Shown here piece after piece: positions 1-64,000 of a stretch of 64,000 nt of DNA (position 1 is its first letter; every line of letters starts with the position of its first letter). Under the pieces are notes generated by a model. The model did no database searches. It was given only the letters and a program-made list of their open reading frames with translations, and was not told where the DNA came from. The stretch comes from Leptolyngbya sp. SIO1E4. Lineage in GTDB: Bacteria; Cyanobacteriota; Cyanobacteriia; Phormidesmidales; Phormidesmidaceae. The stretch covers positions 186,001-250,000 of the forward strand of contig JAAHFU020000007.1 of assembly GCA_010672825.2 (NCBI GenBank), given 5' to 3'. A program made the translations under genes and the position numbers.

Positions 1-1
1 A

Positions 2-664
2 AAGCTAATTTATGCGCCTGAAGATAAACGGGCGGTGCTGAAAGAAGAGTTTAAGCGCGGGAAATTGACTCAGGCAAAGCTAGATAAGGAATCCCCCGCT
101 GATACCGATGATAAAGCTAAATTAGAGAGCGAAACGTCGGATCCTGTCACTAGAGATCCCTTGGTTTTCTACGATCCGTATTTAATCCCTCAGCATTCTG
201 TAAGATATCAGTCTCGTGGGGCAAAGATTAAAAATCCTATCATTCAAACACTTGAGGACAAACAAGTTAACCTGCTAACCCGAAACGAGAAATACGTTTA
301 TCGTTATTCTGTTTACTTTGCTGACGAGGCCTTTAGGGTTCGGTTTGGCATGTTGATTAAAACGATTACAGGGTTTGAATTGGGTGGAGCGGGATCTCAT
401 GCGACAGGTAAAGAGATCGATCACGTTCAAGCAGGTACCCTGGTAAATGTGGAGTTTGAGTTTCTCTGCACGTTGTTGCCTGGAACGTATTTCTTGAATG
501 CAGGAGTTTTAGGCCGAGTGGATGAGGCTGACATTTATTTAGACCGCTCGATTGATGCGCTTATGTTTAAGGTGAATACTGAAACGGATTTAACCGCTAC
601 TGGAATCATTGATTTCCAAATAGTGCCTAAAGTCTCCAATTGTGTGGTCGTTACCCGTAGCTAA
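2..664 (+). CDS. ABC polysaccharide exporter ATPase, C-terminal glycan-binding part (Wzt-like), 5' truncated
   Basis: The reading frame is open to the left edge, so only the last ~220 residues are present and the nucleotide-binding domain lies outside the window. What remains resembles the immunoglobulin-like C-terminal domain of Wzt-type ATPases, which recognises the modified end of the lipid-linked glycan before export through Wzm. The pattern of alternating strands (VYRYSVYFADEAF, then GMLIKTITGFEL, then LLPGTYFLNAGV) is typical of that domain. A polar, charged linker of roughly 50 residues precedes it. A sulfotransferase follows 26 bp downstream, which fits a locus whose product is exported by an ABC transporter. 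An internal GTG at 35 is not the true start. Confidence 0.75.
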   Translation, partial: KLIYAPEDKRAVLKEEFKRGKLTQAKLDKESPADTDDKAKLESETSDPVTRDPLVFYDPYLIPQHSVRYQSRGAKIKNPIIQTLEDKQVNLLTRNEKYVYRYSVYFADEAFRVRFGMLIKTITGFELGGAGSHATGKEIDHVQAGTLVNVEFEFLCTLLPGTYFLNAGVLGRVDEADIYLDRSIDALMFKVNTETDLTATGIIDFQIVPKVSNCVVVTRS

Positions 665-690
665 AAAATCATCTGCTAGCGAGAAATTGA

Positions 691-1848
691 ATGACAGAAG
701 GTGAAATCTCTAAGGGTCAACCCATTGTAATTGCAGGGATGCATCGTTCAGGTACATCCTTAACAGCGTCGATTCTTCAGAAATCTGGCGTGGATATTGG
801 CGAAAAATTATTAGGGAGTGGTACTGGAAATTCTAAAGGTCACTTTGAAGATGTAGATTTTTTATCTCTGCATCAGGAATTTCTAGTGTCCCAAGGCGTC
901 AGCTCAGAAGGATGGACAAGCCTGAGCAAAGTTATTGTTTCAGAACAGCTAACGGCTAAAGCAAAGTCCCTGTTGGGAGAGCGATCGCAGAAGCCAACTC
1001 TGTGGGGCTGGAAAGATCCTAGGACAGTCTTATTTCTAGATTTTTGGCATGAATTAATTCCAAATGCCAAATTTGTTTTTGTCTATCGTGTTCCTTGGGA
1101 AGTGGTGGACTCACTCTTTAAAAGAGGCGATCCTGCTTTTATCAATAATCCAAAACTTGCTGTGCAGGTTTGGTCTGCTTATAACACTGCTGTCCTTGAT
1201 TTTTATACTCGAAATCCAGATTGCTCTGTATTGTTAAACGTTGAGAATTTACAGCGCCCTGGAAATGAGTTGATTTCCGTTGTTGTGAAGAAATTAGGTA
1301 TCCCGCTTAACCCGCTGGGAGAAGATGTTTATTTGCCTGGCGAGATGCATGACGAGGTCAGTAAAACTCATCGGCCTGCGTTGCTATCTAGGTATTTCCC
1401 GGATGCTCTAGAACTCTATCAGAAACTAGAAAGTGTGGCCGATCTGCCTGCGTATGAAAAGCCTTTTAGGCAGCGCAACGCTTCTGCAGAAGAAACCTAT
1501 GAAGATTGGGTATTTCAAGATTGGCTGATGAGCCAAAGGCATTTAGCCGCTAAACGGCGAGTTCAGGTAGAGCTTCAACAAACTCAAGGCGAACTCCAGC
1601 AGACTCAAGGCGCTCTGCAACAAACTCAAGGCGAACTCCAGCAGACTCAAGCTGAGCTTCAGCGAACTCAAAGCGAACTGCAGCAGATGCAAGCTGCTTT
1701 GCAACAGACCCAAGGCAGCCTGCAGCAAACGCAGGCTGCCCTCCGGCAGGCTGAAGAAACGGTGATGTCTATGGAAAGCAGTAAGTTCTGGAAGGCCCGT
1801 CAGCTTTGGATGAGAATAAAGTCCGCGATTGGTTTAAACTATGCCTAG
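691..1848 (+). CDS. Sulfotransferase family protein with C-terminal heptad-repeat coiled coil
   Basis: This 385-residue protein has the PAPS-binding loop GMHRSGTS at residues 16-23, the hallmark of P-loop sulfotransferases that move sulfate from PAPS to a sugar hydroxyl. The catalytic part covers residues ~10-250. Residues 294-356 are nine consecutive seven-residue units of the form [E/A/S]LQQTQ[G/A], predicted to form a coiled coil and encoded by 21-bp DNA repeats. The tail carries MESSKFWKAR, a short motif I know from many cyanobacterial glycosyltransferase and methyltransferase tails. The position just after the exporter ATPase suggests the exported glycan is sulfated. The exact acceptor cannot be told. 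Confidence 0.82.
   Translation: MTEGEISKGQPIVIAGMHRSGTSLTASILQKSGVDIGEKLLGSGTGNSKGHFEDVDFLSLHQEFLVSQGVSSEGWTSLSKVIVSEQLTAKAKSLLGERSQKPTLWGWKDPRTVLFLDFWHELIPNAKFVFVYRVPWEVVDSLFKRGDPAFINNPKLAVQVWSAYNTAVLDFYTRNPDCSVLLNVENLQRPGNELISVVVKKLGIPLNPLGEDVYLPGEMHDEVSKTHRPALLSRYFPDALELYQKLESVADLPAYEKPFRQRNASAEETYEDWVFQDWLMSQRHLAAKRRVQVELQQTQGELQQTQGALQQTQGELQQTQAELQRTQSELQQMQAALQQTQGSLQQTQAALRQAEETVMSMESSKFWKARQLWMRIKSAIGLNYA
1570..1758 (+). repeat. 21-bp coding minisatellite, nine units
   Basis: Nine in-frame 21-bp units lie end to end at 1570, 1591, 1612, 1633, 1654, 1675, 1696, 1717 and 1738. Each encodes one heptad built around LQQTQ. The first four are nearly identical at DNA level; later ones diverge and the last is degenerate (ALRQAEE). 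Near-identity of adjacent units suggests recent expansion by slippage or unequal recombination. Confidence 0.9.
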
Positions 1849-2211
1849 GGGATTTCTATGGATGCAAGTCCTTGAAAACCAATAAAACCTGGTTTTAACT
1901 GCGTTCAGATAGGGTTTCTGAATAAGCTGAAATTACGCTAGTAGATGATTGCCTGACATAAAGTTCGGAGGTTACTTAATCAAATCCGCTCATGCGTAAT
2001 GAGATGTAGAGTTGAAGACAGAATATGATTTGGTTTTGATTTAGGCGAAGCGTCAAGCAGGTTAATTGCCCGGTTAGGGCAGTGTTAAATTGGAATCCTC
2101 TGTTCTGGTAGTTGTGCTTTGAGGCTAAGGTAAAGCCTTAGAAGTTTCGTCAGTTACCCAGGCGAGTCATCACAGGTGTTTTTAGGTGTCGATTTTCGGG
2201 AAATTGGATAA
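1849..2211. other. Intergenic region, 363 bp, no gene seen
   Basis: No credible reading frame lies here. A short perfect hairpin (CTAAGG, 5-nt loop, CCTTAG) spans 2125-2141 but has no T-run after it. Bases 1897-1911 match 5397-5411 in another intergenic gap at 14 of 15 positions. The region probably holds the leader and promoter of the double glycosyltransferase gene, but I cannot assign -35/-10 boxes. Confidence 0.5.
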
Positions 2212-4077
2212 ATGCCTGACAAATTCCGGGCTGACAAGGCAAATCAACTTTTTTCTGGAACGAAGGCGCTAATGGGTCTAACGCGTGGAAGGATGAATGC
2301 TTACACCGTGTCTTCTTGGAAGCGCAAAGCTAAGTCACTGGTTAAGCGGGCTTTAAATCGGTTGCGCAACAAAGTTAATGCAAATCTTACAGTAGACAAT
2401 AAAGCTGTAGAATCTGAGACCTATTCATCGGCCTTTAAAGACGTCAACGTTGGTAAATTCTGGGAAATACTTGATCCTGTAATTAAAGACTGTCGCGATC
2501 GCCTCCAGGCGGCAGAAGCTCCGCAAATCAGCATCATAACGCCAACATTCAACTCGTCTTTGGATTGGTTTATTGAAACTGCCCTAAGCGTTTTCAGGCA
2601 GTCTTCTAATGCCTGGGAATGGTGCATCGTGGATGATGGTTCTACAAGCACGCACATTCGGGATGTTCTTGCTGAACTTGCCCGAAAGCACCCAAGGATC
2701 AAGGTTGAGTTTCAAGCCTCTAAAGGGATTAGCGGTGCAACTAATAGAGCAATAGAGGTCGCCAACGGAACTTATGTTTGCTTTCTAGATCACGATGACA
2801 CCCTTTCACCTCGTGCTATAGAAACTTCCCTGGGGCAGCTCGCTAACGGGTTCGATTTTGTCTATTCAGATGAGGATAAGATTGACCTCTCTGGGCGCTA
2901 TTATGTTGAGCCTTTTTTTAAGCCTGATTGGTCACCTGAGTACTTTCGAGGGGTTATGTATGTTGGCCATTTTCTCTGCGTCCGTAAAGCTCTGCTCTTA
3001 AGTGTCGGTGGGTTTGATAGCCATTACGATGGCATCCAAGATTATGAGTTCGTACTGCGTCTTTCTGAAACCTCTCCTCGGGTGAGTCACATCCCTGAGG
3101 TTCTTTATCACTGGCGAAAAATTGAAGGCAGTATTGCTGCCAATGCTCAAGCTAAACCCAGAATTGAAGAACTGCAGCAGGCTGCTGTTGATGCCCACCT
3201 GAAACGCTTGGGCTTGCCATCAAGAGCAGAAAGTATCGGTAATCATCGACTCAGTATCGTTCCCCTAGAGAAGCCGCACTATCCGTTAGTCAGTGTGATC
3301 ATTCCGACGAAGGATGCTCCTCAACATTTGGAGCGTAGTCTGGAGAGCCTTTTTACAATTTCCAACTATCCCAACCTGGAGATTTTGCTGGTTGACAATG
3401 AAACCAGCGACCCTAAAGCCTTGCAGTTGATGCAGAAGTATCCTGTCAAACGGGTGTTTTTCCCCAATCCCTTTAACTACTCCCGAGCCAATAATTTAGG
3501 GGCTCAGTATGCTCAAGGTGAGTATTTGATTTTTCTCAATAACGACACTGAGATCATTGGCAAAGACTGGATACAGCATCTCTTGTACTATGCAGAGCAG
3601 TCTGATATTGGGGCCGTCGGCTCACTTTTGCTATTTCCTAATAGAACTGTGCAGCATGCAGGCGTTGTCATGGGTTTTAGGGGAACCGCTGACCACGTAA
3701 TGAGGGGGTTTCCCTCAGAGGTCGATGGGTATGCGGGCTCGCTGGTATGTGCCCATGAAGTGTCTGCCGTCACAGCGGCCTGTATGATGGTTGCGCAGAA
3801 AGACTTTAGCCAAGTTGAGGGGTTTAACGAACATTATTTTCACCATTATCAAGATGTTGACCTATGCCTGAAGCTCCTCAAGCTAGGAAAGCGAAATATC
3901 TTCACCCCAGGCGCTACTTTGATTCACCACGAATCTGTTACGCGAAAAGATTATTACGATTTAGTAGATCGCTATCTGTTGCTAGATCAGTGGCAAGACT
4001 ATATTGATGCTGGCGATCCTTATTACAATCCCAATTTTGTGCTTGAACGGTGTGATTACACAGCTAAGGCTCAGTAA
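2212..4077 (+). CDS. Tandem GT2 glycosyltransferase (two GT-A domains)
   Basis: The 621-residue protein holds two family 2 glycosyltransferase domains in one chain, at about residues 105-330 and 360-590. The first begins ISIITPTFNSS and has a DHDD nucleotide-sugar/metal site at 193-196; the second begins VSVIIPTKDAP with NND at 443-445 and a later QDVDLCLKLLKLG segment typical of rhamnosyl/O-antigen GT2 enzymes. A basic N-terminal region of ~75 residues has no signal peptide. Two-domain GT2 proteins often add two sugars in sequence or polymerise a repeat; the sugars are unknown. Its TAA stop overlaps the next ATG (TAATG), so the two genes are probably translationally coupled. Confidence 0.85.
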   Translation: MPDKFRADKANQLFSGTKALMGLTRGRMNAYTVSSWKRKAKSLVKRALNRLRNKVNANLTVDNKAVESETYSSAFKDVNVGKFWEILDPVIKDCRDRLQAAEAPQISIITPTFNSSLDWFIETALSVFRQSSNAWEWCIVDDGSTSTHIRDVLAELARKHPRIKVEFQASKGISGATNRAIEVANGTYVCFLDHDDTLSPRAIETSLGQLANGFDFVYSDEDKIDLSGRYYVEPFFKPDWSPEYFRGVMYVGHFLCVRKALLLSVGGFDSHYDGIQDYEFVLRLSETSPRVSHIPEVLYHWRKIEGSIAANAQAKPRIEELQQAAVDAHLKRLGLPSRAESIGNHRLSIVPLEKPHYPLVSVIIPTKDAPQHLERSLESLFTISNYPNLEILLVDNETSDPKALQLMQKYPVKRVFFPNPFNYSRANNLGAQYAQGEYLIFLNNDTEIIGKDWIQHLLYYAEQSDIGAVGSLLLFPNRTVQHAGVVMGFRGTADHVMRGFPSEVDGYAGSLVCAHEVSAVTAACMMVAQKDFSQVEGFNEHYFHHYQDVDLCLKLLKLGKRNIFTPGATLIHHESVTRKDYYDLVDRYLLLDQWQDYIDAGDPYYNPNFVLERCDYTAKAQ

Positions 4078-5228
4078 TGCAGAATATTCTTTTTGTTCTC
4101 TACCATGACTTTCGTGCAAACAGCGCTGTGCATGTGCACAACTTTGCAAATAATTTAGTGAAGCAAGGATTAGATTGTACTGTAGTCGTGCCTCAGCACA
4201 AAGAGACCGTATCAGTACTGGGACAGAACTTATATAAAGCCGCTAATTTTAATGAGATCGATCATCTCAGAAAACTTTTCCCCAATAATCAAGATCCAGA
4301 TATCGTTCACGTATGGACTCCACGTGAAATCGTGAGAGCTTTCTATGAAGAGCTAGCCAAGCGATATCGCTTTAGGCTATTCATTCATCTTGAAGATAAC
4401 GAAGAATTGCTATTAGAAAAATTTACTCAAAAAACGCTCAGTGAATTAATCGAGGATACTCGATACCCTTTTCCTAATAACCTGTCTCACCCCATCAAAT
4501 ATCGTGAATTCTTGAGCAAGTGTGATGGGGTCACGGTCATTATCGATCGCCTTCAAGAGTTTGTCCCTACCCCTGTTCCTACCTGTGTTCTTTGGCCTGG
4601 TGTTGACAATAATCTCTTTTTCCCTAAGAACCCTGATCCTGACTTAACGACTCATCTCGGGATTCCTCTCAATAGTACTGTTCTTTGCTACACCGGTAAT
4701 GTACACCCGGCAAATGCCTATGAGGTCAGAAGCCTATACCTGGCAGTGGCGATGCTCAATCGAGAAGGCTATCCAACAACTTTAGTCCGTGCCGGTCAGG
4801 ACTATTGTGAATTTTTGAGCGCAGAAGATAGCTGGGCTCGAAAGTATGAGTTGGGGTTAGGGTATGTAGAAAACCACAAAATCCCCGACATCTTGGCACT
4901 GGCCGATGTCCTTGTGCAACCCGGCAAGGAAGATGCGTTCAATGACTACCGTCTTCCTTCTAAGCTGCCTGAATTTCTCGCGATGGGTAAGCCTGTCATA
5001 CTTCCCAAAACTAATATTGGCCGTTTTATGGAATCTATGAAAGATGCCATTGTTCTTTCAAAGGTTGATGCTTTAACGATTGTTGAAACTATTAAATTGC
5101 TAGTGAATAACCAAGACTTGTGTGAGCAACTAGGTGCAGGAGCCTCTGGCTTCTCGAAAACTCACTTAGACTGGATTGCTAACAGCAAAAAACTCTTGGA
5201 TTTCTACCTGTCTACCTCAAATAACTGA
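4077..5228 (+). CDS. GT4-type glycosyltransferase (GT-B fold)
   Basis: This 383-residue protein has the two-lobe layout of GT4 enzymes. The N-terminal lobe starts QNILFVLYHDFRANSAVHV, and the C-terminal lobe contains the acidic donor-binding stretch KLPEFLAMGKPVILP preceded by ADVLVQPGKED, corresponding to the usual E-x7-E region. No membrane segment or signal peptide is visible, so it probably acts on lipid-linked glycan at the inner face of the membrane. The start codon overlaps the stop of the double GT2 gene by one base, which indicates one operon. Donor sugar is not predictable. Confidence 0.8.
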   Translation: MQNILFVLYHDFRANSAVHVHNFANNLVKQGLDCTVVVPQHKETVSVLGQNLYKAANFNEIDHLRKLFPNNQDPDIVHVWTPREIVRAFYEELAKRYRFRLFIHLEDNEELLLEKFTQKTLSELIEDTRYPFPNNLSHPIKYREFLSKCDGVTVIIDRLQEFVPTPVPTCVLWPGVDNNLFFPKNPDPDLTTHLGIPLNSTVLCYTGNVHPANAYEVRSLYLAVAMLNREGYPTTLVRAGQDYCEFLSAEDSWARKYELGLGYVENHKIPDILALADVLVQPGKEDAFNDYRLPSKLPEFLAMGKPVILPKTNIGRFMESMKDAIVLSKVDALTIVETIKLLVNNQDLCEQLGAGASGFSKTHLDWIANSKKLLDFYLSTSNN

Positions 5229-5580
5229 GCCTAGATAAATAGGAAATTATCAGCGGAATGTCTAGATATCCGATTTTGAGGACTTTAATAAACGTTTGGC
5301 AATGTACGCTTATACGTATTGCTATAAGGTTTCATGTTGACAGCCTCTGGATACTCTAGCCTGATAGGGATATTGATGAACCAGGTGCAGCAGTAAAACT
5401 GCATTCAGATAAGTTCTTTATCAGGGCTAGAAAGAGCGTGCAACTTTCTACACACTCACTGCTTGCGGTTTAAGGTCACTAAACTATAGCGAATGGATGG
5501 CTTGTCGACCTCGATTTGAATATTGACGAAACCCCGTAGTAAGATCAGCAAGGCTTTTCACTATTTCTGGTTTCCTTGAG
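5229..5580. other. Intergenic region, 352 bp, no gene seen
   Basis: I see no coding frame. A hairpin with 7-bp arms (TAGAAAG at 5428-5434 and CTTTCTA at 5444-5450) is present without a T-tract. The segment 5397-5411 resembles 1897-1911 in an earlier gap. A promoter for the epimerase gene is plausible but not resolved. Confidence 0.45.
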
Positions 5581-6639
5581 ATGTCTACCATCATTATTAC
5601 AGGCTCGGCAGGCCTGATAGGCTCAGAGTCTGTTCATTTTTTTGCACAGAAAGGGTTCAATATCGTTGGTATCGACAATGATATGCGATCCGTTTTCTTT
5701 GGTAGCGATGCGTCAACGGACTGGAATCGGAAGATTTTAGAGGACCGCTACGGTGAGCGATATTGTCATAGGAATCTAGATATTCGCGATCGCGAGTCCA
5801 TTGAAACTCTGTTCAAAGAATACGGTTCTGATATCAGCCTCATTATTCATACCGCCGCCCAACCTTCCCACGACTGGGCTGCTAGAGATCCCCATACTGA
5901 CTTTACAGTCAATGCCAACGGCACCCTCGTTCTACTCGAGGCAACACGCCAGTACTGTCCTGAAGCAGTTTTCATATTCACTTCCACAAATAAAGTATAT
6001 GGGGACACTCCCAACCAATTACCGTTAGCAGAACTCGAAACCCGATGGGAAATTGATCCAGAGCATCCTTATTCCCAGGGGATTGATGAATCCATGAGCA
6101 TTGACGACACCAAACATTCACTATTTGGTGCATCCAAGGTTGCAGCTGACATTCTTGTGCAAGAATATGGCCGCTATTTTGATATGAAAACAGCCAGCTT
6201 CAGAGGGGGATGCTTGACAGGACCGCTACATTCAGGTGCCCAGCTACACGGGTTTCTAGCGTATCTGATGAAGTGCGTTATCCACGCTGCACCTTACACA
6301 ATTTTTGGATATAAAGGGAAGCAAGTCCGAGATAACATTCACAGCTACGATTTAGTCAATGCTTTTTATCACTTTTATCAGAATCCTCGGAGTGCTGAAA
6401 TTTACAACATTGGTGGTTCGCGCCATAGTAACTGCTCCATGCTAGAAGCTGTTCAACTCTGCGAAGAAATTACAGGTAATCGATTGCCATACACCTACAC
6501 GGATGAAAATCGTGTGGGCGATCATATTTGGTACATCTCCGATGTGAGCAAGTTCCGTTCTCACTATCCAGAATGGAACTATAAGTACGACCTGATTACT
6601 ATTTTCAAAGAAATTTATAATAGCCAGCTATCGAAATAA
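5581..6639 (+). CDS. NAD-dependent sugar epimerase/dehydratase, CDP-tyvelose/paratose 2-epimerase-like
   Basis: This is a 352-residue short-chain dehydrogenase of the extended type. The Rossmann motif GSAGLIG sits at residues 8-14, the Asn-rich strand at TNKVYG (136-141), and an RGGCLTGP segment follows. The overall sequence resembles CDP-paratose/tyvelose 2-epimerases and their uncharacterised relatives. The normally conserved catalytic YxxxK appears as FGASK (F182, K186), so the proton-donating tyrosine is missing at that position. I recall this FGASK form in a set of bacterial homologues, so it may mark a subfamily rather than a mutation. Substrate is unknown; an NDP-sugar for the local glycan is likely. 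Confidence 0.78.
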
Positions 6640-7073
6640 GAAAACTCTGAATTTCCTCTACCTAAGGCTTCGATAATATATTTTTGAAAGCAGTGATCAA
6701 AAAATCGGCAACCTGTAATGGTTTGCCAGGTAAAGGTCTCTGAGATAGCCTTTGTTGTGGCATCTAAATCCTTGAAGCTGCTCAACTATCTGGCCATCAG
6801 GAAATCTACAATATTTCGAAACACCCGTATTAGTGAGTTGATAAGACTGATGAAAATAATGTAGTTTCGCTTGAAGATGACGCTTTAATAAGGATTGTCA
6901 AGATTTTAATACTGTCTCCTAAAAAATAATGTCTTCTATTTAATTTGAGTGAAGACTTCAACTAGATTTTGATGTCTATTCTTCGTTTGATTGAAGAATG
7001 ATAGGAGCCTTATTGGAGTTTGTTCTGGTTTTCGTAAGCTGATTAATATCCTTAGAAATAGGTTCTCAGATTT
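6640..7073. other. Intergenic region, 434 bp, AT-rich, no gene seen
   Basis: No supported gene. The stretch is AT-rich. A 7-bp inverted repeat (ATTCTTC at 6978-6984, GAAGAAT at 6993-6999) sits about 75 bp before the next start codon. Promoter elements cannot be assigned confidently. Confidence 0.45.
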
Positions 7074-8189
7074 ATGGTTATTTTATTATTGTCAAAAGCT
7101 TTCGGTTTTGTAAGCCAGCTTTTCAACTTTCATAAAGGTATAGCCGATGTATCAGAAAGCTTATCTTTTGAAGATGAGGTTGGTCTCGATAAGAATGAAA
7201 TTAGTCTTGATGAGAATGAGGCTGGTCCTGATGAGAATGAGGCTAATTCCAATAATCCGTGGAACGCTGACGAAGCCGTAACCTATGACGGTATTTGGTT
7301 AGGTTGTAACGAGTGTGCCAAAAATATTCAGCGAAAAGTTACGGGGGATGAAAATACCCATTGGCTTTCCTATACAATACAGAATTATTTGGCGGAAGCC
7401 ATAGGAAAGAAACCTTCAAATAAAGCTCAAACTAGTTACCGCTGTCTAATATTAGGTGCAAATGAGGGTTGGATAGAGCGTGAACTTTGTAAAAATGGAT
7501 TTTCTGGCGAGATAATTGCATCCGATATTGCAGATAAAGCGCTTTCAAGAGCTGCGGAGAAATCTCAGGAGCTTGGTTATAAGAATGTAAAATACATTGT
7601 TGCAGATTTGAATGGAGATTTAGAAGAATTTGACGGGATGTTCGACTTCATTATTTTTGAAGGTGTTTTACACCATATTGAAAATATTGAAAATTGTTTG
7701 CAAATACTGAAGAGTAAGCTTGTGAACGGTGGTCTTATGTTTGGAGTTGAGCATCATGGCCCGTTTCGCTTTCAATTGCCAGATTATCAGGTGCGCTGGA
7801 TCAATGCTGCATTGGCTGTTTTACCTAAAACTTTGCGACCTTTTCCTCGGAATCAAGAGGGTAACTATCCCGCAACTCCCCAGGAAAACATGAGGATTTT
7901 TTATGTTCCCCCTTCTGAAGAAGCTATTAGAGCATGGGATCCTTCAGAAGCCATATCTGGCTTCAAATTGCAGGATTTATTCTCCGAAACATTTGAAGTT
8001 CTTGAGAGAAGAGGGTTTGGAGGTACTATCCTCTCATATATGTCAGGTCATTTCGATTTTAAGAGGGCGAATCAAGATGACTTTGCTAACTCGTGGCTTA
8101 AAATATTGATGCAAATTGAAGATACTTTAATCCAAACCGGCCTGCTGGATGATGAATTTATTTTTTGGACGCTTAAGAATAACGGTTAG
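7074..8189 (+). CDS. Class I SAM-dependent methyltransferase with acidic repeat near the N-terminus
   Basis: The 371-residue protein has SAM-binding motif I as LILGANEG (125-132), an acidic residue at D151 after the second strand, and a VLHHIEN motif (~198-204) typical of class I enzymes. Residues 37-57 are three acidic heptads (GLDKNEI, SLDENEA, GPDENEA) encoded by 21-bp repeats. A short hydrophobic run opens the chain. It probably methylates a sugar or other precursor in this locus, but the target is not visible. The gene is AT-rich and stands alone between two gaps. Confidence 0.75.
   Translation: MVILLLSKAFGFVSQLFNFHKGIADVSESLSFEDEVGLDKNEISLDENEAGPDENEANSNNPWNADEAVTYDGIWLGCNECAKNIQRKVTGDENTHWLSYTIQNYLAEAIGKKPSNKAQTSYRCLILGANEGWIERELCKNGFSGEIIASDIADKALSRAAEKSQELGYKNVKYIVADLNGDLEEFDGMFDFIIFEGVLHHIENIENCLQILKSKLVNGGLMFGVEHHGPFRFQLPDYQVRWINAALAVLPKTLRPFPRNQEGNYPATPQENMRIFYVPPSEEAIRAWDPSEAISGFKLQDLFSETFEVLERRGFGGTILSYMSGHFDFKRANQDDFANSWLKILMQIEDTLIQTGLLDDEFIFWTLKNNG
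7182..7244 (+). repeat. Three 21-bp coding repeats in methyltransferase N-terminus
   Basis: Units start at 7182, 7203 and 7224. The second and third differ at only three of 21 positions. They encode acidic seven-residue units with a D-x-NE core. The unit length equals that of the sulfotransferase minisatellite, although the sequences are unrelated. Confidence 0.85.
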
Positions 8190-8385
8190 TCAAGGCGTTC
8201 TTCAGTTTTCTAAGCCCCTCTCTCAGTTCTGGATGAGGGGCCTTGAGGTCTTGAACTGGTTTCTTACTCCCCAAAGTTGGATAAATGGGTGAAGAGATGA
8301 AAATTATTTTGAGCGTTATTCAAACAATTTATGTTTTACATCGCGTTTCCACTTATAAAGAGCATAGAAAAGTTTGAGGGATTTT

Positions 8386-9240
8386 ATGAAACTGTTTTCA
8401 GGGATGAGGAAGCTGAAGCGGGTGATGCAAACACTCGAGCCCGTTCAATTACTGGATGAGTCATCTAAACGTTTTCTTGTTGAGCGATATGCCCAGAAAG
8501 CATTTCCAGAGTTAGGATACGCGACAGTTCGAGACTTTTGCGATAGTGTCGATCACTTACCACAGATTTGCTATCTGAATGGTGATCTGAAAAACGTTCA
8601 AAGGGCTTGGACTGTAAAGGCTATTTTAGGAACTGTTCCGCCAGGCAGCAAACTTTTAGAGGTTGGAGGAGGTGTTCCTTTAGTTGCGGGTATGCTAGCT
8701 GAGTTAGGTTATCAAGTCACCTTGGTTGATCCCTATGAAGGTGCAGGAAATGGCCCAACTGAGTATGAAGCATACATTCGGCAGTTTCCTAATGTAACGT
8801 TTGTCAAAAGCCTGTTTGACTCTAACCTGGCCGGGTATGCTGAGTCATCTTTTGATTGTATCTATTCAGTTTCTGTGTTAGAGCATATCCCTCAGCAGGG
8901 GATTGAGGAAATTTATAACGGTATCCATAAGTTCCTAAAACCTGGAGGACACTCTATTCATTGCGTTGATGTTGTGATTCAAGGTAAGGGAACTCAACGA
9001 CATGAAAATACCTTAAGAGATGTCCTTTATTTACAAAAGCTTCTGCAGGAGATCAACTTTCTGCGGAATGACTCCGACCAAATATGCAATGAGATGCTTC
9101 TAAGGTTAAAGGATGATCTAGAAACTTTCTATCTCTCTGCTATGGGTCATAACCTGTGGAGAGGAAGTCAGCCCTACGATGAATTTCCATTTCGAAAAGT
9201 TGTTTCGATACAGACCTGTGTACCTTACACTTCAAAGTAG
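8386..9240 (+). CDS. Class I SAM-dependent methyltransferase
   Basis: I place the start at ATG 8386 because GAGGG ends five bases upstream; an in-frame TTG at 8374 would overlap that ribosome site. The 284-residue product carries motif I LEVGGG at 91-96, acidic D115 after strand two (VTLVDPY), and SVSVLEHIPQQG as motif post-I/IV, followed by LKPGGH. These mark a class I methyltransferase of the Methyltransf_11/23 type. It is flanked by intergenic gaps of 196 and 121 bp. Function within the glycan pathway is inferred from location only. Confidence 0.75.
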   Translation: MKLFSGMRKLKRVMQTLEPVQLLDESSKRFLVERYAQKAFPELGYATVRDFCDSVDHLPQICYLNGDLKNVQRAWTVKAILGTVPPGSKLLEVGGGVPLVAGMLAELGYQVTLVDPYEGAGNGPTEYEAYIRQFPNVTFVKSLFDSNLAGYAESSFDCIYSVSVLEHIPQQGIEEIYNGIHKFLKPGGHSIHCVDVVIQGKGTQRHENTLRDVLYLQKLLQEINFLRNDSDQICNEMLLRLKDDLETFYLSAMGHNLWRGSQPYDEFPFRKVVSIQTCVPYTSK

Positions 9241-9361
9241 TTCATTCTGTTGTTACCAGCCAAATAGTCAACCATCCTTGAGCATTGTAGAGAAGATCTG
9301 CAGAAACTGATGTGGCTAGAGCGGGTGGCTCGAACGTTAACGACAAAAGAAGTGATTTTGC

Positions 9362-10378
9362 ATGCGTATGTCAGACTCATGCTATGAGCAATCATATTTA
9401 GTAGGAATTATTCTGGCAACCTACAATTGCGATCTTTCCTTCTTTGAGCAGCAGGTAAATTCAATCCGAAATCAGGATTTCTGCAATTGGCTCTGCTACA
9501 TCACAGATGATCTATCTTCGCAAGCAGTAAGTTCTAGAATAGCCAAAATAGTTGAAGGAGATCAGCGGTTTATCTGTCACTTTCATCAGCAAAATCTTGG
9601 CTCCTATCGTAACTTTGAACATGGCCTGAGGTATTTTGAGAAAATCCCTCACGTTACTCATCTGGTTTTTGCAGACCAAGATGATGTTTGGCATAACGAC
9701 AAGCTTACCCAACTGCTTCAGGCAATGGATGCTGACAATGCGGTTCTCGCTCATTCAGATCTGGAGCTGATGAATAAGGACGGCAAGATTCTCCATCCTT
9801 CTGTTTGGCAATATGAGGGACGTCAACCTGAAAAGCTAGACACCACTTTGCTTCTTCTCCGCAACACAGTCACTGGCTGCACCTTGATGTTGCACCGCAG
9901 CCTTCTGTCCAATATCCTCCCGTTTCCCCACCAACAACAATCGGGTGATTGGTACCACGATCATTGGATTGCTCTGGTTGCTGCCCAGTGCGGCAAAATT
10001 GCCCACGTTCGGAAATCACTGATTAAATATCGACAGCATGGTAGCAATGTTGTTGGCGCACAAAAAAATACTGGCACTATTCGTAAGGAAATTTCCCTGT
10101 GGATCGCTAAGAAGGGTCGTTTTACCCTTAAAAGCTACCGAATCCATCGGGATCTCAGTGGTGCTTTCTACCGGCGTTTCTATCCAGACAGCGATCAAAA
10201 AATCATCAACCCTTTCTCCGAGCAGCGCCTGGACTTTGGCTACAGCATCCTTAAGCTTGGCATCCGCAGTGCTTTTGTGGGCTATGGGGCTCAAGGGATT
10301 ACCCTACGCCTGATTATCAACAAATTTATCTTCGACTGCCTTAAAATCAAACGCTGGCTACTGAGAACACCAACTTGA
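9362..10378 (+). CDS. GT2 glycosyltransferase, rhamnosyltransferase-like
   Basis: The 338-residue protein begins with a GT-A fold: GIILATYNCDLSFF at ~15-28, then the donor/metal site ADQDDVW with D105-Q-D107-D108. The following region (NTVTGCTLMLHR, later DWYHDHWIALVAA) matches the pattern of O-antigen rhamnosyltransferases in which a D-H-W acceptor/catalytic motif follows the GT-A core. No clear membrane segment is seen. A second ATG lies two codons downstream. Rhamnose as donor would fit the rfb genes of this window, but this is inference. Confidence 0.8.
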   Translation: MRMSDSCYEQSYLVGIILATYNCDLSFFEQQVNSIRNQDFCNWLCYITDDLSSQAVSSRIAKIVEGDQRFICHFHQQNLGSYRNFEHGLRYFEKIPHVTHLVFADQDDVWHNDKLTQLLQAMDADNAVLAHSDLELMNKDGKILHPSVWQYEGRQPEKLDTTLLLLRNTVTGCTLMLHRSLLSNILPFPHQQQSGDWYHDHWIALVAAQCGKIAHVRKSLIKYRQHGSNVVGAQKNTGTIRKEISLWIAKKGRFTLKSYRIHRDLSGAFYRRFYPDSDQKIINPFSEQRLDFGYSILKLGIRSAFVGYGAQGITLRLIINKFIFDCLKIKRWLLRTPT

Positions 10379-10595
10379 CCAGAAACCTGATTTCAGGTCG
10401 AGTTGGCTTTACTGCGGTCAAGTGTCAAGCTACAAAAGTCTTGTGCTCTTGCGAAAGAATACAAGTAGACGGCAGGCCGTGTACAGCAAGACGGGTGAAA
10501 ATTAAGGTATTCTAATTTCAGCGCAGCTGATAACTTGTGTGATCGGGTTTGCTCAAATAGTTTCTACTTTTACCTACAAGAACATTCCAATTTTC

Positions 10596-11291
10596 ATGGG
10601 TAAACGAGTCGCCATTGTCCAATCAAACTACATTCCTTGGAAAGGGTATTTTGATCTGATTAACTCAGTAGATGAGTTTATTTTGTTTGATGACATGCAA
10701 TATACCCGTCGTGACTGGCGTAATCGCAACAAAATTAAGACGCCTAAAGGGACTGAATGGATAACAATTCCAGTGAATGTAAAAGGTAAGTTCTATCAAA
10801 AGATCAACGAAACTCAAGTAGCAAATAATACTTGGGTGCAAGATCATTGGAAAGCATTACTTCATAACTATGGCAAGGCAAAATATTTTTCGGATTTGAA
10901 GAGCGAAATTTGGACGCTGTACGAAACAGCAGGTCAAATCTCGCTGCTGAGTGATATCAATTACTTGTTTATTGACTTCATCTGTCGATTAGTGGGTGTT
11001 CATACAAAGCTTTCTTGGTCTTCTGACTATGAAATCTTTGGGGGGAAAAATGAACGATTGATTAGCTTGTGTCAGCAAGCTGGCGGAACCCATTATGTTT
11101 CTGGGCCAGCGGCAAAAGACTATATTGATATAGACCAATTTACTCAAGCAGATTTGGACGTGACTTTTTTTAGCTATTCTGACTATCCGGAATATGATCA
11201 GCGTTTTCCTCCTTTTGAACACTCTGTAAGTATTCTTGACCTGCTTTTTAACGAAGGCGATCGCGCTCCCAAGTTCATGAAAAGTTTTTGA
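10596..11291 (+). CDS. WbqC-like family protein
   Basis: The sequence from ATG 10596 begins MGKRVAIVQSNYIPWKGYF, which matches the usual start of WbqC-like proteins; an upstream in-frame GTG at 10539 would add 19 unrelated residues. The 231-residue length is normal for the family. Conserved features include FDDMQYTRRDWRNRN and an HYVSGPAAKDYI segment. WbqC proteins occur in O-antigen and lipopolysaccharide clusters and are of uncertain enzymatic role, sometimes proposed to modify amino sugars. The following glycosyltransferase starts three bases after this stop codon. Confidence 0.83.
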   Translation: MGKRVAIVQSNYIPWKGYFDLINSVDEFILFDDMQYTRRDWRNRNKIKTPKGTEWITIPVNVKGKFYQKINETQVANNTWVQDHWKALLHNYGKAKYFSDLKSEIWTLYETAGQISLLSDINYLFIDFICRLVGVHTKLSWSSDYEIFGGKNERLISLCQQAGGTHYVSGPAAKDYIDIDQFTQADLDVTFFSYSDYPEYDQRFPPFEHSVSILDLLFNEGDRAPKFMKSF

Positions 11292-11293
11292 CG

Positions 11294-12232
11294 ATGGAAC
11301 TGTCGATTGTTACGACGATGTATCACTCAACTCCATACCTTCAGGAGTTCTATGATCGTATCAAAGCTGAAGCAGAAAAGCTCACAGACAATTATGAGAT
11401 TATCTTTGTCAATGATGGCTCCCCTGACGATTCTTTAGAAACCGCTATTTTGTTCTATAAGGAAGATCTTAAAGTTCGAGTTTTGGATCTTTCTCGGAAT
11501 TTCGGTCACCATAAAGCGATGATGACCGGCTTGGCCAGTGCACGCGGGGAATTAGTATTTTTAATCGACTGTGACTTAGAAGAAGAACCCGAATTACTGA
11601 GTGTATTTTATCGAAAGCGAATTGAGTTGAACTGTGATGTCGTTTATGGAGTCCAGAAGAAACGAAAAGGAAAATGGTTTGAGCGGGTCACAGGTGAAGT
11701 ATATTATTGGCTTCTGAATAAACTATCAGGAATTAACTTTCCCAAAAACATTGTAACCGCTCGTCTAATGACACGTCACTATGTCAAAAGTCTCTTACGT
11801 CATCGAGAGCGTGAAGTATACATAGCTGCTCTGTGGCATATTACTGGGTATCATCAATCGCCACTTTATATTGCCAAACATTCCAAAGGCAAAACAACTT
11901 ATAGCTTCTTCAAGAAGTTGGATTTCTTTATTAACTCAATCACATCATTTAGCGATCGCCCACTCAAAGTTATTTTTTATGTAGGGTTTTTTATGTCATT
12001 TATTTCAGCGTGTTTCATTATAGACATAGTGATTCGAAAACTAATATTTAATATTGGTATTGTAGGGTGGACCTCTTTGATTGTTTCTATTTGGTTTATT
12101 GGTGGATTAATCATCTGCTTTCTGGGAATTATTGGAATTTATATTTCAAAGATATTTATTGAGACAAAACAACGCCCTTACTCGATTATCCGCGAAATCT
12201 ATCAACACTACTCTCCTGGAAAATATGAATAA
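11294..12232 (+). CDS. Polyprenyl-phosphate glycosyltransferase (GT2, GtrB/ArnC/DPM1-like) with two TM helices
   Basis: From ATG 11294 the product is 312 residues. A GT2 domain fills residues 1-~215, with NDGSPDD at 40-46 and the DxD-type IDCDLEEEP at 91-99; the motif LSRNFGHHKA is characteristic of DPM1/GtrB enzymes. Two hydrophobic helices follow at ~224-250 and ~262-290. Such proteins transfer a sugar from a nucleotide donor to undecaprenyl phosphate at the cytoplasmic face for later use outside. The in-frame TTG at 11288 overlaps the previous stop and is a less likely start. The 3' end overlaps the next gene by 8 bp. Confidence 0.85.
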   Translation: MELSIVTTMYHSTPYLQEFYDRIKAEAEKLTDNYEIIFVNDGSPDDSLETAILFYKEDLKVRVLDLSRNFGHHKAMMTGLASARGELVFLIDCDLEEEPELLSVFYRKRIELNCDVVYGVQKKRKGKWFERVTGEVYYWLLNKLSGINFPKNIVTARLMTRHYVKSLLRHREREVYIAALWHITGYHQSPLYIAKHSKGKTTYSFFKKLDFFINSITSFSDRPLKVIFYVGFFMSFISACFIIDIVIRKLIFNIGIVGWTSLIVSIWFIGGLIICFLGIIGIYISKIFIETKQRPYSIIREIYQHYSPGKYE

Positions 12233-12857
12233 TCTTTTTGACTCTATTCAGCAGAGTGTGCGCGATTACTACACTGATAAAGTATTGGCTTTTGGAGAAA
12301 CTCCAAAAGGTGTTGATTGGAATTCTCTTCAATCACAAGAGTTACGGTTTGATCAACTTCTCCAAATTTGCGATCAGGACATTAATTTTAGTCTGAATGA
12401 TCTTGGCTGTGGTTACGGCTATTTACTGGATTACATGCGAAAAAAGACTTTAGAGTTTACCTATAGAGGTTATGATCTCTCAGAAGAAATGATACGACGA
12501 GCTCGAGTGCGTCATGTCAATAGTGGGAACTGCCAATTTTTCTCAAATAATGACGCTTTACAAATTGCTGATTATGCTGTGGCCAGCGGAATATTGAACG
12601 TCAAGCTCAATCATTCGACTGCTGATTGGGAGCAGTATGTACTGAGCACTCTCCATACCCTCAATGACTTTAGCCAGAGAGGATTTGCCTTTAACGTTTT
12701 AACCAGTTATTCAGACCAAGAATACATGCGCGCAGATCTTTATTATGCTGATCCTTGCTTTTATTTCGATTACTGTAAGCGCAACTTTTCACGGAATGTT
12801 GTGCTTTTACATGACTATGACCTGTATGAATTTACCATGTTAATTCGTAAGAACTGA
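12225..12857 (+). CDS. SAM-dependent methyltransferase
   Basis: ATG 12225 is chosen because GGA at 12218-12220 precedes it and it overlaps the preceding stop by only 8 bp; an earlier in-frame ATG at 12132 would run far into the glycosyltransferase gene. The 210-residue product has a motif I of NDLGCGYGYLLDY followed by YRGYDLSEEMI, typical of class I methyltransferases. The rest lacks a recognisable substrate domain. It is tightly coupled to the polyprenyl-phosphate transferase upstream and the acyltransferase 8 bp downstream, so it likely acts on the same glycan precursor. Confidence 0.75.
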   Translation: MNNLFDSIQQSVRDYYTDKVLAFGETPKGVDWNSLQSQELRFDQLLQICDQDINFSLNDLGCGYGYLLDYMRKKTLEFTYRGYDLSEEMIRRARVRHVNSGNCQFFSNNDALQIADYAVASGILNVKLNHSTADWEQYVLSTLHTLNDFSQRGFAFNVLTSYSDQEYMRADLYYADPCFYFDYCKRNFSRNVVLLHDYDLYEFTMLIRKN

Positions 12858-12865
12858 GGTTATAG

Positions 12866-13528
12866 ATGAGTAAGGTTATTATTTTCGGGGCCGGAGATAT
12901 TGCTCAGATGGCTCATTTCTACCTGACCCATGACAGTGAGCATGAAGTCATAGCCTTTACTGTTGATAAAGACTACATTTCATCTGAAGAGTTTTGCGAG
13001 CTACCAATATATCCTTTTGAAGAAATTGAGCAACAGTTTTCTCCTGAAGACTATGCGATGTTCATCGCGATTAGCTACGCCAAAGTCAATAAAGTACGCA
13101 CAGAAAAATATGCTCAAGCAAAAGCCAAAGGGTACTCATTGATTAGCTATGTTAGCTCTAAAGCGACGCACTGGGAAAATATCGAAATTGGTGAAAACTG
13201 TTTTATTTTTGAAGATAATACGATTCAACCCTTTGTCAAAATTGGCAATAATGTTACGCTCTGGAGCGGCAATCATATTGGTCACCACTCTAAAATCGAG
13301 GACAACTGCTTTATTACCTCTCACGTCGTGATTTCAGGTGGTGTAAATATTCAAAGGAACTGTTTTATTGGTGTAAATGCAACCATTCGTGATCATGTAA
13401 ATATTGCACCCAATTGCGTTATTGGTGCAGGATCTTTGATCTTGAAAGATACCCAGGAGAATGGAGTCTATACTGCTCCAAGTGCTGTGCTTTCTAAAGT
13501 TCCTAGCAATCGTCTTAGAAATTTATAG
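12866..13528 (+). CDS. NeuD/PglD-type sugar O- or N-acyltransferase
   Basis: The 220-residue protein has an N-terminal Rossmann-like region (VIIFGAGDIAQMAHFYL, residues 4-20) that binds the sugar nucleotide in this family. It is followed by a left-handed beta-helix of hexapeptide repeats from about residue 108, for example IGENCF, IGNNVT, IEDNCF, IAPNCV and IGAGSL. Histidines in the GNHIGHHSKI stretch lie where the catalytic base of NeuD/PglD acyltransferases is found. It probably acetylates an (amino) sugar of the local polysaccharide using acetyl-CoA. It is the last + strand gene before the - strand block. Confidence 0.85.
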   Translation: MSKVIIFGAGDIAQMAHFYLTHDSEHEVIAFTVDKDYISSEEFCELPIYPFEEIEQQFSPEDYAMFIAISYAKVNKVRTEKYAQAKAKGYSLISYVSSKATHWENIEIGENCFIFEDNTIQPFVKIGNNVTLWSGNHIGHHSKIEDNCFITSHVVISGGVNIQRNCFIGVNATIRDHVNIAPNCVIGAGSLILKDTQENGVYTAPSAVLSKVPSNRLRNL

Positions 13529-13599
13529 ACGACAAGCCATGGAGTGACAAGAAACGGCTCTAATTCTTTAATCTGAGGATAATTCCTAGATAACCACCA

Positions 13600-14439
13600 T
13601 CAAAATTCTTCTGTGCTTTTGGTACATTGAAATTTTCTCAAGCGAGCTTGAAGCCATTCATCAGGCGAATTTAGCGTATCTAAAAAATACCCGAGAAACT
13701 GCCTTACATTCCTATCTTGTGTGAAGTCTGAACCTAGAAACTGAGGAAGGTTAATCTGCTGACGAATGAATGGAACGGATATAACGTGATTTATAGCCCT
13801 ACGTTCAAATGATGTATTATTTGTGCCTCCGGAGTGGTAAGTCATACAGTCTAGAACAATAAAGTTACCGCGTCTTGCCGTGACCTGAACTGCCTGCTTC
13901 TCAACAAAACTATCTGATGGAAAAGCTGCTTGCTTATGGGAACTAGGAAGTACTTTAGTCGCACCATTATCGTAGGTGAAATCATCTATGCAGAAGAGAG
14001 CATTAATCGCAAGAGGCCGAAAAAAAACGTTATGCTGATAAGGTAAATCACGATGCCAGAAACCTTGATTGTACCTTTCTCCAAAAGGTGGATTGATTAT
14101 GCCATTTTGTTGATTGAGAATTATATAGCTGTTATTAAGAAGTGTTTTTGCTAAAGTAACGATGTTTTGATTTGTCGCAATTTCTAGGAACCTTGCTTCA
14201 TAGCCGAGAGGGCAGCGAATTGTGTAATGTTCATCTGTACTTTTTAGGAGATCGTATCCAAACAGATTTGTATATGTTTTTCGGGCTCTCTCAAAAGCTT
14301 CAACATACTCCTTGATTTGAGAATCTGTGTACCCACTATCTACAACTGCATATCCAAGTGCTCTGATACATTCTGCAGCACGCTCAATTTCTGTACTTGG
14401 TTGAATGCGCTCTTGAACACCATAAGATTCGATTTCCAT
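13600..14439 (-). CDS. Phytanoyl-CoA dioxygenase (PhyH)-like Fe(II)/2-oxoglutarate oxygenase
   Basis: The 279-residue protein shows the iron facial triad of this superfamily: H129-x-D131 in FWHRDLP and H202 in TYHSGG, with R213/R214 placed to bind 2-oxoglutarate. The fold lies between residues ~25 and 225. AGGAG stands just upstream of the ATG, supporting this start. PhyH-like enzymes hydroxylate small molecules, including sugars and lipids; here the substrate is unknown. It is the most downstream of four - strand genes with short spacings, so it probably belongs to one transcript with the GH43-like and C-methyltransferase genes. Confidence 0.83.
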   Translation of the reverse strand: MEIESYGVQERIQPSTEIERAAECIRALGYAVVDSGYTDSQIKEYVEAFERARKTYTNLFGYDLLKSTDEHYTIRCPLGYEARFLEIATNQNIVTLAKTLLNNSYIILNQQNGIINPPFGERYNQGFWHRDLPYQHNVFFRPLAINALFCIDDFTYDNGATKVLPSSHKQAAFPSDSFVEKQAVQVTARRGNFIVLDCMTYHSGGTNNTSFERRAINHVISVPFIRQQINLPQFLGSDFTQDRNVRQFLGYFLDTLNSPDEWLQARLRKFQCTKSTEEF

Positions 14440-14467
14440 AACTCCTGCCTATAAAGACTGCTTTCTG

Positions 14468-15409
14468 CTACCTTAATGGGCTCTTTGTTTGAAGACGGGC
14501 TAGCCCGAATCCCGTCTTTCCATAACCATTTCCGTTGTAGAGCATATAAATTTGGCCTTTGTGAGTAAATATAAACGGGTATTCGATCATCTCTGAATCC
14601 CATCCAGAGTTTGCGACATCTATGCCTGCCTGGTGCAAAGCCAACTCCCAAGATCTTCCATCAAAACTTGATGCATATCCGATTCGATATTGAGTTCCCA
14701 GTCCGCTGCGATATGAGAACCACATATGATGGTGACCATGTTTATCAACAAAGACTGTGGGACGAGAAAAAGCTTGAGCCTCTCCGAGGGAATATGGAAT
14801 TGCTAACCCGTGTTTAACCCAATTAATGCCATCTGAGGATGAAGCCTGGTTAATGACATGAATCATTTCGCCATTTGGACTTTCCCAGGAAAGGGTAGAA
14901 CCGTAATACATCATGAAGCTGTTATCAGGCTGTTTCACTACCCATGGATAAGAAAGACTCAGAGGATCAATTTCATCAGTAGACAGATAAGGGACTGATG
15001 ATTGCAGCACCATAGAGTTATTGTTCTCCATCAAGAGAACACCAATATCACCTCTCCAATGTTCACCTGGAGGGCATTGCCAACCCATAAACAGAATAAG
15101 TGTTTTGCCGCCAACATAATGAGCACAGCCAATGCTGACTCCATGAACAAAAAATGAATCAGCTGCTCCATACTCAAACACTGGTTGAGGGTGCATGTAC
15201 TGAATGCTCTGCGTGAGGATATCAATATCAACAAAGCCTACAGAAGAACGATTCTGTGCATCTCGACCACTGAAAAATATTCTGTAGACATCATCCTGTA
15301 AGTGAATGGCAAGGGGATTGGCTGCATGGGTTTGAAGCTTCTCACACAGTGCTTTTGGTTTGTATAGCTGACCAAGTTTCTCCCACTGAAATGATCTCAA
15401 AACTGCCAT
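14468..15409 (-). CDS. GH43-like beta-propeller glycosidase family protein
   Basis: Repeating blade-like segments (IFFSGRD, MMYYGSTLSW, MWFSYRSG, YMLYNGNGYGKTGFG) indicate a five-bladed beta-propeller of the GH43/GH32/GH130-type superfamily. Acidic residues occur in DEIDPLSLS and SEMIEYPF, but I cannot assign the catalytic set. I favour ATG 15409 because it clears the upstream gene; the in-frame ATG at 15457 would overlap it by 31 bp and add 16 residues. No signal peptide is visible, so it may be cytoplasmic and may process or bind sugars rather than degrade exported polymer. Such genes are found in some O-antigen loci. Confidence 0.7.
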   Translation of the reverse strand: MAVLRSFQWEKLGQLYKPKALCEKLQTHAANPLAIHLQDDVYRIFFSGRDAQNRSSVGFVDIDILTQSIQYMHPQPVFEYGAADSFFVHGVSIGCAHYVGGKTLILFMGWQCPPGEHWRGDIGVLLMENNNSMVLQSSVPYLSTDEIDPLSLSYPWVVKQPDNSFMMYYGSTLSWESPNGEMIHVINQASSSDGINWVKHGLAIPYSLGEAQAFSRPTVFVDKHGHHHMWFSYRSGLGTQYRIGYASSFDGRSWELALHQAGIDVANSGWDSEMIEYPFIFTHKGQIYMLYNGNGYGKTGFGLARLQTKSPLR

Positions 15410-15426
15410 AACTTGATTGACTGAGA

Positions 15427-16608
15427 TTAAGAATTGCCTGGAAAAATTTTTGGCCATTGGTAAATATTGGCCAATCCCTTGTCAAGTAGAACATCAGTTA
15501 CCTTCTTCTGTGAAGATAGAGAAACTCCGAGCACAATAGGTGTGCCAGAATCTACTTGTTCAGGGATTAATACAGGTGCTTCACAAAACGCCTCTAGATG
15601 AGTAGAGTATGTCACGAGGAAACCTGCTGGCTTAAGGTTAACAGGTGTCAGGACATAGGTCATTAAAATATGAGCCCATTGAGACGCTCCAAATACATAA
15701 AAGGATTGTGAACCTAACTCTGTCTTTAAGAGTTGGCCATATTGTATTAGTCTATCAAGAGAGTATTTTTGTTCGGAAAGAGCAAAAATACTCTCTTTTA
15801 ATGTCGATTGAGTAAGCTTAATATACTTAGATTCCAGAAAATTCTGAACATTTTCTAGAAGACTCGCATCTGTTTTAGCAGTTGTCAGAATACTCAGAAG
15901 GAATTCACGCTGCTTTGCATATCTATAGCAGCCCAGCGAGGTAAGATTCAAATGATTTGCAATCCACTCGAAAGATTTGGGCATAAAACCTAATAAATGG
16001 TCTGCGAAGAGGAACTCACAATTTGGGAAAGAAGCGTTTGGAACAACTATTGCAGCGAAGCTATTGCGCTTAATCAGATGGAATATCTGTTCAACAGTTT
16101 GAATAGGGTTGGAAATATGCTCTAAACAATTAACTGAAATTGCCAAATCGCTTTTAGGGCTGTCACTAAGATCATCTAGAAAGTTTGTAAATCTCAAATT
16201 ATGGGAAGTGCTCTCGTTGAAACGGGTGGAAATATCATAACCAACAAAGCTAACTTTCGAATGTTTATTAGAAAGCTTCTTGATTAAGGTACCATCGCCA
16301 CAGCCAAAATCGAGCACTGATGCTGGCCTTAGATATTCTATAAGTTCATCGAAGAGACCCAAAAATTCAGGCTCTGCGGTATTTGCTCGATCCTGACTTC
16401 TTGGTGTCTGATAAGAACTATAGTCAATAAAAATCTCTTCTAACTTTGAATGTGTCGTACAAACTTTGCAAGAAACTCTTGTTAATGAGGTCTCAATAGA
16501 TGACCCATTTGATATAAGCTTAGGCTGTGCATCAGAAGTAGGTCCAATAATTATTTGGGCTGATCCACAAAGGCGACACTTATCGATGCAGTTCTGTTGA
16601 AGTTTCAT
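15427..16608 (-). CDS. Three-domain sugar C-methyltransferase (zinc-binding N-domain, SAM core, C-terminal domain)
   Basis: The layout matches C-methyltransferases such as TylC3/NovU. A zinc-binding N-terminal domain has C7, C11, C14 and a later C47-x2-C50. The SAM core has motif I LDFGCGDG at 99-106 and SVNCLEHISNP. The C-terminal domain has the Rossmann-like FYVFGASQWAHILMTYVL. Those enzymes add a methyl group to carbon 3 of a dTDP-4-keto-deoxysugar, giving branched sugars. The rfbB gene of this locus would supply dTDP-4-keto-6-deoxyglucose, so a branched deoxysugar is possible. ATG 16608 is preferred over an adjoining GTG at 16611. Confidence 0.83.
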   Translation of the reverse strand: MKLQQNCIDKCRLCGSAQIIIGPTSDAQPKLISNGSSIETSLTRVSCKVCTTHSKLEEIFIDYSSYQTPRSQDRANTAEPEFLGLFDELIEYLRPASVLDFGCGDGTLIKKLSNKHSKVSFVGYDISTRFNESTSHNLRFTNFLDDLSDSPKSDLAISVNCLEHISNPIQTVEQIFHLIKRNSFAAIVVPNASFPNCEFLFADHLLGFMPKSFEWIANHLNLTSLGCYRYAKQREFLLSILTTAKTDASLLENVQNFLESKYIKLTQSTLKESIFALSEQKYSLDRLIQYGQLLKTELGSQSFYVFGASQWAHILMTYVLTPVNLKPAGFLVTYSTHLEAFCEAPVLIPEQVDSGTPIVLGVSLSSQKKVTDVLLDKGLANIYQWPKIFPGNS

Positions 16609-16679
16609 CACGTCTATCTTAATAGATGCATTGATCTATAAGTGGTCTACATCAATCATCTTCAATGATGTTGAAAGTA

Positions 16680-18653
16680 TTACTGATGATGAGACAGTGC
16701 TTCCATCTCTTCCAGTTTTTCTAAGGTCCTTGTCTTTCTCAAATCAGAAATAAAATGGCCAGGAGGCAGATTAAAAGCGTATTTGCAATAGAACCTATCT
16801 TGAAAATCGGACTTATTGATTGGAGGTAAAATTACTTCGGATACTGGTTCAGCAGGAGTCCAACCTAAGAACGCACCCTGCTGGATCATATTCTTCTGGA
16901 AGATTCTTGCTCGATAAAATTGGCGTTCCTTCAAACCAGTGATACAGGCATCTAAGTTTGCTACTTTATGAATGAGAGCTATTGTGCTGTCAGAGGGACT
17001 TTCAGGGTTGCCATCATTAAACTTAGATTCTATGGGTGCTCTTTGCCAACGAAGAGAGAGCGTATAATACAAAAGATCATTCCGCAAGTAATCAAGCCTA
17101 CCACCATTAATGTCGATAAAAGGTGCGACGCGCTTGATATCACCAAATTCATCTGTCTCATATAAGACGAGATGAGTACTTCCTAACTGTAAGTCGGATT
17201 TATTGAATACGTCGACGCTGTTTTGACCAAAAGTTGATGTACTAAATCGGTAATACGTATTCACTTGCAGATGACTTGCCCAGGAACCAAATAAAGTATG
17301 AAAAGGGTTGCCAGGGTTGACTACGGCGAAGCTGGAAGTCAAAAATATTGCCAGACTTAGAAAAGTAGGCATTACTAGAAATCTTTTTAACCTTGTGGGC
17401 TGTAGAGCTGCATCGTTTGAATTCCGCAATGAATCATCAATCTTACTCCTATAATGAAAAGGTTCGCAGGTTCCAAACATCTGGTATCTTCTGCGAGCAA
17501 CGAATTCATATACGTTCTGACCAAGGTTGCCAATAGTTCCAATAAGGGCGATCGGATAAAGCAGCAAAAATGGGAAAAGGTTAGTGCACATTGCTCTATA
17601 AGCTTCATAGCCGATGTAGAGTTTTCCCTTAATCTCTAAGATTATTTGAGGCTCTTCCGACATTTGAAGTCTGACTTCTTCAGGGGCGGCAGACAATCCT
17701 ATGGCCTCTAAAACATCATAAAAGTCGAAAAATTTAACCGTAGAAACCGTATTCTTGCAGAGACTGCATCTGTCATCATAGTACAGTATTCCTTTGTTTA
17801 GTCGAAGTACAGGAGCATAGTTAAAGACGAATATCCACATACAAATTTCTATAAAGGGTAAATATCCCAAATTCATCATGAAAAAGCTTTGGATAAAAAA
17901 GCCTAATCCCCAAACAAATACGAATGTTTGAGCGGGTCGGAGATACATAAGAGGGAGCAGGAGCAGCTCCCAAACGCCCTGAATATATAAGACTATTGTG
18001 CAGACAGCATTGTAGAGGCCTGGCATTGAAGTTGAAAAAGATGAGAAAAACTCATAATAATCAGTTAGGTAAGGAGTTGTGAAGAGCAGCTGTAAGATCT
18101 TTCCTTGTAGCCACAAAGGATCGAGAAAATGAAAACTCATTGCCGAAATACAAACTCCCCAGAATAGGAGAATCATTGCAAATCTAACTTGAGCGAGAGC
18201 TTGATGCCTTTGCCCTCGGCTGCCCTGATTTACTGACAGGAAATACACCCACCCCAAGAGCTTCTTTAAATACCTGTTCTTGAAAAGTAGGGAATCAACA
18301 CTGTAATAGCGGCCAGCACCTAAAAGTAATAAACCCCAAATCAGAATACAAGATACTTGAGGACCTAAGTACGAAACAAACTTCTGAATAGTAAAGAGCA
18401 ATGTAATTAAAGCTAAAGGAGTCGCAAATCCTATTGTGATAAGAAAGCTTAATCCTATTCCTAAAAGAGCTTTGAAGATGACAGAATCTGGATTGTCAGA
18501 AATAATACTGAAGCCCAGTATGTCTACATAGCGATGCAGCAGGCCAATACCGAACAATATTCTGACGAAATTGATGTTTCTTTCTAAGGCTGTTGACGTC
18601 ACGCCATTTAGAGAAAAAGGCCTATGCAATGCGTTCCAGAAATTCATTTTCAT
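16680..18653 (-). CDS. HTTM (vitamin K-dependent carboxylase-like) membrane protein fused to a DCC/DUF393 thiol-disulfide domain
   Basis: From ATG 18653 (GGATCC upstream) the product is 657 residues; an in-frame TTG at 18740 would add 29. Residues ~20-285 hold about seven hydrophobic helices in the HTTM pattern. Residues ~288-395 are a DUF393/DCC thioredoxin-like domain whose YYDDRCSLC motif places cysteines at 296 and 299. One more membrane helix at ~425-445 is followed by ~205 hydrophilic residues of unknown fold. HTTM-DCC combinations are known but not functionally understood. This is the first gene of the - strand block, and its presence in a glycan locus is odd. Confidence 0.78.
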   Translation of the reverse strand: MKMNFWNALHRPFSLNGVTSTALERNINFVRILFGIGLLHRYVDILGFSIISDNPDSVIFKALLGIGLSFLITIGFATPLALITLLFTIQKFVSYLGPQVSCILIWGLLLLGAGRYYSVDSLLFKNRYLKKLLGWVYFLSVNQGSRGQRHQALAQVRFAMILLFWGVCISAMSFHFLDPLWLQGKILQLLFTTPYLTDYYEFFSSFSTSMPGLYNAVCTIVLYIQGVWELLLLPLMYLRPAQTFVFVWGLGFFIQSFFMMNLGYLPFIEICMWIFVFNYAPVLRLNKGILYYDDRCSLCKNTVSTVKFFDFYDVLEAIGLSAAPEEVRLQMSEEPQIILEIKGKLYIGYEAYRAMCTNLFPFLLLYPIALIGTIGNLGQNVYEFVARRRYQMFGTCEPFHYRSKIDDSLRNSNDAALQPTRLKRFLVMPTFLSLAIFLTSSFAVVNPGNPFHTLFGSWASHLQVNTYYRFSTSTFGQNSVDVFNKSDLQLGSTHLVLYETDEFGDIKRVAPFIDINGGRLDYLRNDLLYYTLSLRWQRAPIESKFNDGNPESPSDSTIALIHKVANLDACITGLKERQFYRARIFQKNMIQQGAFLGWTPAEPVSEVILPPINKSDFQDRFYCKYAFNLPPGHFISDLRKTRTLEKLEEMEALSHHQ

Positions 18654-19194
18654 TATGCTGGATCCATTGTTAAATAAGTTACAAGTGGTGCTGACAGTGA
18701 GTTCTTGTTCAAGTTCTTTTGATTCCTTATTGAGACGCAAACCTACAGCAAAAATTTCAGGTTTTTGAAGACTTACATCATAAAATATCTCATGTTTTAA
18801 TCTTCAGCTTAGATTTGTTTGGTGGAGTTCAAGCGAACTGTTTTTGTCTATGGTGCGTAAGCCTGGATAAGCTCTAGTACGAACTGCTTTCTTCCTCACG
18901 AGGTGATAGGAGAATCATGTGCGAAGTACAATCCAGTACAGAGCTACTAGGTTGATTGGGCTCAAGGCTGTCAGGTATATCTGCTTGCGTGAAGGAAAGC
19001 GGATGCTTACTACACATCGACTCTGAATTGTATTTAAATTTTGAGAGCCCGTTTGCTTTTCTAAGCGTCCCTCCTTACTTGCATTTGCATTTGCTATGGG
19101 GAATATTGGCTTTATACCTTACAATAGCAACGGCTATAAAGGGGCTGGATCTGAACTGGCTGCATTGATTGAATATCGGAGCTAAGTAATAGTA
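18654..19194. other. Divergent intergenic region, ~540 bp
   Basis: This separates the - strand block from the + strand EamA-like gene and must contain promoters in both directions. A 70-codon TTG-started frame at 18956-19168 with one hydrophobic run has no recognisable family or ribosome site and I do not call it. No convincing terminator or repeat was found. Confidence 0.45.
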
Positions 19195-19557
19195 ATGGCA
19201 CATATTTACATTTTTCTGACAATTATTCTTACTGTATATGGCCAGTTAATTATTAAATGGCAAGTGAACTCTGCTGGGGCCCTACCTGTCGCTTTGGTAG
19301 AAAGGGTTGAGTTTCTGAGCCGATTGTTGTTTAACCCTTGGGTGATTAGCAGCTTTCTTTGTGCTTTCATGGCTGCCTTATCATGGATGATTGCAATGAC
19401 CAAATTTCCTCTCAGCTATGCCTATCCATTTACAAGTTTGGCTTTTGTTCTGGTGTTTTTTCTTAGCGTTCTCCTCTTCCGAGAAACTGTAACACTGCCG
19501 AAACTTATTGGAACAGGTCTGGTAGTTGCTGGAATTATTATTGGCAGCCGCGTATAG
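19195..19557 (+). CDS. Small EamA/SMR-like membrane protein (ArnE/F-type flippase-like)
   Basis: The 120-residue protein consists of four hydrophobic helices (about 4-20, 45-68, 73-92, 99-118) with little between them. The last half, LSYAYPFTSLAFVLVF then LFRETVTLPKLIGTGLVVAGI, is the EamA/small multidrug resistance signature. Proteins of this size next to polyprenyl-phosphate glycosyltransferase genes often flip lipid-linked monosaccharides, as ArnE/ArnF do. The GT2 enzyme at 11,294 could make such a substrate. The start ATG follows directly on a region without another frame. Confidence 0.75.
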   Translation: MAHIYIFLTIILTVYGQLIIKWQVNSAGALPVALVERVEFLSRLLFNPWVISSFLCAFMAALSWMIAMTKFPLSYAYPFTSLAFVLVFFLSVLLFRETVTLPKLIGTGLVVAGIIIGSRV

Positions 19558-19615
19558 AGATGGAATTTTGCTACTACACGATGAAATGCCTGTATCAAAG
19601 TGAATAGAATTGATT

Positions 19616-20479
19616 ATGAAAATCTGCCCTCAATGTAGTACTTATTTCACCGATTCGAATTGGCTATGTCCAAACTGTGGGTATACGCCCCCCTTGTTAG
19701 AAGAAGTTTTGGCATTTTCTCCTGAACTTGCTCTGCAGTGTGAAGGGTTTGAAGCTCATTTTTTTAATCAACTGGCCACCCTGGAAGATCGAAATTTCTG
19801 GTTTCGAGGACGGAGTCGCTTGATTATCTGGGCAATTCAGAATTACTTTAAGGGAGCACACTCATTTTTGGAAATCGGATGTGGTACAGGATTTGTGCTT
19901 TCAGGCATAGAGCAAGCACTCCCTTCTCTAGACGTTCAAGGTAGCGAAGTTTTTACAAATGGGCTCAGGTTTGCTGCCCAACGACTTTCACGATCCAGAT
20001 TGTTTCAGATGGATGCTCGCACAATTCCTTTTGCAGAGGAGTTCGATGTTATTGGCGCTTTTGACGTACTAGAGCATATCCAAGAGGATACTCAAGTGTT
20101 GGCTGAAATGTATCGAGCGTCAAGGCAGGGGATTGTGTTGACAGTTCCTCAACATCCGTGGCTATGGAGTCAGGCAGATGATTATGCTCACCATGTTCGG
20201 CGTTATTGTGCCCAAGAATTAAAGTCTAAAGTTGAGTCAGCTGGCTTTCGTATTGCTCGGATGACTTCCTTCGTGTCATTATTACTGCCATTGATGCTAG
20301 CTTCAAGGCTCAGGAAACGGTCTCCTCGAGAAACCTTTGATCCAACAGCGGAATTGAAGGTTAGTGGATGGTTGAATTCTGTTTTAGAGGCCGCTTTGAC
20401 AGTAGAAAGACAATTAATTAAAACAGGATTCTCATTTCCAGTTGGTGGATCTCTCGTGGTAATGGCCTATAAACCTTAG
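19616..20479 (+). CDS. Class I SAM-dependent methyltransferase with N-terminal zinc ribbon
   Basis: From ATG 19616 (a TTG two codons earlier is less likely) the product is 287 residues. C4-x2-C7 and C18-x2-C21 form a rubredoxin-like zinc ribbon in MKICPQC and LCPNCGY. The SAM core follows, with EIGCGTG at 86-92 and FDVLEHIQEDTQV. The rest resembles glycan-cluster methyltransferases of the Methyltransf_11/23 group, with an HVRRYCAQEL segment. The target is unknown. The spacing to neighbours (52 bp and 63 bp) suggests an operon with the small flippase-like protein and the WecE-type aminotransferase. Confidence 0.8.
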   Translation: MKICPQCSTYFTDSNWLCPNCGYTPPLLEEVLAFSPELALQCEGFEAHFFNQLATLEDRNFWFRGRSRLIIWAIQNYFKGAHSFLEIGCGTGFVLSGIEQALPSLDVQGSEVFTNGLRFAAQRLSRSRLFQMDARTIPFAEEFDVIGAFDVLEHIQEDTQVLAEMYRASRQGIVLTVPQHPWLWSQADDYAHHVRRYCAQELKSKVESAGFRIARMTSFVSLLLPLMLASRLRKRSPRETFDPTAELKVSGWLNSVLEAALTVERQLIKTGFSFPVGGSLVVMAYKP

Positions 20480-20542
20480 TGCTTATTAGAAATGCAGCTT
20501 TTTAAGTAGAATCCTAAATGCGGTACTTGAGATAGCCTTACG

Positions 20543-21676
20543 ATGAAAGTGCCCTTCAATCAGCCATATACAACCAGGACAGAGTTTAAATATATCCAAC
20601 AGGCGATCCGTAATGGTTGTCTGTCTGGGAACGGTGAGTTTACCAAGCGCTGCCATGCTCGCTTGGAGGCCGAAGTCGTTTGTGAAAAGGCGCTGCTAAC
20701 TCACTCCTGTACTGCCGCCCTTGAGATGGCTGCGATTTTGGCTGACATCCAGCCGGGGGATGAAGTGATCATGCCCTCTTACACTTTTGTCTCGACGGCC
20801 AATGCATTTGTGTTGCGAGGCGGCGTGCCTGTATTTGTAGACATTCGCCCGGACACTCTGAATATTGACGAGACGCAGATTGAGGCTGCCATTACCGCTA
20901 AAACAAAGGCCATTGTGCCTGTTCACTATGGAGGAGTGGGGTGTGAGATGGATGCCATTTTGGAGATTGCTCGTCGCCATGCTCTGCTAGTGATTGAAGA
21001 TGCTGCCCAAGGGTTTTTGTCTCTCTATCGGCAGCGATCGCTCGGCAGTATGGGGCACCTGGCTGCGTTTAGTTTCCATGAAACCAAGAACGTCATTTCA
21101 GGGGAGGGAGGAGCCTTACTGATTAACGATGCACGTTTTATTGAACGAGCCGAGATTATCTGGGAAAAGGGCACTAATCGGAGCCAATTTTTTCGGGGTA
21201 TGGTGGACAAATATAGCTGGGTGGATATTGGCTCTTCTTATCTGCCCAGTGAGGTGATAGCGGCATTTTTATGGGCGCAATTAGAAGATGCAGAATCGAT
21301 TACGCGCAATCGACTACACATTTGGCGGCAGTACCATGAAGCGCTAGAGGACTTGGAAACCCGGGGTGTTTTGCGGCGTCCGATCATCCCGCCTGAATGC
21401 GAACATAACGGGCATCTGTACTACATTCTGCTGCCTGATCTAGACACCCGAACGGCTTTGATTGACTTTTTGAAAGTCTCCGGTATTAATGCGGTGTTTC
21501 ACTACGTGCCGCTACACTCATCCCCAGCGGGGCAACGGTTTTCTCGTGCCAGTGGAGACCTGCCACATACAGTCGAGCTATCAAACCGGCTCTTGCGGTT
21601 ACCTTTGTTTCCAGCCCTTACCCCCGATCAAACAGAGCAGGTGATTGATGCGGTTTATAAGTTTGTGGCGTCGTGA
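20543..21676 (+). CDS. wecE: dTDP-4-amino-4,6-dideoxygalactose transaminase (WecE/RffA type)
   Basis: The 377-residue PLP enzyme belongs to the DegT/DnrJ/EryC1/StrS family and carries the WecE-typical FHETKNVISGEGGAL with PLP lysine K182, IEDAAQG with D153, and YSWVDIGSSYLPSE. WecE converts dTDP-4-keto-6-deoxy-D-glucose to dTDP-4-amino-4,6-dideoxy-D-galactose with glutamate as donor; length and motifs are normal. Its substrate is the product of RfbB encoded at 35,189. The next gene starts inside its 3' end, indicating translational coupling. The N-acyltransferase at 12,866 could acetylate its product. Confidence 0.9.
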   Translation: MKVPFNQPYTTRTEFKYIQQAIRNGCLSGNGEFTKRCHARLEAEVVCEKALLTHSCTAALEMAAILADIQPGDEVIMPSYTFVSTANAFVLRGGVPVFVDIRPDTLNIDETQIEAAITAKTKAIVPVHYGGVGCEMDAILEIARRHALLVIEDAAQGFLSLYRQRSLGSMGHLAAFSFHETKNVISGEGGALLINDARFIERAEIIWEKGTNRSQFFRGMVDKYSWVDIGSSYLPSEVIAAFLWAQLEDAESITRNRLHIWRQYHEALEDLETRGVLRRPIIPPECEHNGHLYYILLPDLDTRTALIDFLKVSGINAVFHYVPLHSSPAGQRFSRASGDLPHTVELSNRLLRLPLFPALTPDQTEQVIDAVYKFVAS

Positions 21677-23243
21677 GCGATCGCCCGATTCAGCTACAGT
21701 GCCAGCGTGGTTGCAGATGGGGCTGCTAGCCACGGGGCTAGTGGCCCTGTCGTTTGCTTTGCAAGGGCGCATTGATCTAAATCTGGCAGATGAAGGGTTT
21801 CTCTGGTACGGCACCTGGCGCACGGCCCTAGGAGAGGTGCCCCTGCGAGATTTTCAGTCCTATGACCCGGGGCGTTATTTGTGGGGCGCATTCTGGTTCC
21901 ACGTCTTTGGTAATGATGGCATTTTGGCCTTGCGGGTATCGAATGCGCTGTTTCAAAGTCTTGGAGTAACCTGTGGGTTGCTGGTGCTGCGGCGGTTGAC
22001 GCGATCACCTTGGCTATTAACTGGCGGCGGCATCGTGCTGTTGTTCTGGATGTTTCCCCGGCATAAGTTGTTTGAATCAAGCCTGGCGCTGGCAGCTGTG
22101 TATATCGCAGTTTTACTGATAGAAACCCCTTCCTTACGGCAATATTTTATCTCGGGTTTATTTGTTGGGTTCGCGGGGTTTTTAGGGCGTCAACATGGCT
22201 TTTATACGGCGGTCTCCTTTTTTTTACTAATTAGTTTTATCTGGCTGAAGTTTGATCGCCAACGTTTACGCCAGCGAGGGCTGCTGTGGGCAGGAGGGAT
22301 CCTCTTGGGGTATAGCCCCATGGGGATCATGCTAGTAACCGTTCCAGGGTTATGGAGTCGGTTTTGGCAAAGTCTACTGTTTCTCGTCCGCATTCGGAAC
22401 ACCAATTTACCCTTGCCTGTTCCGACTCCTTGGTCTGTGCCAGTCGCCACCCTGGACTGGCTCACGGCTAGCCATCAAATCAGCGTTGGCTTGGGGTTCA
22501 TGCTGCTGCCTGTCTTTAATGGCGCTGCCCTGATCTATCTGCTGTGGCAGAAACCAAAGCGGTTACAGACCCAATCTGTTTTGATCGCAGCGACGTTTTT
22601 AAGTCTCACTTACAGTCATTACGCCTTCTCCCGTGCCGATTTGGGACATTTGGCGCAGGGCATTCATCCCATGCTGTTAGGGCTCATGGGGGTGGTTGGG
22701 TACAGCCTTAGGCACGGTTGGCGACTCTGGGGCTACGGGCTGGCATGGGGGTTAACAGGGGTAACGCTGCTGGGTATGGGGTTGGTGAGCCCTAATGTGA
22801 TCAAATTGAGGGCCCCTGCAGGTTTCTATGTAGAGCAAACTATCCGGGGCGATCGCTTATATCTGCCACAGCCTACGGCACAGTTTATTGATACGATTGA
22901 GCAGTTTCATACCCGTCATGTTTCCCCTGATGAGGGAATATTACTGGCACCGCACATTCCTACCCTGTATCCGATTCTGGAGCGGCGATCGCCTATCTGG
23001 GAAATTTATCTCCTGTTTCCAGAAACTCAAGGGCGTCAACAACAAATTGTTGAGCAACTCCGTGAACAATCCGTGAATTGGGTCATTCTTGGGGATATTG
23101 CGCTGGATGGCCGACAAGAGCTTCGTTTCCGGAACACCCATCCCCTGGTCTGGCAGGAATTTTCTGAGCAGTTCGAACCGCTTCAATCCGCTGACCTTCC
23201 TGAGAATTATCAAACCCTAAACCGAATTCCGACTATTCCATGA
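21648..23243 (+). CDS. GT-C-like integral membrane protein (putative glycosyltransferase)
   Basis: The 531-residue protein has about ten hydrophobic helices up to residue ~390 and a soluble C-terminal part of ~140 residues. The first loop contains NLADEGFLWYGTW and VPLRDFQSYDPGRYLW, the acidic loop-one arrangement of GT-C enzymes that take sugars from polyprenyl phosphate. I place the start at ATG 21648, overlapping wecE by 29 bp. It overlaps the following membrane protein through ATGA. It may transfer the sugar carried by the polyprenyl-phosphate product of the 11,294 gene; the family is not characterised. Confidence 0.65.
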   Translation: MRFISLWRRERSPDSATVPAWLQMGLLATGLVALSFALQGRIDLNLADEGFLWYGTWRTALGEVPLRDFQSYDPGRYLWGAFWFHVFGNDGILALRVSNALFQSLGVTCGLLVLRRLTRSPWLLTGGGIVLLFWMFPRHKLFESSLALAAVYIAVLLIETPSLRQYFISGLFVGFAGFLGRQHGFYTAVSFFLLISFIWLKFDRQRLRQRGLLWAGGILLGYSPMGIMLVTVPGLWSRFWQSLLFLVRIRNTNLPLPVPTPWSVPVATLDWLTASHQISVGLGFMLLPVFNGAALIYLLWQKPKRLQTQSVLIAATFLSLTYSHYAFSRADLGHLAQGIHPMLLGLMGVVGYSLRHGWRLWGYGLAWGLTGVTLLGMGLVSPNVIKLRAPAGFYVEQTIRGDRLYLPQPTAQFIDTIEQFHTRHVSPDEGILLAPHIPTLYPILERRSPIWEIYLLFPETQGRQQQIVEQLREQSVNWVILGDIALDGRQELRFRNTHPLVWQEFSEQFEPLQSADLPENYQTLNRIPTIP

Positions 23244-25501
23244 GTACTCGAAAGCTATCCTACAGACGCGCTTTCTTATGGTTATTACTGATTCAATTTC
23301 TCTTCTTCAATCCTGTTTTACTGCGCGGTCGAGTTATTTATCATCACTCAAATCACTACTCCGTCATGGGAACTCCCATCCCGAGTGATCCTTATCCGAA
23401 TAATCCAAAGTTTAGCGATCAAAGCGCTGTCTATATCCCCGAAATCCAGCAGCATCTTCACAAGATCCGTCACCGCTGGATTTCTACCTGGAACCCGGCA
23501 GTCCAACTGGGGCGACCTACCTTTCAGTTAAGTGGTTTGGGTCTTGCATTTCCACTCACTCATCTGCTGTCGCTAGTGAGTCGGAATCCTTTTCAGATTT
23601 ATACGGTCTTGACTGTTGTCACCCTAAGCTTAACGGGTATTTTCTTTTTTCTATTTCTCAAGGTTCTGGGCTTATCACCTCTGGCCTGCTTGACCGCTGC
23701 GACAGGGCTTTCGTTGAGCATTTCTAATGCTTACTGGGTGACATTTGTGATGTTTTTGTCGACCCTTTGCTGGGCCTGCGGTCTATTGTGGCTAGCCACT
23801 GAATTTATCAAAAAACCTTCATGGTTTAAGGCAACAGGGGTTTCGTTTATAACCTACTGTCTGTTAATGACTGGGTACCCTCAATCTATTGTGCGAATGG
23901 GATACCTAATCGCCATACAGATTGGGGTTATCCTCTTTGAGGAAAGAGAATATTTTCGGCGAAATCTATGGCGTATTATTTATCTTTTCCTCTGTTTTAT
24001 CACCGGGGCGATCGCTAGCCTTCCAGCCTATTTAGATCTGATCTCTACAGCGCAGCGATCGACACGGCTATCAGCCTCTGATGAATTTTTTCTTGCCGCG
24101 CTGCCAAAATTCCAAACGATTCAGGAATTCCTCAGTTTTATTACAAAATTAATCGATCCTTTCTGGTGGGGTAACCCTATTGATCCGACGTTTCCACTCG
24201 CTTTCTATAACGGTCTCAGCCTTTCTCCTCTCTACTTTGGCCTTTTAATCATTGCGTTTCTCAGTCCATTTCTATGGTGGAAGAAAGGCTACTGGCATGG
24301 ACTTATTCTGGTGTGTACGCTGGCAACGATTTGGCCCCCAGCCTACCTATTTGCAGTGCATTATTTGGGATTCAACTTATCTCGCAGTTGGTTGCTAGGG
24401 GGGGCCGTAATTCCCGCCTTTATTCTCTGCGGCTATGGGGTAGATATCCTGCAGGGACAGCTTCGGAACTCAACCCTGCGGCGGTATTGGGGCCTGGCTG
24501 TTGGGGGTGCGCTGCTATTAATGACGAGTATCCAGGGGGCGATCGCAGCGACCAGTGATTTGCAGATTCAGTGGCTGTGGGCGATCGCCAGTTGGCTCAT
24601 TACTGCTGGGGTGATTGTCTTTATTCAGGGGTCGCAGCAATGGCTCCTGATTACGCTCACGGTCATAACCGCCTTTGTGTACAGCTATCCGTTAATGCTG
24701 GTGCGCCCCGTTGACAGCATTTATACGCAATCCCCACTGACAGAAGCAGTGCGCGAGCAGACCCGCGAAGGGAGTCGCTTTGCCCTATTTGGGGCTGATA
24801 TGGTCGGCGTCATGCCCCCCAATCAAGAATCGCTCTTGCAGCTTCGCAGTATCCATTCCTACGATTCCCTCTCATCGCGCAACTACCAGGCCCTGGTGGC
24901 TCAGTGGAGTGATATTGGTAGCACGGTGTATGGACGCTTCTTTCACATGTTGGATAACCCGGAGAAATTGCGGTCTCAGGCGTTTCGGCTTTCGGGGGTG
25001 AGCCTGTTGCTGTCAAGGCAGCCCCTGGAGGCTGAGGGCTTCCAGCCAGTGGGTGAAATGAATGGCATTACCCTTTATCGCACTCCATATCTGCCGATTT
25101 TGCGTTTACAAACGCCTCACTATCACATTGATGCGGCGAATCAGGGGGTGCTACTCCCACCGTTTGACCGTCAGGATGCTTCCACGCCTGTGCCGATTGA
25201 GGACTTGGATGATTACCGGGTCTTTCAAGTAGAGCCTCGTCCGCAAGAAACCCTGCTGTTTCTGAGTCAGGAATACCATCCCTTTTGGCAGGCCACAGAT
25301 GGGCACGGCACGGCACTCTCAACGGTGATGGTGAATCAGTTTTATCAAGGGGTGCGCTTACCCGCAAATACAGAAGAGGTGGTGCTGAGCTTTCAACCTT
25401 GGGTGCTCTGGAGTTGGGTGCCCCAGGTGATTTACGGAATGTTGGGATGCTGGTTTGTGGGCCAATTCCTCTATCGACGCTTTCAATTCACGGGCAAATA
25501 A
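23240..25501 (+). CDS. Large YfhO-like membrane protein (putative GT-C glycosyltransferase)
   Basis: The 753-residue protein has an N-terminal helix, a first loop with NPAVQLGRPTFQLSG, about a dozen hydrophobic helices to residue ~480, a soluble extracytoplasmic region (~490-715) and a final helix near 725-745. This architecture fits the YfhO family, which glycosylates cell-wall polymers in Gram-positive bacteria. Its ATG overlaps the preceding stop (ATGA) and its stop overlaps the next start (TAATG). The two tandem membrane proteins may act together in the same step at the outer face of the membrane. Confidence 0.65.
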   Translation: MSTRKLSYRRAFLWLLLIQFLFFNPVLLRGRVIYHHSNHYSVMGTPIPSDPYPNNPKFSDQSAVYIPEIQQHLHKIRHRWISTWNPAVQLGRPTFQLSGLGLAFPLTHLLSLVSRNPFQIYTVLTVVTLSLTGIFFFLFLKVLGLSPLACLTAATGLSLSISNAYWVTFVMFLSTLCWACGLLWLATEFIKKPSWFKATGVSFITYCLLMTGYPQSIVRMGYLIAIQIGVILFEEREYFRRNLWRIIYLFLCFITGAIASLPAYLDLISTAQRSTRLSASDEFFLAALPKFQTIQEFLSFITKLIDPFWWGNPIDPTFPLAFYNGLSLSPLYFGLLIIAFLSPFLWWKKGYWHGLILVCTLATIWPPAYLFAVHYLGFNLSRSWLLGGAVIPAFILCGYGVDILQGQLRNSTLRRYWGLAVGGALLLMTSIQGAIAATSDLQIQWLWAIASWLITAGVIVFIQGSQQWLLITLTVITAFVYSYPLMLVRPVDSIYTQSPLTEAVREQTREGSRFALFGADMVGVMPPNQESLLQLRSIHSYDSLSSRNYQALVAQWSDIGSTVYGRFFHMLDNPEKLRSQAFRLSGVSLLLSRQPLEAEGFQPVGEMNGITLYRTPYLPILRLQTPHYHIDAANQGVLLPPFDRQDASTPVPIEDLDDYRVFQVEPRPQETLLFLSQEYHPFWQATDGHGTALSTVMVNQFYQGVRLPANTEEVVLSFQPWVLWSWVPQVIYGMLGCWFVGQFLYRRFQFTGK

Positions 25502-26340
25502 TGACTCTAACTCAGCCGCCGTTGGTTTCTATTATTGTGGTCAATTACAACGGCGCAGACGTGATTCTTGATTGCTTACGCTCCGTTGAGACTCACCTCA
25601 GGGCTGTTTCCTATGAGGTGATTGTCGTCGATAATGCCTCCCAAGATGACAGTTGCGATCGCATTGCCCAGCAGTTTCCCCAAGTCACCCTACTGCCGCA
25701 GGCCCAAAACCTCGGATTTGGCACCGCCAACAATGTTGGTGCGGGTGCGGCTCAAGGGAAGTTTCTCTTTTTGCTGAACTCGGATACGCGCCTGACGGCG
25801 GATATTTTGCCCACCCTTATTGCTAAGCTGACTCAATCACCCCATATCGGCATTGTTGGCCCTCAGCTCCTGAATCCAGACGGCAGCTTTCAGTTTTCTG
25901 TCTCTAAAGACATTGGCCTCTGGGGGGAGTTTCAGACCTTGCAACAGGTGAAGCAATATCGCAACCTGACCACCCGAGCGGCGCTGGCCCAGACGTATAA
26001 TCACGATCAGACGGTAGATGTGGTGGTAGGGGCCGCGATGCTAATGCCGCGATCGCTCTTCGAGCAGATAGGGGGCTTCGACGAGACCTTCTTCATGTAC
26101 TTTGAAGAATCTGACCTTTGCAAGCGCGTCCGTGACCTGGGCTATACCATTCTCTATACGCCTGCAGTCTCGCTCATTCATGTGGGCGGCTATTCTGTAG
26201 CTCAAGCTGCTGGCCCTATGGCCCAAGAATATCGTCGCAGTCAGCGCTACTACTACCGCAAACATCGTCCCCATTGGGAGCAATGGCTGCTGCACGGCTA
26301 CCTAGCCCTGAAGGCCTGGCGACATCGCTGGGTTGCCTGA
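25501..26340 (+). CDS. GT2 glycosyltransferase, WbbL/rhamnosyltransferase-like
   Basis: The correct start is ATG 25501, sharing one base with the preceding stop; an open frame continues upstream to 25285 but that part is out-of-frame translation of the membrane protein. The 279-residue enzyme begins VSIIVVNYNGADVILDCL, has the donor site LNSDTR near residues 86-91, and the characteristic GGFDETFFMYFEESDLCKR of the WbbL group. WbbL adds L-rhamnose from dTDP-rhamnose. The rfb genes begin 1.2 kb downstream, so this substrate is likely but not proven. Confidence 0.85.
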   Translation: MTLTQPPLVSIIVVNYNGADVILDCLRSVETHLRAVSYEVIVVDNASQDDSCDRIAQQFPQVTLLPQAQNLGFGTANNVGAGAAQGKFLFLLNSDTRLTADILPTLIAKLTQSPHIGIVGPQLLNPDGSFQFSVSKDIGLWGEFQTLQQVKQYRNLTTRAALAQTYNHDQTVDVVVGAAMLMPRSLFEQIGGFDETFFMYFEESDLCKRVRDLGYTILYTPAVSLIHVGGYSVAQAAGPMAQEYRRSQRYYYRKHRPHWEQWLLHGYLALKAWRHRWVA

Positions 26341-26418
26341 GCCCTGAGCCTCTGGCTCAATGCATCGTGGTTTTCCAGGCGGGGTATTTCGTAAGATTGC
26401 CACATTCTCACTTCACCC

Positions 26419-27495
26419 ATGCTTGTTAACCTGGCCTACTTGCTCAATCAGCCCACTGGCACCACCACCTATGCCCTCAATCTTTTACCCCACTTGGCCC
26501 AGCTCGACCCGTGTTTTTTAGCCACCCCCGCTAGCGGACTAGCGCACTACACCCCCGTCCCCACCAACCTCACGGCTGAATATGGTATGGGGGGCCATGT
26601 GCGGCGATTACTCTGGACGCAGTTTCAAATCCCGGCCATTTACCACCAGCAGACTCGCAGTCAACGGGCCGCCAGTCTTTTGTTTTCTCCCATTACCGAA
26701 GCCCCCCTAGGGACTCGCTGCCGTTTCGTGGTCACGGTTCATGATTTGATACCGCTGCGATTTCCAACCTTGTCTAGGCCGCTGACCTGGCTATATCGGC
26801 ACTATGTCCCCCGCGTGCTCGCTGCAGCTGAACACATCATTTGTAATTCTCAAGCCACAGCTGACGACATTATTCAGTCCTACGGTATTCGTGCCCAAAA
26901 AATAACGCCCATCTTGTTAGCGTACGATGCCCAACACTTCCAGCCATTGGGTCTCATTCGGCACAACTATTTCCTCGTTTTGGGCCGTCATGCCCCCTAC
27001 AAAAACATTGCCACAGCGATTAGTGCCTTTGCCAAGCTGCCCCCTAAGCATCCCTATGAACTTTGGATAGCGGGGCCACCGGATGCCCGCTACACGCCAC
27101 AGCTTCAAACCCAAATTCAAACCCTGGGCCTCACCCACCAGGTTAAATTCTTGGACTATGTGTCCTATCATCAGCTGCCGATCTTACTCAACCAGGCTTT
27201 GGCCCTAGTGTTTCCGAGCCTGTGGGAAGGGTTTGGCCTGCCTGCCCTCGAAGCTATGGCCTGTGGCACCCCGGTGATTGCATCTAACCTAGCCTCGATT
27301 CCCGAGGTCACCAGTGACGCCGCAATCCTGATCGACCCCCACTGCGATCAGGCGCTGATGGCGGCCATGGCCACGATCATCCACGATGACGCTTGCCGAA
27401 AACAGTTGAGCCAGGCTGGTTTGCAGCGAGCCGAGCAGTTTAGCTGGCAAGCCACTGGCCAGGCCACAGTTGCCGTTTTAAGGAACTCTCTGTAA
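26419..27495 (+). CDS. GT4 family glycosyltransferase
   Basis: The 358-residue GT-B enzyme has NSQATADDIIQSYGI in the linker between lobes, the donor-domain start LGRHAPYKNIATAISAF, and the nucleotide-binding PSLWEGFGLPALEAMACG, where the two glutamates form the E-x7-E motif of GT4 enzymes. Sequence resembles mannosyl/rhamnosyl transferases of O-antigen loci. It lies 78 bp after the GT2 gene and 23 bp before rfbC, so the whole stretch is likely cotranscribed. There is no membrane segment; action at the cytoplasmic face is expected. Confidence 0.87.
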   Translation: MLVNLAYLLNQPTGTTTYALNLLPHLAQLDPCFLATPASGLAHYTPVPTNLTAEYGMGGHVRRLLWTQFQIPAIYHQQTRSQRAASLLFSPITEAPLGTRCRFVVTVHDLIPLRFPTLSRPLTWLYRHYVPRVLAAAEHIICNSQATADDIIQSYGIRAQKITPILLAYDAQHFQPLGLIRHNYFLVLGRHAPYKNIATAISAFAKLPPKHPYELWIAGPPDARYTPQLQTQIQTLGLTHQVKFLDYVSYHQLPILLNQALALVFPSLWEGFGLPALEAMACGTPVIASNLASIPEVTSDAAILIDPHCDQALMAAMATIIHDDACRKQLSQAGLQRAEQFSWQATGQATVAVLRNSL

Positions 27496-27518
27496 CACCA
27501 GAACCGACAGGTGATACA

Positions 27519-28103
27519 GTGCTTCAGGAGCTAGTGATTGTTGCAACCGCTGTGCTGATTACCCCAACTGACATTCCAGATGTCCTTGTGATTGAACCTC
27601 AAGTTTTTGGGGACGATCGCGGTTTCTTTTTTGAAAGTTTCCACCAACAGAAATTTGCCGATGAAACGGGGCTTCCCGGCCAGTTTGTGCAAGATAATCA
27701 CTCTCGCTCTAAGCAAAACATTCTGCGGGGGTTGCATTACCAAATTCAGCAGGCCCAGGGGAAACTCGTGCGGGTTGTGATGGGTGAAATTTATGATGTG
27801 GCGGTTGATATTCGTCGTAGCTCTGCCACATTTGGCCAATGGGTTGGGATGACGCTCAGTGCTGAGAATAAACGACAGTTGTGGGTGCCACCGGGGTTTG
27901 CCCATGGTTTCTATGTGCTCTCAGAAAGTGCTGATGTGTTGTATAAAACGACCGACTACTACGCCCCGCAACATGAACGCAGCTTGCTATGGAATGATCC
28001 GGATCTCGCCGTTCACTGGCCGCTCTTGACTGACAGCCCCCTACTCTCGGCCAAAGACCAAAACGCAGTGCCCTTCAAAGCGGCTGAGGTATTTGAGACA
28101 TGA
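27519..28103 (+). CDS. rfbC: dTDP-4-dehydrorhamnose 3,5-epimerase
   Basis: The 194-residue cupin enzyme inverts C3 and C5 of dTDP-4-keto-6-deoxyglucose, the second step to dTDP-L-rhamnose after RfbB. Conserved features are GDDRGFFFES, the catalytic histidine H73 in LRGLHYQ, and the tyrosine pair in KTTDYYAP, followed by WNDPDL. The frame begins with GTG 27519; the homologous part starts about 12 residues in, so the true start could be a little later. It overlaps rfbD by ATGA, indicating translational coupling. Confidence 0.93.
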   Translation: MLQELVIVATAVLITPTDIPDVLVIEPQVFGDDRGFFFESFHQQKFADETGLPGQFVQDNHSRSKQNILRGLHYQIQQAQGKLVRVVMGEIYDVAVDIRRSSATFGQWVGMTLSAENKRQLWVPPGFAHGFYVLSESADVLYKTTDYYAPQHERSLLWNDPDLAVHWPLLTDSPLLSAKDQNAVPFKAAEVFET

Positions 28104-28972
28104 AGATTTTGCTGGTGGGCAGCCGGGGTCAAGTTGGTCAAGAGCTTGAGCTCACCTTGCCAAGGTTAGGCCCCGTCATAGCCTGGAGCCGGGCTGATCT
28201 GGACCTAACCCAGCTAGATACAATTCTCCCTGCTGTAGTGGCGCAACAGCCCGACGTGATTGTGAACGCAGCAGCCTACACCGCGGTGGATAAAGCTGAA
28301 AGCGAACCTGAACTGGCCCACCAGATTAACGCAACAGCTCCCACGCACCTGGCACAGGCTGCCGCTGCCTGTGGGGCGTCAATTATTCACCTCTCGACCG
28401 ATTATGTTTTTGACGGCAGGCAAAACCGACCCTATCAACCAGATGCGGCGACTCACCCGTTAGGGGTTTATGGGCAGTCTAAGCAGGCGGGAGAGCAAGG
28501 GGTACAAGCCACAACCCGTCGCCACGTGATTTTGCGAACCGCTTGGGTTTATGGGGCTAAGGGTAAGGGCAACTTTGTAAAGACGATGCTGCGCCTGGGG
28601 GCTGAGCGAGATGAGTTGCGTGTGGTCTATGACCAGGTCGGTAGCCCCACCTGGGCCTATGATATTGCCCAAGCCATTACAGCCCTGGTGCCTCAGCTAC
28701 AGGACGCCACCTTCGGCGCCTACCATTACACCAATAGCGGTGCCGTTAGCTGGTATGATTTCGCCGTTGCCATTTTTGAAGAAGCAAGGGCATTGGGCTA
28801 CCCGTTGCAGCTTTCTCAGGTATTTCCCATTACCAGTGACCAGTACCCAACCCCGGCAGAGCGGCCTGCCTATTCGGTATTAGCGGGAGAAAAACTCGCC
28901 ACCCTGATTGGCCAAGCGGCCCCTCACTGGCGCGCCAGTTTACGGAAAATGCTCAAAGAAACACTGCAGTAA
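28100..28972 (+). CDS. rfbD: dTDP-4-dehydrorhamnose reductase
   Basis: This 290-residue short-chain dehydrogenase performs the last step to dTDP-L-rhamnose with NAD(P)H. The nucleotide-binding motif GSRGQVG is at residues 7-13, LSTDYVFDG at 98-106, and the catalytic YGQSK at 124-128. The C-terminal substrate region ends normally with a PxRP-like TPAERPAYS. Its ATG overlaps the rfbC stop. Length and motifs are intact. rfbA follows after 35 bp. Confidence 0.94.
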   Translation: MKILLVGSRGQVGQELELTLPRLGPVIAWSRADLDLTQLDTILPAVVAQQPDVIVNAAAYTAVDKAESEPELAHQINATAPTHLAQAAAACGASIIHLSTDYVFDGRQNRPYQPDAATHPLGVYGQSKQAGEQGVQATTRRHVILRTAWVYGAKGKGNFVKTMLRLGAERDELRVVYDQVGSPTWAYDIAQAITALVPQLQDATFGAYHYTNSGAVSWYDFAVAIFEEARALGYPLQLSQVFPITSDQYPTPAERPAYSVLAGEKLATLIGQAAPHWRASLRKMLKETLQ

Positions 28973-29007
28973 ATCCTCAGTGAACATCCAACCTCCCCCG
29001 TGACGCT

Positions 29008-30087
29008 ATGGACATGAAGGCGCTGATTCTATCCGGCGGTAAGGGAACGCGACTGCGTCCCTTGACTTACACAGGTGCTAAGCAGCTGGTGCCCGTGGTC
29101 AATAAGCCCATTCTTTGGTACGGCATTGAACAAATTGTCGCCGCTGGCATTACGGATATTGGCATCATCATCAGTCCCGAAACGGGTGACGAGATTCAAC
29201 AGGTCACAGGCGCAGGCGATCGCTTTGGTGCCCGCATCACCTACATTCCCCAAAACAGCCCCGATGGGTTGGCCCACGCCGTCAAAATTGCCCAGCCTTT
29301 TCTGGGGGATTCCCCCTTTCTGATGTACTTAGGCGACAACCTGATTCAAGACAGTTTGGTGGGGTTTGTCGAACAATTTATTCAGCAATCATTGGATGCG
29401 ATGATTTTGCTGAAGCAGGTGCCTAACCCAAGCGCTTTTGGGGTCGCTGAACTTAATGACCAAAGGCAAGTGGTGAAGTTGGTGGAAAAGCCGAAGCAGC
29501 CCCCCTCGAATTTTGCCCTGGTCGGGGTCTATTTGTTTGCCCCCAGGGTGCATGGCGCGATCGCTACCCTGCGCCCTTCGGCGCGTGGGGAGCTAGAAAT
29601 CACAGATGCCATTCAATCACTGGTCGATGCTGGTAAAACTGTCATGGCTCAGCAGCTACACGGGTGGTGGTTGGATACTGGCAAAAAAGATGACTTGCTA
29701 GCGGCGAACCAAATCATCTTGGATGAGACACTCTCTACCGCGATCGAGGGTCAGATCGATGATGGGACAGAAATTAGCGGTCGAGTCCGCATCGGTCAGG
29801 GATCTACCATCCTGAACTCAACCATTCGTGGCCCAGTCGTGATTGGCAAAAACTGTCACATCGAAAACTGCTTTGTGGGTTCGTATAGCAGCATTGCCGA
29901 TGAAGTGCGCCTCATAGATGTTGAGATGGACCACAGTGTGATTCTTAAAGGCGCTGTCATTGAAAATCTACCCCAGCGGATTGTCGATAGCTTGATTGGG
30001 CGACGAGCAAAATTAGTTCACAGTCCTAAGCGTCCAAAAGCTTCACGGTTTATGATTGGGGATGATAGTGTTATTGAACTTGTTTAA
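29008..30087 (+). CDS. rfbA: Glucose-1-phosphate thymidylyltransferase, long type with beta-helix tail
   Basis: The 359-residue enzyme makes dTDP-glucose from dTTP and glucose-1-phosphate, the first step of the pathway. The nucleotidyltransferase signature GGKGTRLRP is at 10-18, with KQLVPVVNKP after it and a YLGDN metal site near 107-111. Residues ~245-340 form a left-handed beta-helix (IGQGS, VIGKNC), so it belongs to the long RmlA class seen in StrD rather than the ~290-residue enterobacterial form. An ATG two codons later is an alternative start. Confidence 0.92.
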   Translation: MDMKALILSGGKGTRLRPLTYTGAKQLVPVVNKPILWYGIEQIVAAGITDIGIIISPETGDEIQQVTGAGDRFGARITYIPQNSPDGLAHAVKIAQPFLGDSPFLMYLGDNLIQDSLVGFVEQFIQQSLDAMILLKQVPNPSAFGVAELNDQRQVVKLVEKPKQPPSNFALVGVYLFAPRVHGAIATLRPSARGELEITDAIQSLVDAGKTVMAQQLHGWWLDTGKKDDLLAANQIILDETLSTAIEGQIDDGTEISGRVRIGQGSTILNSTIRGPVVIGKNCHIENCFVGSYSSIADEVRLIDVEMDHSVILKGAVIENLPQRIVDSLIGRRAKLVHSPKRPKASRFMIGDDSVIELV

Positions 30088-30128
30088 AACACAGTATTAG
30101 CTAAATTTTATCTTGAGATACTAAGTAT

Positions 30129-31925
30129 ATGAACGGCAACTCGTTTCTAAGTCGCGAGAGAGTTTGTAGCTGTCTATATATTGCAATTTCTTGTTTAGCA
30201 CCACTGGTAATTCTATTTTTTATCAGAGTCTACGGGGTTGATTTACCGATCCACGATCAATGGGGAGGGCTGCCGCGCGTCTTCTATAAAGCGAGTACCT
30301 CCACGCTGACGTTTCAGGATCTTTTCGTTCAGCACAACGAACATAGAATTTTTTTCCCACGCTTAATAATGCTGGCACTCACTTCCCTCTCTTCTTCTTG
30401 GAACGTGAGGCTAGAGTTGCTAGTCAGCTATGGGCTTTCAGTCATCACTTTCATCTTACTAATCATATTAGCGGGGAATAACTGTTCACCTTCAGCTCTA
30501 AAGTCGCGACCCCTGAGGGAAATTCACCTGTTAGGGATATCGACTTGCCTCTCAAGTCTGCTCCTATTTTCAACGGTTCAGCATGAAAACTGGTTGTGGG
30601 GATTTCAGCTAACCTGGTTTCTAATTGTCTTACTGCTGGTGGGTGCAGTCCTATCGTTGACCCTTTTTATGAAAAAAGGGAATCTAGCCTATTATTTTTT
30701 AGGGCATCTGCTTTGTTTTATAGCAAGCTTTTCTGCGGCCCATGGGCTGTTTACTTGGGTTGCCTGCCTGCCACTTTTCTTAAATAGAAATCTCTCTGGC
30801 AGACGGAAAAGAGCGTTATTTGTCTCAGGCTGGATTGCAGGGTTTATTCTTTCTGCGCTTGCCTATTTTTCAGGTTATGCGAAACCACCCTATCACCCTG
30901 AAACAACCTTTACCCCGAGTCATCTACCACGTTTACTAGACTATTACTTTAATTTTATCGGTGGAGTCTTTGGCAATAATGACACCGAAGTAACACCGTT
31001 TGTAATCGGCGTCATTATTGTGCTTCTCTGTCTGTTCTTCATGGCTTCTTTCTGGAAGCAGCCAGTAGATGTTAGAGAAGAATATCTGCCTTGGCTATCT
31101 CTGAGCTTTTTTGCAATTATTTTCTCAGTGATTACAACCGTAGGGAGGGCTGGCTTTGGTTCAACTCAAGCATCAGCATCCAGATACACGACCGTATCTT
31201 TGCTTTTGCTCATAGCCTTAGTCCACCTATGGCGTTTAACGCTAAGCAAAAAAAGTTATTTAAAGGGCAGCACAATCTATTTGGCAGCTTCAATATTTAT
31301 CATGGGGTTTCTAGCCACCCATTTTATTAATGGTTATGTTAAATCCTTCTCAATAGCAGAAAACGCTAAATATTTGAAGTATCAAGCCAAAGCCTGTGTA
31401 GAGTTGATTGATTATCTTGAGCCAGAGTTTGCAAGCGCTTGCATAGAGAGTACGATATACCCTGATTTCAGTCATGTTGTAGAGGGGCTAGACAAGCTTC
31501 GAACCGTTGGGCTGCTAGACAAGCAACCTTCACTAGATCTGGATGTGAAAGCCTCTGCAGGCAATGTTTATGGCCACATGGGTAAACTAGAATCGCTGGA
31601 ATTTGATGCTGACGAGAGCGTAGCAGTCCGTGGCTGGGCATTGTGTGATTCGCCCCTGCCTCAAGCCGATATCCGTGGAGTTGTGTTCTTAAAATCTAGT
31701 GACTCTCAGTATTTCTTCGCGATGGGCCACATGCAGGAAAAACGCCCAGATATTGCGAGGGCCTTTAACTCTGAGGCATATCTCCACAGCGGCTGGACAA
31801 TTCCTATTGAAGTAAAAGATTTATCAACATCGGAGACAATAATTAGCGCCTATCTGTATGATTTCTATAAACAAGATGTTTTTAGACTCGAGGGGCAGGT
31901 TAAGTTGACTTTTCTACAGGAATAG
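30129..31925 (+). CDS. Uncharacterised integral membrane protein (GT-C-like)
   Basis: The 598-residue protein has about ten hydrophobic helices between residues 14 and 405, then a soluble C-terminal region of ~190 residues. The first extracytoplasmic loop contains YGVDLPIHDQWGG and FVQHNEHRIFFPRL; acidic and histidine residues in this loop recall GT-C enzymes that use polyprenyl-phosphate sugars, but I do not recognise a named family. AT content is higher than in the rfb genes on either side. It is the first of five genes inserted between rfbA and rfbB and lies before a GtrA-GT2 fusion that could make its donor. Confidence 0.55.
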   Translation: MNGNSFLSRERVCSCLYIAISCLAPLVILFFIRVYGVDLPIHDQWGGLPRVFYKASTSTLTFQDLFVQHNEHRIFFPRLIMLALTSLSSSWNVRLELLVSYGLSVITFILLIILAGNNCSPSALKSRPLREIHLLGISTCLSSLLLFSTVQHENWLWGFQLTWFLIVLLLVGAVLSLTLFMKKGNLAYYFLGHLLCFIASFSAAHGLFTWVACLPLFLNRNLSGRRKRALFVSGWIAGFILSALAYFSGYAKPPYHPETTFTPSHLPRLLDYYFNFIGGVFGNNDTEVTPFVIGVIIVLLCLFFMASFWKQPVDVREEYLPWLSLSFFAIIFSVITTVGRAGFGSTQASASRYTTVSLLLLIALVHLWRLTLSKKSYLKGSTIYLAASIFIMGFLATHFINGYVKSFSIAENAKYLKYQAKACVELIDYLEPEFASACIESTIYPDFSHVVEGLDKLRTVGLLDKQPSLDLDVKASAGNVYGHMGKLESLEFDADESVAVRGWALCDSPLPQADIRGVVFLKSSDSQYFFAMGHMQEKRPDIARAFNSEAYLHSGWTIPIEVKDLSTSETIISAYLYDFYKQDVFRLEGQVKLTFLQE

Positions 31926-31959
31926 AACCCAATGTCGTCATGAGTTTTGGGGCTAATTA

Positions 31960-33273
31960 ATGTCTGGATTTCTCTCATCAAAAGCATTGAAATTTTTGAT
32001 TGGTGGGGCTGTAGCAGCAGGGTTAAATCTGGTTCTAATTTTTCTTATGATAGAAAAATTAGACTTTAGTTCTGCGGTTTTGCGGAATACAGCAAATGCT
32101 ATTTCAATGGAGTTCTCGCTCATCGCTAGCTTCTTAATCTATAAGTTTTGGGTGTGGCCTGGAGGTTCCTGGAAAATAAAAGATCTCATATGCAAGCAGC
32201 TTCTCCTCTATCACTTTTCTGCAGGTGTCGCTCTACTCCTCAGAATATTTATTATTTTTCCTGTCTTGGATTGGTTAGAGATAAATTACATCATCAATAC
32301 GTTGGTTGGCATTGTTGCCAGTGCAACTATTAATTACATAATTAGCGATAGCTTAGTATTCAACTCTTCTGTCCCTGTACCTAGAAACCCTGCACCCAGA
32401 AATAATAAATTTGGGCATCTAGGGAATGGCTTTTATCCGCCAGAGGGATTGGGGCCTGCGTTACTTCAGAAGAGCAAACCATTGGTTGCCAAGGAAGGAT
32501 ACGGCTGCTCTAACATGCTTTCAATTATCATTCCAGCCCATAATGAAGAGGGCTGTATTGTGTCTACTGTTAATGCAATCGCAGATACAATGACGGCTGA
32601 AAATATTCACTACGAAATTGTAGTTGTTAATGATAATAGCCGCGATCGCACTGGAGACCTGCTACATAGATTAAGCCTCGACAACGACAACCTCCGCTAT
32701 ATCAATAACTATTACCCAAATGGCTTTGGCTTTGCGATACGTTGTGGCCTAGAAAACTTTAGAGGCGATGCGGTGGCGATCGTGATGGCAGATGGTTCGG
32801 ATTCGCCTGCAGACATTGTGCGATATTACTATCAGTTACAAAAAGGATATGACTGTGTATTCGGCTCACGGTTTATTAAAGGGGGAAGAGTCGTTGACTA
32901 CCCACTTCACAAGCTGATAATCAATCGCTTAGCCAACTTATTTATTCAGATTATTTTTGGCTTGCGCTTCAATGATTTTACTAATGCCTTCAAAATTTAT
33001 CGACGAGAGGTGATTGAGGGCATTTCACCCTTGATTTCGCACCATTTTAATTTGACGGTTGAAATTCCCCTGAAGGCAGTTGTCAGAGGTTATTCCTACA
33101 GTGTAATGCCGATTTTTTGGCAAAATCGACAAACAGGCGTTTCAAAGCTCAAAATCAAAGAGATGGGAAGTCGCTATCTGTTTATCGTTCTTTGCATCTG
33201 GCTGGAGAAGATGCTTTCAAGGGGCGATTACCACCGCAGTAATGATAAGCGGATGGCTAGGATCAATGGCTGA
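31960..33273 (+). CDS. GtrA-like flippase domain fused to a GT2 polyprenyl-phosphate glycosyltransferase
   Basis: The 437-residue protein joins two activities. Residues ~8-135 have four membrane helices with FLIGGAVAAGLNLVL and a TINYIISDSLVF end, the GtrA signature. After a ~50-residue linker, residues 187-400 are a DPM1-like GT2 domain with SIIIPAHNEE at 188-197, VVVNDNSRDRT, and a MADGSD metal site. Together they could charge undecaprenyl phosphate with a sugar and flip it. When these domains are fused the GT2 domain usually comes first; here GtrA leads. Its last 8 bases overlap the next gene. Confidence 0.83.
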   Translation: MSGFLSSKALKFLIGGAVAAGLNLVLIFLMIEKLDFSSAVLRNTANAISMEFSLIASFLIYKFWVWPGGSWKIKDLICKQLLLYHFSAGVALLLRIFIIFPVLDWLEINYIINTLVGIVASATINYIISDSLVFNSSVPVPRNPAPRNNKFGHLGNGFYPPEGLGPALLQKSKPLVAKEGYGCSNMLSIIIPAHNEEGCIVSTVNAIADTMTAENIHYEIVVVNDNSRDRTGDLLHRLSLDNDNLRYINNYYPNGFGFAIRCGLENFRGDAVAIVMADGSDSPADIVRYYYQLQKGYDCVFGSRFIKGGRVVDYPLHKLIINRLANLFIQIIFGLRFNDFTNAFKIYRREVIEGISPLISHHFNLTVEIPLKAVVRGYSYSVMPIFWQNRQTGVSKLKIKEMGSRYLFIVLCIWLEKMLSRGDYHRSNDKRMARING

Positions 33274-34333
33274 AAAGGTCTTAGTCTGTGGAGGCGCTGG
33301 GTTTATTGGTAGCTCTTTAGCCATTGGCCTCAGGGGTTATCACGTTGATTGGGAAGTTACCTGCCTGGACAACTTAAAACGAAGAGGATCAGAGCTAAAC
33401 CTGACACGCTTAAAGGAGTCGGGGATCCAGTTTATTCATGGAGATATTCGCTGCCGTAGTGACCTAGATCCACAGGTTTTAGATGCTGATATCATCATTG
33501 ATTGTTCTGCAGAGCCTTCAGTTTTAGCTGGCTTTTCATCCCCTGACTATGTACTTCACACCAATTTGGTTGGAACTATCAATATTCTAGAGCTAGCCAG
33601 AAAAACTAATGCTAAATTACTTTTTCTATCTACGAGTCGAGTCTATCCCATCGAAAAATTAAAAGCCATTTCGCTGGTTGAATCGGAAACTCGGTACACT
33701 ATCGCACCCAAGCAAATACTAACGGGGTTCTCTGAATGCGGTGTATCCGAAAGTTTCTCCTTACAGGGCTATCGATCGCTCTATGGGACCACTAAGTTAG
33801 CGTCTGAACTTCTCATCGAAGAATATCGCCAGGCCTATGGCTTAAAAGCCATCATTAATCGATGTGGCGTTGTGACAGGTCCCTGGCAAATGGGCAAAGT
33901 TGATCAGGGAGTATTTGTGCTCTGGGTTGCTGCCCACCACTTTGGAAAATCGCTTCAGTATATTGGCTATGGCGGCAGTGGCAAGCAGGTTCGAGATTTA
34001 CTCCATATTGATGATTTATTAGAGTTGGTTGAATATCAGATAACCCATTTTGAGCTGCTAGATGGCGACGTCTTAAATGTCGGAGGGGGGATCAATTGCA
34101 GCTTATCTCTGTTAGAAACGACCCAGTTATGTCAGTCGATTACGAAACAGACAATTGAAATCGTGCCTGTCGCTGCTGAGCGTTCTGGCGATGTGCCACT
34201 CTTTATCATTGATGATGCTAAGATTCGTGAGAAAACTGGCTGGTCACCTAAACATACCCCCGAAACGAGCATCGCAGACATTTACCATTGGTTAGTCACC
34301 CATGAAACGCTACTTAAGGGAATCTTGGCCTAG
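33266..34333 (+). CDS. NAD-dependent nucleotide-sugar epimerase/dehydratase
   Basis: From ATG 33266, preceded by AGGA, the product is 355 residues. GGAGFIG at 9-15 binds NAD, LSTSRVY at 121-127 holds the catalytic serine region, and YGTTK gives Y173 and K177, so the active site is complete, in contrast to the related gene at 5,581. It resembles CDP-paratose 2-epimerase and UDP-sugar 4-epimerases; the sugar is unknown. An upstream ATG at 33242 would lengthen the overlap with the preceding gene and is less likely. Confidence 0.8.
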   Translation: MAEKVLVCGGAGFIGSSLAIGLRGYHVDWEVTCLDNLKRRGSELNLTRLKESGIQFIHGDIRCRSDLDPQVLDADIIIDCSAEPSVLAGFSSPDYVLHTNLVGTINILELARKTNAKLLFLSTSRVYPIEKLKAISLVESETRYTIAPKQILTGFSECGVSESFSLQGYRSLYGTTKLASELLIEEYRQAYGLKAIINRCGVVTGPWQMGKVDQGVFVLWVAAHHFGKSLQYIGYGGSGKQVRDLLHIDDLLELVEYQITHFELLDGDVLNVGGGINCSLSLLETTQLCQSITKQTIEIVPVAAERSGDVPLFIIDDAKIREKTGWSPKHTPETSIADIYHWLVTHETLLKGILA

Positions 34334-34444
34334 CGGACATAAAAAATGACCCCTTAGAAGGGGGCGTTTAGCTGCCTTACTATGTACGTTCAGTAACCCT
34401 TTAAAGACTTATTGAAACGAGTTGATAACTCCTAAGGTGAAACA

Positions 34445-35128
34445 GTGGATAAGCCTGAATACCTGAAGCGGTTATATGAAAATAGATTTGATTCTGAGCA
34501 GCAGCGATCGAAACTTCGGCTATGGAAGGCTTTAATTGAAAATTTTTTGCAGCGCTACATCCCAGTAACGGCAACAGTACTCGATATTGGGGGTGGCTAT
34601 TGTGAGTTTATTAATCAAGTTTCTGCCAGATCTAAATGCTTGATAGATCTAAATCCTGACGCTAAAGTATTTGCTAACTCAGAGGTTGATGTCTTAAATC
34701 TAAACATTCTCAATCAAAGTCAGCAGGAAAAGATTCAATCAAATCAGTTTGACATTATTTTTGTATCTAACTTCTTCGAACATCTGAAGAATCAAGATGA
34801 GTTGTTTGAGGTTTTGCGGTTCTGCTATCTAAAGCTTAAGCCTGGCGGTAGTCTGTTGGTAATTCAGCCGAATTACAAGTATTCATATCGAGAATATTAT
34901 GACTTTATTGATCATTATTTGCCGATTACACATCTATCCCTCTTAGAAGCTTTGAGAGCCTTAAACTTTAGGATTGAGCAAGTCATTCCGAGGTTCTTAC
35001 CCTTCTCTACTAAAGGCAGACCCACTGCCGTCTGGATGCTGAATCTCTACTTAAAGCTGCCGCTGCTATGGCAGGTATTGGGGGGGCAGATGTTTGTACA
35101 AGCATCAAAACCCATAAAGTTAGATTGA
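34445..35128 (+). CDS. Class I SAM-dependent methyltransferase
   Basis: The 227-residue protein starts with GTG 34445. Motif I is VLDIGGGYCEF near residues 45-55, acidic D69 follows in LIDLNPD, and SNFFEHLKNQDEL plus LKPGGSLLVIQP complete the class I pattern. The YREYYDFIDHYLPIT segment is shared with several glycan-locus methyltransferases. It is separated by 111 bp from the epimerase and by 60 bp from rfbB. Target unknown; a terminal O-methyl cap or sugar methylation is possible. Confidence 0.77.
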   Translation: MDKPEYLKRLYENRFDSEQQRSKLRLWKALIENFLQRYIPVTATVLDIGGGYCEFINQVSARSKCLIDLNPDAKVFANSEVDVLNLNILNQSQQEKIQSNQFDIIFVSNFFEHLKNQDELFEVLRFCYLKLKPGGSLLVIQPNYKYSYREYYDFIDHYLPITHLSLLEALRALNFRIEQVIPRFLPFSTKGRPTAVWMLNLYLKLPLLWQVLGGQMFVQASKPIKLD

Positions 35129-35188
35129 GTCCTAGATAATCCTGTATTCTGTTAAAGCTTTTCGTGACGACATCAAGCAGGTGAGCGT

Positions 35189-36250
35189 GTGCCGTATAAG
35201 TCTGTCTTAATCACGGGGGGAGCTGGGTTCATCGGCTCTAATTTTGTCCATCACTGGCAGGGGCGTTCCGAGGTTGTGATTGTCTTAGATGCTCTGACCT
35301 ATGCTGGAAATCGGGCAACCTTAAGCGACTTAGAAGGGCAGACCGGGTTTGCGCTGGTAGAAGGGGATATCTGCGACGCTGAACTCATCCCTAAACTCCT
35401 CGATCGCTATCACATCGGTACCATCCTCCATTTTGCTGCTGAATCCCATGTGGATCGCTCTATTCTTGGCCCCGCTGCTTTCGTCCAAACCAATGTTGTG
35501 GGCACCTTTACCCTGCTAGAAGCCTTTCGCAAGCATTGGGAGAGCCAGGGCAAGCCTGACCATTTCCGCTTTTTGCACGTCTCCACTGATGAGGTGTTTG
35601 GCAGCCTTGATGAGAAGGATGCGGCTTTTTCAGAAACCACTCCCTATGCGCCTAACAGCCCCTATTCTGCCTCCAAAGCAGGCAGCGACCATTTGGTGAG
35701 AGCTTACTTTCACACCTATGGTCTACCCACCCTGATTACCAATTGCTCTAATAATTACGGCCCTTTCCAGTTTCCTGAAAAGCTGATTCCGCTCATGTGC
35801 GTCAATATTTTGCTGGGCAAACCCTTACCCGTGTATGGTGACGGGCAAAATATTCGTGACTGGCTACATGTGGCAGATCACTGTCGAGCCATCGAGACAG
35901 TGTTGCTCAAAGCCGCCCCCGGAGAAACCTACAACATCGGCGGCAACAATCAAGTCACAAACATCGACATTGTTGAACAGCTATGCGCCTTTATGGACGA
36001 ACTCGCCGGGCCTCTGCCAGTTACCCCTGCCAAAGAGCTGATTACCTTTGTGAAAGATCGGCCCGGGCACGATCGCCGCTACGCTATGGACATCACTAAA
36101 ATTCAGCGTGATCTCGGCTGGCAGCCGCAGTATGACTTTGCAACCGGGCTCAAGCAAACGGTGAAATGGTATTTAACCCACCGTGATTGGTGGCAACCGC
36201 TATTATCAGCGGAGTATCGGGCTTACTACCAAAACCTTTATGGTTCCTAG
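35189..36250 (+). CDS. rfbB: dTDP-glucose 4,6-dehydratase
   Basis: The 353-residue enzyme forms dTDP-4-keto-6-deoxyglucose, the branch point for rhamnose (RfbC/RfbD), the WecE amino sugar and any C-methylated sugar here. GGAGFIG is at 10-16, the dehydratase-specific STDEVFGS at 132-139 and YSASK at 159-163, with NNYGPFQFPEKLIPL after it. The start is GTG 35189. It is separated from the rest of the pathway (27.5-30.1 kb) by five unrelated genes. GC content and HIP1-like sites resemble the chromosome downstream more than the inserted genes. Confidence 0.95.
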   Translation: MPYKSVLITGGAGFIGSNFVHHWQGRSEVVIVLDALTYAGNRATLSDLEGQTGFALVEGDICDAELIPKLLDRYHIGTILHFAAESHVDRSILGPAAFVQTNVVGTFTLLEAFRKHWESQGKPDHFRFLHVSTDEVFGSLDEKDAAFSETTPYAPNSPYSASKAGSDHLVRAYFHTYGLPTLITNCSNNYGPFQFPEKLIPLMCVNILLGKPLPVYGDGQNIRDWLHVADHCRAIETVLLKAAPGETYNIGGNNQVTNIDIVEQLCAFMDELAGPLPVTPAKELITFVKDRPGHDRRYAMDITKIQRDLGWQPQYDFATGLKQTVKWYLTHRDWWQPLLSAEYRAYYQNLYGS

Positions 36251-36370
36251 TATGTGGCTTTAGAGGATGGCCTGTGGCGACATGCTAGAGTTTGATGCGA
36301 CAGGCGATGCCATCGATTTGATAAGAATTACCAATGAGTGGACGTCTGAAGTAGAAGTGAGGCAGTTAGC

Positions 36371-37534
36371 GTGAGTCAACCCAAGATTCCAGTTCTCGAC
36401 CTAAAACCTCAATACCGGGCAATTCAGCCTGAGATTCAAGCTGCGATCAATCGAGTTTTAGAATCAGGGCAGTTTATTCTAGGGCCAGAGGTGCAGCGGT
36501 TTGAAGCGGCGGCGGCGGCGTACCTCGGTGTCAAGCACGCGATTGGGGTCAACTCTGGCACAGACGCACTCATCATCAGCCTACGTGCTTTAAATATTGG
36601 GCCTGGGGATGAAGTCATCACGACCCCCTTCAGCTTTTTTGCCACTGCGGAATCCATTAGCAATGTTGGGGCTACGCCAGTCTTTGTGGATATTGATGCG
36701 GCTTCGTTCAACCTCAATCCTCACCAGATTCGTGACCACATTACCGATAAAACCAAAGCCATCATGCCCGTGCATCTGTATGGCAATCCGGCGGCAATGG
36801 CGCAAATTTTAGCGATCGCCGCTGAATATAATCTCAAAGTCGTAGAAGATTGTGCGCAAGCCTTTGGCTCAACTTACAAGGGCGACTGTATTGAATGTAA
36901 AGGCACCTGCCAAAACACCCTGCGAGATCGCCTCTTGGGCAAGCGAATGGGGGCCATAGGCGATGTTGGGACCTTCTCCTTTTTCCCCACTAAAAACCTT
37001 GGTGCCTATGGTGATGCCGGGCTGATTACCACCGATGATGATGCGATCGCAGAAGCGGCCCGGAAACTGCGAGTTCATGGTGAACAAAAGCGATATCACA
37101 ACGAAATGTTGGGGTACAACTCTCGGTTGGATGCCATTCAAGCAGCCATTCTGGGGGTTAAGCTCCCCTATATTGATCAATGGAACCAACAGCGCCGTCG
37201 GGTGGCTGAAATCTACAGTCAGCTGCTAGCGGGTGTACAGGCTGTGATTACCCCCGCAGTAACTGCCGGACATGTCTTTCATCAGTACACCCTGCGCATT
37301 CTGAACGGTAAGCGAGATGCGGTGAAGACCTATCTTGCTGAACAGGGCATCGGCTCGATGGTGTACTATCCAATTCCGCAGTATCGACTGCCCGTATATG
37401 ACGGGCAGTTTCCGACGTGTGCTGTAACGGAACAGGTTGCTGGTGAAGTGCTAAGCTTACCTATCTGGCCCGAAATAGAAGAATCCATGCAAGAACGGAT
37501 CGCAACCACCCTTATAAAAGCGATCGCTCAATAA
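36371..37534 (+). CDS. DegT/DnrJ/EryC1/StrS aminotransferase with cysteine-bearing insert
   Basis: The 387-residue PLP enzyme has NSGTDALI near 61-68, VEDCAQAFG at 158-166 and SFFPTKNLGAYGDAG with PLP lysine K208, typical of sugar aminotransferases (perosamine, 3-amino-dideoxyhexose or UDP-3-keto-GlcNAcA type). Between the active-site aspartate and the lysine lies an extra stretch, residues ~171-192, with C173, C176 and C180. The usual sequence passes straight from the YxG turn to GxIG, so this ~20-residue insert is unusual. GTG is the start. The gene closes the polysaccharide locus. Confidence 0.85.
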   Translation: MSQPKIPVLDLKPQYRAIQPEIQAAINRVLESGQFILGPEVQRFEAAAAAYLGVKHAIGVNSGTDALIISLRALNIGPGDEVITTPFSFFATAESISNVGATPVFVDIDAASFNLNPHQIRDHITDKTKAIMPVHLYGNPAAMAQILAIAAEYNLKVVEDCAQAFGSTYKGDCIECKGTCQNTLRDRLLGKRMGAIGDVGTFSFFPTKNLGAYGDAGLITTDDDAIAEAARKLRVHGEQKRYHNEMLGYNSRLDAIQAAILGVKLPYIDQWNQQRRRVAEIYSQLLAGVQAVITPAVTAGHVFHQYTLRILNGKRDAVKTYLAEQGIGSMVYYPIPQYRLPVYDGQFPTCAVTEQVAGEVLSLPIWPEIEESMQERIATTLIKAIAQ

Positions 37535-37606
37535 ACCTCGAGAATCTTGAACCTCAGCGTTAAGCCGTAACCGCTGTTTGCCAGCTCAATGCGCTAAACA
37601 GAACTT

Positions 37607-38674
37607 TTAAGGGGCCAAATTCTGGAGAGAAGGTGCGATCGCCCGGGCCAGTCTGCGCAACATCTCAGCTGTTGTTTCAAAGTTGACACAGGCATCCGTA
37701 ATGCTTTGGCCATAGGTGAGTTGGTTCAAGTCTTCGGGGATGGACTGCTTGCCCTCTATCAGATGACTTTCAATCATGACCCCAAGGATATGGCGAGAAC
37801 CAGCCTCAATCTGTTGGGCCACGCTGTTGAGTACAACCACCTGTCGGTTGTGATCTTTATTCGCGTTAGCATGGCTGCAATCAATCATCATGCGTGGGTT
37901 CAATCCCAATTCTGACAGTTCCTGAGTTGCCTGCTGCCCGTGAATACCATCATAATTAGGGCCATGTTTGCCCCCCCGCAACACGAGGTGACCGTCGGGG
38001 TTGCCTGTCGTAGCAACAATACTGGCAAGTCCGTGGTGATTGATTCCTAAGAAATGGTGGGGTCTGCTCGCTGCGACCATGGCATTCATGGCCGCCATAA
38101 GGCTACCGTCGGTATTGTTCTTAAAGCCAATGGGCATAGACAAGCCAGAGGCCATTTCTCGGTGGGTCTGGCTCTCTGTTGTGCGAGCTCCGATGGCTGT
38201 CCAGGAAATGATGTCGGCGATGTACTGGGGGGTAATCGGATCTAAAAGTTCTGTGGCTGCAGGCAGCCCAAAATGGGCTAAGTCCAGCAACAATTTCCGG
38301 GCGAGACGCAGGCCTGTGTTGATGTCGTAACTATTGTCTAAGTGGGGATCGTTGATCAGCCCCTTCCAGCCGATATTGGTGCGGGGTTTCTCGAAATATA
38401 CCCGCATCACAATTTCTAAGGAATCTGATAGCTCTTCCCGCAGGGGTGCCAGTTTCCTGCCATATTCCAGCGCAGCCTCCACATCGTGAACCGAGCAAGG
38501 GCCAACGATCACTAACAGGCGGCGATCCTCGTTGTAAAGGATGTTGCGAATGCGATCGCGCGTTTCCGTGACCAGAGCCGCAGCAGCATCGGTCATCGGC
38601 AGCTCGTGATGCAGCAATGCTGGGCTTGCGAGAGGGCGGGTCTCGACAACGTGGAGATCTTGAGTCTTATACAT
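37607..38674 (-). CDS. aroG: 3-deoxy-7-phosphoheptulonate (DAHP) synthase, AroF/G/H type
   Basis: The enzyme condenses phosphoenolpyruvate and erythrose-4-phosphate, the first step of the shikimate pathway. VGPCSVHD, MRVYFEKPRTNIGWKGL, GARTTESQTHRE and DCSHANANKDH are the metal- and substrate-binding motifs of the class Ialpha family. I choose ATG 38674 because MYKTQDLHVVE aligns with the E. coli start; in-frame ATGs at 38689 and 38719 would add 5 or 15 residues. The product is then 355 residues, a normal length. It converges with the DegT gene and is not part of the glycan locus. Confidence 0.92.
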   Translation of the reverse strand: MYKTQDLHVVETRPLASPALLHHELPMTDAAAALVTETRDRIRNILYNEDRRLLVIVGPCSVHDVEAALEYGRKLAPLREELSDSLEIVMRVYFEKPRTNIGWKGLINDPHLDNSYDINTGLRLARKLLLDLAHFGLPAATELLDPITPQYIADIISWTAIGARTTESQTHREMASGLSMPIGFKNNTDGSLMAAMNAMVAASRPHHFLGINHHGLASIVATTGNPDGHLVLRGGKHGPNYDGIHGQQATQELSELGLNPRMMIDCSHANANKDHNRQVVVLNSVAQQIEAGSRHILGVMIESHLIEGKQSIPEDLNQLTYGQSITDACVNFETTAEMLRRLARAIAPSLQNLAP

Positions 38675-39188
38675 GAAATTTGAAACCATGCAGAGCAGGG
38701 ATAGAACACCCCTCACCATTGTGGTCTGTTTCGCGCAGATTGTAAGCAGGTTTTACCGAAAAACTGTATTAACTGTAGCGATTTTATTTCCTGAAGTGTG
38801 AAAACTTCAGCGTGGGTGATTTGCCCGGAGTGTTTCCTGAGCTGGCGCGGTACACCCAAGGCTCTAAATCCTGAATTCTGATCTCCGCTAGTGTTGTCTA
38901 GCCGTTGGTAGAAGAGGGGGATGAGCGCTGTGTATTGTCAGCTTGCATCGATTATGGTGCAGGGAAAACGGCTTTCATGAAATAGATAGCGACACCCCTT
39001 GGTATCGTCAGCATGATTGTGTGAAGTGCCGATTCGGTTCAGACTCTTTCTAATTATCGATTTACGAATCGCTTTACTGTTAGCTTGAATAGAATAACTC
39101 AGACTCGCTAGCTCCCCGGTATTCTGAAGTTGGGGCTGGTACTTGACAACGCTTAAAATCTAAGGACAGTGCCTTAGTGCCCCCAATA
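38675..39188. other. Divergent intergenic region between aroG and cdsA, ~510 bp
   Basis: No gene is supported here. It must hold promoters for both neighbours. A 7-bp inverted repeat with a 6-nt centre (CTGAAGT at 38791-38797, ACTTCAG at 38804-38810) lies 117 bp upstream of the aroG start and could be an operator or leader hairpin. Confidence 0.5.
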
Positions 39189-40052
39189 ATGCCTTTGACT
39201 CGAACAGTCAGCGCACTGATTGCGCTTCTATTTGCCTTTTTAATCGTGCTTTTAGGGGGATGGTATTTCACCCTAGCCTTTGGGGTGATTGTATTTCTAG
39301 GGCAACGAGAGATTTTTCAATTAGTGCGTGCCAAAGGCATTCTACCTGCAGCGAAAACCACGCTGATGGTCAGTCAGTTGCTGCTGATTTTTGCCCATAT
39401 TTCTCCCACCTTAGTCAACGCAGTATTGCCTCTAGGAGGCACTTTTATCTGCTTCTATTTACTCTTTCAGCCCAAATTCGCCACTATTGCTGATGTTGCC
39501 GCTTCTATTTTGGGCCTGTTCTATGGAGGATACTTGCCTAGCTATTGGATCCAACTACGAGCGTTGGAAGCAACCGGCACTTTGCCATTAGGTGGATTCT
39601 GGCCTAGTTGGCCGATTGAGATACACACCCTTCCCATAGGGTTCACAACGACTCTGCTGGCCTTTGCCTGCATCTCTGCAGCAGATATTGGTGCTTACCT
39701 GGCAGGGCGATCGTTTGGACGCACGCCACTATCCAACATTAGTCCTAAAAAGACAGTGGAAGGGGCCGTGTTTGGAATGGCCGCCAGTATTCTGGTTGGC
39801 ATTGCAGGTGCCATCCTCCTAGATTGGCCAATTTGGGCCATTTCTGGTAGCGCATTAGGTGCTCTGATTGGTATCACAAGTCTTCTAGGTGATTTGACCG
39901 AATCCTTAATGAAGCGAGATGCAGGTGTCAAAGATTCAGGACAATTAATCCCAGGTCACGGCGGCATCCTTGATCGCACCGACAGCTACGTGTTTACAGC
40001 CCCTATTGTGTATTATTTTGTCACGCTGTTATTGCCGATGTTGCCGGGGTAG
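39189..40052 (+). CDS. cdsA: Phosphatidate cytidylyltransferase
   Basis: The membrane enzyme makes CDP-diacylglycerol from phosphatidate and CTP for phosphatidylglycerol synthesis. About seven hydrophobic helices are present. The CdsA signature runs through GDLTESLMKRDAGVKDSG and PGHGGILDRTDS near the C-terminus, with the metal-binding aspartates intact. I prefer ATG 39189 (MPLTRTVSAL, as in other cyanobacteria) over GTG 39177, giving 287 residues. It converges with the DUF2993 gene across a purine/pyrimidine-biased spacer. Confidence 0.93.
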   Translation: MPLTRTVSALIALLFAFLIVLLGGWYFTLAFGVIVFLGQREIFQLVRAKGILPAAKTTLMVSQLLLIFAHISPTLVNAVLPLGGTFICFYLLFQPKFATIADVAASILGLFYGGYLPSYWIQLRALEATGTLPLGGFWPSWPIEIHTLPIGFTTTLLAFACISAADIGAYLAGRSFGRTPLSNISPKKTVEGAVFGMAASILVGIAGAILLDWPIWAISGSALGALIGITSLLGDLTESLMKRDAGVKDSGQLIPGHGGILDRTDSYVFTAPIVYYFVTLLLPMLPG

Positions 40053-40192
40053 GGAATTAGGGAGAGAGGGCGTATGTGGTCGGAGCCAGGCATCAAAGGA
40101 ACGTGAGAAGTCAGAATTCAAACTTTATTTCTCCTACTCTCTACTCCTTCTTTCCCTACCCCTTCTCTCCCTTCTCCTCCTCAGCCGATGCC
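40046..40192. repeat. Homopyrimidine tract and inverted repeat between convergent genes
   Basis: Bases 40131-40192 on the + strand are pyrimidines except for three A residues (40136, 40143, 40158). GGGGTAGGGA at 40046-40055 is the exact reverse complement of 40153-40162, so transcripts running through this spacer could fold back. The tract overlaps the last codons of the DUF2993 gene, where it gives the EEEKGEKG tail. It may end both transcripts, or be a low-complexity repeat. Confidence 0.6.
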
Positions 40193-40959
40193 TCTGGCAG
40201 AACTCGAATAGTCCCTGCTAGGGAAAGCTGATCTGTTTGGATATCGCATTTTGTCAGGGTTACTTCAGGGCCGAGATCAATCTCGAACCCGTGTAAGGCT
40301 GCCATTGAGGTTTGAATCTCGGTGTCAGAGTTCGGCAACCATTGCGGGTTTTCTAAACAGAGGCGGTGGCCGTCTCTAATGACAAGCTGAGTGGCGATCG
40401 CGATTGGCGGTACAGTTTGCCCATCGCGAGGGGTTAACCGAAGCGTGATGTTATCGGGTTCAATGCTAGCGGTCGGGTGATAGTGAGGTAATACAGTCCG
40501 ATCTGAGAGCGTATTCACGATCGCTTCAAGATGGGTGGCTTCTGGTTGGGATTTGACTATCAGCCTCAGAAAGTCATAGATGCCTTCTCCTAAAAGGGGT
40601 GACTGGAGAGATTCATTAAGATCTGCGGTGGTGACGCGGACATCGCCATTGACAGGGAAAGGAGTCAGCAAGCGGAGTGGTTGGCGGCGAATCACCTGTC
40701 CCAAATTAATGCGAATGCCACTGGCTTTTACGGCTATTTGACTCAGATGAATACCCTGGTAAACCGCTTTCTGGGCCGACAGCAGCACCTCTGGAATGTG
40801 TCCCGAAAGGATTTCGCGATCGCGCCCCTCAATCCGAAACACTAAGTCTTCAATATGGGCCACCTGCGTATGTAGCCAGAGACGAATCGCTGGCGGCAAG
40901 ATACGGCTGATCAGCCGACTACCGCTTGGCTTAGCAGGGGTTGACTCGATCACAGACAA
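40156..40959 (-). CDS. DUF2993 (LmeA-like) lipid-binding family protein
   Basis: The 267-residue protein matches the DUF2993 pattern common in cyanobacteria: a single alpha/beta domain with VFRIEGRDREILSGHIPEVLLSA-like start region, repeated amphipathic strands and IHLSQIAVKASGIRI. In actinobacteria the related LmeA binds phospholipid in the envelope. I see no clear N-terminal signal peptide here, so its location is uncertain. The acidic-lysine tail EEEKGEKG comes from the pyrimidine tract and may not be functional. It faces cdsA. Confidence 0.75.
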   Translation of the reverse strand: MSVIESTPAKPSGSRLISRILPPAIRLWLHTQVAHIEDLVFRIEGRDREILSGHIPEVLLSAQKAVYQGIHLSQIAVKASGIRINLGQVIRRQPLRLLTPFPVNGDVRVTTADLNESLQSPLLGEGIYDFLRLIVKSQPEATHLEAIVNTLSDRTVLPHYHPTASIEPDNITLRLTPRDGQTVPPIAIATQLVIRDGHRLCLENPQWLPNSDTEIQTSMAALHGFEIDLGPEVTLTKCDIQTDQLSLAGTIRVLPEASAEEEKGEKG

Positions 40960-41306
40960 ATGGCTCCTCGACAGAGAATGGCAGCGTTACTTTTGCTATT
41001 CAACCATGCTTGAACTTCCTTCAGGGCAAATAGAGGCAGCCTCTCGAGCGAGAGCAAAGCTTCGGAGATCAAAATCAAACGTTTCATGACATTTCAAAAA
41101 GAACGCGATCCCTGAAAGTCAGGATCCCATGACAAATCGATCCCCGGAAGAATGAATCCTCGTTGAAAGGCTCTTAAATCAAGGAGTGGGGACTTGATCC
41201 TATTGTGAAGTTTCTGTCATAGTTAGGCCAAATCGTGATCCCCGAGTTATTGATCCGATCCCCGATGTGTTGTTAACGGCTGTTCCACAGTTCAGGAGAG
41301 ACGCTC
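40960..41306. other. Intergenic region upstream of the DUF4912 gene, 347 bp
   Basis: No gene seen. The region is a divergent promoter zone between the DUF2993 and DUF4912 genes and contains seven GATCC elements, listed separately. Confidence 0.5.
41107..41263 (+). repeat. Cluster of seven GATCC(CC) motifs upstream of the DUF4912 gene
   Basis: GATCC occurs at 41107, 41123, 41139, 41196, 41237, 41252 and 41257, all in the same orientation on the + strand. The first three are exactly 16 bp apart, and three copies extend to GATCCCC (41139, 41237, 41257). The last lies 50 bp before the start codon. Such density in an intergenic region suggests a binding-site array, but no regulator is known to me for it. 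Confidence 0.55.
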
Positions 41307-42542
41307 ATGTCCCAATCGCCTCCGTCCCTTGATGAGATGACCTTGCGTGAACTCCGTAAGGTTGCTAGTGAGTTTGAAGTTTCTCGCTACAGTCGCATGC
41401 GTAAAACTGAGCTGATTGAGGCGATTCAAGTTGCTCAGGCTCGTCGTATGCCCACTGCACCTGTTCCGGTGTCTGCGGTGGATGGTCAGACTGAAGTAGA
41501 AGCTGCAAAGTTTGCCCCTTCTACCGAGCCAATCCCGACGGAAGCGCTAGCCTCCGTTGATGAGGGATTGCCTGATCTCCCCAGTGGCTATGGGGAAAGC
41601 CGTATTGTGCTGATGCCTCGGGATCCTCAGTGGGCCTATGCCTATTGGGATATTCCTAACGAGCATAAGCAAGAGCTGCGTCGCCAGGGCGGTGCTCGTC
41701 TAGCGCTCCGTTTCTATGATGTAACCGACATTGATTTGAACTATCAGGCACCCCACAGTCTGCAGCAATATGAGTGCGATGAGATGGCCCGAGAGTGGTA
41801 CTTGCCCATTCCGGTCAGCGATCGCGATTACGCCATTGAAATTGGCTACTTATGTAACGATGGCCGCTGGCTATTGCTGGCTCGCTCTGCGCCTGCGCAC
41901 ATCCCACCCGTCTATCCCTCTGACTGGATTGAGGATCACTTCATGACTGTCGGTTGGGATCAGGAGCTGCGTGGCCAGACTCTGATGACCCTGACTCATC
42001 CCAGCAAGAAGGTGGGAGCTGACAGCAACGAGATCTATGAAGAGATCTTTGGCATGGCTCAGTCTGCTGAAGCTCAGCGGGTTGCCGGGTCGCTGTTCGG
42101 ATCCATGCAGCATGTTCCGGGCTCTGTCGTAAGCTCTTTTGCAGTACCCGTAAGTTCCTACGTCTTCCCCTCTGGTATGGGGATGTGGGGTGGCGAGATG
42201 CTGACCATGTCTGGTCTCACCATGTCTGGCGCTGGCTTCTCCGCTTCTGCACCCCCGATGCGTCCTCGCAAGTTTTGGCTGGTAGCAGATGCTGAGCTGA
42301 TCGTTTATGGAGCTACTGAGCCCGATGCGACAGTCACCATTGGCGGTAAACCCATCAAACTTAATCCTGATGGCACCTTCCGCTTCCAGATGTCCTTCCA
42401 GGATGGCCTCATTGACTATCCCATCTTTGCCGTGGCTGCAGATGGCGAGCAAAATCGGGCCATTCACATGAAGTTCAATCGGGAGACCCCTGATCGTCGT
42501 ACAAACACTAAGGAAGAGGCCGTCGAAGAGTGGCTGGCTTAA
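41307..42542 (+). CDS. DUF4912 protein with Rho N-terminal/SAP-like domain
   Basis: The 411-residue protein has a Rho-N/SAP-like helical domain at ~7-42 (LDEMTLRELRKVASEFEV, then MRKTELIEAI), which in other proteins binds nucleic acid. A DUF4912 domain follows at ~95-225, with VLMPRDPQWAYAYWDI and SDRDYAIEIGYL. A Gly/Ser/Met-rich linker leads to a beta-rich C-terminal part (FWLVADAELIVYGATEPDATV) resembling an Ig-like fold. AGGAGAG lies just upstream of the ATG. Families with this layout are widespread in cyanobacteria and uncharacterised. A strong terminator follows the stop. Confidence 0.82.
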   Translation: MSQSPPSLDEMTLRELRKVASEFEVSRYSRMRKTELIEAIQVAQARRMPTAPVPVSAVDGQTEVEAAKFAPSTEPIPTEALASVDEGLPDLPSGYGESRIVLMPRDPQWAYAYWDIPNEHKQELRRQGGARLALRFYDVTDIDLNYQAPHSLQQYECDEMAREWYLPIPVSDRDYAIEIGYLCNDGRWLLLARSAPAHIPPVYPSDWIEDHFMTVGWDQELRGQTLMTLTHPSKKVGADSNEIYEEIFGMAQSAEAQRVAGSLFGSMQHVPGSVVSSFAVPVSSYVFPSGMGMWGGEMLTMSGLTMSGAGFSASAPPMRPRKFWLVADAELIVYGATEPDATVTIGGKPIKLNPDGTFRFQMSFQDGLIDYPIFAVAADGEQNRAIHMKFNRETPDRRTNTKEEAVEEWLA

Positions 42543-42579
42543 TTGTCTAAGTCAATGAAAGTATCTTAGATTCCCTCTT

Positions 42580-42611
42580 CAAAAGAGCGTGGCAACAGCC
42601 ACGCTCTTTTG
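42580..42611 (+). terminator. Intrinsic terminator after the DUF4912 gene
   Basis: A perfect 14-bp stem is formed by 42580-42593 and 42598-42611 with a 4-nt AACA loop; the core is AGAGCGTGGC/GCCACGCTCT. The right arm ends in TTTT before G. It lies 38 bp after the stop codon and separates this transcript from the next gene. Confidence 0.85.
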
Positions 42612-42642
42612 GTCTTTGGGGGGTCGCTGATAAGGTGAAGAT

Positions 42643-43203
42643 ATGGAAATCAACGATATTACCTCTCACCTACAGACTCGGTTTGGGGAGCAGGTTCAAA
42701 TGAGCCCCCCCGATGCCTGGCAAGTAGAAACTGCTGAGTTCCGCTTGCTGGTATTGCTATCGGCAGATCAAAGCTGGTTAAGGCTGTTGGTCCCGATTGT
42801 GCCTGCACAGTCAGCCCAATCCTTTCTCAGTCAAATTCTGGAAGCGAACTTCGACTGGACGCAAGAAACCCGTTATGCCCTACACCAAGATGTGTTGTGG
42901 GGGGTGTTTCAGTACGAATTGGCGACTCTGACCAAGACTCGGCTAGAGGCAGCCATTAATCGTCTGCTCATGATGAAGCAGGAGGGTATTGACCCATTTT
43001 TCAACACATTGGTTGAACAACAGATTCGCCAAATCATTCAAGCAGCTAAACTGCAAGACCAATCTCTTGAGGAGACAATGCAGACGCTTAATCGCTTTTA
43101 CAGCGAAGGCATGATGGGGAACATGGGGAGCAGCGATGAGCAGGAGCAAGTGTTGGAAGCTTGGCGACGGCGGTTAGAGCGCCTATGGCCGGAGGTGGAT
43201 TGA
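42643..43203 (+). CDS. Conserved cyanobacterial protein, YbjN/secretion-chaperone-like
   Basis: The 186-residue soluble protein starts MEINDITSHLQTRFG and has an alpha/beta pattern (FRLLVLLSADQSWLRLLVPIV, later FDWTQETRYAL) resembling the CesT/YbjN-like chaperone fold. The second half is helical. I do not recognise a specific function. It shares its stop with the ATG of the following DUF2358 gene (TGATG), so the two are translationally coupled. Confidence 0.6.
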   Translation: MEINDITSHLQTRFGEQVQMSPPDAWQVETAEFRLLVLLSADQSWLRLLVPIVPAQSAQSFLSQILEANFDWTQETRYALHQDVLWGVFQYELATLTKTRLEAAINRLLMMKQEGIDPFFNTLVEQQIRQIIQAAKLQDQSLEETMQTLNRFYSEGMMGNMGSSDEQEQVLEAWRRRLERLWPEVD

Positions 43204-43610
43204 TGGATATCGAAGCTGTGTGCGATCGCATTCGTCAAGATTATGCCAATTTCCCGAATCATCAGAGCTATCATCTCTACGCTGAAGATGTCTTCTTTCA
43301 AGACCCGCTGAACCGTTTTCAGGGCGTAGACCGCTACCAGAAGATGATTGGGTTTATTGCCCGGTGGTTTCAGGTTCCCCGCTTAGATTTGCATGCCCTA
43401 GAACAGCAGTCTGAAAGGGCGTTTCAAACCCGCTGGACACTCAGCTGGGTTGCCCCCCTGCCCTGGAAACCACCCATGAAAATCTCTGGTCGGACAGACT
43501 ATGGTCTCAATGAAGCTGGTCAAATCATCTCCCATATCGATTACTGGGACTGCTCACGCCTGGCAGTGTTAGGGCAAGTGTTTGGCTGGCCAGGGCGATC
43601 GCCTGAATAG
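43203..43610 (+). CDS. DUF2358 (SnoaL/NTF2-like) family protein
   Basis: I start at ATG 43203, which overlaps the preceding stop as TGATG; an open frame back to 43161 is only the shadow of the neighbour. The 135-residue protein has the DUF2358 pattern: a first helix, then YAEDVFFQDPLNRFQGVDRYQ and a beta-sheet ending in ISHIDYWDCS. The NTF2-like cone fold fits a small-molecule-binding or enzymatic role, not determined. Families of this kind are found in cyanobacteria and plastids. Confidence 0.8.
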   Translation: MDIEAVCDRIRQDYANFPNHQSYHLYAEDVFFQDPLNRFQGVDRYQKMIGFIARWFQVPRLDLHALEQQSERAFQTRWTLSWVAPLPWKPPMKISGRTDYGLNEAGQIISHIDYWDCSRLAVLGQVFGWPGRSPE

Positions 43611-43693
43611 CGCTATTAGTATGGCCCGATTGATGTGGCCCGTGATTTGACTCGCCCTGAAATCGTTCTGGTGACTGACTGAAAGGGGGGCAA

Positions 43694-44368
43694 TCAACCA
43701 GAGGAAGACATTGAAGCAGATGTAGAAGCCTGCTGCTGCTGGATTTGGTGTTCAATGCGTTGAAAGTCTCGGCTCACTTCTTTCCAGAGAGATTTGTTGT
43801 GGGGATCAAGACGGAGGGCCTTTTTCAGAGCGCGGCGAGCTTTTTCATAGTGCCCGTAGCGGATCAGGTACCGTGCCCAACGCTGGTAGGCGATCGCTTG
43901 CCACTGACGCACCTCTGGATCACGGGGCAAGCGCTGGGCCAGCCCATCTACCAAGGCAATTGCCCTCGGAAAGCGTTGAGTTCGAAAAAGTACCTGAAGC
44001 TGCTCAAACCCCCGTTGCTTCAAAGCATGTTCTTCTGGAGACAGGTTAGGGTTGACCTCAACGGTTACTTTGGGCGTTTGAGGTCGCGTAATCGTTACGG
44101 TTGGGCGCGATCGCGACGGCTCTTCCGTAGCAGCCTTGTGCTCAGCAGTTATACGGGTGGGTAAGGCATCTACCAAACACTGATAGGCCTGGGTAATGCG
44201 AATGAATTTCTCTTCCGCATCGCGATCACCAGGATTCACATCAGGATGATAGCGTCTTGCCAAACGACGATACGAGACTTTCACTTCCTCAAACGTTGCA
44301 TTGGGTCGCAACCCCAATACCCGCAATTCACTGACAAGCTGCCTTTGCACCGCCTCGTCTGCCTCCAA
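43694..44368 (-). CDS. J-domain protein with TPR-like C-terminal region
   Basis: The 224-residue product has an N-terminal J domain (residues ~13-70) with the HPD motif at 41-43 in [10 protein letters not shown], which stimulates DnaK ATPase activity. After a Pro/Thr-rich linker, residues ~115-205 form helical repeats ([22 protein letters not shown] and [18 protein letters not shown]) of TPR type, followed by a Gln/Ser-rich tail. It is a probable DnaK co-chaperone. The start codon TTG 44368 is uncertain; GTG 44350 is an alternative. It converges with the DUF2358 gene. Confidence 0.82.
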
Positions 44369-44578
44369 TCACTCGCAAATGGCCTTGAGCTTGAGCCTTA
44401 GTTGTTTGCCAAGACCTGATGTTAACCCAGACCGCTTAAAGAATATGGATAAGTCTATCCCTTTTCTCCAGAAAGTGACGCATGTATACAGCGTCGTAAT
44501 ATCTCCAGGGTCTATTTCCGTAACCAGCGTTATCTCTTTGGCTAGAATGTTTGACTAAAGATATCGCGCTTTAGCAAA

Positions 44579-44606
44579 AGACCCAGAACGGTCACGCTCT
44601 GGGTCT
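44579..44606 (-). terminator. Intrinsic terminator downstream of the clp genes
   Basis: Reading the - strand, AGACCCAGA and TCTGGGTCT form a perfect 9-bp stem (44606-44598 with 44587-44579), followed by TTTTGC. It lies 53 bp past the stop of the active clpP gene and fits transcription termination of the clpR-clpP unit. Confidence 0.75.
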
Positions 44607-44658
44607 AGTCAGTCTCTAAAGCCAACAGCAACACTTATGAGAACCAGGGGCAAAAGAT

Positions 44659-45288
44659 TTAAGCCGTAGCCGCCGCAATCGCTTCTGGGGTGCGCTCTTC
44701 AATCACCCGGTCGATAATGCCATACTCCGCTGATTCTTGAGCGGACATAAAGTAATCGCGATCGGTGTCTCGCTCAATTTGCTCAATGGATTTGCCCGTG
44801 CGCTCGGCCAACATTTCATTCAGCTCGTGCTTGACCCGAATAATCTCTTTGGCCTCAATGGCAATATCTGTTGCCTGTAACCGTTGGCGACCCGTTCCCC
44901 CCATCGGCTGGTGAATCATAATGCGGGAATGGGGGAGTGCCAGCCGCTTACCCTGAGTACCAGCCGCTAGCAGGAAGGCTCCCATCGAAGCTGCCAGGCC
45001 CAAACAAATGGTGACCACATCCGACTTGATGTACTGCATCGTGTCATAAATGGCCATCCCAGCGGTTACAGACCCCCCTGGAGAGTTGATATAGAGATAG
45101 ATCGGCTTAGAGTTATCTTCGGAATCGAGATAGAGCATGGCAGCCACAATTGAATTCGCGAGGCCATCTGTGACTTCTTGCCCTAAAAAGATAATGCGTT
45201 CCTGGTTAAGGCGCGTATAGAGATCAATCCACTGGGTGTATTGACTACCCGGTAGACGATAAGGAACTTTTGGGGTACCGATGGGCAT
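44659..45288 (-). CDS. clpP: ATP-dependent Clp protease proteolytic subunit, active form
   Basis: The 209-residue serine protease subunit has the complete catalytic triad: S101 in GLAASMGA, H126 in SRIMIHQP and D178 in DTDRDYF. It corresponds to ClpP3 of other cyanobacteria, which assembles with ClpR into a mixed core that works with ClpC. It follows the clpR gene by 64 bp on the same strand, the usual cyanobacterial arrangement, and is followed by a terminator. Confidence 0.93.
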
Positions 45289-45352
45289 AGTGCTTTTCTC
45301 TAGAATGCAAGAACAACAAAGACAAACAAATCGGGCAAGCTTTAGGGAGTGA

Positions 45353-46039
45353 CTAGTTTGCCATAGCCGGAGCTTTCGGCAGCTCTTTTGGACTTTCTAA
45401 AATGCGATCGATGATGCCGTAATCCTTCGCTTCTTGAGGATTCATGTAGAACATCCGGTCAGAATCTTGCATGACCTGCTCGATAGAGCGACCCGTATTT
45501 TTGGCCAAAATCTCCACCATAGAGCGCTTGTTATGCAGCACTTCTTTGGCCCGAATCTCAATGTCGGTCGCTTGACCCTGAGCGCCGCTCCGAGCTTGGT
45601 TTAAAACGATCCGTGCATGGGGCAAACTAGCGCGAAAGCCCTTTGTACCCGCTGACAAGATAATCGCAGCTGTTCCCATTGCTTGGCCGATGCAAATAGT
45701 ATGAACAGGAGGCTTAATGTAATTGATAGTGTCACAGATGGCAAAGGCCTCTGTGTCGTAGCCAATCATATTGCCGTCGTACCAGGAAGTCCCGGTGGAG
45801 TTGATGTAGAAGTAAATAGGTTTATCAGGGTCGTCGAACTGAAGATACAGAAGTTGGGCAATAATCAGCTCAGTGACATCAATGCCAACCTGCTGTTTTA
45901 CTTCGTCCGAAGAGTACAAAGGCAACCCAAGGTAAACGATACGCTCCTTCAGTAACAATGAAGGCAGATCAGGAGGTGGGGTTCGATAATAGGCATCGCC
46001 GTAGTATGGAGCTTGCATGGCGCGGATGGTTGAACTCAT
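45353..46039 (-). CDS. clpR: ClpP-like inactive subunit ClpR
   Basis: The 228-residue protein aligns along its length with ClpP but has lost all three catalytic residues: the serine position is G122 (GQAMGTAA), the histidine is N147 (RIVLNQAR), and the aspartate is M196 (DSDRMFYM). This is the known signature of cyanobacterial ClpR, a structural subunit of the ClpP3/R core. It lies upstream of clpP in the same operon. An N-terminal extension of ~30 residues is present. Confidence 0.92.
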
Positions 46040-46171
46040 AAATGAATGTAATCACCTGGGGTGCCCAGTTTTTAACATAGTAACGTGAGTAGGAGTTCCG
46101 TCAGGGGGCGGGATATCCTCACTTTTCATGAATCGTGGTTGTCCCGAAGTTCGATACCGGAGTTCTATCTC

Positions 46172-47410
46172 ATGAGTGTTGCTCTCCATTGTGCCCTCAG
46201 TGATTCTTATCTCGATAGTCATCAAACTGCGAGTCAACGGCAGCTGGCTATCTCCATCCAAGTTGTGGAGGAAAATAGCCTGGGGCACGCTCCGCTAAAT
46301 CTTGGCCTCGTGCTCGATCACAGCGGCTCGATGAATGGCCCCCCTTTAGCCACCGTTAAAGAAGCGGCAGGGCGCCTCGTCGATCAGCTTTCAGAGCAGG
46401 ATGTCTTATCCATTGTGGTGTTTGATCACCAGGCGAAGGTGCTCTTACCGCTGCAGTCTATGAGCGATCGCGACACGATTAAACGCCGTATTGCAACCCT
46501 TAAACCCAGCGGTGGCACCGCGATCGATGAAGGCATGAAGCTGGGTATTGAAGAAGCTGCCCAAGGCAAACAAGGCAAGGTTTCACAGCTCTTTTTGTTG
46601 ACCGATGGTGAGAATGAGCACGGTGACAATCAGCGCTGCCTCAAAATGGCTCAGGTGGCTGCAGACCATACGTTAACTGTCAACGCTTTGGGATTTGGCG
46701 ACCATTGGAATCAAGATATCCTGGAAAAAATTGCCGATGCTGGGGGAGGAACCCTGTCCTACATTGAGGCTCCCGAAGCTGCCGTTGAAGAATTCAATCG
46801 CTTATTAACGCGGGCGCAATCAGTCTTTTTTACCAATGCTTACCTTCATTTAACGCTGCTGCCAGGCGTTCGCCTGGCAGAACTTAAGCCGATAGCTCAA
46901 GTTGCCCCAGAGACCGTTGAACTCACATACCTGCAAGAGGGCAACGAAGTGGTTATTCGCCTCGGGGACCTGATGTCAGAAACCCCTAGGGTTGTGTTGA
47001 CCAATCTCTATATTGGCGCTCAAGGGGAAGGAACGTTTCCTATCGTCAAGGCGGCTATTCGCTATGATGCCCCCGCCACTGGCCAGGAAGGGCTGCAATC
47101 AGAACGTGTCACCGTCAATGCTACTGCCCAGAGCACCTATCAGCCCGCCCTTGACCAGGCGGTGCAAAAACACGTGCTCACCCTGGCCAAATATCGCCAA
47201 ACTCAGATTGCTGAACAAAAGTTGGCCACTGGCGATCGTCAAGGTGCGGCGACCTTGTTGCAATCTGCCGCAAAGACTGCCCTACAAATGGGGGACACAG
47301 GAGCTGCCACCGTTTTGCAAGAGAATGCAACTCGCTTACAGACCGGACAAGCTCTATCGGAACGCGATCGCAAACGCACGCGTATCGTCTCAAAAACGAC
47401 CTTGCAATAG
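46172..47410 (+). CDS. VWA-domain protein
   Basis: The 412-residue protein has a von Willebrand factor A domain at ~42-215 with an intact metal-ion-dependent adhesion site, DHSGSMN (D49, S51, S53), a conserved threonine in PSGGTAIDEG, and LTDGENEHGD. A beta-rich region and a helical C-terminus follow. ATG 46172 with CGGAG ten bases upstream is preferred over a frame opening at 46085. No signal peptide is visible, suggesting a cytoplasmic role. It stands one base before the epimerase gene in one operon. Confidence 0.85.
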   Translation: MSVALHCALSDSYLDSHQTASQRQLAISIQVVEENSLGHAPLNLGLVLDHSGSMNGPPLATVKEAAGRLVDQLSEQDVLSIVVFDHQAKVLLPLQSMSDRDTIKRRIATLKPSGGTAIDEGMKLGIEEAAQGKQGKVSQLFLLTDGENEHGDNQRCLKMAQVAADHTLTVNALGFGDHWNQDILEKIADAGGGTLSYIEAPEAAVEEFNRLLTRAQSVFFTNAYLHLTLLPGVRLAELKPIAQVAPETVELTYLQEGNEVVIRLGDLMSETPRVVLTNLYIGAQGEGTFPIVKAAIRYDAPATGQEGLQSERVTVNATAQSTYQPALDQAVQKHVLTLAKYRQTQIAEQKLATGDRQGAATLLQSAAKTALQMGDTGAATVLQENATRLQTGQALSERDRKRTRIVSKTTLQ

Positions 47411-47411
47411 T

Positions 47412-48467
47412 ATGCAGATCTCCGTCACGCCCTTTACTGTTCACAAACAGGTTCCGCTCACCATCAGCCGTGGAACCACGGCTAAGTCTACAAATCTATG
47501 GGTTCGTATTGTCGCTGATGGGATTGAGGGTTGGGGAGAAGCTTCCCCCTTCTCAGTCGGAGCGCACACGCAAACCCCCGAAGCCATTGCTCAGGAACTA
47601 TCCGCGCTGATTCCAGCCTTAGAGCCTTTTCACCCCTTACAAAGACAGGCAGTGGAGCCAGTTCTGGCATCAGTCGGGTCTGCGGCTCGCGCGGCTATTG
47701 ATGTCGCGCTCCACGACTGGTTGGGGAAACGGGTAGGGCTACCCCTGTGGCAACTCTGGGGGCTCGATCGCGATCGCATCGGCCCGACCGCTGTTACCGT
47801 GGGTCTCAGTGCACCAGACGCGGCCCGACAGCGATGGCAACGGTGGCAGTCTCAGGTTCCGACCGTGCAGTCCATCAAGGTGAAACTGGGTAACCCTGCA
47901 GGCATTCAAGCTGATCAGGCAATGTTCAGCGCCCTACTATCGGCAATCCCCCCCCAGACCAAGGTCAGCGTAGACGCTAACGGGGGTTGGCATTTGTCTG
48001 AGGCCCTGGAGATGGCAGACTGGTTAGCCGAACGGGGTGTTACCTATATCGAGCAGCCTTTGCCCGTAACCTTAGATGACGCGCTGGCGGAGTTGTCGGC
48101 GCGGTCCCCCTTACCCATTTTTGTTGACGAAAGCTGCTTTACTAGCCAGGATATTCCTCGTCTGATTGGCTCAGTTCAAGGTATTAATATCAAGCTGATG
48201 AAAGCAGGCGGGTTGTCTGAAGCACTACGAATGATTCATATTGCCCGTGCTTGCCAGCTTCAAGTCATGTTTGGCTGCTATTCCGACAGCGCTGTGTCCA
48301 ACACGGCGCTCGCTCATTTAGCGCCTTTGGCCGATCACCTCGATCTGGATAGTCATCTCAACCTGACCGATGATCCGTTTCAGGGCGCTACGATTCATTC
48401 AGGTTGTTTATTGCCCAACGATGCTCCTGGACTAGGGTTAACCCATCATGAATTACCTCACCGCTGA
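47412..48467 (+). CDS. Enolase-superfamily epimerase (Ala-Glu dipeptide epimerase / DgcA-like)
   Basis: From ATG 47412 the product is 351 residues; an open frame extends to 47013 only inside the VWA gene. The muconate-lactonizing subgroup pattern is complete: K156-x-K158, metal ligands D188, E214 and D239, and K261 in NIKLMKAGG. A DLDSHLNLTDD motif near the end recalls the acidic specificity motif of L-Ala-D/L-Glu epimerases. With a DUF1611 partner, as here, the known DgcA acts on N-acetyl-glutamate. Both functions remain possible. It overlaps the next gene by 20 bp. Confidence 0.85.
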   Translation: MQISVTPFTVHKQVPLTISRGTTAKSTNLWVRIVADGIEGWGEASPFSVGAHTQTPEAIAQELSALIPALEPFHPLQRQAVEPVLASVGSAARAAIDVALHDWLGKRVGLPLWQLWGLDRDRIGPTAVTVGLSAPDAARQRWQRWQSQVPTVQSIKVKLGNPAGIQADQAMFSALLSAIPPQTKVSVDANGGWHLSEALEMADWLAERGVTYIEQPLPVTLDDALAELSARSPLPIFVDESCFTSQDIPRLIGSVQGINIKLMKAGGLSEALRMIHIARACQLQVMFGCYSDSAVSNTALAHLAPLADHLDLDSHLNLTDDPFQGATIHSGCLLPNDAPGLGLTHHELPHR

Positions 48468-49515
48468 TCACCGCATTGCCCTACTGATGCATGAAGGCAC
48501 TGACAATTCTAAGGGCAAAACGGGCCTCGCCATGCTGCGGTACAGCCCCTTAGAAATCGTGGCAGTGGTGGATCAGCAACAGGCAGGCAAATCCCTTCAA
48601 GCTGTCACAGGCATTAACCGCGAGATTCCCATTGTGGCCTCTGTAGATGCGGCGCTGGCCTTCCAACCTACTGCCCTGGCAATTGGGATTGCCCCGTCAG
48701 GGGGCGCCCTACCTGACCCCTGGTATCAGGAAGTTAAAACAGCCGTAACCGCAGGTCTTTCCATCATCAATGGATTGCACACGCCCATGGCCCAGGATGA
48801 TGAATTATCGTCTTGGCTCCAGCCTTCCCAATGGATTTGGGATGTCCGTCAGGAACCGTCGGGTTTAACCATTGGATCTGCTGCCGCTCGATTGCTCCCC
48901 TGTCGCCGGGTACTTGCAGTCGGTACTGACATGGCGGTTGGCAAAATGTCTGCCAATCTAGAGCTGCATCGTCTGGCAGTCCAACAGGGACTACGTTCAA
49001 AGGTCATTGCCACCGGGCAAACCAATCTCATGTTGGGCGATAACGGTATTCCCTTAGATGCTGTTCGCGTCGATTTTGCAGCGGGAGCGGTCGAACAGCA
49101 GGTCACGCGCTACGGTGCTGACCATGACCTTTTATTTATTGAAGGACAAGGGTCATTGTTTAATCCTGGCTCAACGGCAACGCTGCCGCTGATGCGAGGA
49201 GCCCAGCCGACTCACCTAATCCTGGCCCATCGTGCTGGGCAAACCCATATTAAAAGTCAACCCGAAATCAAAATTCCACCGTTGAACCGTGCAATCTCCC
49301 TATATGAAGCGGTTGCCTCTGCCGGTGGAAGCTTTCTAGCTGCAAAGGTTGTAGGCATTAGTCTCAACACTCACCATCTCACCGAAAACGCGGCTCAAGA
49401 AACTATACAGGGTATCGCTCAAGAAACGCAGCTGCCCTGCACTGACGTGATTCGGTTTGGAGCGAAACCGCTGCTTGAGGCTATCTTAGCGGCGCCCATG
49501 CCTGTGGTACCTTAA
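48448..49515 (+). CDS. DUF1611 protein (DgcN-like)
   Basis: The 355-residue protein is a typical DUF1611 member with an N-terminal domain (RIALLMHEGTDNSKGKTGLAM) and a P-loop NTPase-like C-terminal domain whose GTDMAVGKM at 159-167 is the nucleotide-binding turn, followed by IEGQGSLFNP. DUF1611 includes DgcN, described as a D-glutamate N-acetyltransferase working with the enolase-superfamily DgcA. Here it starts inside the 3' end of that partner. It ends 32 bp before the stop of infA on the other strand. Confidence 0.85.
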   Translation: MNYLTADHRIALLMHEGTDNSKGKTGLAMLRYSPLEIVAVVDQQQAGKSLQAVTGINREIPIVASVDAALAFQPTALAIGIAPSGGALPDPWYQEVKTAVTAGLSIINGLHTPMAQDDELSSWLQPSQWIWDVRQEPSGLTIGSAAARLLPCRRVLAVGTDMAVGKMSANLELHRLAVQQGLRSKVIATGQTNLMLGDNGIPLDAVRVDFAAGAVEQQVTRYGADHDLLFIEGQGSLFNPGSTATLPLMRGAQPTHLILAHRAGQTHIKSQPEIKIPPLNRAISLYEAVASAGGSFLAAKVVGISLNTHHLTENAAQETIQGIAQETQLPCTDVIRFGAKPLLEAILAAPMPVVP

Positions 49516-49547
49516 ACCCTTTGCGTAGCCCAACTGCCAAACAATGT

Positions 49548-49772
49548 CTATTTTTTGCGTAGCCGGTAGGTAATGCGCCCTTTAGTGAGGTCATAGGGCG
49601 TCAGCTCAACCTTGACGCGATCGCCAGGCAAGATCTTAATGTAATTCCGACGAATCTTCCCAGAAATGTGAGCGAGTACATTAAACCCATTGTCTAGATC
49701 CACTCGGAACATTGCATTGGGCAGAGACTCGGTTACAGTCCCTTCCATCTCAATCAAATCTTGCTTAGACAA
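49548..49772 (-). CDS. infA: Translation initiation factor IF-1
   Basis: The 74-residue OB-fold protein is essentially complete: [38 protein letters not shown]. It binds the ribosomal A site during initiation. The start is a rare TTG at 49772, preceded by GGGAGG with 7-nt spacing; another TTG at 49793 would add seven residues and lacks a site. In most cyanobacteria rpmJ and rpsM follow; here the DUF1611 gene faces it instead. Confidence 0.93.
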
Positions 49773-49779
49773 ACGAGTA

Positions 49780-49785
49780 CCTCCC
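49780..49785 (-). promoter_or_regulatory. Ribosome binding site of infA
   Basis: GGGAGG on the - strand lies seven bases before the TTG start at 49772 and decides between the two in-frame TTG codons. Confidence 0.75.
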
Positions 49786-49890
49786 AGTACCAAGCAAAGT
49801 AAACCAGCACAAAAGCTGCATCATGCGATACACTCTATCGCTAAACTGATTCAAGGGTAACAAAAATTAGTATACTTCGATGCCTAAGCA

Positions 49891-50457
49891 TTAAACTTGT
49901 ACAACCTTCAGCATATCGTCTGTAACTACTTCAATGGGCTGATTACCGTCCACCGAAACAAGCTGTTGTCGATTTCGATAAAAATCGATTAAAGGTTCTG
50001 TTCTTTGGCGATAAACTTCCAGGCGATGACGAATCGTTTCTTCAGTGTCGTCAGCTCTACCCTCCTGAAGCCCGCGCTGAGTTAATCGAGAGACAATAAC
50101 CTCGTCAGGAACGTCCAGATTAACCACGCACTCAAACGGTTGACTAATCTCAGTCAATAACTCATCCAGAAAAGCTGCCTGCTCCACATTCCGCGGAAAT
50201 CCATCCAGAATCCATCCTAGGGTGGTGTCGTCTGCCGTTAAGCGTTCACGAATCATTCCCAGAATCAATTCATCTGGAACCAAATTCCCCGCATTCATGT
50301 AAAACTTGGCTTTCTTGCCCAAGTCAGTCTGCTGAGCAACTGCGGCTCGTAAAATATCTCCGGTGGAAATATGAGGGACTTTGCACAAATTGGAAAGATG
50401 CTTAGCCTGGGTACCTTTGCCAGCTCCCGGCGGGCCTAAGAAGATCATTCGAGTCAC
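49891..50457 (-). CDS. adk: Adenylate kinase, short-LID form
   Basis: The 188-residue enzyme interconverts ATP+AMP and 2 ADP. GPPGAGKGT is the P-loop; DGFPR near residue 85 and the RADDTEETIRHRL stretch are conserved. The LID is short and lacks zinc-binding cysteines, as in cyanobacterial enzymes. Start is GTG 50457, which overlaps the secY stop (TAGTG). This location between secY and infA is standard. Confidence 0.94.
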   Translation of the reverse strand: MTRMIFLGPPGAGKGTQAKHLSNLCKVPHISTGDILRAAVAQQTDLGKKAKFYMNAGNLVPDELILGMIRERLTADDTTLGWILDGFPRNVEQAAFLDELLTEISQPFECVVNLDVPDEVIVSRLTQRGLQEGRADDTEETIRHRLEVYRQRTEPLIDFYRNRQQLVSVDGNQPIEVVTDDMLKVVQV

Positions 50458-51770
50458 TATTGCTTCACCATCCCTTCGTAGCGTTGAGAGATCACATAGG
50501 TCTGAATCTGCTTTGCTGTATCAATGGCAACCCCCACCAAAATCAGCAGTGAGGTTGCTCCCAGACCTCGAAACGTTTGCACACGAGTTGCACTCTCAAC
50601 CGCGCTTGGAATAACAGCAACCAGACCCAGGAAAATAGCCCCAAGAAAAGTCAAGCGATTCAAAATACGGCCAATGTAATCACTCGTCGCTTTACCTGGT
50701 CGAATACCCGGAATACTTGCCCCCATCTTCTTCAAGTTGCGAGACATATCTTCGGGATTAACCACTAGAGACGCATAAAAGTAACTGAAAAACAAAATCA
50801 GTACGAGGTAAAGACCTACATACAGCGCCGACGTTGGATTCAAGTAAGCACTGACAAAGTTTACAAACCTCGGGTTGCTAATGTACTGAGTGAGCGATAA
50901 GGGAAGAACCAAAACTGCTGAAGCAAAAATAATGGGCATTACCCCACCCTGATTGAGACGCAGGGGTAGGTAGTTGCTTTGCTCCAAATACAGCTTACGT
51001 CCTACCTGGCGACGTGCTGAAATAATAGGGATACGGCGTGTTCCCTCTTGCACGAAGACGATGCCCACAATCATGGCCAAGAAGACCAACAGCAGAATAA
51101 CAACCCCCCCAACCAAGCTGCGATCGCCACTTTGGGCAAGCTCAACAGTCTGGTTAAGAGACCGGGGTAAAGAGGACACAATGTTGACGAAGATCAGCAA
51201 AGATGCGCCATTTCCAACGCCTCGCTCTGTAATGAGTTCACCGACCCACATGACAAACATCGAGCCAGCTGTGAGCGCGACAACCGTCTGAAAGATGAAG
51301 AAGAACCCAGAATTTTCCGCATAAGGCGCAAGCAAAAAGACCGACAGCAGCGTGCTCTGCAAAATCGCCCAACCTAATGCAACATAGCGAGTAATCTGAG
51401 AAATACGCCGCCGTCCTGCTTCCCCCTCGTTCTTCTGCAAATCCTCTAAAGCAGGAAGGGCCGCTGTCAAAAGCTGCAGGATGATAGAAGCATTAATAAA
51501 CGGTAGGATGCCTAGCGCAAAAATTCCCAGCGCAGATAAGCCTCCACCTACAAAAATATCGATGAAGCCAACAAAACCTCCCAGGCCACCACTCTGGATC
51601 GCACTAGCAAAGGATAGTCTGTCGATTCCAGGGACTGGAATAAAAATCCCTAATCGGACTAGAACCAAAAGGCCCAGCGTCACCAACAACCGACTGCGTA
51701 GTCCAGCAGCTTGAGCCATTTGCATAAATGTCTCTTGGGCACTAGGAGTTTTGCCGCGGCTAACAACCAT
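50457..51770 (-). CDS. secY: Preprotein translocase subunit SecY
   Basis: The 437-residue channel subunit has ten hydrophobic helices, the plug-region LGIFIPVPGIDR, and GNGASLLIFVNI. It forms the SecYEG pore in the plasma and thylakoid membranes. It follows rplO by 103 bp, the standard spc-operon order, and its stop overlaps adk. Confidence 0.96.
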   Translation of the reverse strand: MVVSRGKTPSAQETFMQMAQAAGLRSRLLVTLGLLVLVRLGIFIPVPGIDRLSFASAIQSGGLGGFVGFIDIFVGGGLSALGIFALGILPFINASIILQLLTAALPALEDLQKNEGEAGRRRISQITRYVALGWAILQSTLLSVFLLAPYAENSGFFFIFQTVVALTAGSMFVMWVGELITERGVGNGASLLIFVNIVSSLPRSLNQTVELAQSGDRSLVGGVVILLLVFLAMIVGIVFVQEGTRRIPIISARRQVGRKLYLEQSNYLPLRLNQGGVMPIIFASAVLVLPLSLTQYISNPRFVNFVSAYLNPTSALYVGLYLVLILFFSYFYASLVVNPEDMSRNLKKMGASIPGIRPGKATSDYIGRILNRLTFLGAIFLGLVAVIPSAVESATRVQTFRGLGATSLLILVGVAIDTAKQIQTYVISQRYEGMVKQ

Positions 51771-51873
51771 ATTTCAAAATACCTCTATGCTGCTAGTTGA
51801 AAGTCGATAGGCACCAATACTCGGGAAACCCTGTAACAGGCTAAGAGGTTGTTCCTACCGACTAAGATGATCC

Positions 51874-52320
51874 TTAAGCAAGAATTTCGCAGGTTCCCCC
51901 TGCTGCTTCTATCTTCTCACGAGCAGACTTCGTAAACGCAGCTGCTTTAACCGTTAGTGCAACCGAGAGTTCCCCGTCTCCTAAAACCTTTAACGGGCCG
52001 TCGTCGGTTGTAATGATCCCCACCTCTATTAAAGATGCTAACGTCACTTCCGTGTTGGCATCGAGTGCTGCCAAGTCACGCACGTTAATAATGGTAAACA
52101 CCTTGCGGTTAATGACAGGAAAGTGCTTCAACTTTGGGATGCGGCGATAGAGAGGCAGTTGTCCTCCTTCAAATCCAGGTCGAGTCCCTCGCCCAGAGCG
52201 AGATTTTTGACCCCGCATACCAAACCCGCAGCTAGCGCCCTGACCCGCTGCAATACCCCGGCCTACCCGCCGCCGTCGCTGCTTTGAGCCTGCCTTGGGT
52301 CGAGCATCACTAAGTCTCAT
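51874..52320 (-). CDS. rplO: 50S ribosomal protein L15
   Basis: 148 residues from ATG 52320, which follows AAGGAG; an earlier in-frame start at 52341 is unlikely. The Arg/Gly-rich N-terminus ([17 protein letters not shown]) and [14 protein letters not shown] are typical. It lies 32 bp after rpsE. Confidence 0.95.
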
Positions 52321-52352
52321 GACGTGCTCCTTAAACAACAATACAAAAACGC

Positions 52353-52874
52353 TTATGCGTACAGCTTCTCAACAGGAATGCCCCGTTCTTCAGCCACCTC
52401 GGCAAAGGTGCGCAGCAATGCTAATGCATCGGCTGCTGCACGGGCATTACTGAGCGGGTTATTAGATCCGAGCTGCTTTGCTAAGACATTTCGCACCCCT
52501 GCTAGCTCAAGCACCGTGCGCACAGCCCCACCTGCAATTACCCCAGTACCTGGAGCAGCGGGCCGCATAAACACTTTGGCACCCCCGCCAAACCCTGTGG
52601 AAGGGTGAGGAATCGAGTAGGCACGGGTTAAAGGCACATCCACCAAGTGCTTCTTGCCATCAGCAACCCCTTTCTTCACAGCGCCAATCACGTCTCCGGC
52701 TTTCCCCACGCCGACTCCTACCTGTCCGCGCTCGTTGCCAACAACAACAATCGCGCGGAAACTCAGCTTCTTACCGCCCTTAACGACCTTAGTCACCCGT
52801 CGGATCTGTACGACGCGCTCCTGCCATTCTGACTCTTTCTCACGACTCCGGGTGTTTTTCCGACGATTTGCCAT
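52353..52874 (-). CDS. rpsE: 30S ribosomal protein S5
   Basis: 173 residues with the RNA-binding [16 protein letters not shown] and [20 protein letters not shown] motifs; it supports translational fidelity. The N-terminal ~20 residues are basic. Order is L18-S5-L15 as usual. Confidence 0.96.
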
Positions 52875-52928
52875 AGTTGACCTACATTTCTACCAATTAC
52901 ATAATCGGACAGCAATCCACGAATTTGC

Positions 52929-53288
52929 CTAGAAAGAAAGACCGGCCTCTCTGGCTGCATCGGCCAAAGCTGCAATACGACCGTGATAGAGCTTTCCTCC
53001 TCGGTCGAAAACCACCTGGCGGATACCTTTCTCAAGTGCGCGTTCAGCAATCAGCTTACCCACAACGGCTGAACCCGCTTGAACAGCCCCATTTCCCTGC
53101 TCTTTGACTGAGGGTTCCAGGGTAGATGCTGCCGCTAAAGTGTGATGGGCAGTATCGTCAATAATTTGAGCATAGATATGCTGATTAGAACGAAAAACCG
53201 CCAATCGAGGTTTTTCTGGAGTTCCAAAAACACGCCGTCGGATTCGAGCGTGACGGCGACGGGTTAGTTCCTTACGACTTGCCTTCAT
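52929..53288 (-). CDS. rplR: 50S ribosomal protein L18
   Basis: 119 residues, 5S rRNA-binding protein. [20 protein letters not shown] and [19 protein letters not shown] are diagnostic. It follows rplF by three bases. Confidence 0.95.
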
Positions 53289-53291
53289 GGC

Positions 53292-53831
53292 TTACTTCTT
53301 CCCTGCTTTACCAGCCTTACGTCGAATTCGCTCGCCTGCATATCGCACTCCCTTGCCTTTGTAGGGCTCCGGAGGGCGTGCTGCTCGAATCTTGGCAGCA
53401 ACGTTGCCGACAACTTCCTTGTCGATGCCACTCACAATCACATTTGTATTGCTTTCAACCGCGAACTGAATTCCCTCGGGCGGTTCAAAAACAACGGGAT
53501 GGCTGTACCCTAGACTCATATTCAGGGTCCGACCTTGAACTTGAGCCCGGTAACCTACTCCTTGAATTTCCAAGCGCTTTTGAAATCCGCTGGCCACCCC
53601 TTCAATCATATTGGCAATCAAGGTTCGGCATAACCCATGGCGTTCTCGGGCTTTTCGAGACTCATCCTCGCGTTCTACAAGAATAATGTCTCCCTCCTGA
53701 TTCACCACAACTCCGGTAGGGAGGACACGAGAAAGTTCTCCTTTTGGCCCCTTTACTGTGATTGCCTGACCATCAATGGTCACAGTAACTTTTCCGGGTA
53801 CTGGAATCGGTCTCTTACCAATTCGGGACAT
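53292..53831 (-). CDS. rplF: 50S ribosomal protein L6
   Basis: 179 residues with two related domains; [16 protein letters not shown] starts the protein and [17 protein letters not shown] is the conserved C-terminal rRNA-binding segment. Normal length and position. Confidence 0.96.
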
Positions 53832-53887
53832 GATTTACCTCCTTCTTGACTGCCGGGTTGAATTGGTTTTGCCAGCCTTGGCAGACG

Positions 53888-54289
53888 TTACCAGACATAA
53901 CAAAGTACCTCTCCACCAATGCCTTGCTGTCGAGCGTCGCGGTCGGTCATGATGCCACTGGAGGTGGAGATGATCGCAATACCAATACCGCCCAGAACCC
54001 GAGGCAGCTCCTTGCGGTTAGAGTAAACCCGCAGACCAGGACGGCTGATGCGCTTCAGGTTTTTGATAATAGGATCCCGTGACTTACCCCGATACTTGAG
54101 CGCAATCACGAGTTTACGCTGAATCCCCTCCCCGGACTGCTCATAGCTGCTGATAAACCCTTCATCTTGCAGCACTTTGGCAATACTCCGCGTCATCCTC
54201 GTGGAGGGAATATCCACAGTCTGATGACGCGCGAGATTTGCATTCCGAATCCGCGTCAGCATATCTGCGATTGTGTCGTTAGCCGCCAT
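53888..54289 (-). CDS. rpsH: 30S ribosomal protein S8
   Basis: 133 residues. [17 protein letters not shown] at the N-terminus and [19 protein letters not shown] at the C-terminus identify S8, a primary 16S rRNA binder. It lies 21 bp after rplE. Confidence 0.96.
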
Positions 54290-54310
54290 AGTCCTCTCCA
54301 GTGATTAAAC

Positions 54311-54856
54311 CTAGTTCTCCCGAAAGGGCATGCCTAACTCCTTCAGCAAGGCGCGTCCTTCTTCATCTGTATTTGCTGAAGTCACAATCGTGACGTCCAT
54401 ACCGCGTATCTGGTCGATGCTGTCATATTCGATCTCGGGGAAGATAAGCTGCTCACGCAAGCCCAATGTGTAGTTGCCCCGACCATCAAAGCTCTTAGGG
54501 CTAATGCCTCGAAAGTCACGAATGCGAGGTAAGGATAAGTTGATCAGACGGTTTAAGAAGGCATACATGCGTACGGATCTCAGGGTTACCATCACGCCGA
54601 CAGGCATGCCTTGACGAATTTTGAAACCCGCGATCGCCTTCTTGGCACGGGTTACAACGGGGCGCTGCCCAGTAATGGTGCCTAGCTCAGCAATCGATGC
54701 TTCTAGCGCCTTCGCATTTTGAGACGCTTCTCCCAATCCTCGGTTAACTGTTATCTTCACCAATTTAGGAGCTTGATGAATGTTGGCGTAGCCAAACTGC
54801 TCCATCAGCTTAGGGATAACTTTCTCGGTGTAAAACGTTTTGAGTTTTTCAGCCAT
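54311..54856 (-). CDS. rplE: 50S ribosomal protein L5
   Basis: 181 residues, 5S rRNA-binding. [18 protein letters not shown] and [20 protein letters not shown] are conserved. It lies 88 bp after rplX, the longest of the short spacers here, within the usual L24-L5-S8 order. Confidence 0.96.
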
Positions 54857-54944
54857 TGCAGATGTCCTCTCAGACTTCCTGGGCGTTGTCAGGAAGCGAT
54901 ATAAGCCATTAACAGTTGAATCACGTCCTCAAGAATTGTTGAAC

Positions 54945-55292
54945 CTAGTCGATAATTTCGCCGGTTTTCTTCAATACGCGGACTTTTCGGCCTTCTTCCG
55001 TAAAGGTATAGCCAATGCGACTAGCCACCTTTTGCTTTTCGGAATACAGCATGACATTAGAGCTGTGGATAGGCGCTTCTTCCGTCACAATCTGCCCAGA
55101 TTCACCTTCTTGAGTGGGCTTCACATGACGGGTTCGAATGTTGACGCCTTTGACCACGATTTTGCTCTTCTTCGGCAGCGCTTCTAGCACCTCACCTACT
55201 TTGCCTTTATCTTTACCGGAGATCACTTGTACTGTATCACCTGACTTAACATGCATGCGTTGCTTACCAGGTGCTTTCTGCTGTTTAGCCAT
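54945..55292 (-). CDS. rplX: 50S ribosomal protein L24
   Basis: 115 residues from ATG 55292, which overlaps the rplN stop as TGATG; a GTG one codon earlier is less likely. The KOW motif ([19 protein letters not shown]) marks this early assembly protein. Confidence 0.95.
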
Positions 55293-55657
55293 CACAATAC
55301 CTCCGGAGCCAAAGAAACAATTTTGGTAAAGTTCTTATCGCGTAACTCCCGAGCGACCGGGCCAAATACTCGAGTGCCGCGAGGATTACCATCGGTATTG
55401 ATAATGACGGCAGCATTATCATCAAAGCGGATGCTCATGCCACTGCTGCGGCGCAACCCTTTACGAGTGCGGACAATGACAGCCCGAACCACATCTGACT
55501 TTTTAATGGCCATATTGGGTATCGCATCTTTGACGACGGCGACAATAATATCGCCAACCCCCGCATAGGTACGATTGCCTCCGAGTACCCGAATGCACAT
55601 GAGCTTGCGAGCACCGCTATTATCAGCCACGTTTAAATAAGTTTCTTGCTGAATCAC
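55292..55657 (-). CDS. rplN: 50S ribosomal protein L14
   Basis: 121 residues starting at GTG after [24 protein letters not shown] and [14 protein letters not shown] are diagnostic. Translational coupling to rplX is indicated by the shared TGATG. Confidence 0.96.
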
Positions 55658-55670
55658 GTTGCGCCTCCTA

Positions 55671-55922
55671 TCAGACCTCTGATGCCCGACTTAGAATGTC
55701 GGCTACTGTCCATCGCTTTGTTCGGCTGAGGGGACGGGTCTCACGGATTCGTACGCGATCGCCGATGCGGCATCCATCTTCCTCGTCATGAACTTTGTAC
55801 CGCTTCGTCCGCACCACAATCTTGCCGTACTTTGGATGTGGAACTCGATTTTCCACGGCTACCACAACCGTCTTTTGCATCTTGTCGCTAACGACAAGCC
55901 CGACTCTTTCTTTGACTGCCAT
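55671..55922 (-). CDS. rpsQ: 30S ribosomal protein S17
   Basis: 83 residues with the OB fold and the signature [18 protein letters not shown]. It lies 14 bp after rpmC and 13 bp before rplN. Confidence 0.95.
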
Positions 55923-55936
55923 TCACCTGCTCTCCC

Positions 55937-56188
55937 CTATTCCTCTTCTGGTGCACTAACTGCCGCCATTTGGGCTGTTTCTGCTGCTGACAGTAGACGC
56001 TCACGGCGCACCGTCATTAACTGGGCCAGACGATGCCGCTCATGCTTGAACTGATGAAAGCCCGACTCTAGCTGACGGGTTGCCCGCTGGAATCGCAACT
56101 CAAATAATCGCCGCTTAGTGGCAACAATCTCTGCTTCCAAAGCTTGATCATCTAGCTGACGTGCTTCTTCTACCTTGGGTAAAGCCAT
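55937..56188 (-). CDS. rpmC: 50S ribosomal protein L29
   Basis: 83 residues, a helical hairpin ([16 protein letters not shown] is the conserved core) near the exit tunnel. The C-terminal ~18 residues are an Ala/Glu-rich extension. It begins two bases after the rplP stop. Confidence 0.93.
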
Positions 56189-56190
56189 CC

Positions 56191-56610
56191 CTATGCATCC
56201 TCCTGCTCACGAGCAACAATTTTGGTCTTAAAGGGCAGCTTGAAGGAAGCTAAGCGCATGGCTTCCCGGGCGATTTCTTCGGGAACCCCAGCAATCTCAA
56301 AGATGATACGCCCCGGTTTCACAACGGCAACCCAAAATTCAGGGTTGCCCTTACCTGAGCCCATTCGGGTTTCTGCTGGGCGCATTGTAATCGGCTTATC
56401 TGGAAAGACTCGGATCCAGATTTTGCCTCCCCGTCGGACATAGCGCGTCATAGCGCGTCGGGCCGCTTCGATCTGCCGAGAGGTTAGCCAGGAAGGTTCT
56501 GTTGCCTGGATAGCATACTCGCCAAAATTTAGCTTGTTTCCCCGCTGGGCCATTCCTCGCATGCGACCCCGGTGCTGCTTTCGAAATTTAGTTCGTCTAG
56601 GACTTAACAT
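56191..56610 (-). CDS. rplP: 50S ribosomal protein L16
   Basis: 139 residues. [18 protein letters not shown] at the start and [19 protein letters not shown] are characteristic; it helps place A-site tRNA. Standard position between S3 and L29. Confidence 0.96.
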
Positions 56611-56685
56611 GGCTCAAACTCTCGCCTGTGAATCACATTGGAATTAGGAGGCCCAGCCGGTCACTGGGAAACAAATTGAGGGAAA

Positions 56686-57417
56686 TTACCCCTCATTAGA
56701 TCGGTCTTCGAACTGCTGTCGTCGTCGCTGCTGCCGTCGCCGAGGCTGAACCGTGTTGGTTGGAGCTTGATCTTCCTGACCTGGAATCACTTCTCCGCGG
56801 AAGATCCAGACTTTGACCCCTAAAACTCCATAGGTTGTCTGCGCAATTCGGTAGGCGTAGTCCACATCTGCCCGTAGCGTGTGAAGGGGAACGCGGCCTT
56901 CTCGTGTCCATTCTGTCCGCGCAATTTCCGCTCCGTTCAGGCGGCCACTGACTTGCACTTTGATGCCTTCAACCCCAGCCCGCTGTGCCCGCTGCAAGGT
57001 TTGACGAACGACTCGGCGGAAAGCGACCCGACGCTCTAGCTGCTGCACGATGTACTCAGCCACTAGAGACGCATCTGCATCGACACGGGCAACTTCCACC
57101 ACATTGATGCGAATCTGCCGACTAAAGTCACGCAGCTTCTTTTGTAGCCCAGCTCGTAGGGCTTCAATGCCGCTGCCGCCGCGCCCAACTACAACGCCTG
57201 GGCGAGCTGTGCGAATTTCGAGATCAATTTGATCGGCTTTACGCTCGATTCGAATATCCGAAATTCCAGCGTTACTCAGGTTCTGCTCAATGTAGGTGCG
57301 GATAATGTGGTCTTCCTGAAGCAGCTGCGGATAGCGATCGCTATCGGCATACCACCGAGAACGGTGCTCTTGAACAATTCCGAGACGAAAGCCGGTTGGA
57401 TGAATCTTCTGTCCCAC
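56686..57417 (-). CDS. rpsC: 30S ribosomal protein S3
   Basis: 243 residues from GTG 57417, chosen because [14 protein letters not shown] is the universal S3 start and GAGGG lies seven bases upstream; the frame opens nine codons earlier. A KH domain ([16 protein letters not shown]) is followed by the C-terminal domain and an Arg/Gln-rich tail. Confidence 0.95.
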
Positions 57418-57475
57418 GCGTAATCCCTCTGATGATGGCTGCAATCGTTAATACAACAAATGGCTTGACCGGCTC

Positions 57476-57832
57476 CTATTCGCCAGGTGCCACAGCGATA
57501 GTGATATGACAAGTTGGTTTGCGAATTTGGTAAGCCCGTCCCTGAGCCCGAGGGCGATAGCGACGCAGCGTTGGCCCTGCATCAGCGTAGGCTTCACTAA
57601 TGACCAGAGAAGCAGGATCTAGTCCATTGTTGTGCTCGGCGTTAGCAACCGCTGAACGCAATGCCTTCAGCACAGGGTCACACGCTCGATAAGGCATAAA
57701 CTCCAAAATAATGAGAGCCTCCCGGTAGGATAGCCCTCGAATCTGGTCAAGGACTCGACGCACCTTGTGGGGAGACATGCGAATGTAGCGGGCAACCGCT
57801 TTAACCTGTGCATTAGTATCAACAACAGCCAT
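57476..57832 (-). CDS. rplV: 50S ribosomal protein L22
   Basis: 118 residues from ATG 57832, with GGAG upstream; an in-frame GTG at 57853 overlaps the rpsS stop. [19 protein letters not shown] and the tunnel loop near [15 protein letters not shown] identify L22. Confidence 0.95.
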
Positions 57833-57852
57833 AGGACTCTCCGACTCAATCA

Positions 57853-58131
57853 CTATCGACGCGCTTTCTTATCACTTTTGGCATGTCCCCGGAATGTACG
57901 AGTCGGGGCAAATTCACCCAGCTTATGGCCTACCATTTGCTCGGTGATGTAGACAGGCACATGCTGACGACCGTTGTGGACGGCGATCGTATGACCGATC
58001 ATCTGCGGCAAGATAGTAGATGCCCGCGACCAAGTCTTGATCACCTGCTTATCTCCCTTCGCATTCAGAACCTCAATCTTGCGCATCAGATGATCTGCAA
58101 CAAAGGGTCCCTTCTTTAAGGAACGCGACAT
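57853..58131 (-). CDS. rpsS: 30S ribosomal protein S19
   Basis: 92 residues. [18 protein letters not shown] and [19 protein letters not shown] are diagnostic of this 16S head protein. It follows rplB by 86 bp. Confidence 0.96.
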
Positions 58132-58217
58132 AACCCTTACAACCTCGTACTATTCTCAGAACGTAAACCAATCAATGCCTTGTCCATAACTTGCAAAACA
58201 CCCCAATCCTGGTGACG

Positions 58218-59081
58218 TTAGGCATTTCGCCCACCCCGCCCACGCTTAGAAGAACGGCGGCGGCGGCGGACAATCAATGCATCACTCCGCTTGTTCTTCT
58301 TCCGCGTTTTTTGGCCTAATGCAGGTTTGCCCCAAGGCGTTACGGGGGAACTACGACCAATCGGTGCTCGCCCTTCCCCCCCACCATGGGGGTGATCGAC
58401 CGGGTTCATGACGCTGCCTCGAACTTCAGGTCGACGCCCTAACCAGCGCTTCCGACCAGCCTTACCCAGGGTGATGTTGCGAGAGTCTACATGTCCTACC
58501 TGGCCAATGGTGGCATAGCATTCACGTCGAACCATGCGAACCTCTGTGGAGGGTAGCTTCAGCGTCACATACCCGCCCTCCTTGGCTACTACCTGAGCAG
58601 ATGTTCCAGCAGCACGGACAATTTGCCCACCTTTACCAGGCTGTAGTTCAACATTGTGGACAACGCTGCCTAGGGGGATTTTGTGCAGCGGTAACGCGTT
58701 GCCTACCTCTAAAGGAGCGTCGGGCCCGGCGATGACCTCAGATCCTACTGCCAGGGAAGCTGGATGCAGAATGTAGCGCTTCTCACCGTCCTGGTAGTGC
58801 AGCAGTGCGATACGAGCATTCCGGTTGGGGTCATATTCAATGGCCGCCACCTTAGCTGGAACGTTGTGCTTGTTACGACGAAAGTCAATGATGCGATAGA
58901 GCCGCTTATGACCTCCGCCACGATGGCGACACGTAATAACACCCCGATTATTGCGCCCTTTCGGTCGATGAACTGAAACGGTTAAGGACTTTTCTGGTTC
59001 GTCGCGTGTGATTTCAGAGAATTCAGAAACAGTACGCTCGCGGGTTCCAGGGGTATATGGCCGGTAGGAACGGATGCCCAT
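58218..59081 (-). CDS. rplB: 50S ribosomal protein L2
   Basis: 287 residues. [19 protein letters not shown] contains the conserved histidine implicated in peptidyl transfer structure, and [19 protein letters not shown] is the N-terminal rRNA-binding part. Length and order are normal. Confidence 0.97.
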
Positions 59082-59138
59082 AGCTCAACTCACTTAATAA
59101 ACTGCATCAGCTTCTTGCAGAAAGAAGCAAGGTGCTTC

Positions 59139-59447
59139 TTAAAGGTCAGGAAATAGCGGAATGGTGTCACCTGGAGCCAACGTTACGATGGCCCTTTTAT
59201 ATCGAGCACGAAATCCCTCGAAGCGACCAACTCGCCGCTTCTTTCGAGGGGGATTGGCCGTACTCACGCCAATAACTTTCACATCAAACAATTCTTCAAT
59301 GGCAGCTTTGATCTCTGGCTTAGTGGCCTTTGGCGTTACCTCAAAGGTGTACTGATTGTTCTCAAGTAGCAGCGTTGCTTTCTCGGTAACAATCGGTCGC
59401 CGGATCAAATCTGCCAGGGTGTCTGGAGCGAATGCCTTAGTCACCAT
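59139..59447 (-). CDS. rplW: 50S ribosomal protein L23
   Basis: 102 residues with [16 protein letters not shown] and [16 protein letters not shown], the tunnel-exit docking protein for SRP and trigger factor. AGGAGG precedes the ATG, which overlaps the last 11 bases of rplD. Confidence 0.95.
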
Positions 59448-60069
59448 AAACCTCCTGGATTTTCTCCATTGCTGCCAAAGTCACCACTACTCGATCAGCT
59501 GCGAGTAAGTCATACACGCTCAAGTTAGTCGCAGAAATGAGTTTCACGCGACTGATGTTACGAACAGAGAGAACCACATTCTCATGCAGTTCCGATAAGA
59601 TCAAAAGTACTTTTTGATCAGAGGTGATACCCCAGCGCTCCATTGCAGCAATGACTTCTCGGGTTTTAGGTCGTTGCAGCTGGTCTGCAAACTCTTGAAC
59701 CACAACCATGTCATCACAGCGGCTTTGAAAAGCAGTCCGAAGCGCTAGACGGCGCTCCTTGCGGTTCATCTTGATGCTAAAGTCTCTCGGCTTGGGGCCA
59801 AAGATAACGCCCCCGCCTTTCCAGAGAGGAGAACGGCTAGACCCTGCCCGAGCCCGTCCGGTTCCCTTTTGTCGCCAAGGCTTACGCCCCCCTCCCCGAA
59901 CCTCTGAACGGGTTTTGGTGGATAGCGTTCCCTGTCGAGCATTGTGCATCTGCCTGACCAATGCCCGATGCACAATGTGGGAGGCATTTTCTGGCTTAGC
60001 AACCTTGAGATCGACTGAGGTTTTCCCAGCCTCTTGCCCCTGCCAATCTTGAACAACGCACTCAACCAT
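59437..60069 (-). CDS. rplD: 50S ribosomal protein L4
   Basis: 210 residues. The basic loop [19 protein letters not shown] reaches the exit tunnel. In E. coli L4 also represses the S10 operon; whether that applies here is unknown. rplC lies 64 bp upstream. Confidence 0.96.
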
Positions 60070-60133
60070 AGCTTTCGTCTCTACTCAAATCCCTAGACAA
60101 CCCTCACCCTCAAGACCTGGTGAATACCTTGCT

Positions 60134-60769
60134 TTACTCACCCACAATATTGGCCGGAGCAACGCTCAGTAGCGCTCCCGTCTTGCCGGGAATGGTTCCT
60201 TTAATCACCAATAAATTTTTCTCGGCATCAACGCGTACAACCGTTAGCTTGCGAGTAGTAACGCGTTTCCCGCCTAATTGACCCGCCATCCGCTTGCCGG
60301 GGTAGACGCGACTGGGCGTTGTCCCGGCGCCAATGGAACCAGGAAGGCGGTGATTTTTAGAGCCGTGGGCCATCGGGCCACGACTAAAGTTATGGCGCTT
60401 TTGGTATCCGGCAAAGCCTTTACCAATGCTGGTACCCATTACATCCACTAGCTGCCCGGCCTCAAACTGATCAGCCGTGATTGCCTGGCCTAGTTCAAAT
60501 TCGTCTACTTTATCGACGCGATACTCCTTTAAGTGCCGAACAGAGGTAGCCCCTGCCTTGGCCAAATGCCCTAGCTGGGGCTTTGTTAGCGCTTTGTCTG
60601 GTACGCTGCCATACCCAAGTTGCACAGCAGTGTAGCCATCGGTCTGTGTGGTCTTGATTTGAGTAACGACGCAGGGGCCTGCCTCAACCACAGTGACGGG
60701 AATTGCGTTCCCCTCATCGTCAAAAATTTGGGTCATACCCAACTTGGTTCCGAGAATCCCAACTGACAC
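60134..60769 (-). CDS. rplC: 50S ribosomal protein L3
   Basis: 211 residues from GTG 60769. [18 protein letters not shown] and [20 protein letters not shown] are diagnostic. It is the first gene of this ribosomal operon, preceded by a 476-bp region with no gene; rpsJ is not adjacent, as is normal for cyanobacteria. Confidence 0.96.
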
Positions 60770-61245
60770 TGTTACCCGTCTCCGTTGCTACACATTAAAA
60801 CCTCACGACAAATGATCCGAAAGAACAATGAATCACCCATCGAAGAATAAGCTCGCGAACCTTGGCAGCCACGAACCAACAAATGACCTGATATCTCAGG
60901 CATCATTTGCTCACAGCACACTCATTGCAAGGGCTTGCCGGACAGACGCATATCATCACTAAGGCACTGCTTAGTGACAAACCTGTAGGCAAGATTCAAG
61001 CAGAAGCAAACTAGGAGTTGTCGCTAGGGACTTGGTGCGCTAGCGCCCAGTTTCCGTTTTGGCGACAGTTAACCATGATACACAGGCCAGTTAGAAATGT
61101 CTATAAATTTTTGGGGGACAGGGAGCGTTGTCTGCCAGTAAAGTCCAAAGACTTTCTTTAGCCTGTGCAAATGTAGTGCTGGGCAACTGTCATTCCTTAG
61201 GGACAGTCAATATCATAGGCGTGAACATTCGCAGTGTGAAGTCCT
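60770..61245. other. Divergent promoter region between rplC and pyk, 476 bp
   Basis: No gene is seen. The region must start the ribosomal operon to the left and pyk to the right. An 8-bp stem with a 6-nt loop (60956-60963 with 60970-60977, core CACTAAG/CTTAGTG) lies about 190 bp upstream of rplC. Two 6-bp inverted repeats lie at 61140-61155 (AAAGTC/GACTTT) and 61186-61207 (ACTGTC/GACAGT), the latter 39 bp before the pyk start. Confidence 0.5.
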
Positions 61246-62682
61246 ATGAAGCCGCTTTTACACCGCACTAAAGTTGTGGCGACCATTGGCCCTGCTAGTA
61301 GTTCCCGTGAAACCATTCGTCAGATGGTGCAAGCCGGGATGAACGTTGCTCGATTGAACTTTTCCCATGGCACCTATGAAGACCATACACGCATGATTCA
61401 GTTGCTGCGGGCTGTTTCAGCGGAGATGGATACCCCGATTACCCTGCTGCAAGATTTGCAGGGACCCAAAATTAGGGTAGGAAAGTTGGCAAAGGGCGTC
61501 ATTGATTTAGTCGATGGCGAGACAATCACCCTCGTGCCCGTTGGCAAGGAAGGCGATGCCCCAGACTGTATCGGGATTGATTATCCTTACTTGGCTGAAG
61601 AGGCTGAGGTGGGAATGCAAGTGCTTTTGGACGATGGCTTATTGGAGCTTAAGGTGGAAGCCATTGAGCCCCCTAAGGTTATTTGCCGGATTATGCAGGG
61701 GGGGCTGCTAAAGCCTCGTAAAGGTGTCAATCTACCGGACTTGAGTTTGCGACTGCCGTCGATGACGGAAAAAGATAAGCAGGATTTACGCTTTGGAGTT
61801 TCTCAAGGGGTGGACTGGGTCTCGTTGAGTTTTGTGCGCCGGGCAGAAGATATTTACACCTTAAAAGAGCTGTTAAAAGCAGAAGGGGCTCCAGAAACAC
61901 CGGTAATTGCCAAGATTGAGAAGCCGCAGGCGATCGCTAACTTAGACGCCATTTTAGAGGCGACAGATGGTGTCATGGTGGCGCGGGGTGACCTGGGAGT
62001 AGAAATGAAGGCGGAAAAGGTGCCGTTACTCCAGAAGCGCATTATCAAAGCCTGTAATCTGCGGAGTATCCCGGTGATCACGGCGACGCAGATGCTAGAG
62101 AGCATGATTGCCAATGCCCGCCCGACCCGAGCGGAAGCCAGTGATGTGGCCAATGCCATTATTGATGGCACTGATGCAGTGATGCTGTCTGGGGAATCTG
62201 CAGTGGGTAAGTTTCCCGTACGCGCAGTCCATATGCTGGCGCGGATCGCGATCGATGTGGAATCGGAACTGGACTTTGTCAACAACCCCCCCGAGACCGG
62301 TGATGAGACCCACGCCCTGAGTGAAGCCCTAAATGTAATTGACAAGATTCTGGATCTGCAGTGCATCGTAGCGTTTACAGAGTCAGGCTACACCGCCATG
62401 ATTGCGGCTGGGGAACGCCCCAATGCCCCGGTGGTAGCATTTACGCCCGATCGCGATGTGTATCACCGCTTAAACCTGGTTTGGGGCGTAAAACCCATTG
62501 TGGTGAGTGAATCGGTCACGACTTTCGAAGCCATGACCCAGCAAGCAGAATCCTATCTACTGAAGCGGAAAATGGCGAGCCCTGGGGATCAAATTTTGAT
62601 TATGGGGGGGGTTCCGGCCAATCATGCTCAAGGAACCAACTTTTTGAAGATCCAGACGATTAAGGGGGAATACATACCTTAA
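61246..62682 (+). CDS. pyk: Pyruvate kinase
   Basis: The 478-residue glycolytic enzyme makes pyruvate and ATP from phosphoenolpyruvate and [49 protein letters not shown] with the catalytic lysine, and [12 protein letters not shown] are intact. It is the short form without the extra C-terminal PEP-utiliser-like domain found in ~590-residue cyanobacterial paralogues. It is divergent from the ribosomal operon and 45 bp from the NADH dehydrogenase gene. Confidence 0.95.
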
Positions 62683-62727
62683 AGCTGCATTCTGCCCTGG
62701 GTTGTTGTCCTGTCTATTGTTGTCAGC

Positions 62728-64000
62728 ATGGTTGATACTGCGCCTTCTAACCCGATCGCTACCGTCCCGTCGTCTGCTTCAATTCCTCACCGGGTCGTGA
62801 TTGTGGGAGGAGGATTTGGTGGACTGTATGCAACCCAGGCATTAAGAAAGTCGCCAGTCGCGGTCACCCTGATAGATCGTCGCAACTTTCATCTATTTCA
62901 ACCGTTGCTGTATCAGGTGGCTACGGGGGCGCTTTCACCTGGGGATATTGCCTCGCCTCTGCGGGCGGTGCTGAAGCGCCAGAAAAATACTCAAGTGCTG
63001 CTAGATGAAATGGTGGGGTTAGACCCTCAGCAGCAGCAGATTTTCACTAAAGAAGGGGCCACCGTCCCCTACGACAGTCTGATTTTAGCGACCGGGGGTG
63101 CCCATCATTACTTTGGTAATGATCATTGGGAGCCCATTGCCCCGAGTATTAAAACGATTGAAGATGCTTTGGAAGTGCGTCGCCGCATTTTTCTCGCCTT
63201 TGAAAAAGCTGAACGCGAAACCGACCCCGCGGCTAAGGCGGCACTGCTAACCTTTGTGGTTATCGGTGGTGGCCCGACAGGAGTAGAACTGGCTGGGGCG
63301 ATCGCGGACTTGGCTTATAACACCCTAAAGCAGGATTTCCGCAGCGTTGACACCCGCCAAACCCGAATCATCTTGGTCGAGGGCATGGATCGGGTGCTGC
63401 CTCCCTTCGATCCAGCGCTGTCGGAAAACGCTGCCCAGTCTTTAAAAAAGCTCGGAGTTCAGATTCGTACGAAAACCTTTGTGACCAATCTGGATGGAGA
63501 GAATGTCACGTTTCGCAGTGGGGAAGCCGAAGAAACGATCCGAGCCCACACGATTTTATGGGCTGCTGGGGTGCGAGCGTCTTCTCTGAGTCAGGTGCTG
63601 GCAGAGAAAACAGGGGCTCCGTGCGATCGCGGAGGTCGTGTCATGGTAGAGCCGGACTTCAGCGTGCCCAATTTCCCTAACATCTTTGTGATTGGTGACT
63701 TGGCCCACTATGCCCATCAAGGGGAGAAACCGTTGCCTGGTGTTGCGCCAGTAGCGATGCAGGGGGGGCAATACGTGGCAAGGGTGATTCGCGATCGCCT
63801 ACAAAACCGACCGACTCCAGCGTTTCACTATAACGACAGCGGCAGCCTTGCCATCATCGGGCGTAATGCCGCAGTTGTAGACCTGAATTGGACAAAACTC
63901 ACAGGCTTTCCGGCCTGGTTAGTGTGGGCGTTTGTCCATGTGTTATTCCTGATTGAGTTTGATAACAAGCTGATCGTCATGACCCAGTGGATGTGGAATT
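62728..64000 (+). CDS. ndh: Type II NADH dehydrogenase (NDH-2-like), 3' truncated
   Basis: A frame from ATG 62728 runs to the right edge without a stop (424 codons present). FAD-binding VVIVGGGFGGLYATQAL lies near residues 26-42, a second Rossmann motif VVIGGGPTGVELAGAIADLA lies about 150 residues on, and IFVIGDLAHY is the late FAD segment. This non-proton-pumping enzyme passes electrons from NAD(P)H to quinone at the membrane. The visible C-terminal part (FIHVLF-like LVWAFVHVLFLIEFDNKL) is near the normal end, so only a short piece is missing. Confidence 0.9.
   Translation, partial: MVDTAPSNPIATVPSSASIPHRVVIVGGGFGGLYATQALRKSPVAVTLIDRRNFHLFQPLLYQVATGALSPGDIASPLRAVLKRQKNTQVLLDEMVGLDPQQQQIFTKEGATVPYDSLILATGGAHHYFGNDHWEPIAPSIKTIEDALEVRRRIFLAFEKAERETDPAAKAALLTFVVIGGGPTGVELAGAIADLAYNTLKQDFRSVDTRQTRIILVEGMDRVLPPFDPALSENAAQSLKKLGVQIRTKTFVTNLDGENVTFRSGEAEETIRAHTILWAAGVRASSLSQVLAEKTGAPCDRGGRVMVEPDFSVPNFPNIFVIGDLAHYAHQGEKPLPGVAPVAMQGGQYVARVIRDRLQNRPTPAFHYNDSGSLAIIGRNAAVVDLNWTKLTGFPAWLVWAFVHVLFLIEFDNKLIVMTQWMWN

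What the first reader, a model, noticed from the sequence alone, without database searches (positions are those of the whole stretch)
46172..49515. DgcA/DgcN-like D-glutamate gene pair with a VWA protein in a cyanobacterium
An enolase-superfamily epimerase and a DUF1611 protein overlap by 20 bp, the same pairing as DgcA and DgcN, which convert D-glutamate through N-acetylation and epimerisation in other bacteria. The VWA gene one base upstream is not part of the known system. The locus may recycle D-glutamate from peptidoglycan.
Basis: partly seen in the sequence, partly recalled or inferred. Interest (0 to 1): 0.55.

Follow-up and report, generated by a model that had tools for sequence, protein, structure and literature searches.

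The report
Cyanobacterial D-glutamate acetyltransferase–epimerase gene pair
Two neighbouring genes in a cyanobacterium look like a distant, reordered version of a known two-enzyme route that turns the mirror-image amino acid D-glutamate into the usual form; the third gene beside them is there by a local rearrangement.

Summary
The three genes exist as described: VWA 46172-47410, enolase-superfamily epimerase 47412-48467, DUF1611 48448-49515, with a 20-bp overlap. The pair is real and strongly coupled. In 292 cyanobacterial genomes each gene occurs in 83, the same 82 genomes carry both, and 6 of those keep both although unlinked. DUF1611 is a full-length structural homologue of the solved N-acetyltransferase DgcN, 7xrj (Z 36.3, 329 residues). 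Neither protein reaches the NCBIfam cut-off for DgcN (212 of 480 bits) or DgcA (196 of 400). Both fall in a cyanobacterial clade separate from DgcN/DgcA, with reversed gene order and its own active-site residues. The proposed refutation does not work: E. coli YcjG, an L-Ala-D/L-Glu epimerase, nests among DgcA proteins and passes the DgcA cut-off. The VWA gene is not part of the system: adjacent in 2 of 59 genomes holding both, it otherwise belongs to a clpP block. Best reading: a two-step N-acylation/epimerisation route for D-glutamate, possibly feeding arginine synthesis. Chemistry is inferred, not shown. New variant of a known kind.

The parts
47412..48467 (+). enolase-superfamily (MR_MLE) epimerase, DgcA/AEE-like, 351 aa; catalytic residues K156, K158, D188, E214, D239, K264, D311, D313; clade-specific Y290 and S314
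   Evidence: Pfam and NCBIfam; AlphaFold model pLDDT 96.7, closest dipeptide epimerases 3q45 and 3iji with Z 46; residue counts. The residue roles are recalled from the enolase superfamily.
48448..49515 (+). DUF1611 protein, DgcN-like putative N-acyltransferase, 355 aa, Rossmann-like N domain plus P-loop C domain (GTDMAVGKM)
   Evidence: Pfam; 2obn (Ava_3511) Z 51.0 and DgcN 7xrj Z 36.3 over 329 residues; 61% identity to 2obn
48448..48467 (+). 20-bp overlap of the two coding regions (translational coupling likely, inferred)
   Evidence: overlap also in the nearest relative G170
46172..47410 (+). VWA-domain protein, 412 aa; NOT part of the system (junction of two older blocks in this lineage)

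Best explanation
The epimerase and DUF1611 genes form a two-enzyme module that converts a D-amino acid, most likely D-glutamate, to the L form by N-acylation followed by epimerisation. DUF1611 puts an acyl group (most likely acetyl, from acetyl-CoA) on the amine of D-glutamate. The N-acyl amino acid is then a substrate for the two-lysine, metal-assisted mechanism of the enolase-superfamily epimerase (K156/K158 on one face, K264 on the other), which yields N-acyl-L-glutamate. N-acetyl-L-glutamate could enter arginine synthesis directly (ArgJ is present in this genome) or be deacylated by one of several M20-family hydrolases. Shown here: homology, fold, intact catalytic residues, co-inheritance, and presence of ArgJ and MurI. 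Inferred: substrate, acyl donor, direction, fate of the product. The VWA gene is not involved.
For: Co-occurrence: 82 genomes with both and 1 with only each gene (the lone ones being distant homologues), out of 292; 6 of the 82 keep both unlinked. Distance matrices of the two trees correlate at r = 0.92 over 87 paired loci (0 of 999 permutations as high; organismal relatedness inflates this). Gene order is DUF1611-epimerase in the Proteobacteria, haloarchaea and one other class of the phylum, and epimerase-DUF1611 in the window's class, so linkage was kept or regained through a swap. The pair appears as a unit in Planctomycetota and Proteobacteria MAGs beside the cyanobacteria in both trees. 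DUF1611 matches DgcN 7xrj over 329 residues. The epimerase's best NCBIfam model is DgcA, 196 against 136 bits for YcjG. The ISRG loop of DgcA is kept, with R20 in 99 of 110 rows. D-aminoacylase-like Amidohydro_3 genes recur near DUF1611 in two MAG loci, Sphingobium, Haladaptatus and Pseudoalteromonas CF6-2. MurI and ArgJ are present, so the pair is not needed to make D-glutamate.
Against: Both proteins are far below the DgcN and DgcA cut-offs and outside their clades. The cyanobacterial epimerases carry S314, which none of 50 rows outside this clade has, and Y290; this could mean another acyl group or substrate. The D311-x-D313 motif, which binds the free amine of dipeptides in AEEs (recalled), is intact, although DgcA keeps it too. 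The closest solved epimerases are dipeptide epimerases. No deacylase, transporter or regulator is conserved beside the cyanobacterial pair, unlike dgcR-dgcN-dgcA of CF6-2.
Confidence: 0.55

Rival explanations
1. The epimerase is a true L-Ala-D/L-Glu epimerase of murein-peptide recycling, and DUF1611 modifies the resulting dipeptide or a neighbouring intermediate.
For: Closest folds are dipeptide epimerases (3iji and 3ijq with L-Ala-D-Glu); the D-x-D motif is intact; AEE and DgcA are not separable by tree or cut-off; two S66 (LdcA-type) peptidases are in the genome.
Against: Four AEE loci were used as reference: three of the four carry an NlpC/P60 (C40) peptidase beside the epimerase (one also LdcA, one also M20), and the fourth, E. 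coli, had no annotation in the region. No DUF1611 is annotated in the three annotated ones, whereas the cyanobacterial epimerase is co-inherited with DUF1611 in 82 of 83 genomes.
Confidence: 0.2
2. The pair works by acylation and epimerisation, but on another D-amino acid or with a non-acetyl acyl group, as the clade-specific Y290/S314 residues suggest.
For: S314 in 54 of 55 cyanobacterial rows and 5 of 5 apparently transferred rows, 0 of 50 elsewhere; Y290 in 54 of 55 and 3 of 5, 0 of 50 elsewhere (with one row, L099, moved out of the script's cyanobacterial list because it is a Melainabacterium). Both sites follow the ends of strands 7 and 8, where the acyl group or N-terminal residue would sit (inference).
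Against: The ISRG loop, whose arginine is thought to hold the glutamate side chain (recalled), is kept in nearly all cyanobacterial rows.
Confidence: 0.2
3. All three genes, VWA included, form one functional operon.
For: One-base gap between VWA and epimerase; the same junction in G170.
Against: Adjacent in 2 of 59 genomes with both; 27 of 86 VWA genomes lack the pair. VWA lies beside clpP-type genes in G011, G215, G191, G289 and G185, away from the pair; in G215 the pair lies beside infA-adk on another contig.
Confidence: 0.05

Closest known systems
DgcN-DgcA D-glutamate pathway (Pseudoalteromonas sp. CF6-2 and relatives; Yu et al. 2023 ISME J, not held in the library, known here from citing papers and recall)
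   Same: Same two protein families, physically paired, overlapping or near-overlapping genes; full-length fold match to DgcN 7xrj; catalytic residues intact.
   Different: Reversed gene order, sequences far below the curated cut-offs, separate clades in both trees, different residues at 290 and 314, no DgcR-type regulator or D-amino-acid transaminase beside it.
L-Ala-D/L-Glu epimerases (E. coli YcjG, B. subtilis YkfB type, Bacteroides 3iji)
   Same: Same fold and catalytic residues, D-x-D motif; ISRG loop close to the IARG of YcjG.
   Different: The three annotated loci examined sit beside C40, LdcA or M20 genes, with no DUF1611 annotated.
Ava_3511, PDB 2obn (Anabaena variabilis DUF1611, no function given in its title)
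   Same: 61% identity, Z 51.0 over 345 residues.
   Different: No difference of note was found; it is the obvious test protein.
DUF1611 plus ornithine-racemase-like PLP protein (second DUF1611 subfamily)
   Same: DUF1611 gene directly beside a racemase-family gene.
   Different: The racemase is PLP-dependent (PF01168), unrelated to the enolase superfamily; the DUF1611 there is a separate branch.

Membership tests
DgcN (NF041892) | score over NCBIfam equivalog cut-off of 480 bits | tested here: not met
   211.6 bits; CF6-2 DgcN 493, haloarchaeal homologues 253-254
DgcN (NF041892) | same full-length fold as DgcN 7xrj | tested here: met
   Z 36.3, 329 aligned residues, 3.6 A
DgcN (NF041892) | falls in the DgcN clade | tested here: not met
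   DgcN 4-row clade (100) separate from the 62-row clade holding the window protein
DgcN (NF041892) | acetylates D-glutamate with acetyl-CoA | not testable with these tools
   needs an assay
DgcA (NF042940) | score over cut-off of 400 bits | tested here: not met
   196.2 bits; E. coli YcjG, an AEE, scores 422, so the cut-off is not a border of function
DgcA (NF042940) | gene paired with a DUF1611/DgcN gene | tested here: met
   window, and linked in 75 of 82 cyanobacterial genomes with both genes
DgcA (NF042940) | falls in the DgcA clade | tested here: not met
   separate 60-row clade, support 91
L-Ala-D/L-Glu epimerase (AEE) | KxK, metal ligands, second Lys and D-x-D motif | tested here: met
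   all present in the window protein; K156, K158 and E214 in 110 of 110 rows, the others in 107-109
L-Ala-D/L-Glu epimerase (AEE) | score over PRK15129 (YcjG) cut-off of 343 bits | tested here: not met
   135.8 bits
L-Ala-D/L-Glu epimerase (AEE) | epimerises L-Ala-D-Glu | not testable with these tools
   needs an assay
L-Ala-D/L-Glu epimerase (AEE) | murein-recycling genes beside it (usual, not strictly defining) | tested here: inconclusive
   no recurrent neighbour of that kind around the cyanobacterial pair in 37 loci plus the window, but only recurrent clusters were annotated

The most novel reading that the evidence does not exclude
DUF1611 is a general family of D-amino-acid N-acyltransferases that evolution has coupled to two unrelated racemases (enolase-fold and PLP-dependent). 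The cyanobacterial branch is a distinct system with its own acyl or amino-acid specificity (Y290/S314) that links cell-wall D-glutamate to arginine and nitrogen storage.
Probability: 0.25. Interest if true: 0.6.

Novelty: new variant of a known kind. Interest (0 to 1): 0.4.

Why it matters
It offers a testable function for a structural-genomics orphan (2obn, Ava_3511, released 2007) and for a gene pair found in 49 of 116 sampled genera of the phylum. If right, it connects D-glutamate turnover to N-acetylglutamate, the entry metabolite of arginine synthesis, in photosynthetic bacteria, and shows that the DgcA and AEE labels used in public annotation do not mark cleanly separate enzymes.

Tried and rejected
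Rejected: VWA as part of the system. Rejected: tree position as the test between DgcA and AEE, because YcjG nests in DgcA; long branches in that tree (MenC and MCI outgroups, Haladaptatus) make its deep root unsafe. Rejected: GcvH next to DUF1611 as a functional hint; it is confined to one planctomycete group, 4 loci. Rejected: D-glutamate supply as the role, since MurI is present. Led nowhere: a wider conserved neighbourhood; only within-clade synteny was found.

Literature: the original DgcN-DgcA paper is not held. Searches for DgcN with DgcA and D-glutamate, DgcN with N-acetyl and glutamate, DUF1611 (13), two of D-glutamate, N-acetyl-D-glutamate and enolase superfamily, dipeptide epimerase with cyanobacteria, D-glutamate with cyanobacteria and peptidoglycan recycling, DgcN as a whole word from 2022 (30 of 107 listed), D-glutamate with N-acetyltransferase, cyanobacteria and racemase from 2022 (83), and dipeptide epimerase with enolase superfamily and specificity showed no listing about this pair in cyanobacteria; that is absence from these listings of an open library only. 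Of papers I read only passages: PMC12363236, PMC10845958, PMC3605383, PMC9620832.

Rows dropped: the epimerase tree used 112 rows and the DUF1611 tree 123 rows, after leaving out listed near-duplicate cyanobacterial loci; some genomes still appear twice through overlapping loci. The motif count uses 110 rows (the two outgroups left out). The script's list of cyanobacterial rows wrongly held L099 (Melainabacterium), corrected in the text; L167, also in it, is a broken MAG gene and is the one exception.

Full report
Observation. The coordinates given are right. The window carries VWA 46172-47410, a one-base gap, epimerase 47412-48467 and DUF1611 48448-49515, all on the + strand, the last two overlapping by 20 bp. 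Pfam assigns VWA, MR_MLE_N/C and DUF1611_N/C. Each of the two enzyme genes is single-copy in the 8.2-Mb genome; the only other epimerase match is a weak partial one, 31% over 155 residues.

Coupling. In 292 genomes of the phylum, DUF1611 was found in 83 (E <= 0.001) and the epimerase in 83 (E <= 1e-20); 82 genomes have both. The two exceptions are G211, whose DUF1611 is a distant subfamily (32% identity), and G053, whose epimerase is 38% identical. Of the 82, 75 have the genes within 1.2 kb on one strand: 70 in the order epimerase-DUF1611 and 5, all of one family (f38) outside the window's class, in the order DUF1611-epimerase. One of the 75, G266, is a deletion remnant. G143 has them 2.0 kb apart, and 6 have them on different contigs or megabases apart (G011, G033, G045, G060, G185, G289). 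Keeping both genes when unlinked argues for shared function beyond operon hitch-hiking.

Other phyla. An epimerase lies within 400 bp on the same strand in 53, 0.8-1.5 kb away in 5, and was not found in the fetched flank in 22, some of them cut by contig ends. Haloarchaeal, most planctomycete and melainabacterial loci have DUF1611 first, as in dgcN-dgcA of Pseudoalteromonas CF6-2, Vibrio, Ruegeria and Sphingobium. The window's class, and some actinobacterial and eremiobacterial loci, have the epimerase first.

Membership. Against NCBIfam, DUF1611 scores 212 bits on DgcN (cut-off 480) and the epimerase 196 on DgcA (cut-off 400) and 136 on YcjG (cut-off 343). Controls: CF6-2 DgcN 493 and DgcA 412; two haloarchaeal pairs 250-256; E. 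coli YcjG 422 on DgcA, that is, over the DgcA cut-off. In the epimerase tree the window protein lies in a 60-row clade (91), and YcjG falls among DgcA proteins in a 6-row clade (100). In the DUF1611 tree the window protein lies in a 62-row clade (100) apart from DgcN. So the pair is DgcN/DgcA-like but not a member by these tests, and DgcA against AEE is not a distinction that sequence can settle.

Fold and residues. AlphaFold models are confident (pLDDT 95.1 and 96.7). DUF1611 matches 2obn (Z 51.0, 345 residues, 1.3 A), Thermotoga 2g0t (38.6, 327, 2.4 A) and DgcN 7xrj (36.3, 329, 3.6 A), then P-loop ATPases over the C domain only at about 14. The epimerase matches dipeptide epimerases 3q45 (46.3, 346 residues, 1.9 A) and 3iji (45.8, 331, 1.6 A), with N-acylamino-acid racemases at 39-40 and N-succinyl Arg/Lys racemase at 44.9. 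K156, K158 and E214 are invariant in 110 of 110 rows, and D188, D239, K264, D311 and D313 in 107-109. The cyanobacterial clade has Ser314 in 54 of 55 rows and in 5 of 5 apparently transferred copies, against 0 of 50 elsewhere (Gly 48, Ala 2); Tyr290 in 54 of 55 and 3 of 5, against 0 of 50 (after moving L099 to the outside group). At least five of the 55 rows are repeats from overlapping loci. What these residues do is inference.

VWA. By my reading of the coordinates, 59 genomes hold both VWA and epimerase and the two are adjacent in 2 (G000 and G170); 27 of 86 VWA genomes lack the pair. In G011, G215 and G191 the VWA gene is beside clpP-type genes and a DnaJ-TPR gene, as in the window on its other side; clp genes also flank it in G289 and G185. 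In G215, of the window's own family, the pair lies beside infA and adk, as on the window's other side, but on a different contig from VWA. The window junction therefore joins two older blocks.

Pathway context. MurI (277 bits, cut-off 147), ArgJ (528 bits, cut-off 298), two S66 peptidases and five M20 matches over the cut-off (plus one below) are in the genome. D-glutamate synthesis is thus covered, and N-acetyl-L-glutamate has a known use in arginine synthesis. That DgcN acetylates D-glutamate and DgcA inverts the product is recalled from Yu et al. 2023, which is not held; passages in PMC12363236 and PMC10845958 describe dgcN as the key gene of an irreversible racemisation pathway and DgcN-DgcA as converting D-Glu to L-Glu.

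A parallel module. A second DUF1611 subfamily lies directly upstream of an ornithine-racemase-like PLP gene in 6 of 6 loci examined. Two unrelated racemase families beside one DUF1611 family make a role of DUF1611 in D-amino-acid chemistry more likely, though the order of steps cannot be the same, since PLP racemases need a free amine (general knowledge).

Verdict. A widely conserved, untested enzyme pair, a distant variant of DgcN-DgcA. Mechanism class fairly likely (0.55), exact substrate and acyl group open.

Noticed in passing
L073:5385-7594, L195, L196, L197, L198, L058:2845-5129: A second DUF1611 subfamily lies directly upstream of an ornithine-racemase-like PLP gene (Orr 367-386 bits in the two scored, cut-off 480) in 6 of 6 loci examined: five cyanobacterial genomes and a Vibrio europaeus plasmid. 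Four of the five genomes also carry the enolase-type pair.
   Followed up: partly
window 43694-47410: VWA gene divergent from two clpP-type genes and a DnaJ-TPR gene, an arrangement shared with distant cyanobacteria; a VWA-Clp link may be worth a look.
   Followed up: partly
G266:C1:700783-701343: Remnant in which the start of the epimerase is joined to the end of DUF1611: both functions apparently lost in one deletion.
   Followed up: no
L057:1914-2921: E. coli YcjG passes NCBIfam's DgcA cut-off (422 over 400), so DgcA names may be given to AEEs by automatic annotation.
   Followed up: yes
L069, L070 (family f20): Downstream of the pair lie an Amidohydro_3 and an FAD_binding_4 gene on the same strand, conserved within that family only.
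   Followed up: no
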